From assembly GCA_021163245.1 (NCBI GenBank), contig JAGGXB010000067.1:1-34111 (forward strand): a stretch of DNA of 34,111 nt. Direction: 5' to 3'. A program made the translations under genes and the position numbers. Shown in pieces: positions 1-34,111 of this stretch (positions are counted from its first letter, which is position 1; each line of letters begins with the position of its first letter). This DNA comes from Thermoproteales archaeon (GTDB lineage Archaea > Thermoproteota > Thermoprotei > Thermofilales > Thermofilaceae). A model generated the notes under the pieces. The model did no database searches and was not told where the DNA came from. It saw only the letters and a program-made list of their open reading frames with translations.

Positions 1-48
1 GATGAGTTTGCCGAGTACTGACTTGATGATGTATAAAATAGTACTGAA
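1..48 (+). ncRNA. Box C/D guide sRNA, 5' end cut by the window
   Basis: The boxes appear in canonical order. GATGA at 1-5 is the end of box C (consensus RTGATGA, so two bases lie outside the window). A 12-nt guide follows at 6-17, box D' CTGA at 18-21, box C' TGATGA at 24-29, a 14-nt spacer at 30-43 and box D CTGA at 44-47. Archaeal box C/D sRNAs bind L7Ae, Nop5 and fibrillarin and direct 2'-O-methylation of the target base paired with the fifth guide nucleotide before D or D'. The first guide reads GTTTGCCGAGTA, so its target is UACUCGGCAAAC. Ten of these bases match, from memory, the conserved GGGAACUCGGCAAA element of archaeal 23S rRNA. The second guide is AT-rich and I could not assign it. 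The stop codon of the neighbouring minus-strand gene lies just beyond box D. Confidence 0.8.
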
Positions 49-255
49 CTATAATTTTTTAAGAAGTGTTATGGCTGCTATTACTAAAAATGCAACAATC
101 GTATAAACTTCATTCCTTGTAATTAACCATACAATAAACGCGATGATAAATGCAGGGATTAATAAAATAACTGTCTTTAACACAAGAAAGAATATCACTA
201 ATAATACAATAAATACTATAACCATCATTAATATTCCAATAAGTCCAAACATCAT
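49..255 (-). CDS. Small hydrophobic membrane protein, 68 aa
   Basis: I do not recognise this protein. Almost its whole length is hydrophobic: a segment at about residues 3-25 runs into a second at about 27-46, and after the short polar stretch TRNEVYT a third spans about 52-65, ending LLKKL. It should therefore be an integral membrane protein of two or three helices with very little outside the bilayer. It has no cysteines, histidines or catalytic motif. It is the last of several minus-strand genes, about 100 bases after the 84-aa gene. Its stop codon touches the box C/D RNA encoded on the other strand. The ORF is short, but its composition is strongly membrane-like, so I think it is real. 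Confidence 0.55.
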   Translation of the reverse strand: MMFGLIGILMMVIVFIVLLVIFFLVLKTVILLIPAFIIAFIVWLITRNEVYTIVAFLVIAAITLLKKL

Positions 256-353
256 TCTATTAATAGTATCATTTCTTATATTCCTTATCTTTCAACATTA
301 TAAGATATCTCCTCAATAATATGTAGAAAATAAACAAAATATGCAAATATCAT

Positions 354-608
354 TTATTTATACATCTCTAGTTCAAAACTATAAAAGGTTCCTTGAACAC
401 TAAGAACTATGTCAAAATTTGGTAGTCCTGTAAATTTTCCTGTAGTTTCGACAAAGCTCGCAATATTATTCATCAAGTCAGTTACGTCATTTAATACACC
501 CTCAACACTAATAACTAACTTGCCTTCTTCGAGTTTAATGCTTATATCTGCGTCTTTAAACTGTATCTTAGCTTTTTTCTCAACCATTTTTCTCATATCA
601 TTACTCAT
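354..608 (-). CDS. Hypothetical protein, 84 aa
   Basis: I do not recognise this small soluble protein. It starts with a basic stretch (residues 1-15), followed by alternating strand-like segments: KAKIQF, ADISIKLEEG, KLVISVEGV. A helix-like part (VTDLMNNIASFVETTG) and a second strand pair (FDIVLSVQG, FYSFELEMYK) complete it, suggesting a compact alpha/beta fold. There is no signal peptide, metal motif or membrane segment. It has the same orientation as its neighbours, with about 60 bases upstream to the 80-aa gene, so it may be in their transcript. An ORF of 67 codons exists on the opposite strand, but its composition looks like a shadow of this gene. Confidence 0.55.
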   Translation of the reverse strand: MSNDMRKMVEKKAKIQFKDADISIKLEEGKLVISVEGVLNDVTDLMNNIASFVETTGKFTGLPNFDIVLSVQGTFYSFELEMYK

Positions 609-669
609 ATAGCATTACCTAGTTTCTATTCAATTTAAGAATAAATCATTAAACGCATTAATAAATTAT

Positions 670-912
670 TTATTCATAATCTTCGTTTCTAATCACTAAC
701 AAGAAGTCATATATTTTTCCTTGCTTAACCATTTTTTCATAAATTCTCCATATACGTTTAGGAGTAACTAAACCCGTGTAGAATCCTCTTTCTTCTAAGA
801 TCTTAACTACTTCTCGAACTAGGTCATCTGGGTGTATAAAAAATTTATTACCCGCTACATAAAAAATAGCATTTTCTATATCATAATTCCTAGGATACGG
901 TTTTTTCCTCAT
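670..912 (-). CDS. Hypothetical protein, 80 aa, winged-helix-like
   Basis: The family is not recognised. The protein is basic and compact. Residues about 28-42 (DDLVREVVKILEERG) and 51-64 (PKRIWRIYEKMVKQG) look like two amphipathic helices separated by a turn, and a strand-like IYDFLLVI follows. This order resembles a small winged-helix fold, which is inference only. Its ATG overlaps the stop of the upstream epimerase-like gene in an ATGA, a four-base overlap that implies translational coupling and a shared mRNA. It contains no cysteine and no membrane segment. The function may be regulatory or accessory to the enzyme encoded just upstream, but nothing in the sequence proves it. Confidence 0.65.
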   Translation of the reverse strand: MRKKPYPRNYDIENAIFYVAGNKFFIHPDDLVREVVKILEERGFYTGLVTPKRIWRIYEKMVKQGKIYDFLLVIRNEDYE

Positions 913-2003
913 TTTAATACAGAGATTTGAGTTAACATTTCCTTTCTTACGTTCTTTATTCCTAAACCAGAATCGCTGCCAGCTCTCCGAACTCCTTGCT
1001 CTATCGATGCTCCACCTTCAATAACAACATCCTCTTTTAAAAGTAAATCAGAATCTAGATCATAAATCATAATATTCTTTAATCCCTGCGCTACATGTAC
1101 ACCAGCAGTTATACCTATCCTACTCTCACCCATACAACCTATCATATTTTTAATACCGGCTGCTTCTGATATTGATGCTATCTTTAATGCCCCCCAAATT
1201 CCTCTACTTTTCATAAGTTTAATATTAATAATATCAACTGCATCAGCTTCTATTACTTTAATCGCATCACTAGGAGTCTTCACAGACTCGTCTGCAGCAA
1301 TAGGTATCGAGCTCTCCTTACGAACTCTTCTCAACCCCTTTAAATCATCCCATCTGATAGGCTGTTCAACCAGCTCGACTTCATAATCAGCCAATTTATC
1401 AATCACATATATAGCTTCATTTACACTCCATCCTTGATTAGCATCAACACGTAATATGATATCATACCCTACAGCATCTCTAATAGCCTTAATTCGTTCG
1501 ATATCTTTTTTAGGATCAATCCCCAGTTTTATTTTTAAAGATCGAAATCCTTGAGCCACAAACTTCAATGCCCTTTTAGCCTGTTCTTCAGGTTCCATTA
1601 TACCTATTGTAATATCTGTTTCAATACTTTCGCGATAACCCCCCAATAATTTATAAACCGGTTTCGATATCTCCTTTCCATAAAGATCAAAAAAAGCGAA
1701 ATCTAATGCTGCTTTTGCAGAAGGGCTATCAGGTGTTTCCATCATTAATTCATATAATTTTTCAATATCTGTGCATTCTAATTCTTTAACCTTAGGAAAA
1801 AGATTTTTTAAGGTTGCCTTTACTGTATCTAAAGTCTCATTTAAAACTCTACGAGAAGGAGAAGCTTCACCCCATCCCTCATTACCATTTGCGTCGACTA
1901 AACGAATAACTATATTTGTACTTCTAGTAGATGTACCTGAAGAAATTCTAAAAGGCTCATTTAAAGGTATCTCTAAGAGATAAACCTCCATTCGACGAAG
2001 CAT
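909..2003 (-). CDS. Enolase-superfamily enzyme, probable dipeptide epimerase
   Basis: This belongs to the muconate-lactonizing-enzyme subgroup of the enolase superfamily. It has an N-terminal capping domain (about residues 1-120) and a TIM barrel. The catalytic set is visible: K157-x-K159 in SLKIKLG, metal ligands D187 (RVDAN), E213 (LVEQP) and D238 (AADES), and the opposite-face lysine K262 in IKLMKSRG. The late DLD (D315-x-D317) matches the DxD that binds the substrate amino group in L-Ala-D/L-Glu-type dipeptide epimerases, so I prefer that activity over o-succinylbenzoate synthase or muconate cycloisomerase. The length of 364 aa is normal. Residue 5 is another possible ATG start. The dipeptide substrate cannot be read from the sequence. 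The gene overlaps the next by four bases and has a long AT-rich upstream region that should hold its promoter. Confidence 0.88.
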   Translation of the reverse strand: MLRRMEVYLLEIPLNEPFRISSGTSTRSTNIVIRLVDANGNEGWGEASPSRRVLNETLDTVKATLKNLFPKVKELECTDIEKLYELMMETPDSPSAKAALDFAFFDLYGKEISKPVYKLLGGYRESIETDITIGIMEPEEQAKRALKFVAQGFRSLKIKLGIDPKKDIERIKAIRDAVGYDIILRVDANQGWSVNEAIYVIDKLADYEVELVEQPIRWDDLKGLRRVRKESSIPIAADESVKTPSDAIKVIEADAVDIINIKLMKSRGIWGALKIASISEAAGIKNMIGCMGESRIGITAGVHVAQGLKNIMIYDLDSDLLLKEDVVIEGGASIEQGVRRAGSDSGLGIKNVRKEMLTQISVLK

Positions 2004-2398
2004 ATCTCTTCACTTCTATTTAATAGCAATAAAAAGTAATTATAATTATCTAACATAACTAAATTTCTATCTATGTTATTAGCTCTAATTCTTAGAAAAT
2101 ATTATAACTTTTATATGAATAAGAGCTCTTCGTTCTTAATATCATAATATAAATAGGAAAAATTCTTCTCATATATTAATGTCGATCAAAACAATTTGAT
2201 ATAAAGAAATAAAAATAAGAGAGATAATTTTATATACTAAAAACAATAAAAACTTTAATCTAAGATTTTTATTATCTTTGTCAAAAATATATATCAAAAT
2301 ATGGTTTTTAAAAACATGTTGAGTATAATTAAAACTTGTTTAAAGAAACATAAGAAAAATTATATTATTGTTCTTCTTTTTATATTTTGGTGATACTT
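2004..2398. other. AT-rich divergent intergenic region
   Basis: About 395 bases separate the divergent epimerase-like gene and the unknown plus-strand gene. No ORF with coding character is visible on either strand, and I see no tRNA, box C/D pair or long inverted repeat. Several TATA-like strings occur, for example GTTTAAAG at about 2338-2345 for the plus-strand gene, but the region is so AT-rich that single matches mean little. Confidence 0.5.
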
Positions 2399-2797
2399 AT
2401 GACGTTAGATCTGGCATTAGCAGAATACCAAAATATTTACCTCATGACAATAGCTGAAATCTATGGCAAAGAAAAAAGTGGAAAAACTATTACAGAACCT
2501 TTATGGCTAGCTATGAATTATACTATAGAAAACATTGAGAAAATTGAAGAAGAAGAACTTAAAGAAAAAGCAAAGAATAAAGCATTAGAAATAGTTACAG
2601 CAACGGAGGATTATAAAACATTGCAAAGAGAAAAGCCAGAAAAAGCAAATCAACTATTAAAAAGATTAGGAGATAGTATTTATAGAATCATCGGAATTTT
2701 GATAAAGTACTCTAAAACAAAAGAGCAAAAAGATATACTAGAGTATGCATATAATATCAGAAAAGAAATAACAGAAAAATACGAATTTAATAGATGA
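2399..2797 (+). CDS. Unknown helical protein, 132 aa
   Basis: The product is not recognised. I place the start at the ATG at 2399, not at the TTG twelve bases upstream, because GGTGA at 2389-2393 is a good ribosome site only for the ATG. The protein begins MTLDLALAEYQNIY and is almost entirely helical, lysine- and glutamate-rich, with a charged coiled-coil-like middle (about residues 45-65) and a second pair of helices (about 80-125). There is no signal peptide, membrane helix or cysteine. It stands alone: divergent from the epimerase gene and followed by the decayed region. The sequence is intact and has normal AT-rich codon use. Confidence 0.6.
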   Translation: MTLDLALAEYQNIYLMTIAEIYGKEKSGKTITEPLWLAMNYTIENIEKIEEEELKEKAKNKALEIVTATEDYKTLQREKPEKANQLLKRLGDSIYRIIGILIKYSKTKEQKDILEYAYNIRKEITEKYEFNR

Positions 2798-2882
2798 TTT
2801 TACCCTTTGATCTAAAATATAATGAAATATTTTATCAATTCATTTTCTTGATAGTTCTCTATGAAGGATGGATAGCTTAGCC

Positions 2883-3005
2883 TTACTCTCCACTAACGAT
2901 CTGTCCAAGTTTTGAAACTTTTGCAAACCATCTTACAGGTAACTCTCTTTCAAGCCATGTATTCATGTTCCGCTTACTATATTTTTGTAAGACCTTAATG
3001 TCTTC
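2883..3005 (-). pseudogene. Short coding remnant, unidentified
   Basis: The minus strand holds an open frame of 40 codons with protein-like composition, ending at a TAA at 2883-2885. It contains WLERELPVRWF and AKVSKLGQIVSGE; an in-frame ATG lies at 2964-2966 and a stop lies just upstream of 3005. The aromatic and charged mix is unlike random AT-rich DNA. I read it as the C-terminal scrap of a lost gene, possibly transposase or integrase related given the neighbouring remnants, but I recognise no family. Confidence 0.3.
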
Positions 3006-3312
3006 TTAACTATTTGTACAGAAAATAAACGACATGTCAGAAAAAGTCAAGCTAGAAAAGGAATACTCACTATTTTTGCTTTCAACAAATTAGCATTTTG
3101 TTATATTCCAATAAAGAGTTAGAAAAATGAAAATATATAATATTTTTAAAGAAAAGATAGAAACTATGAAACTAATACTAAAGCTATTAACTTGCTAAAG
3201 TAACATCCTTAGATATTACTAAGGAAATATTTAATTTATTTAGTATTAGTTCTTTAATATTGAGAATATCCGAGTTAGGTCGAAGGAGAAAGGATTTAAG
3301 GCTTGTCCGGAT
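3006..3312. other. AT-rich spacer within the decayed region
   Basis: I see no convincing gene here. A 23-codon plus-strand ORF beginning near 3127 (MKIYNIFKEK) has no ribosome site and is probably chance. A short inverted repeat, CTTAG-atatta-CTAAG, lies near 3210-3226. No box C/D pair or tRNA is present. Confidence 0.4.
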
Positions 3313-3427
3313 TTAAATCTCACCGCTTTCAGCATCACTATTCAATTTCGGCACTCGTATCCTTATTTCTTCTTTTCTAGAATAGCCCCTACTAGATCAA
3401 GGTCGTTGAGTCAAGAACTTTAAATCC
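3313..3427 (-). pseudogene. Probable decayed 3' end of a TnpB (IS200/IS605-type OrfB) gene
   Basis: Joining frames on the minus strand gives GFKVLD, then NDLDLVGAI, then a tail RVPKLNSDAESGEI ending at the TAA at 3313-3315. TnpB proteins of archaeal IS605-type elements end with a zinc ribbon followed by a segment like CGxxxDRDxVGAINI and a variable polar tail, which this resembles. At least two frameshifts are needed and no intact zinc-ribbon cysteines precede it. The stretch is clearly more GC-rich than the surrounding DNA, consistent with foreign origin. I see no element ends or target duplication. The call rests on a short motif and remembered family features. Confidence 0.38.
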
Positions 3428-3460
3428 CTTTAATTAGATATTTTAAGATTAACTTTACAG

Positions 3461-4250
3461 TCAAATATTAATGCTAAGGTGAAAGTTTGAATGTACTTCT
3501 TTATAGTCATAATGTCTCTTTTCTATTTGCCAACCCTTCTTTTTCCAAGCATTTCTCATCACTGGATTTCTTTTTAAAAATTCATCGATGACCCATCTAG
3601 GTTGATTATTTAGAGGACATGAAAAGTTAAAACATTTAGAGCAATGGAATTTTTTTATAATATAGCCAAAAATTAGTAAACCTATGATTGGCGGTATAGC
3701 CCATGGATAGTGTTTGTTAACTATTAGGATTATTGAAGGAATAAGTAAGATCAAAGAAAAAAGGATGAAAATAATTATAAGCTGAATTTTTTCGCCTTTA
3801 TTCATCGGTTCTGGATTATAATCCCATATTTTTAGACTTCCATAATTACCATAACAATGAAGAATTCTCCCTTTTTCTGCATAAAATGGGCAATGAGTAC
3901 AAAGGATCTTAATTTCCCAAAATTCAAAAAAAGAATAGAAAATGAGGCTAAAACAATTAAGAAAACATAGAAATCCATAAATAATGCATTAAGCAATAAA
4001 CCTGCTGAACCTGTAATGATAATAAACAAGAATGCCGAGATGAAACGGAGTAATTTTTTGAATTAAACCTACAGTCTAATTGAGTTTTCAAGGGACATTC
4101 TTTACAATTAGAATCTGAACGGAAAATGCATATATTATAAGGATTATTTGTCTGTTCTTGACTTGTTAAAGCAGCCCACCTTGCATCTAACCCATTCTTT
4201 GATTTAAGACACTTATGATTTGTTCTCACATCTTGTGAGTGTTCTTTCAT
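3461..4250 (-). pseudogene. Cysteine-rich multi-pass membrane protein, broken by two homopolymer frameshifts
   Basis: Three consecutive reading frames on this strand form one protein of about 263 residues. The first part (from the ATG at 4248-4250) carries CKECPLKTQLDCRF. The frame changes at a run of six T at 4054-4059; one more base would give SKKLLRFISAF and lead into two membrane helices. The frame changes again at a run of seven A at 3926-3932; one more base would join FFEFWEIKILCTHCPFYAEK to NYGSLKIWDYNPEPMNKGEK, where the last ORF begins. The end has two more helices and HCSKCFNFSCPLN. I recall an archaeal family of membrane proteins with this pattern of CPL and CPFYA cysteine motifs, function unknown; the cysteines suggest metal or Fe-S binding. 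Both shifts are single-base losses in homopolymers, so sequencing error is as likely as decay. A palindrome-like ATACTA/TAGTAT and a TATA-like AATATA lie just upstream. Confidence 0.72.
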
Positions 4251-4537
4251 ACTAAGTATATTAAATTTAGCATACTATATTATTTAGTATCAGCCTTTAA
4301 GAAAATACTGGACTTTGTTACTCATACTAAAGTATTACTTCAATAATTTGAAATAGTTCATTTAGTGTTTCTGTCTTATCTTAATCATCATGAGTTTATA
4401 AAGGAAAAACCAGTTCTCAAAATTTTTTCTATTTTTCTATAAAGCTAGAGTATTCATCTAATCTAAGCTAGAAATAATAGAGTATTAACAAGAATTATAG
4501 CTGTATAACTACAACATTTAATTAGTTAAAATAAAAA
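4251..4537. other. AT-rich intergenic region
   Basis: About 290 bases lie between the frameshifted membrane gene and the end of the next pseudogene. No coding frame is evident. An imperfect palindrome, ATACTA...TAGTAT, at about 4273-4291 sits over the probable promoter of the membrane gene. An isolated ATGATGA on the minus strand near 4385 lacks the other boxes of a C/D RNA. Confidence 0.4.
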
Positions 4538-5124
4538 TTAGACCATTACTATTTTTTGAGGCACAACTTGCTGTATTACTCCTATAAGTTTATTAAATGT
4601 CTCATTAGTCGGTATATCAATCTTGACCATTTTACCATAAAAGGGATATATCTTAATATGTCCACTGCTCAGTAATCCAGGTTTCTTAGCCTCAATAACT
4701 CTAATATATTGCCAATAGATTTCAAAGTTCTTCTTCTTGGTATTTAACTCATAAAGTAGCTTTTACTGATTCTCAGCATTTAAAGCTTCTTTACCTGCCA
4801 TGATTGCAGCACCTAATGGTGACATATCCAAGAATGCTCTCTTACGAGACTTAACGCCTGCTATCCTAATATTAGTAACATAGATATAGTAGGGCTCTAT
4901 TGAATGAATCCACTTAGGCTATAGAGGATAATCTATAGTGGTTTTATCATTGGAAAAATTAAGATAAACCTCATATTTATCTATAAAACTGTTTTAGAAG
5001 TTTCTATTCTCTAATTGTCTTCAAGTATATAGCCAAAAATATTATTAAATAGTGATACTCTCCAATTATTTTATCCTGTTTATTGAGTAGAGATATGTCA
5101 GGCACCTATGTATGCACCTGACAA
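4538..5124 (-). pseudogene. Unidentified gene broken by stops and frameshifts
   Basis: On the minus strand one frame ending in the TAA at 4538-4540 reads as good protein for about 147 codons but is broken by a TAA at 4763-4765 and a TAG at 4919-4921. Clear segments include PKWIHSIEPYYIYVTNIRIAG, RKRAFLDMSPLGAAIMAGKE and SSGHIKIYPFYGKMVKIDIP. A shift at the AAAA of 4985-4988 leads to an upstream frame reading KIIGEYHYLIIFLAIYL, itself broken by a TAG at 5004-5006, and another shift near 5098-5105 leads to MSGAYIGA from a TTG at 5122-5124. A perfect GGAGGTG lies 11 bases before that TTG. The original protein would have been about 195 residues, with an alpha/beta look in its second half. I do not recognise the family. 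Five lesions of mixed kinds make this true decay rather than sequencing error. Confidence 0.6.
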
Positions 5125-5180
5125 TTTTCTCAGTTCACCTCCTTCACATCACTACTCAGAAAATTTAACTCATCATTCAA
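5125..5180 (-). ncRNA. Candidate box C/D sRNA with anti-16S-tail guide
   Basis: Read on the minus strand, the order is box C ATGATGA (5170-5176), 10-nt guide (5160-5169), box D' CTGA (5156-5159), a 3-nt spacer, box C' GTGATGT (5146-5152, last base off consensus), 12-nt guide (5134-5145) and box D CTGA (5130-5133). The spacings fit an archaeal box C/D sRNA. The second guide is GAAGGAGGTGAA, whose core complements UCACCUCC at the 3' end of 16S rRNA. The same core would be a perfect Shine-Dalgarno site for the decayed gene starting at 5124. No strong terminal stem is present, so this is a candidate only. Confidence 0.45.
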
Positions 5181-5243
5181 TCATATATTCACTAATTATA
5201 CTATATTAATTTTCTTAATTTATAGATATAATGGTGGAGTTAT

Positions 5244-6320
5244 ATGAATGGAATAGCATTTATCGATGAATATCTCAATATTGGTTTTACTCCTATAAAT
5301 TTACTTAATAGATGGACAAGTAGAGTAAAAACGTTTATGGAACTATATACTAAAACAAATCTTTCTAAAAATTATAAGATAATTACTCCTATATCTTGCA
5401 AAATTCAGGATCTCCTTTTAGCACACTCAAAGAAGTATATAGATTATGTAAGAAAAATGGGAGAAAAGGGAACTGGATATCTTGATTATGGTGATACACC
5501 CGCATACAAAGATGTATTTGATAAAGCAAGACTTGCATGTGGTGGCACGATTATACTTGCTAAAATTATCATCAATAGGAAACTTAAGATAGGGTTTAAT
5601 CCTCAGGGAGGCTTCCATCATGCTAAAAAAGATGCCGCCTCCGGATTCTGTGTATTCAATGATATTGCTATTGCTGCGAAAATATTCTATAACAATGGAA
5701 TTAAAAAAATAGCTATAATTGATATTGATGGTCATCACGGCGATGGAACACAACAAATTTTATATTCCGAAAGAATTTTGAAAATATCATTCCATAAATA
5801 TGACCCTCCTTGGTTTTATCCTGGTACAGGAAATATATATGAATTAGGTGAGCGTGAAGGATATGGATATTCAGTAAATATACCTTTACCTGATGGGGCT
5901 GGAGATGATCTCTTTATTTATGCTTTAGAGAAAGTTATTACTCCTCTTCTATACTATTATAAACCAGAGATTATAATAGGACAGATGGGAGTTGATGCAC
6001 ATATAGGAGATCCATTAGTAGGATTGCGTTTAACATCAGCAAGCTACGAAAGATTCATAGAACTAGTTTCTGAAATATCTTCTAAATTTTCATATGGAAG
6101 ATTTCTTGGCACTGGAGGTGGAGGATATGTCCCCGAAACCACTGCTCGAATGTGGTCTTTAATGCTACATAAACTTGTAAAAAATGAAGATATAGTAAAA
6201 AAACTAAAAGATAAAGATGAATATACAATTAGTGACGCTTATAAAATAACTAAATTCAAAAAAGAAATTACGCATCTAGCTGAAAAACTTTCTGAAATAC
6301 ATGGGATTAACTTTTCGTAG
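5244..6320 (+). CDS. Histone-deacetylase-family zinc amidohydrolase
   Basis: This is a cytoplasmic member of the HDAC / AcuC / acetylpolyamine-amidohydrolase superfamily, expected to remove acetyl or similar acyl groups from lysine or polyamine substrates. The active site is complete: the charge-relay pair H125-H126 in GGFHHA, zinc ligands D162 and H164 in DIDGHHGDG, zinc ligand D251 in MGVDAH, and the transition-state tyrosine Y295 in GGGGYV. The length of 358 aa is typical. The ATG at 5244 follows a GGTGG site at 5232-5236. It is first in a three-gene plus-strand operon with a DUF72 protein 8 bases downstream and a sugar-phosphate isomerase after that. The substrate is unknown; in Crenarchaeota, Alba-type chromatin proteins are possible substrates, but so are small molecules. 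Confidence 0.93.
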   Translation: MNGIAFIDEYLNIGFTPINLLNRWTSRVKTFMELYTKTNLSKNYKIITPISCKIQDLLLAHSKKYIDYVRKMGEKGTGYLDYGDTPAYKDVFDKARLACGGTIILAKIIINRKLKIGFNPQGGFHHAKKDAASGFCVFNDIAIAAKIFYNNGIKKIAIIDIDGHHGDGTQQILYSERILKISFHKYDPPWFYPGTGNIYELGEREGYGYSVNIPLPDGAGDDLFIYALEKVITPLLYYYKPEIIIGQMGVDAHIGDPLVGLRLTSASYERFIELVSEISSKFSYGRFLGTGGGGYVPETTARMWSLMLHKLVKNEDIVKKLKDKDEYTISDAYKITKFKKEITHLAEKLSEIHGINFS

Positions 6321-6328
6321 GTGGTTAT

Positions 6329-7078
6329 ATGAATGTTAAGATTGGAACATGTGGATGGTCAGTAAAAGGGGGGAGAAAAGAATACTATAAATATTTTAAC
6401 GTTATAGAACTTCAGGACACTTTTTATAGATTACCAAAACTTAATACAGTGAAAAAATGGCGGAGCGAAGCGCCTGAAAATTTTGAATTTACTTTAAAAG
6501 CTTGGCAGACTATGACCCATACTCCAAAATCTCCAACATGGCGTAAAAATAACATTAAGGTTAAAAAAGAAGATTTTAAAAAATATGGCTTTTTTAGACC
6601 GACTAATGAGGTTTTTTCTGCTTGGGAAAAATTTAGAGAAAATGCAAAAATGTTAAATGCAAAAATCATAGTTTTTCAAACTCCTCCTTCATTTAAATGT
6701 ACTAGGGAAAATATCAATAACATGAAAGAATTCTTTAACTCAATAGATAGGAATAGATTTATATTGTGCTGGGAACCACGTGGCAATTGGTATGAAAACG
6801 AAAACATTCTAAAACAGGTATTAGAAAATCTAAATTTAGTGCATGTTGTTGATATTCTTAAAAGAAAACCCTTAGTATATAGAAACATTCTTTACTTTAG
6901 AATGCATGGACTCGGAAAAGGAGAAGTAAACTATCGATATAAATATAATGACAAAGATTTACAAAAAATAAAGAATATTATTTTCTCATTACAACACGAA
7001 GTAAGGGAAGTATATGTTATGTTTAACAATATATTTATGTTTCATGATGCACTTAGACTCAAAAAAATGCTAAGCTGA
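6329..7078 (+). CDS. DUF72 family protein
   Basis: This is a DUF72 (YecE-like) TIM-barrel protein; the biochemical role of the family is not settled. The opening KIGTCGWSVKGG, then VIELQDTFYRLP, the FEFTLKAWQTMTH strand, an IVFQTPPSF strand and CWEPRGNWY are the standard DUF72 blocks in the right order. YFRMHGLG and EVYVMFNN near the C-terminus are the last barrel strands. At 249 aa it is full length, with no membrane segment or signal. The ATG at 6329 follows GGTGG just after the upstream stop codon, and the next gene starts five bases after its own stop, so the three genes are surely co-transcribed. The context does not reveal a substrate. Confidence 0.88.
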   Translation: MNVKIGTCGWSVKGGRKEYYKYFNVIELQDTFYRLPKLNTVKKWRSEAPENFEFTLKAWQTMTHTPKSPTWRKNNIKVKKEDFKKYGFFRPTNEVFSAWEKFRENAKMLNAKIIVFQTPPSFKCTRENINNMKEFFNSIDRNRFILCWEPRGNWYENENILKQVLENLNLVHVVDILKRKPLVYRNILYFRMHGLGKGEVNYRYKYNDKDLQKIKNIIFSLQHEVREVYVMFNNIFMFHDALRLKKMLS

Positions 7079-7083
7079 TAAAA

Positions 7084-8193
7084 ATGCATTTACATAACCT
7101 TAGAAAAAACATAGATAAAAACGACATGTATTCACTACTTGTAAATTTTCCTTCAGAACTAGAGAAATCATTCAAAGAATATGAAAAAATTAATATTCCT
7201 GAAACATTAAAGATTAGAGGCAAGATTAAAAATATCTCTGAAATAAGAAACGTTGTAATAATTGGGATGGGAGGTTCTGCTATAGGTGGAGATATAATTA
7301 TATCCTATCTCTATAAAAAGATTAAGATTCCTATATTTCTAATAAGAGATTATGTTTTACCAGGATTTATTAATAACCATACATTATTAGTAGGAGTTAG
7401 CTATTCAGGAAACACTGATGAGACTCTCTTAGCTTTTCTTGAAGGAATTAAACTCGGTGCATATCCGATAATAATTACTTCAGATGGTCTATTCGAGAAA
7501 ATTTCTGACAAAATAAACGTTCCAATATTCAAACTTCCTATAGGTAGACCTCCACGTACATCAACAGCCTATATGTTATCTGCTTTGTTACACGTTTTAG
7601 AAAAAAGTAACGTGGTCTCACTCGATCGAGATGAAATATATTCAACATTTTATTTCCTAAAAAAGATAATTGAAAGGTATTCTAGTTTAGAAGAAAATAC
7701 ATTACCGGTACAACTCGCTTTAACCATCAAAGATAAAATACCATTGATCTATACCTACAAGCCATATACACCTATTGGTTATAGATTTAAAACACAGCTA
7801 AACGAGAATGCCAAATATCATGCTTTCTTTGGAGAATTTCCGGAAGTTGATCATAATGAAATCATGGGATGGGAAAACGAAACAAATAAGGATTACATCC
7901 CTATATTTCTTGAAGGCAGGTTCGGTGAAGAAAGCACAAAAACTATGATGAAATACTGGAAAATTCTTTTTGATCATAAAGATATTAAGTATATTACCTT
8001 AAAAGGTATAGGAAAAAACATACTTGCTGATATGCTATATTTACTTCTAACTGGAGACTTTACGTCATACATACTGGCTTTACTAGAAAAAATAGATCCT
8101 ACACCTGTCACAACTATTACTGGTCTTAAAGACTATCTAACAAAAAACACATCTTTAAGACAAAGAGTTCTTGAAGAAATGAAAAACTTATAA
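7084..8193 (+). CDS. Bifunctional phosphoglucose/phosphomannose isomerase
   Basis: This is the archaeal SIS-domain isomerase that interconverts fructose-6-phosphate with both glucose-6-phosphate and mannose-6-phosphate, supplying central sugar metabolism and glycan precursors. The first SIS domain opens with VVIIGMGGSAIGGD (residues 57-70). The phosphate-binding loop is GVSYSGNTDET (about 104-114), and GRPPRTS (154-160) precedes the domain link. The second domain carries the family block EFPEVDHNEIMGWE. At 369 aa it is slightly longer than usual. It is the last gene of the HDAC/DUF72 operon. Its stop region overlaps the convergent hisS end by six bases. No RBS is obvious; the ATG lies only five bases after the preceding stop, which suggests re-initiation. 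Confidence 0.92.
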   Translation: MHLHNLRKNIDKNDMYSLLVNFPSELEKSFKEYEKINIPETLKIRGKIKNISEIRNVVIIGMGGSAIGGDIIISYLYKKIKIPIFLIRDYVLPGFINNHTLLVGVSYSGNTDETLLAFLEGIKLGAYPIIITSDGLFEKISDKINVPIFKLPIGRPPRTSTAYMLSALLHVLEKSNVVSLDRDEIYSTFYFLKKIIERYSSLEENTLPVQLALTIKDKIPLIYTYKPYTPIGYRFKTQLNENAKYHAFFGEFPEVDHNEIMGWENETNKDYIPIFLEGRFGEESTKTMMKYWKILFDHKDIKYITLKGIGKNILADMLYLLLTGDFTSYILALLEKIDPTPVTTITGLKDYLTKNTSLRQRVLEEMKNL

Positions 8194-9489
8194 AACTCTA
8201 GTAATTATTTCTGACATAGAGAGTTTTTCTTCCTTCCATTCCTTAAGATCTCTCAAAGTATATTTTCCTTCTTTTATTTCTCGTTCACCAACTATTATAG
8301 CATATCTAATCTTCATTTTATCAGCATATTCCAAAGCAGATGAAATTCTCCGACCAGTAACGTCTAAAATTGTAGAGATTCCGTTCTCTCTCAATTTCTC
8401 TGCAATCCTTATTGCATCTATAATATATTTTGCTCTTAGCGGAATCACTATAACGTCACAAATATTATATTTTAAGGGAACAGGAGTTTTCAATTCATTG
8501 AGAGCCTCCATAACTCTTTCTACACCGATAGCCATCCCTGTGGCTGGAAAATCCCTTCCACCTATTAGACCAATTAAATTATCATATCGTCCTCCTCCAG
8601 CAACACTACCAATATCTGGAGCATCAACTACTTTAATCTCGAACACAAAACCAGTATAATACGCTAATCCTCTCACAATGGTAAAATCTATCTCAATTTC
8701 ATTTTCAGAAAGATTATAACCATTATAAAGCTCTTCAAGAATAATATCTAAGTTTTCTATTCCCTTAATACCCTCACTTATATTGGATAAATAGCCTCGA
8801 ACATTTTCTAACTTCTCATAATTACATCCTTTAATATTTAAAACCTTTAATAATTCTCTACCCTTTTCAAAAGATAAACCAACCTTACTTAGCTCACTTA
8901 TAACATATTTTCTCCCTCTCCTTTCCAACTTATCTAATATACGCATAGAATTATCTATTTTTTCATCCATAACACCAAAACTTCTCAATAAATATTCGAT
9001 TATTCTCCTGTCATTTATTTTAATTTTTATATTTTTTAATCCACAATTTTTAAGTGCTTGATATGCTACCATTATCACTTCAGCATCCGCACTAGGAGAA
9101 CTAACACCTATAAACTCAACACCAGCATGATAAAACTCTCTCAACCTTCCTTTTTGAGGCTCTTCATACCTCCATACAGGCTGAATATAATAAAATCTCA
9201 AAGGCTTAGGCATCATTGGATTAGAAGCAACTATACGAGCAATAGGCGTCGTCATCTCAAACCTTAAACCAAGTCTCCTCCCAGCCTTATCTTTAAACCA
9301 ATAAATTTGGTCCTTTACTTCCTCGCCTGCTTTTGCCTCTAATAACTCTAAATGTTCAAACGCAGGTGTCTGTACCTCTCCGTAACCATATCTTTCAAAT
9401 ATCTCTCTAATTTTCCTAAATATATATCTTCTAAAAAACATCTCTTCAGGTAAATAATCTCTTGTACCCCGAGGCGTTCTTAACTCCAT
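8188..9489 (-). CDS. hisS: Histidyl-tRNA synthetase
   Basis: This class II aminoacyl-tRNA synthetase attaches histidine to tRNA-His. The N-terminus RTPRGTRDYLPEEM is the family opening. Motif 2 surrounds RYEEPQKGRLREFYHAG, the histidine-specific block is RGLAYYTGFVFEI, and motif 3 is GMAIGVERVMEAL after GGGRYDNLIG. The C-terminal anticodon-binding domain begins about residue 330 (DVIVIPL). I start at the second ATG (9489) because GGAG at 9497-9500 is correctly spaced for it; the ATG at 9495 would be only one base from the site. That gives 433 aa. It follows the radical SAM gene by about 20 bases and is probably the last gene of that unit. Its end overlaps the convergent isomerase gene. Confidence 0.96.
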   Translation of the reverse strand: MELRTPRGTRDYLPEEMFFRRYIFRKIREIFERYGYGEVQTPAFEHLELLEAKAGEEVKDQIYWFKDKAGRRLGLRFEMTTPIARIVASNPMMPKPLRFYYIQPVWRYEEPQKGRLREFYHAGVEFIGVSSPSADAEVIMVAYQALKNCGLKNIKIKINDRRIIEYLLRSFGVMDEKIDNSMRILDKLERRGRKYVISELSKVGLSFEKGRELLKVLNIKGCNYEKLENVRGYLSNISEGIKGIENLDIILEELYNGYNLSENEIEIDFTIVRGLAYYTGFVFEIKVVDAPDIGSVAGGGRYDNLIGLIGGRDFPATGMAIGVERVMEALNELKTPVPLKYNICDVIVIPLRAKYIIDAIRIAEKLRENGISTILDVTGRRISSALEYADKMKIRYAIIVGEREIKEGKYTLRDLKEWKEEKLSMSEIITRVL

Positions 9490-9516
9490 ACACATTCTCC
9501 ATCTATTTAATAAATA

Positions 9517-10551
9517 CTAAATCTTTATCTCTCCAACATATATATTATCCTTATTTCTCAAGATCTTAACCTTTATAATCTTTCCTATTGGAATCTCCTT
9601 ATCGTTAACACCTACAATAGTTATGACTCTTTCTCCAGCAATACCTAACCATTGATTACGTAGCCAGCCTGGACCTATAACTTTAACCTTTATAGTTTGG
9701 AAACGTCTAAAAGGATTAGGTAACCTTTTAGTTTTTATTATATTAAAATCCTTCGGACTTAACACAAGTTTTACTCCGAACTCCTTTTCCCATTCTCTTA
9801 ACTTTTCATAGAAAGCATACCAGCTCAGTTCTCTAACACCTTTAACTTTCCTCCCATATTTATGAACCTCATATTTTTGTATTCCCAACGGAGGCCAACG
9901 TTTCCCAGCACCAATCTTTAAAGCGAATTCTATTATCCTTGGTATTTCATCATCATTTATTCCAGGTATCCATACTGGAGCAATAATAATATCCATATTA
10001 AGACTCTGAGCCACATATTTAGCAAAATCCTTTATTTTTTCGACATCATACCATTTTGTACCAGCTAAATATTTAGCCATGTTTTTATCCAAAGCATCAA
10101 TAGAAAGATTCAATCTAGATAATTTGGCATCATCAAGTGCATCAAGCAACTTCTGAGATAGTAGTGCTCCATGAGTCTCTATCGATACTGTCTTAACAAC
10201 AGGTATTTTAGATAATTCTCTAACCAACTCAACAAGATAGGGATAAGTAAAGGGATCACCAACAGCGTCAAGATGTATCTGAATATCATTCACACTCTTT
10301 AATTTAATAACATACCGAATCCATTCAAGCAAGTAATCTAAATCAACCATAAATTCAGTCATACGGTTTCTAGATCTCGGACCCGCATCAACAGAACAAA
10401 AAATACATGATAACGCACAAAAAGATGTAGCCCTTATTTGTAAAAGATTAGTTCCTCTATCAATTATACCAAAAGCTATATGACCAATCAAAGGAATATC
10501 ATCTTCTATTTTAAAAAAAAATTTGTTATTGGAATATTTCCATATCTTCAT
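9517..10551 (-). CDS. Radical SAM protein, archaeal COG2100-like
   Basis: A radical SAM domain (about residues 35-250) carries the cluster motif C45-x3-C49-x2-C52 in SFCALSCIFC. It is followed by VDAGPRSR, the strand IQIHLDAVGDP and TVSIETHGA. The arrangement fits the archaeal family COG2100 of predicted Fe-S oxidoreductases, whose reaction is unknown. About 60 C-terminal residues (from VKVIGPGWLRNQW to the end) look like a small beta-barrel of TRAM/OB type, hinting at RNA binding; this is inference. The start codon lies inside the end of the surface-protein gene, a 26-base overlap in another frame, so the two should be translationally coupled. hisS follows. Its place next to a tRNA synthetase would fit RNA modification but does not prove it. 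Confidence 0.85.
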   Translation of the reverse strand: MKIWKYSNNKFFFKIEDDIPLIGHIAFGIIDRGTNLLQIRATSFCALSCIFCSVDAGPRSRNRMTEFMVDLDYLLEWIRYVIKLKSVNDIQIHLDAVGDPFTYPYLVELVRELSKIPVVKTVSIETHGALLSQKLLDALDDAKLSRLNLSIDALDKNMAKYLAGTKWYDVEKIKDFAKYVAQSLNMDIIIAPVWIPGINDDEIPRIIEFALKIGAGKRWPPLGIQKYEVHKYGRKVKGVRELSWYAFYEKLREWEKEFGVKLVLSPKDFNIIKTKRLPNPFRRFQTIKVKVIGPGWLRNQWLGIAGERVITIVGVNDKEIPIGKIIKVKILRNKDNIYVGEIKI

Positions 10552-12805
10552 CTTCTTCCTCTTTCTTATGATAAAAAAGTTCTTCTAGAAAATCTTTGAG
10601 ATGCCTATAAAATCCTCTTATACCACTATACTCAAACTCTTCTAATTCTGTCTCTTTAGTCTTTCTAGCAGGCTTCACTAACCTTTCATCAAATATATGA
10701 GATACCTCTCTTTTATACGATAACTTTCTATAGACAACCACGATACCGAATATTCCCCCTAACAAAATTATTAAAAACACAAGGGACTCAAGAAAAGAAA
10801 GTGCATAAAAAGGAGTATCAATAAAAACATCCATAAAATATTCTTTCTCTATTACCCCCTTTTCATCTTTTGGAACTATTAAGTCTGATATCCTTTTCCC
10901 TTTATACTCAAGTATTATCTTTAAATTTGATCCTTTAGGTAATGGAACTTGTAAAAGAAGAATATCTCCGCTTTCAAGTGATGTTGCGTTAAACTCCTTT
11001 ATCTTTATATTATTCATTTTTAGCATAGCATTCAGAAACACATCTTTTAGCGGCGTATTAAACCATCCATAAACCTTCAAGTGTATATCGTATACTTCAA
11101 CTTTGATAACTTTAGTCAAATTCATCCCTCTAGCAATTCTAATAATTTCATTATAGACTTGTACTTCTTTCCAGTAAATCGTTATTTTATAGTCTCCAAT
11201 CGTTGCATGCCTAAATTCACATATTCCATCATTATTAGATCTAAGCTCGATTAGATTGTTAGTTGGTGTTAATATCTTTACAGATGTATTAGACAAACTC
11301 ATCTTATTCATATCTATAATTTTGAAAGTTACATCAAATAGAGGAACATATACTTTAATATCTCTCGTATTATTTAATATTTCAACCCTTGTATAATTAA
11401 GAATTTTATTCTTCCATTTTACTCTTACATAATATTCACTACCTATAGGAATCTGATACATCTCAATCTTAATCTCCGGCATCTCTTCTTGAGCCGTATA
11501 ACTATCTATTAATATACCATCCTTTTTATAAAAGAACGAAACCTCAATTTCTTGTGGAAGCGTATCTGAAAATTCTGGTAGAATTGTTATTGTTAAAGTC
11601 TTTAAAGGTACCTTAATTACATATAATCCCTTAGTTGTAATCTGCTCACTCAATGATATTGTAATTATTTCATTCCAGGAAAACCTTATATAATATGTTC
11701 CTCCAATAACATTTTCAAGTTCTACTATACCTAAAGCATTGGTTTGGACATGGAAGGTTTTTAATGGTGATTGAATCGTCATATTATATTTTTGTAACAA
11801 ATTACCATCTAGATCAACAAATCTAAATTTCAGAAAAGAAATGATATTCGTATATACATAAATATCTTTATTATTCAAATTAATCATAAAATCTTGTTTC
11901 AGTATTCTCTTACCTTCTTTATAGATACTAACAATATATTTACCATAAGGTACACCTGAAAATTCTATAATGTTCGAGGATGATAAATAAACTTCCTTAA
12001 GAATATGTTCTTCATCTTCCATCTGAAGTTCAATTCGTGCTTTAACATCATCCATAATAAGAGGTTCACCCGATACCTTGAAAAATCTAAAGATAACTCT
12101 ATGAGCAACCGGAACTTTAGCAATAATGTTCTTGCCACATTTTACTGTTACAGAGGTAGTGACATTTATTTCACTAGAATTAAATACATAGTTGAGAGCT
12201 CCCTCTTTTGTGTTAAACGTATATATAACCTGGTAAAATGAATATTCACCTAAAGGAAGATAAATATCTGTATCTCTTTGAAATGAATAAAGTACGTTAT
12301 CTCTAATTGATTTAAGTTTACCACTAAAAGCTTTTAATGTTACACCTTCATCATCTATTATATTTATACGAATCTTAGTTATATTGACATTTGCCTCTAT
12401 CAAAAAGTTAGTTGAATTTTCTTCTACTTTGATGTCCTTTTGATAAACTATCAATTCTTCTTTCTGAGGGTTTTTATAATTTATAAATAATGTATAGTTT
12501 CCCACAGCAACATTAGAAAGAGTACAATTCACACCAGCACATTCTTTGACTTTAGTATCATTTTCATAAAGTTTTACATATATTGGAAAATTATTAGGTA
12601 AAGGTAACCCTTTACATGTACGAGATATAACTGTTATATTTATAGTATGTGATCCTTGAAACAATGTATCTGAGTTCTTTTCTCTATATAGGGCACCAAT
12701 ATTTTCTGTAAAAATATATATCGACAATAAACTAATAAGTATAATGAATACTACTATATATTTATGTTTCATTTGAGTTAACAATGAAAGATCATTTATC
12801 GACAT
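10526..12805 (-). CDS. Large membrane-anchored surface protein with repeated beta-sandwich domains
   Basis: This 759-residue protein has a hydrophobic N-terminal segment (about residues 15-32, signal or anchor). A long extracellular part follows, with many N-x-S/T sites. One membrane helix near the end (about 671-692, VFLIILLGGIFGIVVVY) leads to a charged cytoplasmic tail of about 67 residues. The extracellular part is built from about seven units of roughly 80-90 residues with the pattern 'V/F-D-x-x-G-x-x-L ... G-x-Y-x-I ... W', for example VDLDGNLL / GTYYIRFSW and NNDGICEF / GDYKITIYW. This resembles the carboxypeptidase-regulatory / transthyretin-like fold common in archaeal cell-surface proteins. 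The specific role is unknown. M12 (12772) is an alternative start; a TATA box (CTATATAAATA) lies about ten bases before M1. It overlaps the radical SAM gene by 26 bases. Confidence 0.82.
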   Translation of the reverse strand: MSINDLSLLTQMKHKYIVVFIILISLLSIYIFTENIGALYREKNSDTLFQGSHTINITVISRTCKGLPLPNNFPIYVKLYENDTKVKECAGVNCTLSNVAVGNYTLFINYKNPQKEELIVYQKDIKVEENSTNFLIEANVNITKIRINIIDDEGVTLKAFSGKLKSIRDNVLYSFQRDTDIYLPLGEYSFYQVIYTFNTKEGALNYVFNSSEINVTTSVTVKCGKNIIAKVPVAHRVIFRFFKVSGEPLIMDDVKARIELQMEDEEHILKEVYLSSSNIIEFSGVPYGKYIVSIYKEGKRILKQDFMINLNNKDIYVYTNIISFLKFRFVDLDGNLLQKYNMTIQSPLKTFHVQTNALGIVELENVIGGTYYIRFSWNEIITISLSEQITTKGLYVIKVPLKTLTITILPEFSDTLPQEIEVSFFYKKDGILIDSYTAQEEMPEIKIEMYQIPIGSEYYVRVKWKNKILNYTRVEILNNTRDIKVYVPLFDVTFKIIDMNKMSLSNTSVKILTPTNNLIELRSNNDGICEFRHATIGDYKITIYWKEVQVYNEIIRIARGMNLTKVIKVEVYDIHLKVYGWFNTPLKDVFLNAMLKMNNIKIKEFNATSLESGDILLLQVPLPKGSNLKIILEYKGKRISDLIVPKDEKGVIEKEYFMDVFIDTPFYALSFLESLVFLIILLGGIFGIVVVYRKLSYKREVSHIFDERLVKPARKTKETELEEFEYSGIRGFYRHLKDFLEELFYHKKEEEDEDMEIFQ

Positions 12806-13003
12806 TTGTAGTATTTATATAGTTTACGTCTTATATAAATCATGCTTTCAGCTTCAGTTAAAAATAAAATCAAGATATGTCGAAATAATAGCAATTTATT
12901 GAGTATTTTAGACTTTCATTTTTCAAATATTAAAATATAATAAAGCATAGTGAAAAATATTTAAAGAAATAATGAAAATATATATAGTAAATAGGGATCG
13001 TTA
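12806..13003. promoter_or_regulatory. Divergent promoter region, surface protein / AbrB gene
   Basis: About 200 AT-rich bases lie between divergent genes. For the minus-strand gene two TATA-like boxes are readable, TTATATAA at about 12833-12840 and TATATAAA near 12815-12822. For the plus-strand gene ATATATATAG at about 12978-12987 lies about 20 bases before the ATG at 13004, consistent with a leaderless transcript. No ORF or RNA gene is evident. Confidence 0.5.
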
Positions 13004-13312
13004 ATGCAAGAAAAAAAGAAAAGAGGAGTAAAAGGACTAAATATAACAAAACTTCCATATGAAGTAAAAGTTTACATGAACAACCAAGTATTAATACCAG
13101 CTCAACTTATTAGAAGTCTTGGACTTACAGATGCTACTTATTCGAGAATTAAATTTAAATATCGTGATAAAACATTTGAGATCGAGGTTAAACTTTTAAG
13201 AACAAAATATACTGATTCTCGTCAATTTACAATTCCTAAGGAAATAAGAACAAAGATTAGATTATTACCCGGAAATACCATAAAAATTTTGGATATCCAA
13301 AAAATTAAATAA
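13004..13312 (+). CDS. Tandem AbrB/SpoVT-type DNA-binding protein, 102 aa
   Basis: Two copies of the swapped-hairpin AbrB motif are visible: NQVLIPAQLIRSLGL (about residues 27-41) and RQFTIPKEIRTKIRLLPGNT (about 73-92). The second is a textbook match. Each has the strand, 'IPxxIR' and loop pattern of AbrB/MazE half-domains, so one chain may form the whole fold that usually needs two. A basic N-terminus (EKKKRGVKG) should help bind DNA. The likely role is transcriptional regulation; no toxin gene is adjacent, so it is not an obvious antitoxin. The ATG at 13004 is close to a TATA box and has no clear ribosome site. The stop codon lies one base before the terminal stem of the box C/D RNA downstream, so both may come from one transcript. 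Confidence 0.75.
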   Translation: MQEKKKRGVKGLNITKLPYEVKVYMNNQVLIPAQLIRSLGLTDATYSRIKFKYRDKTFEIEVKLLRTKYTDSRQFTIPKEIRTKIRLLPGNTIKILDIQKIK

Positions 13313-13376
13313 ATGTGCCCGATGATAATGGTACAAAGCTCTGAAAATGATGAAACCGCTACACAATGAGGGCATG
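13313..13376 (+). ncRNA. Box C/D guide sRNA with terminal stem
   Basis: The elements are: 5' stem strand TGTGCCC (13314-13320), box C GATGA (13321-13325, first two consensus bases off), a 15-nt spacer with guide (13326-13340), box D' CTGA (13341-13344), box C' ATGATGA (13347-13353, perfect), a 12-nt guide AACCGCTACACA (13354-13365), box D ATGA (13366-13369, variant of CTGA) and 3' stem strand GGGCATG (13370-13376). The stem closes directly on boxes C and D, as a kink-turn needs. The order, spacing and stem strongly support an archaeal 2'-O-methylation guide. The second guide would pair with UGUGUAGCGGUU; the target is unassigned. Whether it is made from its own promoter or from the tandem-AbrB transcript is unclear. 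Confidence 0.82.
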
Positions 13377-13482
13377 CATAAAGATATCTCCTATCTATTA
13401 TTTATGAAATACAAATATTTTTTAATGAAAACATTTAATCATAGCTATTCAACTATTAACCTAGCATATAAAGTGAAAAATT

Positions 13483-13923
13483 ATGTCTACAAAAAACATT
13501 ATAGAAGAAATAAATGCTGAAATTAAAAAACTTTATGAAAAATATAATAATGCACTATCAAACAACGAGTATGATATCGCTTTAAGTATTGGAATCGAAA
13601 TTATTGAAAAGTTGCTGGATACAACTAATACATATGTCATCGCAAATCTTTCTAATCCATATGTAAAGGAAGTAGCACAAGGAATTATTTCATATCATGA
13701 AAAAACATTAGCTTTTGTTAAAGGTACACAGGAAGCTTTAAAAACTATGCCACCAATCTATTCTTTTGATGCTAAGGAAAAAGCCATCGAATCTTTAACT
13801 TCGAGTATTAATGGATTATTTAGTTTTCTTCTCGGTTCTTTAATAATACTAGCAGATATTCTCTCAACAAATAATAAAAACAAGTCCAGAGAAGATAAAA
13901 ATACTATTCCTAGAGTCGTCTAA
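13483..13923 (+). CDS. Unknown helical protein, 146 aa
   Basis: The product is not recognised. It begins MSTKNIIEEINAEIKKLYEKY, a charged amphipathic helix, and is helical nearly throughout. Near the C-terminus LFSFLLGSLIILADIL (about residues 111-126) is hydrophobic enough for a membrane helix or a buried helix, followed by a polar tail rich in N and K. Such a layout would suit a tail-anchored protein. No cysteine or enzymatic motif is present. Just upstream are an AT-rich spacer and the box C/D RNA. Its last four bases overlap the convergent serS gene. Confidence 0.6.
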   Translation: MSTKNIIEEINAEIKKLYEKYNNALSNNEYDIALSIGIEIIEKLLDTTNTYVIANLSNPYVKEVAQGIISYHEKTLAFVKGTQEALKTMPPIYSFDAKEKAIESLTSSINGLFSFLLGSLIILADILSTNNKNKSREDKNTIPRVV

Positions 13924-15275
13924 TCTAATACAAGAACATTTAATAAATCCGAGTAAGATTCTAGATATCCCTTTAAAACCTTAGGAACCCTAATTTTTTT
14001 CTCTTCTGGAACATAATAGTTTTCAATTATAGCTGTTAATGCACGTGTAGTAGCAATTGCCGTACTGTTTAATGTATGAACATATCCCTCACTTGGACCT
14101 CCACGTGACACAGAATAACGTATATTAAGTCTATATGATTGATAATCAGTAGTATTACTACATGAAACCATCTCTCTATACTTTCCTTGAGCTGGCATCC
14201 ATACTTCTAAATCATATTTCTTTGCTGCTACAGCACCTAAATCTCCAGAACAAATATTAACAATCCTATACGGTATCTCAAGTTCACGCCATATCTCCTC
14301 AGCATAGCCAATAAGTTTTTCATGCCATTCCCAAGACTCTTCAGGTAATGAATAAACAAATTGTTCAATTTTTATAAACTGATGTACACGAAATATTCCC
14401 TTTGTATCTTTTCCATGAGCGCCCGCCTCTTTTCTAAAACAGGGACTTATACCAGCATATAAAAGAGGAAGATCTTTTTTAGGTATAGTTTCGTTCATAT
14501 GTAAAGCAGCTAGTGGATGTTCAGCTGTTGCAATCAAATATAAATCCTCTTTTTCAATCTTATATATCATATCTTCAAAATCTTCGAAACTAATAACTCC
14601 CTCCAAGGGTTTTCTTCGAAGCATGAATGGCGGCTCTACTAAAACAAAACCCTTTCTCAACAAGAAATCTATAGCATATCTAATAAGAGCCATCTCCAAA
14701 AGAACTAAATCAGTGAAAAGATAAAAGAATCTAGCACCAGCAACTTGACCTGCTTTTCTTACATCTGCTAATCCTAGTTGCTCAACTAAATCAGCATGTC
14801 CAATGAAATTTTGATCAGTAACCTCATACTTAACATTGTATTTACCGTTCTCTTTTAAAAAGAGATCCAAAAACTTCTTTGAAACCTTCGGTTTACCCCA
14901 ATATCTTATTGGCCGATTTTCAGTTTCATCTCTTCCAACGGGTACACTTTCATGTATAATATTAGGTATACTTCTAAGAATCTTTTCTCTCTTTAGACTT
15001 AAATCGCTAAGTAACTTTTCTTTCTGCTTAATAATATTACTTAAAGTTCTAGCCTCTTTTACAGCTCGCCTATACTCATCGTCTTTAAGCCTTGGTATTT
15101 TCCGCGATACAATATTTAATTTATGCTTCATCTGATCTATTTCATTTTTAACTTTACGCCATTTATTATCAAGCTTGATAGCAATATCAATTATATTTTC
15201 ATCCTCAAATCTAGCTCTTTGAGACCATCTTAACTTTTCTGGATTATTTCTGAGATAATATAGTATGCTCCACAC
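13920..15275 (-). CDS. serS: Seryl-tRNA synthetase
   Basis: This class II enzyme charges tRNA-Ser. The N-terminal helical hairpin (about residues 25-95) is the coiled-coil arm that grips the long variable arm of tRNA-Ser. The catalytic core follows: LYLIATAEHPLAALH, motif 2 in CFRKEAGAHGKDTKGIFRVH, QFIKIEQFVY and motif 3 in GYVHTLNSTAIATTRALTAI. This is the standard bacterial/archaeal type, not the rare methanogen type. The start is a GTG at 15273-15275, supported by an AGGTG site nine bases upstream. At 451 aa it is normal in length. It is the last gene of the fen1-ligase-hydrolase unit, separated from it by about 60 AT-rich bases that could hold its own promoter. Confidence 0.96.
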   Translation of the reverse strand: MWSILYYLRNNPEKLRWSQRARFEDENIIDIAIKLDNKWRKVKNEIDQMKHKLNIVSRKIPRLKDDEYRRAVKEARTLSNIIKQKEKLLSDLSLKREKILRSIPNIIHESVPVGRDETENRPIRYWGKPKVSKKFLDLFLKENGKYNVKYEVTDQNFIGHADLVEQLGLADVRKAGQVAGARFFYLFTDLVLLEMALIRYAIDFLLRKGFVLVEPPFMLRRKPLEGVISFEDFEDMIYKIEKEDLYLIATAEHPLAALHMNETIPKKDLPLLYAGISPCFRKEAGAHGKDTKGIFRVHQFIKIEQFVYSLPEESWEWHEKLIGYAEEIWRELEIPYRIVNICSGDLGAVAAKKYDLEVWMPAQGKYREMVSCSNTTDYQSYRLNIRYSVSRGGPSEGYVHTLNSTAIATTRALTAIIENYYVPEEKKIRVPKVLKGYLESYSDLLNVLVLD

Positions 15276-15337
15276 TCTTTACAACACCTAAATATTGTAA
15301 ATATATTAAATACTAATAAATTGAGCAAATTATATTT

Positions 15338-16300
15338 TTATAATTCGATAGGAGGGGGCTCAGTCTTATTTTTTTTCTCTAACCATTCCATATATTCATG
15401 AGAAGGAGGGTCAGAGTTATAAAGAAACTCTCTTAAAGACTCTAGAGGCGTGAATTCTCTCTTTAATATACTACTGTATAACTCAAGATTATTTATATCT
15501 ATACCATTTTTCTCTACAAAGTCCTTCCAGTTTAGATCTCTTAAAATATGGTGAGAAAGAACGATTTTTTTAATAGAGAGATAAATCTCTTTCAGGTTAC
15601 TTATACCTTTTGTTACATCTTCTTCCCTAACCTTATGACCTGATAAGTATAGGGGAGGGCCTCCAATTACTAATACATCAGGATTTGTAAATAAAATATA
15701 TTTCTTTACATTTTCAGATATTGGACCCTGAACATCAGGTGCATATAGTATTTTTTCTTTATCTAACAAAACAGTAATAAGCAACACATAACCTAGCTTA
15801 GTATTCTCAGGACCATGGGGAAAAGGTTGTGAGAAAATTATCTTTGTTTCACCATATTCAAATATTTTATTATCAGCCTCGATTACCTTATCTGTTGTCT
15901 TCTCTAGATTATGGATGAAAGTGTATCCTCTTTTCCTTTGATTAAAGTTTATATTAGAGCTTATACTTTTTACAAAAACTATTTTATTAGAATAAATCTC
16001 CTCAAAAAATTCAGGCGAACTCCATTCATACCATGATAAAAAGTTAGGTGTATAATGATCCAGATGATAATGACTTACTGTTATTATGTCTGCCTTCTTT
16101 GAATAATATAAAATATTTTTCCGAGCCTTATATAATGCTCTAAACTCGGATGGATGGGGTCTAAGCCCATATCTTCTTGGAGCTAGACTAACACCTGCAT
16201 CCAAAATCAACCTGACATCAGGTGTTTCAATATAGATTGCCATTGATCTAACTCCAAGACTCTCATCCGCCAAAGGGATTATCCGTATATGCTTTAGCAT
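15338..16300 (-). CDS. UPF0282 family metallo-beta-lactamase-fold hydrolase
   Basis: This belongs to the archaeal UPF0282 / COG2248 group. The opening IRIIPLADESLGVRSMA is typical of the family. The metal-binding HxHxDH motif is H77-Y-H79-L-D81-H82. Further ligands are probably the histidine in PFPHGPEN, the aspartate in YAPDVQGPIS and the histidines of LSHHILRD. The reaction is unknown; MBL-fold relatives include nucleases and phosphodiesterases, and the position between DNA ligase and serS would allow a nucleic-acid role, but that is inference. The ATG begins two bases after the ligase stop. The protein has no membrane segment, and its length of 320 aa is normal. Confidence 0.88.
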   Translation of the reverse strand: MLKHIRIIPLADESLGVRSMAIYIETPDVRLILDAGVSLAPRRYGLRPHPSEFRALYKARKNILYYSKKADIITVSHYHLDHYTPNFLSWYEWSSPEFFEEIYSNKIVFVKSISSNINFNQRKRGYTFIHNLEKTTDKVIEADNKIFEYGETKIIFSQPFPHGPENTKLGYVLLITVLLDKEKILYAPDVQGPISENVKKYILFTNPDVLVIGGPPLYLSGHKVREEDVTKGISNLKEIYLSIKKIVLSHHILRDLNWKDFVEKNGIDINNLELYSSILKREFTPLESLREFLYNSDPPSHEYMEWLEKKNKTEPPPIEL

Positions 16301-16302
16301 GT

Positions 16303-17907
16303 TTAGATATCCACACTACTCTTAAACTTTAATTGATTATAAAATCTTTCTTGCAACTCTCTTAGAGATGTCACCTCATAAGGTGATTTATCATAGCGAA
16401 TCCTCGTTATCCTAGCAAACCTCAATGCCAAACCAGATTCATATTTTGGACTCCTTTGTATCTCACTGTATGCCACCTCAACCACTATTTTAGGCTGAAC
16501 ATAAACAATATTTCCCTCTTCATATATCTTAAGAGACAAAAGCTTCTTAGTAATTTCTTCAAATTCTTCATCTGTAAGACCCTTAAAGGTTTTCCCAACC
16601 ATCACAAATCTTCCCTTATCCTCATCATAAACACCTAAATGATAATCACTTAGCCATCCCATTCTTCTTCCATGTCCCCATTCAGCGGCCAAAATTACAC
16701 AGTCAATAGTATCAACGATTTTTAACTTAAGCCATTTTTTACCCCGTTTACCGGGCTCATAAAAACTATCAAGTTTCTTAGCTATAATACCTTCATGCCC
16801 ATTAAGAATTGCCTTTTTATAGAACTCATCAGCTTCTCTTAAATCATCCGTTATTATCCTTTTAGCTAAAAATTCTTCATCTAATATCATCGAGAGAATG
16901 TTCCATCGTTCAATATAGGGTTTTTCAATAATCATTTCTCCATTCAGATAAATAATATCAAAAAAATATACTTTTAATGGAATATTCTTCAGATATGCAT
17001 AAAAATCACGTTGTCTTCTTATCCTCCGTATAACATCCTGAAAAGCTATAGGTTTACCATCTTTAATACCTATAATCTCTCCATCGAGAACTAAAGATTT
17101 TTCTCGAGCATGATCCATAACCACATTTACAATATCTGGAACGTTATAAGTTATTTCATTTAATCTTCTAGTAAAAACCTTAATTTTTTCCCCTTTTTTA
17201 TGAACCTGAACTCTTATACCATCATATTTAAATTCTAGAGCTGTTTTGCCTTCATGTTCTTTAAAAATTTCTCGGATACTATACGCCATCTCCGCTAACA
17301 TTGGCTTTATAGGTCTAAACAACGTCAGAGATACACTTTCAATATTTTTATATCCTCCAACAATTGCTTTATAAGCTATCTCGCCAATATCGCCCAATAA
17401 CATGTATGCTCTTCTCAGTTTATCAGTTGGAATACCTGAGGCATTACTAATACTTTCTAAAACCAATCCTTCACTAACACCTATCCGTAATTCTCCAAAA
17501 ATTAACCTAATCAAATAGGTTTTTTCAATACTAGACAATCTTGATAACAAACTTCGAAATAACATCTCCTTCCTTTTTCTCGATCCTTGACCAGAAGTTT
17601 CAGCTATCTTTTTTAAATAAGTATAAACATCCATTATCGTTAACTTTTCTTTCTCGAAAAGCGAAAATTGTCCCTCTAAAGACCTCAATACTTTCCATAC
17701 AGTAGTGCCACCAATATCAAGACTCAAATTTGAATACTCGGGAAAAATTCGATTTGAAAAAAATCGAGCAACTATAGCAATCTCATCTGGAAATACAGTA
17801 ATTAAAAAATCAGATAATAAACGTATTTTCATATTTCTTGAAGAAACATTCTCAATTTCATAACACTTTTTAGAAAATTTTTCGAATAAAGTACCCTTTT
17901 TTAACAT
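16303..17907 (-). CDS. lig: ATP-dependent DNA ligase
   Basis: This is the replicative and repair ligase that seals nicks through a lysyl-AMP intermediate. An N-terminal DNA-binding domain (about residues 5-195, with GQGSRKRKEMLF and LIFGELRIGVSEG) precedes the nucleotidyltransferase domain. The adenylated lysine is K227 in motif I, EFKYDGIRVQVH. Motif III-type LDGEIIG, motif IV EGIIAKK and motif V KWLKLK follow, then an OB-fold domain (about 405-534). At 534 aa it is somewhat shorter than most crenarchaeal ligases (near 600), but no domain appears missing. It lies between fen1 (10 bases upstream) and the UPF0282 hydrolase, so Okazaki-fragment processing enzymes are made together. Confidence 0.96.
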   Translation of the reverse strand: MLKKGTLFEKFSKKCYEIENVSSRNMKIRLLSDFLITVFPDEIAIVARFFSNRIFPEYSNLSLDIGGTTVWKVLRSLEGQFSLFEKEKLTIMDVYTYLKKIAETSGQGSRKRKEMLFRSLLSRLSSIEKTYLIRLIFGELRIGVSEGLVLESISNASGIPTDKLRRAYMLLGDIGEIAYKAIVGGYKNIESVSLTLFRPIKPMLAEMAYSIREIFKEHEGKTALEFKYDGIRVQVHKKGEKIKVFTRRLNEITYNVPDIVNVVMDHAREKSLVLDGEIIGIKDGKPIAFQDVIRRIRRQRDFYAYLKNIPLKVYFFDIIYLNGEMIIEKPYIERWNILSMILDEEFLAKRIITDDLREADEFYKKAILNGHEGIIAKKLDSFYEPGKRGKKWLKLKIVDTIDCVILAAEWGHGRRMGWLSDYHLGVYDEDKGRFVMVGKTFKGLTDEEFEEITKKLLSLKIYEEGNIVYVQPKIVVEVAYSEIQRSPKYESGLALRFARITRIRYDKSPYEVTSLRELQERFYNQLKFKSSVDI

Positions 17908-17917
17908 TTTTTCACTT

Positions 17918-18946
17918 TTATATAAGATATCTACGGATATCCTTTTGAATAAATGCTAAATTTATCTTTTCAAGTCTCTCTAATATATTATTCACTCTTT
18001 TTCTTGAGAAATCTCTCTCGTCTACTAAAAATCTTAAAAGTTTATCTCTATCAGGCTTTGTAAACTTAATAGAATAACACTTATTTATCCTTGGATATAG
18101 AAAAATTCGTCTTATTTCATCATAATTTTCTGGAACTTTCACATAAATATGCTTTGGTAATTTTTCTAACGAACCATATCTTTTTATCAGTTTGAGAGCT
18201 TTTTTAGGACCTATTCCCTTAATACCTTCGTTATAATCAGTTCCCACAATAATAGCTATGTCTATAAGTTGTCTTCTAGTAATTTCAAGATAAGATAATA
18301 CATTTTTAAGCTGAATTATTTCAGGAAAAAGCTTTCGAGCTATTCCTTTACTAGGCAACCATTCAAACCCTGTTATTGTAATATATCTTGTCATTCGAGA
18401 GGCTCCATATAGAAGTGTATCATAATCCATGGTTCCAACCGTCCATGCATCCCTGTTTAATACCATGTATGCAGCTTGTGCCTCAGCGTCATTTATAGCG
18501 TCAACTATCGGTATCCCCATATATAATAATAATTTTCTTGTATCCTTTATCATATAGTCCTCAATTCTCAAAGCCATTACAGCTTTTGAAAAAGCTTTCT
18601 CAATATCTCCTTTATATAAAGCTTCTCTCCATTCCTGATAGGCCTTTTCTCTCAAAGCTTTCCTTTTCTCTATTTCTTTTTTCTTTAATGGATGTGGAGG
18701 TCCATCAAAAACAAAAATGGGTCTAATTTCATACTCACTCATTAGCCTAGTATATCTATTTAATATTCCTACTAGGTGTGAAGTTATATGTCCCTTTCTA
18801 TCTTTTAAAGGTTCTCCATTAGGTAATCTTATTAGTGCTAGAAATTGATAAATTATATTTAACGCATCAAATACAATATATTTTCCTTTAAGGTATTTTA
18901 ATGTAACCTTTTTTCTAGGTATTATAGGTGATAAATTTACACCCAT
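17918..18946 (-). CDS. fen: Flap endonuclease FEN1
   Basis: FEN1 cuts 5' flaps during Okazaki-fragment maturation and repair. The N-terminal block has D27 (VFDALN) and D81 (FDGPPHPLK). The internal block has the acidic cluster in NDAEAQAAY and D174-x-D176 in MDYDTLLYG. The helix-hairpin-helix DNA-binding part is GTDYNEGIKGIGPKKALKL. At 342 aa it is full length. Two oddities: the usual EGEAQ motif reads DAEAQ (D153, E155), a conservative change at one metal ligand, and the C-terminus IQKDIRRYLI is only a weak PCNA-binding box (Q-x-x-I-x-x-Y-L instead of ...FF). It is first in an operon with DNA ligase and shares a short divergent promoter region with the thioredoxin gene. Confidence 0.94.
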   Translation of the reverse strand: MGVNLSPIIPRKKVTLKYLKGKYIVFDALNIIYQFLALIRLPNGEPLKDRKGHITSHLVGILNRYTRLMSEYEIRPIFVFDGPPHPLKKKEIEKRKALREKAYQEWREALYKGDIEKAFSKAVMALRIEDYMIKDTRKLLLYMGIPIVDAINDAEAQAAYMVLNRDAWTVGTMDYDTLLYGASRMTRYITITGFEWLPSKGIARKLFPEIIQLKNVLSYLEITRRQLIDIAIIVGTDYNEGIKGIGPKKALKLIKRYGSLEKLPKHIYVKVPENYDEIRRIFLYPRINKCYSIKFTKPDRDKLLRFLVDERDFSRKRVNNILERLEKINLAFIQKDIRRYLI

Positions 18947-18994
18947 AGCATCAAAAATAAAATCATCTGTATACTATATAATTTTAAACATTTT
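18947..18994. promoter_or_regulatory. Compact bidirectional promoter, fen1 / thioredoxin
   Basis: Only 48 bases separate two divergent start codons. The string ATACTATATAATTTTAAAC (about 18971-18989) contains TATA-like sequence readable on both strands. It lies about 20-25 bases before the thioredoxin ATG and about 30 bases before the fen1 ATG. Both transcripts are probably leaderless or nearly so, and expression of the two genes may compete. Confidence 0.55.
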
Positions 18995-19330
18995 ATGGAG
19001 AGTGAAAAAGTGACAAATGAACTACAAGAGGTTGGTAGTAAGTTACCTGAAATATTAGCGAGTTATAAAACTGTAGTGGTTGATTTCTGGGCTGAATGGT
19101 GTATTCCTTGTAAAGCTGTAGAAGATATTCTTGTTAGAATTAAAAAAAGATTTAGTAACGTATATATCTGTAAACTTAATGTTGATGAGAATCCAGATAT
19201 AGCAGCAAAATATAGTGTATTAAATTTGCCAACAGTAATTATTTTTCATGAAAAAAAAGAAGCCTATAGATTTACTGGTGCTCCTACGGGTCTTTATAGA
19301 AAAATTATTCAAATATTATCAAATTATTAA
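18995..19330 (+). CDS. Thioredoxin-like protein
   Basis: This cytoplasmic thiol-disulfide oxidoreductase has the thioredoxin fold. The active site is C36-I-P-C39 in FWAEWCIPCK, where isoleucine replaces the usual glycine. The buried aspartate D30 (VVDFWA) and the cis-proline in NLPTVIIF are present. At 111 aa it is a single complete domain. The ATG at 18995 lies close to the TATA element, so the mRNA is probably leaderless. The Clp1-like kinase starts eight bases after its stop, so the two are co-transcribed. No thioredoxin reductase is in the window. Confidence 0.9.
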   Translation: MESEKVTNELQEVGSKLPEILASYKTVVVDFWAEWCIPCKAVEDILVRIKKRFSNVYICKLNVDENPDIAAKYSVLNLPTVIIFHEKKEAYRFTGAPTGLYRKIIQILSNY

Positions 19331-19338
19331 TCAAGAAA

Positions 19339-20649
19339 ATGAAAAGCGAAAAAAGGCTTCTGGACCCTGGAATATATAGGGTTTATGGACCGATAAAGTT
19401 AACAGTAGTTGATGGTTCTATTTTTCATTTTGGACGGTGGGTTTCATCAACCGAAACCATTATTGTTCCTGCAGATGAAACAACTTCATTCTATATTGAA
19501 AAACCAGTAAATATTAACATAACATATCATACTTCAAATCAACTCATATCTTCATCTGAAAAAGAAGAACCAATACTTGAATGGAGAAAAAAAGCAAATG
19601 AGATTATTTCTAAGGGATATAGACTCGTTATAGTTTTAGGTGAAACTGATAGCGGCAAGTCATCCTTTACTGGTTTCTTAGCTAACTATGCATTTCAAAA
19701 TGGATTTCAAGTTAATATAATTGATTCAGATGTTGGACAAAACGACATAGGATATCCTGGATGTATATCATCTGTAAAACTAACAAAAACCATTTCCTGG
19801 CTTAGAGAATTGCATTATGAAAGATTATATTTTGTTGGCTCTATAACTCCCTCGGAAAATATTGATTCCGTTATACTTGGTATAAAGTATTTAATTGAAA
19901 AAATACGAAAAGAAAACAGTTCTAGTATCATAATTATCAATACTGATGGCTGGATAGAAGGTATTGAAGCTAGAAAATACAAGACTAAATTAGTGATGTC
20001 GATTACACCAGATGCTATAGTTGTTATGACGGGGAGGGGAAAATCAAGCTATCTATATAAATATTTTAAAAACATGATACCATGCTATTTACTTTCTACA
20101 CCTACAATTAGAAAAATAAAACATAGAAGCAGAAGAAAATTACGTAGAGAAATTTCCTATATTGATATTTTTTTAAACGGAAAGAAACAAGCAGTAAACA
20201 TAGATAAAACTCCAATAGTTGGTTCTCTACTTTTTAGTGGATCACTTGTTTCAAGAGAAGTTATTGAGTTTTTTAATAAAAACTATGGAATAAGGATATT
20301 GCATATGGAAATCAACGATAATACATGCATCATAGTTCTTAAAAATCCCATAGAAGTAAAGATTATTAAGAGATATGTAAATGAAATAAAATCGTTCTTA
20401 AATGTAAATAAAGTTGTTGTTCTTTGTATAAAGGATATCCAAGGGATTATTGTAGGATTATTAGGAGAAAAATTTGAACATTTGGGTATAGGAATAATTC
20501 AAAAAATTGACTTTCAGAAAAAAATACTTCATTTTATTTCATCAGCTACTAGAGAAAATTTATGTATAAAAGGAATAATTCTTGGAAACATAAAGATTGA
20601 GAGAGATGGCTCAGAGACTAAATCCACCACTATTCTAAGATATATTTAG
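19339..20649 (+). CDS. Clp1/Grc3-family polynucleotide 5'-kinase
   Basis: Archaeal Clp1-like proteins phosphorylate 5'-hydroxyl ends of RNA (and DNA) and are thought to act in RNA processing or repair, for example after tRNA or rRNA splicing. Here an N-terminal beta domain (about residues 8-65: GIYRVYGPIKLTVVDGSIF) precedes the kinase domain. The Walker A loop is GETDSGKSS (101-109), and the family-specific DSDVGQNDIGYPG follows (129-141). Ser in place of Thr at the end of the P-loop is normal for the group. A C-terminal domain (about 290-436) completes the protein. At 436 aa it is of typical length. A tRNA intron and guide RNAs are present in the same window, so substrates exist, but no direct link is shown. 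Confidence 0.87.
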   Translation: MKSEKRLLDPGIYRVYGPIKLTVVDGSIFHFGRWVSSTETIIVPADETTSFYIEKPVNINITYHTSNQLISSSEKEEPILEWRKKANEIISKGYRLVIVLGETDSGKSSFTGFLANYAFQNGFQVNIIDSDVGQNDIGYPGCISSVKLTKTISWLRELHYERLYFVGSITPSENIDSVILGIKYLIEKIRKENSSSIIIINTDGWIEGIEARKYKTKLVMSITPDAIVVMTGRGKSSYLYKYFKNMIPCYLLSTPTIRKIKHRSRRKLRREISYIDIFLNGKKQAVNIDKTPIVGSLLFSGSLVSREVIEFFNKNYGIRILHMEINDNTCIIVLKNPIEVKIIKRYVNEIKSFLNVNKVVVLCIKDIQGIIVGLLGEKFEHLGIGIIQKIDFQKKILHFISSATRENLCIKGIILGNIKIERDGSETKSTTILRYI

Positions 20650-20706
20650 ATAAACCATTTAACAAAATCTTTATGTTATTATTAATCTTTTATGAACTGG
20701 GATTAA

Positions 20707-21315
20707 ATGACGATATTAAGACAAACTATGAAGGAAATTGCTAAATTTATAGAGAGAACCGCCGATATTTTAGATGAAAGTCAAATATCAGATTTTTTAA
20801 ATATCTTGGTTAATGCCAATAAGAATAGAAACAAAATTCTTATAGTTGGTGCAGGAAGAAGTGCTTTGGTTGGTAAAGCTTTTGCTATGAGACTTATGCA
20901 TCTTGATTTTGATGTATATGTTATGGGAGAAACTATTACACCACCAGTTAGGAAAGATGATGTCATTATAGCAGTATCTGGTTCTGGTAGAACTCAAATA
21001 GTTTTAACAGCAGCAAGTGCTGCTAGAAAAATGGGAGCTCATATCATAGCTATTACATCTTTTAGAGACTCGCCATTAGCAAGAATTAGCGACCATGTAG
21101 TAATTATTCCAGGAAGAACCAAAATAGCAAGAGAAGCTGATTACTTTACAAGACAAATATTAGGAATTTATGAACCATTAGCACCTCTAGGTACACTTTT
21201 TGAAGATACAACAATGGCTTTCTTTGATGGAGTAATTGTCACATTAATGAAAAAATTAAACATAACCGAGGAAGATATGAAAAATAGACATGCTAATGTG
21301 GAGTATATTGGCTAA
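20707..21315 (+). CDS. hxlB: 6-phospho-3-hexuloisomerase
   Basis: This single-domain SIS protein interconverts 6-phospho-3-hexulose and fructose-6-phosphate, the second step of the ribulose monophosphate pathway. Archaea lacking the oxidative pentose phosphate route use the pathway in reverse to make pentoses. Key blocks are LIVGAGRSALVGKAFAMRL (about 45-63), VIIAVSGSGRTQIV, IIAITSFRDSPLA and the C-terminal APLGTLFEDT. The ending ITEEDMKNRHANVE is typical of the family. At 202 aa it is full length. A TATA-like CTTTATG about 30 bases upstream suggests its own promoter. The partner hexulose-phosphate synthase is not in the window. The last four bases overlap the convergent winged-helix gene. 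Confidence 0.93.
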   Translation: MTILRQTMKEIAKFIERTADILDESQISDFLNILVNANKNRNKILIVGAGRSALVGKAFAMRLMHLDFDVYVMGETITPPVRKDDVIIAVSGSGRTQIVLTAASAARKMGAHIIAITSFRDSPLARISDHVVIIPGRTKIAREADYFTRQILGIYEPLAPLGTLFEDTTMAFFDGVIVTLMKKLNITEEDMKNRHANVEYIG

Positions 21316-21602
21316 TATTCGTTTTTTGTCCTTTTTAAAAGATACTCTTCTAGCTTCTCATCATTGTCGATGACTCTAACAACTTCCCATTCTAATGTAC
21401 CCTTATTAAAAGATCTTTCTATAAGGCCATGTTGTTGTAACAGTTTTAACGCTTGATAAAGTGAAGAATATTCTTTAACTATATCTTTCTTAAGCGCTAA
21501 TTCAAAAAGGTTAGGAGTATTAATGGGTCCATTGTTGTTAAGTAATATTTTATATATGTTAATTGCTCTTATGATAACTCTACGAGTTCTCTTACGTCCC
21601 AT
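21312..21602 (-). CDS. Winged-helix-like small protein, 96 aa
   Basis: I place the start at the ATG at 21600-21602 because GGTGA lies eight bases upstream of it; the earlier in-frame ATG at 21635 has no such site. The protein starts with a very basic MGRKRTRRVIIRA. It contains a helix-turn-helix-like region (PNLFELALKKDIVKEYSSLYQALKLLQQHGLI, given here only as a description of about residues 29-60) ending in a typical 'LxxxGLIER' wing entry, then a strand LEWEVVRVI. This pattern is that of a winged-helix DNA-binding protein with an ordinary recognition helix. No family name is recognised. It is convergent with hxlB and is downstream of the XPD-like gene by about 85 bases. Confidence 0.68.
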   Translation of the reverse strand: MGRKRTRRVIIRAINIYKILLNNNGPINTPNLFELALKKDIVKEYSSLYQALKLLQQHGLIERSFNKGTLEWEVVRVIDNDEKLEEYLLKRTKNEY

Positions 21603-21686
21603 TTTAACATTCACCTTATCAAGTAAGTTAATCATAAAATATGGATTAGAAGTATTAATTTTTTTAGTTTTAGGATAACGCTCTGA

Positions 21687-23501
21687 TTAATTTATATCAT
21701 CTACTATTTCTGGTCTATAACCATATTCATTTAACCTTTCCAAAATATACCTATCCTTAGCTCTTTCATCTAATATATACACTAATGCTTTATCTCTTTT
21801 TGACCTAATACTTCTCCCAATAGCTTGTAGTATCTTCACTATTGCCGGTGAAAAGAAAACATGCTTCCAAGCAAGATCTCTGTCTCTTAACTTTAAAGAA
21901 ACAATCTCAAGGATATTTTTTAAAAGAATATTGGGTTCTGGAACTGGTAGCCCAGCTATAATAACAGTATTTATGATACTTTTACCATCACTTTTTATTT
22001 CTATACCTTCAACCATTTTTCCTCCAGCCACAACATATAAAAGAATTTTGCGATATTTCTTTGCTTCACTTATGACATCTATTAACTTACTTTTTTCTCT
22101 TTCAATAATTATTGGCGATGTCTTTGTATACAGTCGTACATTTTTCATAAAGTTATAGGAGGGAAATACAGACAAAATAACACCGTCAGTACTCTTTTTA
22201 TATATCAGGTCTATATAATTCGCGATCTTTCTATATAGTATCTCACTACGCTCCACATATCGTGAAGTAATACCTTTAATAATCTTAATAACAACATTAG
22301 AAGATAAAGGAGAGGGCATTCTTAACTCCCAAATCCTATCTTTTATAGAATCTAAATTAACTAACGCGATATAATACTCCTTTGGCGGTAATGTTCCACT
22401 CATCATTATCGTAGAATAAGAATCAAGTATAGGTTTAACAACATTCATTCCAAAAAATATGGGTGAGCTTTTAATTACAGCATAACCATGCGTTCTTTCA
22501 ATATATAATATATTTTGCGGTAATCTGTAGAAATTATCAACGAAATCATAAATCTTTTTCACGTAACTAGTTTTAAAAATCGCAAGCTGTTCATATTTTG
22601 TTTCTATTATTATACTTGTTTTTTTCAAACTTTGTGATGAAGGTAAAATATCATATAATGATTCTCTTTCTATAGCGACATAGTTTTTATTAACAATATA
22701 TTTATCAAGAGACCTAAAATAATTATAAAGACCTTTCAATGAATTAATAATACTAATTTTATCTCTGCCCATATAGAATTTTTTTATTTCTCTTATGGCG
22801 TTATACACCCATTCTCTTTTTAATTCAAGCGTCAATATATTACGTAAAACATCTGGAAGATTATGTGCCTCATCAATAATAAAAATGCTTTTTTTAAAAT
22901 CTACTGAAAAATCCCTTGTAAATATTTCTCTTATTTGCGGATCAAAAATATAGTTATATGTAAGTATTATAACGTTTAAGTCACTAGAAATATTTTTTAT
23001 CAATTCATAAGGACAAATCTTGTTTTCTCTAGCTATATATAAAATATCTTTATAAACTAAATCAGCATCAGAAAAAGAGAAGAAGTTTAATTTTTTATAG
23101 AAGTCACATCTATAGTTTTTTCTTAAGTAAATGCAATATCTTAAAAAATCCTCATAAGGTAACTTTTTTAGATTATTTATAAGACAAAAATCTTGTCTAT
23201 TATACAGCGTTAAATACTTTATATATCCTCCAATTTTTTTATTTATTGCATTCAGCTCTCGTCTAGGAGCCTGAAATTGATTTTTTGTTCTTGCCAGATA
23301 TAATATTTTATATTTTTCATTTAGAGAAAATTTCAGAGCACCAACTAATACTGGTAAAGTTTTCCCTGCACCGGTAGGAAAACTAATTAAAAGAATCTTT
23401 TTATTAATAATACTTTCATAAACAGCCTTAGCAATATCAAGTTGTCCTTCTCGCCATTTTTTATAGGGCAGTAAATAACTTAACTCATATCCACACATCA
23501 A
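21687..23501 (-). CDS. xpd: XPD/Rad3-family Fe-S DNA helicase
   Basis: This is a superfamily 2 5'-to-3' DNA helicase of the XPD/Rad3 type, presumed to act in DNA repair. Motif I is FPTGAGKT (residues 41-48), motif II is DEAH (210-213), and motif VI is QAIGRSIRS near the C-terminus. Four cysteines between motifs I and II (C106, C123, C132, C163) match the 4Fe-4S cluster domain of the family. The arch region lies about 240-330. At 604 aa it is normal for archaeal XPD. The start codon follows GGAAG about nine bases upstream; the first two codons are both ATG. It lies downstream of an Lrp-type regulator gene but with about 60 AT-rich bases between, so its own promoter is possible. Confidence 0.93.
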   Translation of the reverse strand: MMCGYELSYLLPYKKWREGQLDIAKAVYESIINKKILLISFPTGAGKTLPVLVGALKFSLNEKYKILYLARTKNQFQAPRRELNAINKKIGGYIKYLTLYNRQDFCLINNLKKLPYEDFLRYCIYLRKNYRCDFYKKLNFFSFSDADLVYKDILYIARENKICPYELIKNISSDLNVIILTYNYIFDPQIREIFTRDFSVDFKKSIFIIDEAHNLPDVLRNILTLELKREWVYNAIREIKKFYMGRDKISIINSLKGLYNYFRSLDKYIVNKNYVAIERESLYDILPSSQSLKKTSIIIETKYEQLAIFKTSYVKKIYDFVDNFYRLPQNILYIERTHGYAVIKSSPIFFGMNVVKPILDSYSTIMMSGTLPPKEYYIALVNLDSIKDRIWELRMPSPLSSNVVIKIIKGITSRYVERSEILYRKIANYIDLIYKKSTDGVILSVFPSYNFMKNVRLYTKTSPIIIEREKSKLIDVISEAKKYRKILLYVVAGGKMVEGIEIKSDGKSIINTVIIAGLPVPEPNILLKNILEIVSLKLRDRDLAWKHVFFSPAIVKILQAIGRSIRSKRDKALVYILDERAKDRYILERLNEYGYRPEIVDDIN

Positions 23502-23563
23502 TTATTCTTCCAAATTTATAACTTTAAGATAATAACTTAAAAATATTTTACATTTATGACACT

Positions 23564-24019
23564 CTAAGAATTTATTTTAATCCGAGTTTCTTCCTTGATG
23601 ACACGTAGAACATACATAGTTCTTGTAGACTCTACCCCTTCAATCTTTCCAATTTTATCAAGGATGTTTGCTAATTCTTCTCTATTACTAACCCTGACTT
23701 TAGTAATAGTATAATATTCTCCAGTTACATCATATATCTCATAAACATCTGGCATAGACTTTAGTTCTTCTAAAACTTTTTCATATCTTTGAGGTACAGC
23801 TGTAATAGCTACAATAGCTATAATATTTTTACCTATCTTATCAGGATCAACAATAGCTTGAAATCTCTTAATAACCCCCAGTTTTTGTAACTTTTTAATT
23901 CTTAAATGAACTGTTGCTTCAGATACTCCTAACCTTTGAGCTATCGTTGAATAAGGTGTTTTCGCATTATCTTGTAGAATCTCTAAAAGTTTTTTATCAA
24001 TTCTATCTAATTCAGGCAA
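23564..24019 (-). CDS. Lrp/AsnC family transcriptional regulator
   Basis: This is a DNA-binding regulator of the feast/famine type. An N-terminal winged helix (residues 5-50: LDRIDKKLLEILQDNAK, then SEATVHLRIKKLQKLGVI) is followed by an alpha/beta ligand-binding RAM domain (about 65-145, with YEIYDVTGEYYTI). The start is TTG at 24017-24019, supported by an AGGTG site eight bases before it; no better ATG exists near. At 151 aa it is standard. It lies just downstream of sucD, separated by about 135 AT-rich bases that could hold its promoter, and may regulate neighbouring metabolism. The ligand cannot be told from the sequence. Confidence 0.93.
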   Translation of the reverse strand: MPELDRIDKKLLEILQDNAKTPYSTIAQRLGVSEATVHLRIKKLQKLGVIKRFQAIVDPDKIGKNIIAIVAITAVPQRYEKVLEELKSMPDVYEIYDVTGEYYTITKVRVSNREELANILDKIGKIEGVESTRTMYVLRVIKEETRIKINS

Positions 24020-24155
24020 TATTTTAACACCTAAATATTTTTAATTTCGTTCTCCATTAAAATTATTTTCTATTTTATCACAATGAGATACAAAATAAAT
24101 AAAATGTTAAATGAATACTGTTAAATTACCTTAACTAAATATATTTAATCTAGTG

Positions 24156-25028
24156 CTACAGGTATTTTTTTAGTAATATAACTATTTCATCCGGCTTAAC
24201 AGCAACATCTACTCCTGCTCTTCTAAAATTATCAACCTTACTCTGATAAGTTCCTTTATAACCTTCAATTATAGCTCCGGCATGCCCCATACGTTTGCCG
24301 GGAGGCGCCGTTCTTCCTGCTATATATGCGATTATAGGTTTACTATATCTTCCTTTTTCTATTTCGATAGCCAATTCTTCCTCCGCCATACCTCCTATTT
24401 CACCTATTACTACAACTGCTTTAGTATCTCTATCTCTTTCAAACATATCCAATATCTCAATAAAACTAAGACCTGTTATAGGATCGCCTCCTATACCTAC
24501 AGCTGTAGAAATCCCCAATCCATGTTTAACTAATGAATAAGATACTTCATATGTCAATGTACCACTTCTTGAAACAATACCTATATTACCTTTCCTGAAA
24601 TATTGTCCAGGCATAATCCCGACTTTAGCTATATCAGGAGATATGACCCCAGGCGTGTTCGGACCTATAATAAAAGTACCATTATATTCTGCATAGGTAA
24701 CAAATCTTAAAACATCATGAACGGGTATATGTTCGGTTATTATAATTATAGTCTTAATCTCGTTATTAATGGCCTCAATAACAGCATCGCTAGCAAATTT
24801 GGCAGGAACAAAAATTATAGATGTATTTATGTTAGGATGCTCACGTATAGCATCTTGAACAAAATCATATACAGGAATACCAAATATTTCCTGTCCACCT
24901 TTACCCGGTGTCACTCCAGCCTCAATAACAGTACCATACTTTTTCATTAAATCAGTATGATATCTACCTTCCTTTCCAGTAATTCCTTGAACCAACAATC
25001 TTGTTTCCTCATGGACCAATATAACCAC
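24156..25028 (-). CDS. sucD: Succinyl-CoA ligase, alpha subunit
   Basis: The alpha subunit binds CoA and carries the phosphohistidine of succinyl-CoA synthetase, which interconverts succinyl-CoA and succinate with ADP or GDP phosphorylation in the citric acid cycle. The CoA domain has GITGKEGRYH (15-24) and TPGKGG. GPNTPGVISP and GIVSRSGTLTYEV follow, and the active histidine is H249 in RMGHAGAI. At 290 aa it is normal. The start is GTG at 25026-25028, overlapping the sucC stop by one base (TAGTG), with a GGTGATG ribosome site inside the sucC end, so the two subunits are translationally coupled as expected for a stoichiometric complex. Confidence 0.96.
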   Translation of the reverse strand: MVILVHEETRLLVQGITGKEGRYHTDLMKKYGTVIEAGVTPGKGGQEIFGIPVYDFVQDAIREHPNINTSIIFVPAKFASDAVIEAINNEIKTIIIITEHIPVHDVLRFVTYAEYNGTFIIGPNTPGVISPDIAKVGIMPGQYFRKGNIGIVSRSGTLTYEVSYSLVKHGLGISTAVGIGGDPITGLSFIEILDMFERDRDTKAVVVIGEIGGMAEEELAIEIEKGRYSKPIIAYIAGRTAPPGKRMGHAGAIIEGYKGTYQSKVDNFRRAGVDVAVKPDEIVILLKKYL

Positions 25029-26155
25029 TAACTCATCACCACTTCCTTAACAGCCTCCTCTAAATCGACAAATGCATATATTCCTTTATCAAACAATATT
25101 TTTCTTCCAATTTCTTCATTATTACCAACTAATCTTACGAATAATTTCTTATCTGTTTTTGTTTCTTCCATAGCTCTAACTATACCTTCTGCAACCTCAT
25201 CACACCTTGTAATACCTCCTAGAATATTCACGAATACTTTATCAATATCCTTATCATGTAACACTATAAGCAAAGCATTTCTTACTCTTTCTGAACTTGC
25301 TCCACCTCCAAGATCAAGGAAAACACCGGGTTTACCACCATGTAGTGATATTAGATCCATTGTAGCCATAGTCAAACCGGCACCATTACCTATAATTGCA
25401 ATATTACCGTTAAGCTTAACATAGCTAAATCCATGTTTATAAGCTATTTTTTCAGACTCACTCATCTTACACATACGTAAATCTATATACTTTTTAAGTC
25501 CTTTATCCAAACGAATAAAAGAATCATCAAGTATAATTTTACGATCTATCGCAAGTAATCTTCCATCGGTTGTTAATACCAATGGATTAATCTCGACAAG
25601 CAGACATTTATTTTCTATAAAAAGCCTATACATAGGAATAAAAATCTTCTTTACCTCATTTACTGGTAACATCAATTTTTTAGCAATCCTTCTTATAACA
25701 TATTCGGAATATCCTAAGAGTGGATCAATAATTATCTTTTCTATCATATGTGGTGAATGCATAGCTATCTCTTCAATATCCATGCCCCCTACCGCTGCAA
25801 TTATCACTACGTATTTTTTCTTAGACTTATCTATTGTTATAGCTATATACATCTCTTTTTTGATATCTATCCTTTCAGATACCAGAATAGAGTCAACCTT
25901 CATACCAGCTATATCTTTTCCTAAAAGCTTTTTACCATATTCTAAATATTCGCCTTTAGTATTTGGAAATAAGATACCTCCACTCTTACCTCTTTTACCA
26001 GATAGCACCTGAGCCTTTAATACATTTGGAGGGGGAATCTCGTACAAACATTTTTTAAGTCCTTCATAGTTTTTAGCTAAACATGTTTTCTCAATAGGAA
26101 TCTTATATCGTTTAAACAATTCTATAGCTTCATATTCGTAAAGGTACACTGTCAT
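25028..26155 (-). CDS. sucC: Succinyl-CoA ligase, beta subunit
   Basis: The beta subunit has an N-terminal ATP-grasp domain (opening YEYEAIELFKRYKIPI; KAQVLSGKRGKSGGI for nucleotide binding) and a C-terminal domain that meets the phosphohistidine of the alpha subunit (GNGAGLTMATMDLI, FLDLGGGAS, NILGGITRCDEVA). At 375 aa it is full length. ATP versus GTP use is not evident from the sequence. It starts five bases after the membrane-protein gene upstream and overlaps sucD by one base, so it is internal to an operon that begins with a dicarboxylate transporter. Confidence 0.96.
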   Translation of the reverse strand: MTVYLYEYEAIELFKRYKIPIEKTCLAKNYEGLKKCLYEIPPPNVLKAQVLSGKRGKSGGILFPNTKGEYLEYGKKLLGKDIAGMKVDSILVSERIDIKKEMYIAITIDKSKKKYVVIIAAVGGMDIEEIAMHSPHMIEKIIIDPLLGYSEYVIRRIAKKLMLPVNEVKKIFIPMYRLFIENKCLLVEINPLVLTTDGRLLAIDRKIILDDSFIRLDKGLKKYIDLRMCKMSESEKIAYKHGFSYVKLNGNIAIIGNGAGLTMATMDLISLHGGKPGVFLDLGGGASSERVRNALLIVLHDKDIDKVFVNILGGITRCDEVAEGIVRAMEETKTDKKLFVRLVGNNEEIGRKILFDKGIYAFVDLEEAVKEVVMS

Positions 26156-26160
26156 AACCT

Positions 26161-26970
26161 CTACAACATATTATAGAACCTTGAAAATAACAAGTATAGA
26201 CCCCCAGCAATAATATAGGCTATTATACCACCAATAATAGCCCGCTTCATGGATAAACGTCCACCTACATTCAAGGCAGCAATAATAACTATTGTGTTCC
26301 ATATAATGAAGAAGACCTGATGTCCCTTAAGTAATAACATTATTTCTCCTATTTTATTAATTCCAGCAACTATATATGAAACTATCATCTTAACATTAGA
26401 ACCATAAGGAACGATAATTTTTATACTATACGATCTTAAGAGAACATAAGTGATTATTGCTCTTGTAAGATATTCATATATCTTAGATGATAAAACATAT
26501 CCTGAAATATATGTGAAAGATTTGGTTTCTCCACCAAGTACTTTAGATGAAAGATACATTCCTATAAACGTGGCTAGCCAAATAGCTAAGGATAACATTA
26601 TAGTATCCGAATATATTCTTGTAAGAAAAACGTTTTTGTCCTTCAGAAAGAGAACCTCAGAAGATATAGTTATATTGCTAGGATAAACCAAAATTGTATT
26701 ATCTGATATATTTATTGCTGGAAAAGCAAATCCCGTATTCTTAGTGTATCCTATAACTGCATTATATGAAAACATGTATATATAAAAAAAATTAGTCAAT
26801 GATAAAAGCAATATACATATAAATGGTCCTAAAATATCCGGTGCTATAACAATATCTTCTAGATATTCAAACGGCAGTAAACCTGTTAGAATAACTCTCT
26901 TTATTGAATCATATATGCTAACTTCTTCTTTATATTCTTCGATATAGACTATTTCCTTATCTTTACTCAT
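26161..26970 (-). CDS. Yip1-like multi-pass membrane protein
   Basis: The protein has a charged cytoplasmic N-terminus (about 1-40, SKDKEIVYIEEYKEEV) and then about five hydrophobic segments: near 47-70 (LGPFICILLLSLTNFFYIYMF), 123-140, 165-180, 215-232 and 240-262. Between the first two is an outside loop of about 50 residues (NISDNTILVYPSNITIS). The layout, with a cytoplasmic tail followed by several helices, is like the Yip1-domain membrane proteins of archaea, but the match is by overall pattern only. The function is unknown. It sits between a small protein (12 bases upstream) and sucC (5 bases downstream), clearly in one operon with the dicarboxylate transporter. Confidence 0.65.
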   Translation of the reverse strand: MSKDKEIVYIEEYKEEVSIYDSIKRVILTGLLPFEYLEDIVIAPDILGPFICILLLSLTNFFYIYMFSYNAVIGYTKNTGFAFPAINISDNTILVYPSNITISSEVLFLKDKNVFLTRIYSDTIMLSLAIWLATFIGMYLSSKVLGGETKSFTYISGYVLSSKIYEYLTRAIITYVLLRSYSIKIIVPYGSNVKMIVSYIVAGINKIGEIMLLLKGHQVFFIIWNTIVIIAALNVGGRLSMKRAIIGGIIAYIIAGGLYLLFSRFYNML

Positions 26971-26982
26971 GGAATATCATCC

Positions 26983-27252
26983 TCAAATCGTTATAATCTC
27001 GATACCTGGATCTTCTACTCTAATACATTGAATTATAGTTTTTATAGCTTCTTGATCTTTTTCATCTAATATTTTTATAAAAACTCTAGAATAGTATGGC
27101 TCTATGAAGATTATTGCTTTAAATCTTTTATAATCCCCTACAATATATTCATATGCATGCATTCTAACATAAAATCCATTCTCTTTAAGACATCTATGGA
27201 GATTTATTCTTCTTTCAAATAAAAAATAACTTGAAAAAATATCTATCACCAT
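26983..27252 (-). CDS. Hypothetical protein, 89 aa
   Basis: The family is not recognised. The protein has alternating strands and helices: MVIDIFSSYFLFERR, HRCLKENGFYVRMHAYEYI, RFKAIIFIEPYYSRVFIKIL, DQEAIKTIIQCI and a final EIITI strand, which fits a small alpha/beta ferredoxin-like fold (inference). It has two cysteines, far apart, and no membrane helix. The ATG at 27250-27252 follows the transporter stop by four bases, and the Yip1-like gene follows after 12 bases. Such tight packing suggests a regulatory or accessory subunit of the transporter or of the succinate-using pathway, but nothing in the sequence shows it. Confidence 0.65.
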   Translation of the reverse strand: MVIDIFSSYFLFERRINLHRCLKENGFYVRMHAYEYIVGDYKRFKAIIFIEPYYSRVFIKILDEKDQEAIKTIIQCIRVEDPGIEIITI

Positions 27253-27256
27253 AAAT

Positions 27257-28786
27257 CTATGGACTTATTTTTATCGGTATTCCTTTTAAGTAACAAAGCA
27301 TCTGTGTTAGATACGGAGTTAATACTAATAGGATTATAAAACGAATAGTATCGCTTACCATACCGACCCTGAACATATTCCAAAGTTTAATATGTTTTGA
27401 ACCATACACTATTGCCATTGGAGGAGTTGTACTGGGCAGTGCACTTGATATAGAACATGCTAGTGCTGAAGCAAGTACTGCTGGTATTGGATTAAACCCG
27501 CCACTTAAAGCAAGAGAAGCAGCTATTGGAGCAGTTATAAGTGATGAAGCTGTGTTGGATGCTGGATAGGTTATGATGAAACCAAGCAGTGCACTAACAA
27601 AAATAATAGTTACAAAGTCTAACGTGCTACCAGTAATAAACATCATCGAATTAATCAACCATTTTGAAAATCCGCTATTTTGTAAACCTGTCCCTAGGAC
27701 TATTCCTCCTCCAAATAAGAAAATAACATTCCAATCTATTCCTTCTTCCAATTCTTTCCATCTTAGTAAAGGTCTACCTTCAGCATGTATTAATCCTAGG
27801 AGTAACAATGCTAATACTGCGGGAGCCGATGTAGGTAATATTTTTTGGATTATATTGGCTAGAGAAACTAGAGTCTTAAAAGATGAAGATAATATTAAGA
27901 ACATTCCTGGTAGCATCCAGAGAAATAATACAAATAGAAATATCAAGAAAACGTATTTTTCTCCTTTACTCATTACACCTAGTTTAGATGCCTCATCATT
28001 TAGTTTTTCTCTCATTCTACTGAGATCAACCTTCTCAACTTTTATAACTTTAAAGATAACAAACCATGCAATAAATAAACCTATTAAAGCATGTGGTGTT
28101 CCTATAATTAACCAATCGAAGAAAGTAATTGTCACACCTGGTACAAATTCTTCAATTACTTTCTTGGCAACAAGATTAGGAGGTGTGCTTATAAGCAAAA
28201 ACATCGCTCCAGCAGTTGCTGCCTGACCAAGCAACAACATTAATGCTTCTGCATATTCTTTTTCTTTTTCTAAGTTTAAAGCACCTATAAATGCCATAAC
28301 TATTGGAAATACTATAGATGTAGAAGCTGTTATTGATCCAGTCATTGTCAAAAGAAAAGGGGGTAGTCCAGCTATAAAAAATGCGGAGACTAAAGGATTA
28401 TTCCCTTTATAGAGAGAAGATAATTTAATAGCTATCCTCTTATCTAGTCCCCATATTTGGAAAGCTTTCGCCAAAACGAATCCTCCCATAAATATCCAGA
28501 TTACAGGATCCATAAAACTCGAGAGAGATTTTTTCCAAGAAACAATATTGAGAAAAGAGAAAATTAATGGTGGTATTAATCCTGCTAAACCTAGAGGTAC
28601 AACCTCACTAACCCACCAAATTGCAGTCCATAATAGAACAGCAAAAGCCAGTTGTGGAGCTTTTGATATTTCTGATCCAACTTCAGAAGCCGCTTCTATC
28701 ACACCAGGTAATGGCGGTAGAATAAATAAAATAAAAAATATCAAAGGTCCTAATAACAACATAATCTCTCTCTTATAGTTCTTCAT
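27257..28786 (-). CDS. DASS-family (SLC13-like) dicarboxylate transporter
   Basis: This is an integral membrane transporter of the divalent anion:sodium symporter family, which takes up succinate, malate, citrate or related anions. About eleven to twelve hydrophobic segments and two inverted repeats are visible. The re-entrant-loop motif of repeat two is the usual S410-N-T412 in YPASNTASS. Repeat one has S151-I-T153 in TMTGSITASTS, where the family normally has SNT, so one sodium or substrate contact may be altered. At 509 aa it is normal. As first gene of an operon with two small unknown genes, then sucC and sucD, it most likely supplies or exports a C4-dicarboxylate. Direction and ion coupling are not certain. 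Confidence 0.9.
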   Translation of the reverse strand: MKNYKREIMLLLGPLIFFILFILPPLPGVIEAASEVGSEISKAPQLAFAVLLWTAIWWVSEVVPLGLAGLIPPLIFSFLNIVSWKKSLSSFMDPVIWIFMGGFVLAKAFQIWGLDKRIAIKLSSLYKGNNPLVSAFFIAGLPPFLLTMTGSITASTSIVFPIVMAFIGALNLEKEKEYAEALMLLLGQAATAGAMFLLISTPPNLVAKKVIEEFVPGVTITFFDWLIIGTPHALIGLFIAWFVIFKVIKVEKVDLSRMREKLNDEASKLGVMSKGEKYVFLIFLFVLFLWMLPGMFLILSSSFKTLVSLANIIQKILPTSAPAVLALLLLGLIHAEGRPLLRWKELEEGIDWNVIFLFGGGIVLGTGLQNSGFSKWLINSMMFITGSTLDFVTIIFVSALLGFIITYPASNTASSLITAPIAASLALSGGFNPIPAVLASALACSISSALPSTTPPMAIVYGSKHIKLWNMFRVGMVSDTIRFIILLVLTPYLTQMLCYLKGIPIKISP

Positions 28787-28976
28787 AACCGATTCACCAT
28801 ATTTGACAAATGTAATTATTGTAAACGATGATATAACTATTAAGCTATGTCTCTCTTTCGTAATTTAACTCTATGAAAAATAAGCTATGAAAAACTTTTA
28901 TAGCTTTTATAAAATATAATTCGAGTATATTATCATTAAGATAAATATTAATCTCCTTCAGATAAGGGATAAAGAT

Positions 28977-29207
28977 ATGAAAAAAGAAAAACTTAGACAA
29001 ATCAGACAAGTATATGGCGTTCTAGTAACTATACTAGTTATAATTGCAGTCTACTCAATATATCAGATAGTAGGCTATATGCTAAACTTAATTAAAGGTT
29101 CATTAGAATTTTATACCTTTTATATGCAACTATTAGTTATTTCTACTTTTACTTTAGCTATCTCCTTTATATTACTTGAAACTTTCATTAAATCAAAAAG
29201 AGATTAA
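28977..29207 (+). CDS. Small two-helix membrane protein, 76 aa
   Basis: The family is not recognised. A basic N-terminus (MKKEKLRQIRQ) is followed by two membrane helices, about residues 13-38 (YGVLVTILVIIAVYSIYQIVGYML) and 47-68 (YMQLLVISTFTLAISFILLETF), and a short basic tail KSKRD. Both ends should be cytoplasmic by the positive-inside rule. TATA-like TTATAAAATATAA lies at about 28908-28920, with a GGGAT before the start. Its last four bases overlap the convergent gene. It could be a subunit of a larger complex. Confidence 0.6.
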   Translation: MKKEKLRQIRQVYGVLVTILVIIAVYSIYQIVGYMLNLIKGSLEFYTFYMQLLVISTFTLAISFILLETFIKSKRD

Positions 29208-29524
29208 GAGATCTCTTTTATTTCAATTGTCTTTATAGGCTTTAACTCATATATCTCGAGTTCTGCTTTTACAGGTTTAAATACTCCTTCGCTATCATAA
29301 TAATATATAGTTAAACGAGCAGCTTTATCTGAAACCTCTTCCTGATTTGATTTCTCAACAAGCATTCTTGCCAACTTAGTCCAATTCTCTTTAGAAATCT
29401 CTTTCACATCTCCTTTACTTTTTGAATAAAAAGTCGCATAAAACCATCTTTTCGCTCTAAAAATAGCACCTCTTGTAGTTGGAACAATACGACTTCTCCA
29501 AACCTTTAATGCGCCTTTTTCCAT
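29204..29524 (-). CDS. Basic conserved-looking protein, 106 aa
   Basis: I do not recognise this protein with confidence. The start is the ATG at 29522-29524, placed five bases after AGGTGA; a GTG nine bases upstream lies within the ribosome site itself, so it is unlikely. The N-terminal half is basic and aromatic (KVWRSRIVPTTRGAIFRAKR, WFYATFYSK), as in nucleic-acid or ribosome-binding proteins. The C-terminal half is acidic, with strands LTIYYYD and AELEIYELKPIKTIEI. Such compositions are common among crenarchaeal ssDNA-binding, RNA-polymerase accessory or ribosome-associated proteins, but I cannot choose. It is just downstream of carS in the same orientation. Confidence 0.62.
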   Translation of the reverse strand: MEKGALKVWRSRIVPTTRGAIFRAKRWFYATFYSKSKGDVKEISKENWTKLARMLVEKSNQEEVSDKAARLTIYYYDSEGVFKPVKAELEIYELKPIKTIEIKEIS

Positions 29525-29599
29525 TTTTCTCACCTAAATAATTATTTTCCATTAAGTATAATTATGTATTGTTTATCCTAAAGTGGTATAAAAGAAAAA

Positions 29600-30115
29600 T
29601 TACCATGGATATTCTTTCAGCTTAAGTTTATATGCCACATAATTAGTAAACCTATGTAGTATTGGTGTAATTATACTTAGAAATATTATAATATTGACCT
29701 CTATAGCATCATAAAAGAAATAATATAGAAAAAGAGCGAAATATAAAAAGGTCAACTGATCAAGAAAGGGTGCTTTTTGACCTCTTTTTATACCAATTCT
29801 TCTCTTAATAAAAGATCCAATTAAATCACCAAGAAGAGTGCCAAGAGAAAGTATGAACGCTCCTTCTACAGTATGATAACTAAATGTTTCTAGAAACAAA
29901 CCCGTTAATGTACCAGTTATTAAACCTATAATAAAACCTTCATATGTTTTTCCATCGCCAAAAATTCTTTTATGATCTATGAAAACTTTTCCCATATCAA
30001 TTGGATGTCTTCGTATAAATATTTTTGAAGATATAACTGGAGCACCATTAGCTATGTAACTAGGCAAAATAAATATAATTGATTTTATTGTAAAGTCGAT
30101 GAAATCACTAAACAT
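29600..30115 (-). CDS. carS: CDP-archaeol synthase
   Basis: This membrane enzyme activates unsaturated archaetidic acid with CTP, making CDP-archaeol for archaeal phospholipids. The protein has about five membrane helices and the family motifs ANGAPVISSK (about residues 23-32), FGDGKTYEGFIIG (about 53-65), LGDLIGSFIKRRIG (about 97-110) and KAPFLDQLTFL, where the loop residues form the metal and CTP site. I start at the ATG at 30113-30115 (171 aa); a TTG at 30145 would add ten residues but has no clear ribosome site. It diverges from the MoxR-cluster gene, and a palindromic TATA element lies in the region between. Confidence 0.9.
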   Translation of the reverse strand: MFSDFIDFTIKSIIFILPSYIANGAPVISSKIFIRRHPIDMGKVFIDHKRIFGDGKTYEGFIIGLITGTLTGLFLETFSYHTVEGAFILSLGTLLGDLIGSFIKRRIGIKRGQKAPFLDQLTFLYFALFLYYFFYDAIEVNIIIFLSIITPILHRFTNYVAYKLKLKEYPW

Positions 30116-30161
30116 ATTTTCACATGTATAATGTATTAAAACCAATAAGATTTAGAGGTAC

Positions 30162-30180
30162 CAGAAATTATATATTTCTG
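30162..30180. promoter_or_regulatory. Palindromic TATA element between divergent genes
   Basis: CAGAAAT-tatat-ATTTCTG is a perfect 7-base inverted repeat around a TATA-like centre. It lies 46 bases upstream of the carS ATG and about 43 before the ATG at 30224. It could act as a two-way core promoter, an operator for a dimeric repressor overlapping the TATA box, or both. Confidence 0.5.
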
Positions 30181-30223
30181 TATCAATATCATTTTATGAA
30201 TTCTATAATATTGTTTGTGAGAA

Positions 30224-30559
30224 ATGATGGAATACTCTAAGGGATTTGAAGAATTTTTAAAAAGAGTATCAAAAGGTACTAAAGTTAGAATGATGGGGAA
30301 AAGATACTATATAGTTGAAAGCAGTCTTGAAAATAAGGAAAACTCTCCAACAGAATATCTTGACTTTTTCCTACTTAATATTGGTAATGGACCAATAGTT
30401 ATCGAAAGATCAGTAGCATACGAACTTAAAAACAGGTTAGAAGAACTTGAGAAAGCTAACAGGAATATTAGAAGAAAAAATATATTTTTAGAAGTCTTAC
30501 TTTCTTTATCTTGGCTTCTTTTTCTTCTATACATATTCTTTATCCATTATTCTTTTTAG
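30224..30559 (+). CDS. Small tail-anchored protein of the MoxR/VWA cluster, 111 aa
   Basis: The family is not recognised. The N-terminal part (residues 1-65) looks like a small beta-rich domain (KVRMMGKRYYIVESS, YLDFFLLNIGNGPIVIE). A charged helix that may form a coiled coil follows (about 66-88, ELKNRLEELEKANRNIRRK). The protein ends in a membrane helix (about 89-108, IFLEVLLSLSWLLFLLYIFF), so it is tail-anchored with the domain inside the cell. The MoxR-type ATPase gene starts four bases after its stop, so it belongs to that operon and may tie the ATPase complex to the membrane (inference). The first two codons are both ATG. Confidence 0.68.
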   Translation: MMEYSKGFEEFLKRVSKGTKVRMMGKRYYIVESSLENKENSPTEYLDFFLLNIGNGPIVIERSVAYELKNRLEELEKANRNIRRKNIFLEVLLSLSWLLFLLYIFFIHYSF

Positions 30560-30563
30560 AAAA

Positions 30564-31766
30564 GTGACAGATATGATTTTAAGACAAAAAATAAAGAAAT
30601 TAGAGGAGGAAATAACTAATAGATTTATTGGGAATAAAGACTCTATACATTATATTATTTTAAATTTACTTCATAATAAATCAACAACTTTAATAAGAGG
30701 ACCTAGAGGTAGAGGAAAATCTACACTCATGATTCTTTTCTTAAAAGGTATTTTCGGAGATGATTTCGTTGTTATCTCTGGTTCAAGCGAAATAAAAAGA
30801 GGTGAGGTAGTAGCAAGATTACATATACCTTCTCTCGAAAAAGAGGGTATTGAAAAAGTTCTTTGGTCTACCTTTGTTAAAAAGCCTGGTAAAGGTATTG
30901 ATGAACTTAATCGATTAAACCCATATACTGCTGCTAGTATTTATCATTTACTTCAATTCGGTGAAGTATGGGCATATGGACAAAAATACTCTATAAAAGA
31001 TTTTATATTGTTTGCTAATGAGAATCCTATTGATCCTACATCCTTTATCCATCCACCACCTTTCTATGATCGTTTTGACATAAGCATATATTTAGATTCT
31101 TTAACACTGAGCCAAAAATTTGAACTACAAAATCTTGTAGAAAATAATCCAATGCTTATCGAAGATATGCCACAAATAATTACTTTTGATGAACTTAACG
31201 AGGTAATCAACGAAGTTGAGGAAATTGAACTTGATGTCGAGTTAAAAGGAGTTATCAATACTCTTATACGTGATTTCCAAGCATGTATACGTAATAGAGA
31301 TATATCTAGTATTAAACCTCCCGCATTATGTGAAGGATGTCATTTTGTTAGGAATATATGTAGCTCTATTCGTGATGGTCCAAGCGAGAGAGCTACTATA
31401 ATTTTAACACAACTTGCAAAAGCTAAAGTATGGCTAGACAGAAAGATCGATGAAAATGATGTTTATAGTTTGGCTCAAGTTGTATTACCACATAGAGTAA
31501 ATCTTGTAAGACAAGGCGTACATTTTATCGAAATAAAAAAGATCGTTGATAGAGAAAGAGAAATAAATCTTGAGAGAAAAGCACGTAAACAGTGGTTTAT
31601 ACTAAGAAGGTTATATGATAAATTCTCTCCAGAAATGTATCGATTGGCAAGAGAAATAGCTATAGAAGATCTTGTATTCGCAGAGGAATTAATGGCCTTA
31701 GAAGAGAAATGGATTAAGGAGAATTTAATAAAAGAGGAAGAGACTCTTAGATATAGACTTACATAA
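30564..31766 (+). CDS. MoxR-type AAA+ ATPase
   Basis: This AAA+ ATPase resembles the MoxR group, chaperone-like proteins that usually work with VWA-domain partners to load metals or mature complexes. Walker A is GPRGRGKST (residues 46-54, lysine 52); Walker B is GIDELNRL (D113, E114); the sensor region is LFANENPIDP; and PFYDRFDISIYL is the arginine-finger region. The C-terminal part contains a cysteine cluster (ALCEGCHFVRNIC). At 400 aa it is longer than simple MoxR proteins. The start is GTG at 30564 or ATG at 30573; the latter has equal support. The VWA gene starts ten bases after its stop. The substrate is unknown. Confidence 0.85.
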   Translation: MTDMILRQKIKKLEEEITNRFIGNKDSIHYIILNLLHNKSTTLIRGPRGRGKSTLMILFLKGIFGDDFVVISGSSEIKRGEVVARLHIPSLEKEGIEKVLWSTFVKKPGKGIDELNRLNPYTAASIYHLLQFGEVWAYGQKYSIKDFILFANENPIDPTSFIHPPPFYDRFDISIYLDSLTLSQKFELQNLVENNPMLIEDMPQIITFDELNEVINEVEEIELDVELKGVINTLIRDFQACIRNRDISSIKPPALCEGCHFVRNICSSIRDGPSERATIILTQLAKAKVWLDRKIDENDVYSLAQVVLPHRVNLVRQGVHFIEIKKIVDREREINLERKARKQWFILRRLYDKFSPEMYRLAREIAIEDLVFAEELMALEEKWIKENLIKEEETLRYRLT

Positions 31767-31776
31767 AGTTGAAAAT

Positions 31777-33510
31777 ATGAAAAAAATAAGTTTTCTTGAT
31801 AAGAATAAATATCTTTCTCAAAGTAATATTATAAATGCTTTAGAAAGAGCTAGGGTAGAGATGTTTATCCCTCCTCTACCATCCAAAATTGTATTTTCTA
31901 GCAATGATTTCTCAATGAACATATTTAAGAAAAAAATATATGCAAACATACCTAAAAGACTTCTATATTTAGTGGATGGATATGATATAATTCTTTGGTA
32001 TTTCAGACATTGGTTTTCATATATACATTACTGTCCTTTCAACATACGTACAGCTTTTATGCTACAGAAAACCGCCTATCAAGAAGTTAATGATTGGAAA
32101 CTTGCATATCTTTCACTTAAAATATTCTCAGATCTACAGATAAATCTTATATATTTACCAATAAGGTATCATCAAATGCCACTACATCTTACCGATATTT
32201 TTCATATAAAGCCTAAGGGAATATGGAAAATTGAATATGCTACTTTTATAAATGTATATGAAAAATATCTTCCAAAATATAAGATTGATAAAGATATATT
32301 GTTTTATTCAAAGATACTTTATAGATCTATTTTAAGTTATAGACCTTGGACATCAAAGATAAAACTTGTAGCATCAATATTTAAAAAATTATACCTGATG
32401 AAAAAGATCGATAAAGAGTTTTTCGATAAGAGAAAAATCAAAGGAGAGGGAATAATACCCCTTTATAGTGATATAGAAGACTTATCTATGAAAGAATTTC
32501 GAGAAGTGTTAAGTACCTTAAAAGAAATAAAAGATGTAAAAGCGTTCTATGAGCAGTGGTTAAAAGAAAGAATTGATTTTAAAGAAATAAAAAAAGAGCT
32601 AGAAAAAAAGAAAATTGGAAAATTAGGAGGTAAAGACTATAATAAAACTAAGGTACCAAAGATACAAGATATAAAGGAAAAACAATTTAGGAAAGGATCT
32701 GAAGAACCATATATTTCTTCTTCTGTCTCTAAACCATTAACGAAATTAAATAAAAAACTATGGTCAAATTTATGGCGATTATTCTGGTATAAATCTAAAG
32801 CAGAAAAAATTATACTAACACTTGTAGGGGATAAAGATATAAACAGGCAGGGATGGAATATATATTCTTATACAGAGACCTGGTTTATAGATGATGAAAT
32901 TGAAGACTTAGACCTAGAAACAAGTCTTGAAGAAGGTCCATTAATACCTGAAATAACTACTCTAACACCCGTATATAGGCCTAGTCCGTCAGGAAATGTC
33001 ATTAGGAGAATTAAAAATGTGTCTACTTTAATAGTATTGGATTCAAGCAAAAGCATGCTACCAAAATTTGATGATGCAGCTATAGCTGCATTTATTGCAT
33101 ATCTTAATACAAAAAAGGCTGGAGGTGAAACAGCAATAATAAACTTTTCGTCAAACTATATAATTGGTGACTGGAAAGATAGTGATAAGTTAAAAGAATT
33201 AGTTTTGTCTATACCTCAAGGTGAATTAACGATTTTACCATTAAATGCTATTAAAAAAATTACATCAGAGTTACAAAGCAGACAAATATACATAATAGTA
33301 ATAACTGATTGTGGTTGGCAAAATATAACTGAGGCAATAGACTTTCTAAAAGATATCACATATAGAGGTCATAAAATAATAATTTTCCATATCGAAAGCG
33401 GAAAATATCCAAAAAATGTAGAAACAATAAAGCATACAAAACTATTAAAATTTTATAGGGTAAAAAATCCAGAGTCATTACATGGTCTTATAATAAGTGA
33501 AATACAATAG
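31777..33510 (+). CDS. VWA-domain protein, partner of the MoxR-type ATPase
   Basis: The C-terminal 156 residues form a von Willebrand factor A domain with a complete MIDAS metal site: D422-x-S424-x-S426 in LDSSKSM, T485 in GELTIL and D511 in VITDCG. The first about 400 residues are unlike a known domain: helical, aromatic-rich, with a basic linker (about 270-310). No signal peptide or membrane helix is present, so it should be cytoplasmic. Such proteins pair with MoxR-type ATPases, as here where the ATPase gene ends ten bases upstream. Its TAG stop touches the last base of the convergent tRNA-Gly gene, so no room is left for a terminator between them. Confidence 0.85.
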   Translation: MKKISFLDKNKYLSQSNIINALERARVEMFIPPLPSKIVFSSNDFSMNIFKKKIYANIPKRLLYLVDGYDIILWYFRHWFSYIHYCPFNIRTAFMLQKTAYQEVNDWKLAYLSLKIFSDLQINLIYLPIRYHQMPLHLTDIFHIKPKGIWKIEYATFINVYEKYLPKYKIDKDILFYSKILYRSILSYRPWTSKIKLVASIFKKLYLMKKIDKEFFDKRKIKGEGIIPLYSDIEDLSMKEFREVLSTLKEIKDVKAFYEQWLKERIDFKEIKKELEKKKIGKLGGKDYNKTKVPKIQDIKEKQFRKGSEEPYISSSVSKPLTKLNKKLWSNLWRLFWYKSKAEKIILTLVGDKDINRQGWNIYSYTETWFIDDEIEDLDLETSLEEGPLIPEITTLTPVYRPSPSGNVIRRIKNVSTLIVLDSSKSMLPKFDDAAIAAFIAYLNTKKAGGETAIINFSSNYIIGDWKDSDKLKELVLSIPQGELTILPLNAIKKITSELQSRQIYIIVITDCGWQNITEAIDFLKDITYRGHKIIIFHIESGKYPKNVETIKHTKLLKFYRVKNPESLHGLIISEIQ

Positions 33511-33599
33511 TGCGGCCGCCGGGATTCGAACCCGGGTTCTGCGGCTTTCACCGAAAACATGGGGGGCCGCCATCCTAATCCAGGCTAGACTACGGCCGC
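33511..33599 (-). tRNA. tRNA-Gly (CCC) with 13-base intron
   Basis: The acceptor arms GCGGCCG (33593-33599) and CGGCCGC (33512-33518) pair perfectly, with discriminator A at 33511 and no encoded CCA. The D arm has GTCT/GGAT. The anticodon stem is GCGGC/GCCGC, and the T arm is CCGGG-TTCGAAT-CCCGG. Between the anticodon stem strands lie 20 bases, so an intron of 13 bases is needed. With the canonical site after position 37, exon one is 33560-33599, the intron 33547-33559 and exon two 33511-33546, giving loop C-C-CCC-A-A and anticodon CCC. The body matches archaeal tRNA-Gly. Position 33 is C instead of the nearly universal U. The bulge-helix-bulge is imperfect: one of the four pairs mismatches. 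Confidence 0.85.
33547..33559 (-). other. Putative tRNA-Gly intron
   Basis: The 13 bases TGTTTTCGGTGAA interrupt the anticodon loop after position 37. Pairing of positions 32-35 (CCCC) with intron bases GGTG gives three of four pairs of the central helix expected for the archaeal splicing endonuclease. A one-base shift of both splice sites gives the same mature RNA. Confidence 0.6.
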
Positions 33600-33637
33600 C
33601 TATCTTCTCTTAATAAAAGAGGAAAAATAATATATTA

Positions 33638-33659
33638 GTTTTATGTAAAATCATAAAAC
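33638..33659. repeat. Inverted repeat between the two tRNA genes
   Basis: GTTTTATG-taaaat-CATAAAAC is a perfect 8-base inverted repeat with a 6-base loop. It lies 21 bases after the 3' end of tRNA-Ala and 38 bases before tRNA-Gly. It may be a processing or termination stem for tRNA-Ala or an element of the tRNA-Gly promoter; TATATTA lies next to it. Confidence 0.5.
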
Positions 33660-33680
33660 CTCATTCTATTAGATCAATGG

Positions 33681-33752
33681 TGGACCGGGCGGGATTTGAA
33701 CCCGCGACCCCCCGCACGCCAAGCGGGTACTCTCCCACTGAGCTACCGGCCC
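33681..33752 (-). tRNA. tRNA-Ala (GGC)
   Basis: A complete 72-base tRNA without intron is present. The acceptor GGGCCGG pairs with CCGGTCC and includes the G3-U70 pair that identifies alanine tRNAs. The D arm is GCTC/GAGT, the anticodon stem CCCGC/GCGGG and the loop TTGGCGT with anticodon GGC. The T arm is GCGGG-TTCAAAT-CCCGC. The discriminator is A at 33681 and CCA is not encoded. It lies downstream of the 23S rRNA in the same direction. Confidence 0.95.
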
Positions 33753-33819
33753 AATAAAAATAAAAGAAACTAAAAATAAAAACTTTCTTCATAGAAAAAT
33801 AAAAGTATATAGTTAATAT
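33753..33819 (-). terminator. T-rich spacer after 23S rRNA
   Basis: On the minus strand this spacer contains runs of T (TTTTTATTTTTAG, TTTTATTTTTATT) directly before tRNA-Ala. Archaeal transcription often ends at such T-rich stretches, so it may partly end the rRNA transcript. CTATATAC near 33805-33812 could instead be a promoter for the tRNA genes. Confidence 0.35.
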
Positions 33820-33824
33820 GGGGG

Positions 33825-34111
33825 TCATACACGCCCAGGCCTATACTGACATAACTGGACACGCTCGGGCTATTGGGAGTGGCCGGCTCACGCCTCGGTC
33901 CATAGGACCTTGGCGCTTACACCGCCACCCCATCAACCCCGTCTTCTACGGGTGCCCTCGTCCCAGCCAATAGGCTCGTCGCCGAGCCCAAACGGCTGAG
34001 AATGGCCGCCTCGTCTCGGGGAGGGTTTCGGGCTTAGATGCCTTCAGCCCTTATCCCTTGCGGCGTGGCTGCCCGGCTCTGCCCTGCCGGACAACCGGTA
34101 GACTAGAGGCC
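33825..34111 (-). rRNA. 23S rRNA, 3' end (partial)
   Basis: The minus strand reads as the end of an archaeal 23S rRNA: it includes AAGGGATAAGGGCTGAAGGC, then ATCTAAGCCCGAAACCCTCCCC, a conserved block near the 3' end of the large-subunit rRNA (domain VI). It is far more GC-rich than the surrounding DNA. The gene runs out of the window at its 5' side. The exact 3' end is not certain; the GC-rich part ends near 33820. Confidence 0.92.

Follow-up and report, generated by a model that had tools for sequence, protein, structure and literature searches.

Mass spectrometry of Sulfolobus acidocaldarius tRNA-Gln(UUG) has shown a methylated wobble nucleotide, Um34, and snoRNAdb, as cited in the same study, contains an earlier prediction of a box C/D RNA that guides to U34 and G18 in this tRNA (PMC7668247). 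Two other groups of archaeal C/D RNAs are close in kind, both as summarised in a review (PMC7994747). The sR50 / pre-tRNA-Trp intron C/D RNA of Pyrococcus and Haloferax (Cm34, Um39) directs both of its guides to one tRNA, the wobble position included, and is encoded in the intron of its own target. The tRNA-targeting C/D sRNAs of Pyrobaculum (Lui et al. 2018) guide methylation at wobble position 34 of single tRNAs; by the review's description, the tRNA is matched by one of their two guides, and the second lacks a target.

The window, i.e., the whole stretch of DNA analyzed here (34,111 nucleotides), comes from an archaeon belonging to the Thermofilaceae or close to them and contains, at positions 13314-13376, what is almost certainly a real box C/D sRNA. 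Its predicted target is the same tRNA and the same wobble U34 as that of the S. acidocaldarius guide, and the second site lies likewise in the D-arm/D-loop; there, however, the second site is G18, whereas here G18 falls at the ninth base and the second site is U13. As in sR50, both guides fit one tRNA and the wobble position is included, but the window sRNA is a separate gene behind an AbrB gene and fits a different tRNA. Guidance of position 34 in a single tRNA is shared with the Pyrobaculum sRNAs, from which it is set apart, following the description in the review, by having both guides on the same tRNA. The family is a conserved counter-example to these one-guide tRNA-directed RNAs, the tRNA-Trp intron RNA being the dual exception known from the review (PMC7994747). 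A further difference concerns the order of the guides: in Pyrobaculum-like and f13 genomes and in G139 the guide for U34 of tRNA-Gln stands before box D with a different first guide beside it, whereas in the window sRNA the D' guide faces U34 and the D guide the D-arm. The Rfam family sR14 (RF01145) is alike in box layout, but its guides are unrelated. Guidance of U34 in tRNA-Gln(UUG) is therefore already known in kind. The literature searched appears to contain no description of U34 and U13 combined in one sRNA, of the U13 site or of the AbrB linkage, and the window sRNA adds a dual guide for U34 and U13 with its own conserved gene position.

Anatomy, conservation and terminal k-turn

All parts of the sRNA are on the + strand. 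The 5' strand of the terminal (k-turn) stem (TGTGCCC, 13314-13320) pairs with the 3' strand (GGGCATG, 13370-13376) over seven contiguous pairs, two of which are G-U, and the stem covaries in relatives. The G at 13321, between stem and box C, is by sequence geometry and known k-turn anatomy the putative first base of a 3-nt bulge. It is followed by box C (ATGATAA, 13322-13328; consensus RUGAUGA, position 6 changed), the 12-nt D' guide TGGTACAAAGCT (13329-13340), box D' (CTGA, 13341-13344), a spacer AA, box C' (ATGATGA, 13347-13353), the 12-nt D guide AACCGCTACACA (13354-13365) and box D (ATGA, 13366-13369; consensus CUGA). All four boxes are present in order. Box C and box D are each one base off consensus; that box C deviates too, and that its deviating position 6 faces the odd base of box D in the k-turn, goes beyond the earlier note. 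An earlier note on this DNA had listed the same C' and D' boxes, an exact 12-nt second guide and the seven-pair stem, and had called the case strong in spite of box D reading ATGA. All of this was read again here, with both guides exactly 12 nt long; AUGA is a frequent form of box D in this family, present in 7 of 26 homologues, and the sRNA has it in common with six other genomes of the class.

Energy folding of the sRNA (z -0.40) is uninformative, as expected for a C/D RNA. A search of the sRNA against Rfam returned no family at gathering score; the best weak match, to the C/D family sR14, scored 21.6 bits where the cut-off is 38, and the sRNA is not assigned to it. A sequence model built from 26 homologous sequences (this sRNA included) matches the window at this one place, with an E-value of 6e-14; E-values of this kind come from models partly built on the matched sequences, and the covariation tests described below are the stronger evidence.

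BLASTN similarity to relatives spans query positions 32-75, i.e., window 13321-13364, which is the C-to-D core only. Two BLASTN matches over the D' guide, L006 and L007, were dropped because of an apparent reading frame there. A sequence-only model made from seven homologues found matches in families f1-f7 of the order and in f8, f11 and f12 of the class; the whole C-to-D core is kept in f1-f7, f8 and f11. When 398 genomes of the phylum were searched with the 26-sequence model, strong matches were also obtained outside the class, and those with both guides, inspected base by base, belong to f18, f37, f39, f46 and f47. Altogether, related genomes with the sRNA number about 30, and it also occurs in several families beyond the class; one of the homologues lies at G008:C2:1733897-1733946. 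Boxes and guides are conserved in these relatives, as is characteristic of an archaeal box C/D sRNA, and the guides are the most conserved bases of the family.

The stem and the boxes were also compared for covariation, with boxes and flanks placed by eye, a bias towards pairing, and with shuffles that leave the relatedness among the sequences in place. In the four pairs next to the boxes, 80 of 104 were standard pairs across 26 homologues, whereas 5000 shuffles of the 3' flanks among species averaged 50 and never exceeded 65. Position 6 of box C and position 1 of box D (C6:D1) read G-C in 18, C-G in 8, U-A in 4, G-U in 1 and A.A in 4 of 35 homologues, i.e., 31 standard pairs, where 5000 shuffles gave 23 at most. 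All 35 sequences have the sheared G.A pair, and 32 have the A.G pair. Stem, 3-nt bulge and tandem G.A pairs together make up a terminal k-turn, in which the window sequence itself carries A.A at C6:D1 as one of the four such sequences; its k-turn may be somewhat weaker for this, which could weaken the D half. Box D is CTGA in at least nine homologues and degenerate in many relatives (ATGA, CAGA, CGGA, CCGA). Since the C6:D1 pairing is kept across homologues, with AUGA sometimes compensated in box C, AUGA is regarded as a variant of the family. The comparison with relatives that the earlier note had called for thus came out in its favor: boxes and stem are conserved, and they covary beyond the shuffles.

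Guide complementarity to tRNA-Gln

Judged from complementarity, tRNA-Gln is very probably the target of both guides. Among the 32 tRNA genes of the own genome, the best partner of the D' guide is tRNA-Gln(UUG), and the best two of the D guide are tRNA-Gln(CUG) and tRNA-Gln(UUG). The fifth base of the guide stands opposite U34 for D' and opposite U13 for D. Shuffled guides reached the observed tRNA-Gln scores in 4 of 1000 cases for D' and 2 of 1000 for D, and never for both. A guide left open in the earlier note now has a concrete predicted target: the 12-nt targets were searched in rRNA and tRNA as it had suggested, and tRNA-Gln was found, with no comparable site in the rRNA of complete relatives or in the own partial 16S. 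For one and the same tRNA, two modified bases are thereby predicted, and the archaeal family concerned is cultivable.

The D' guide pairs with positions 31-36 and 38-40 of tRNA-Gln(UUG), in a duplex of 6 bp, a mismatch opposite G37 and 3 bp, and by the N+5 rule sets wobble U34 at the methylation position; the sRNA is likely to methylate this base. As 172 of 1000 shuffled D' guides (17%) match the D' score against some tRNA, the assignment needs the comparison with relatives. There, an A opposite U34 and unbroken pairing over 31-36 were found in every core-family genome from which tRNA-Gln(UUG) was retrieved. The D' guides of f12 either match exactly over ten bases or are paired throughout with two G-U. 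The guide of G022 reads CAGAGC and fits the anticodon CUG, a UUG-to-CUG switch on the guide side. An exact search with the D' target gave one further place in the own genome, C116:407, taken as chance.

One base of tRNA-Gln, at position 37 or 38, has no partner in the D' duplex of most genomes. The tRNAs for codons starting with C carry m1G37 in S. acidocaldarius and other archaea (PMC7668247). It is a guess that the unpaired base 37 might reflect a base-modified G37, with the guide acting after that methylation.

The D guide pairs with the D-arm of tRNA-Gln(UUG) at 10-19 (9 bp) and of tRNA-Gln(CUG) at 10-20 (10 bp), and U13 is, with somewhat better than even confidence, a predicted methylation site. 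The sole perfect match to the D target in the own genome is the sRNA itself; with up to two mismatches there are 73 places, one of them in a tRNA, namely tRNA-Gln(CUG). In all core-family genomes tested the D guide pairs with the D-arm over 7-11 contiguous bases. The methylation position falls on U13 in most relatives; in three g7 genomes and in G004 it falls on A14, and in G023 on G12 (G009 unscored). In G017 a T at position 16 of tRNA-Gln (a C16U change) is matched by an A in the guide, and in several genomes C or T at position 20 is matched by G or A. These joint changes at positions 16 and 20, together with the G022 guide, are counted in favor of tRNA-Gln as the target; guide and target have coevolved at both the anticodon and the D-arm. 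The literature searched yielded no report of Um13 in a tRNA; this absence is weak evidence.

In f12 (L138, L139, L159) the D' guide for U34 is kept, exact or with G-U only, and the D-arm guide is gone. The tRNA-Gln(UUG) of f12 has an extra base in the D-loop (TAGCTGG).

AbrB linkage, proposed mechanism and rival explanations

The gene upstream of the sRNA (13004..13312, + strand) is an ORF of 102 aa with a tandem AbrB/MazE-like DNA-binding domain (PF04014 just above the cut-off) and is the presumed host transcript. Its stop codon is TAA at 13310-13312 and the sRNA stem begins at 13314, directly behind it, as the earlier note had it. An AbrB orthologue lies directly upstream on the same strand in 13 genomes, the window included; the 12 others are G001, G003, G004, G006, G009, G011, G013, G017, G022, G023, G024 and G026. 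Excluding G003, for which the linkage alone was seen, box C begins 5-42 nt behind the stop codon in most of these genomes and 149 nt behind it in G004; in G013 box C itself contains the stop codon. The linkage shows that a C/D RNA can remain attached to one protein gene across several archaeal families. Genus g6 has other genes upstream, and there, as in other families, the sRNA occurs without an adjoining AbrB gene.

Location at the 3' end of an ORF, without an own promoter and with release from a longer transcript, is usual for C/D sRNAs by the account of the review (PMC7994747). Processing from the AbrB transcript is probable for the window sRNA as well, and the gene order in 13 genomes supports, without proving, the earlier suggestion that the sRNA derives from the 3' end of this mRNA. 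A scan for bacterial-type promoters and terminators, blind to archaeal promoters, gave no signal.

The explanation proposed, with good confidence as a whole, is that of a dual-guide box C/D sRNA for U34 and U13 of tRNA-Gln, cut from the AbrB mRNA. It starts from the computed features, namely the anatomy, the conservation, the k-turn covariation, the guide-target complementarity with its two-sided changes, and the AbrB linkage. The sRNA would be transcribed with the tandem-AbrB gene, released from the 3' end of its mRNA or from read-through, and protected as a C/D sRNP with L7Ae, Nop5 and fibrillarin. The D' guide would then bind the anticodon loop of tRNA-Gln(UUG) for 2'-O-methylation of wobble U34, and the D guide the D-arm of both tRNA-Gln isoacceptors for 2'-O-methylation of U13.

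Of the other explanations the strongest, though unlikely, is that only the D' half guides methylation, at U34, with the D guide serving chiefly to anchor or unfold the tRNA and with U13 left unmethylated. Boxes D' and C' are near consensus, in contrast to the degenerate box D of many relatives; beside box D, two bases stay unpaired in several D guides, and the spacing varies in g7; and f12 has lost the D guide and kept an exact D' guide. On the other hand, the C6:D1 covariation and the invariant G.A pair place the terminal k-turn under selection, U13 stands at the fifth base in most genomes, and the CTGA form of box D persists in the homologues counted above. Guidance of rRNA methylation, for example in the 16S 690 region, is very improbable. 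The D target UGUGUAGCGGUU does resemble the bacterial 690 sequence, but in complete relatives the best rRNA score is 7 per guide versus 10 for tRNA-Gln with the D guide and 7.5 with the D' guide, no rRNA site is shared among relatives, and the own partial 16S has no site for the D guide with up to two mismatches; the own rRNA covered is part of the 16S and the 3' end of the 23S only (the window ends within the 3' part of an archaeal 23S gene), which makes the exclusion of rRNA incomplete. The 690 region was therefore rejected as the D target. The earlier note had itself doubted it and had suggested that the target may lie elsewhere, in agreement with the fit of both guides to tRNA-Gln.

About equally improbable is a role without guiding, as a k-turn regulatory element in the 3' UTR of the AbrB mRNA that binds L7Ae. 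The linkage to AbrB in 13 genomes would suit such an element, but the sRNA persists without AbrB in g6 and other families, and the guides are the bases best conserved and follow tRNA-Gln. Chance resemblance to a C/D RNA could be invoked for short boxes in an AT-rich genome with unremarkable folding energy; it is refuted by the conservation, with covariation far above the shuffles, and its probability is negligible. Beyond the dual-guide explanation preferred here, it is a tentative possibility that the sRNA docks on the D-arm and the anticodon loop of tRNA-Gln at once, producing Um34 and an undescribed 2'-O-methyl U13, and that it may chaperone pre-tRNA folding and tie wobble modification to the expression of an AbrB-type regulator.

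Related sRNA candidates

In the class family f13, L174 (G049) and L164 (G074) have the guide for U34 of tRNA-Gln before box D. The first guide of G049, AATGGTAGCCA, before CTGA, pairs with GGCUACCA at the 3' end of tRNA-Gln and sets U72 at the methylation position; a monomethylated U72, unassigned, has been reported for tRNA-Gln(UUG) of S. acidocaldarius (PMC7668247). Weaker model matches, L165 (G022), L163 (G063), L172 (G065), L175 (G045), L166 (G075), L212 (G139) and L214 (G151), look like sister sRNAs. By eye, the guides of these candidates fit U34 of Glu(UUC), G34 of Tyr(GUA), G34 of Cys(GCA) and U34 of Lys(UUU).

Two further places in the window resemble C/D sRNAs. On the - strand, 5130-5176 is a C/D-like string with all four boxes and a guide GAAGGAGGTGAA, for which no convincing rRNA target was found, and which may be chance. 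On the + strand, positions 1-47 at the start of the contig hold another candidate C/D sRNA, whose first guide forms 11 pairs with the 23S sequence AACTCGGCAAATT in two relatives.
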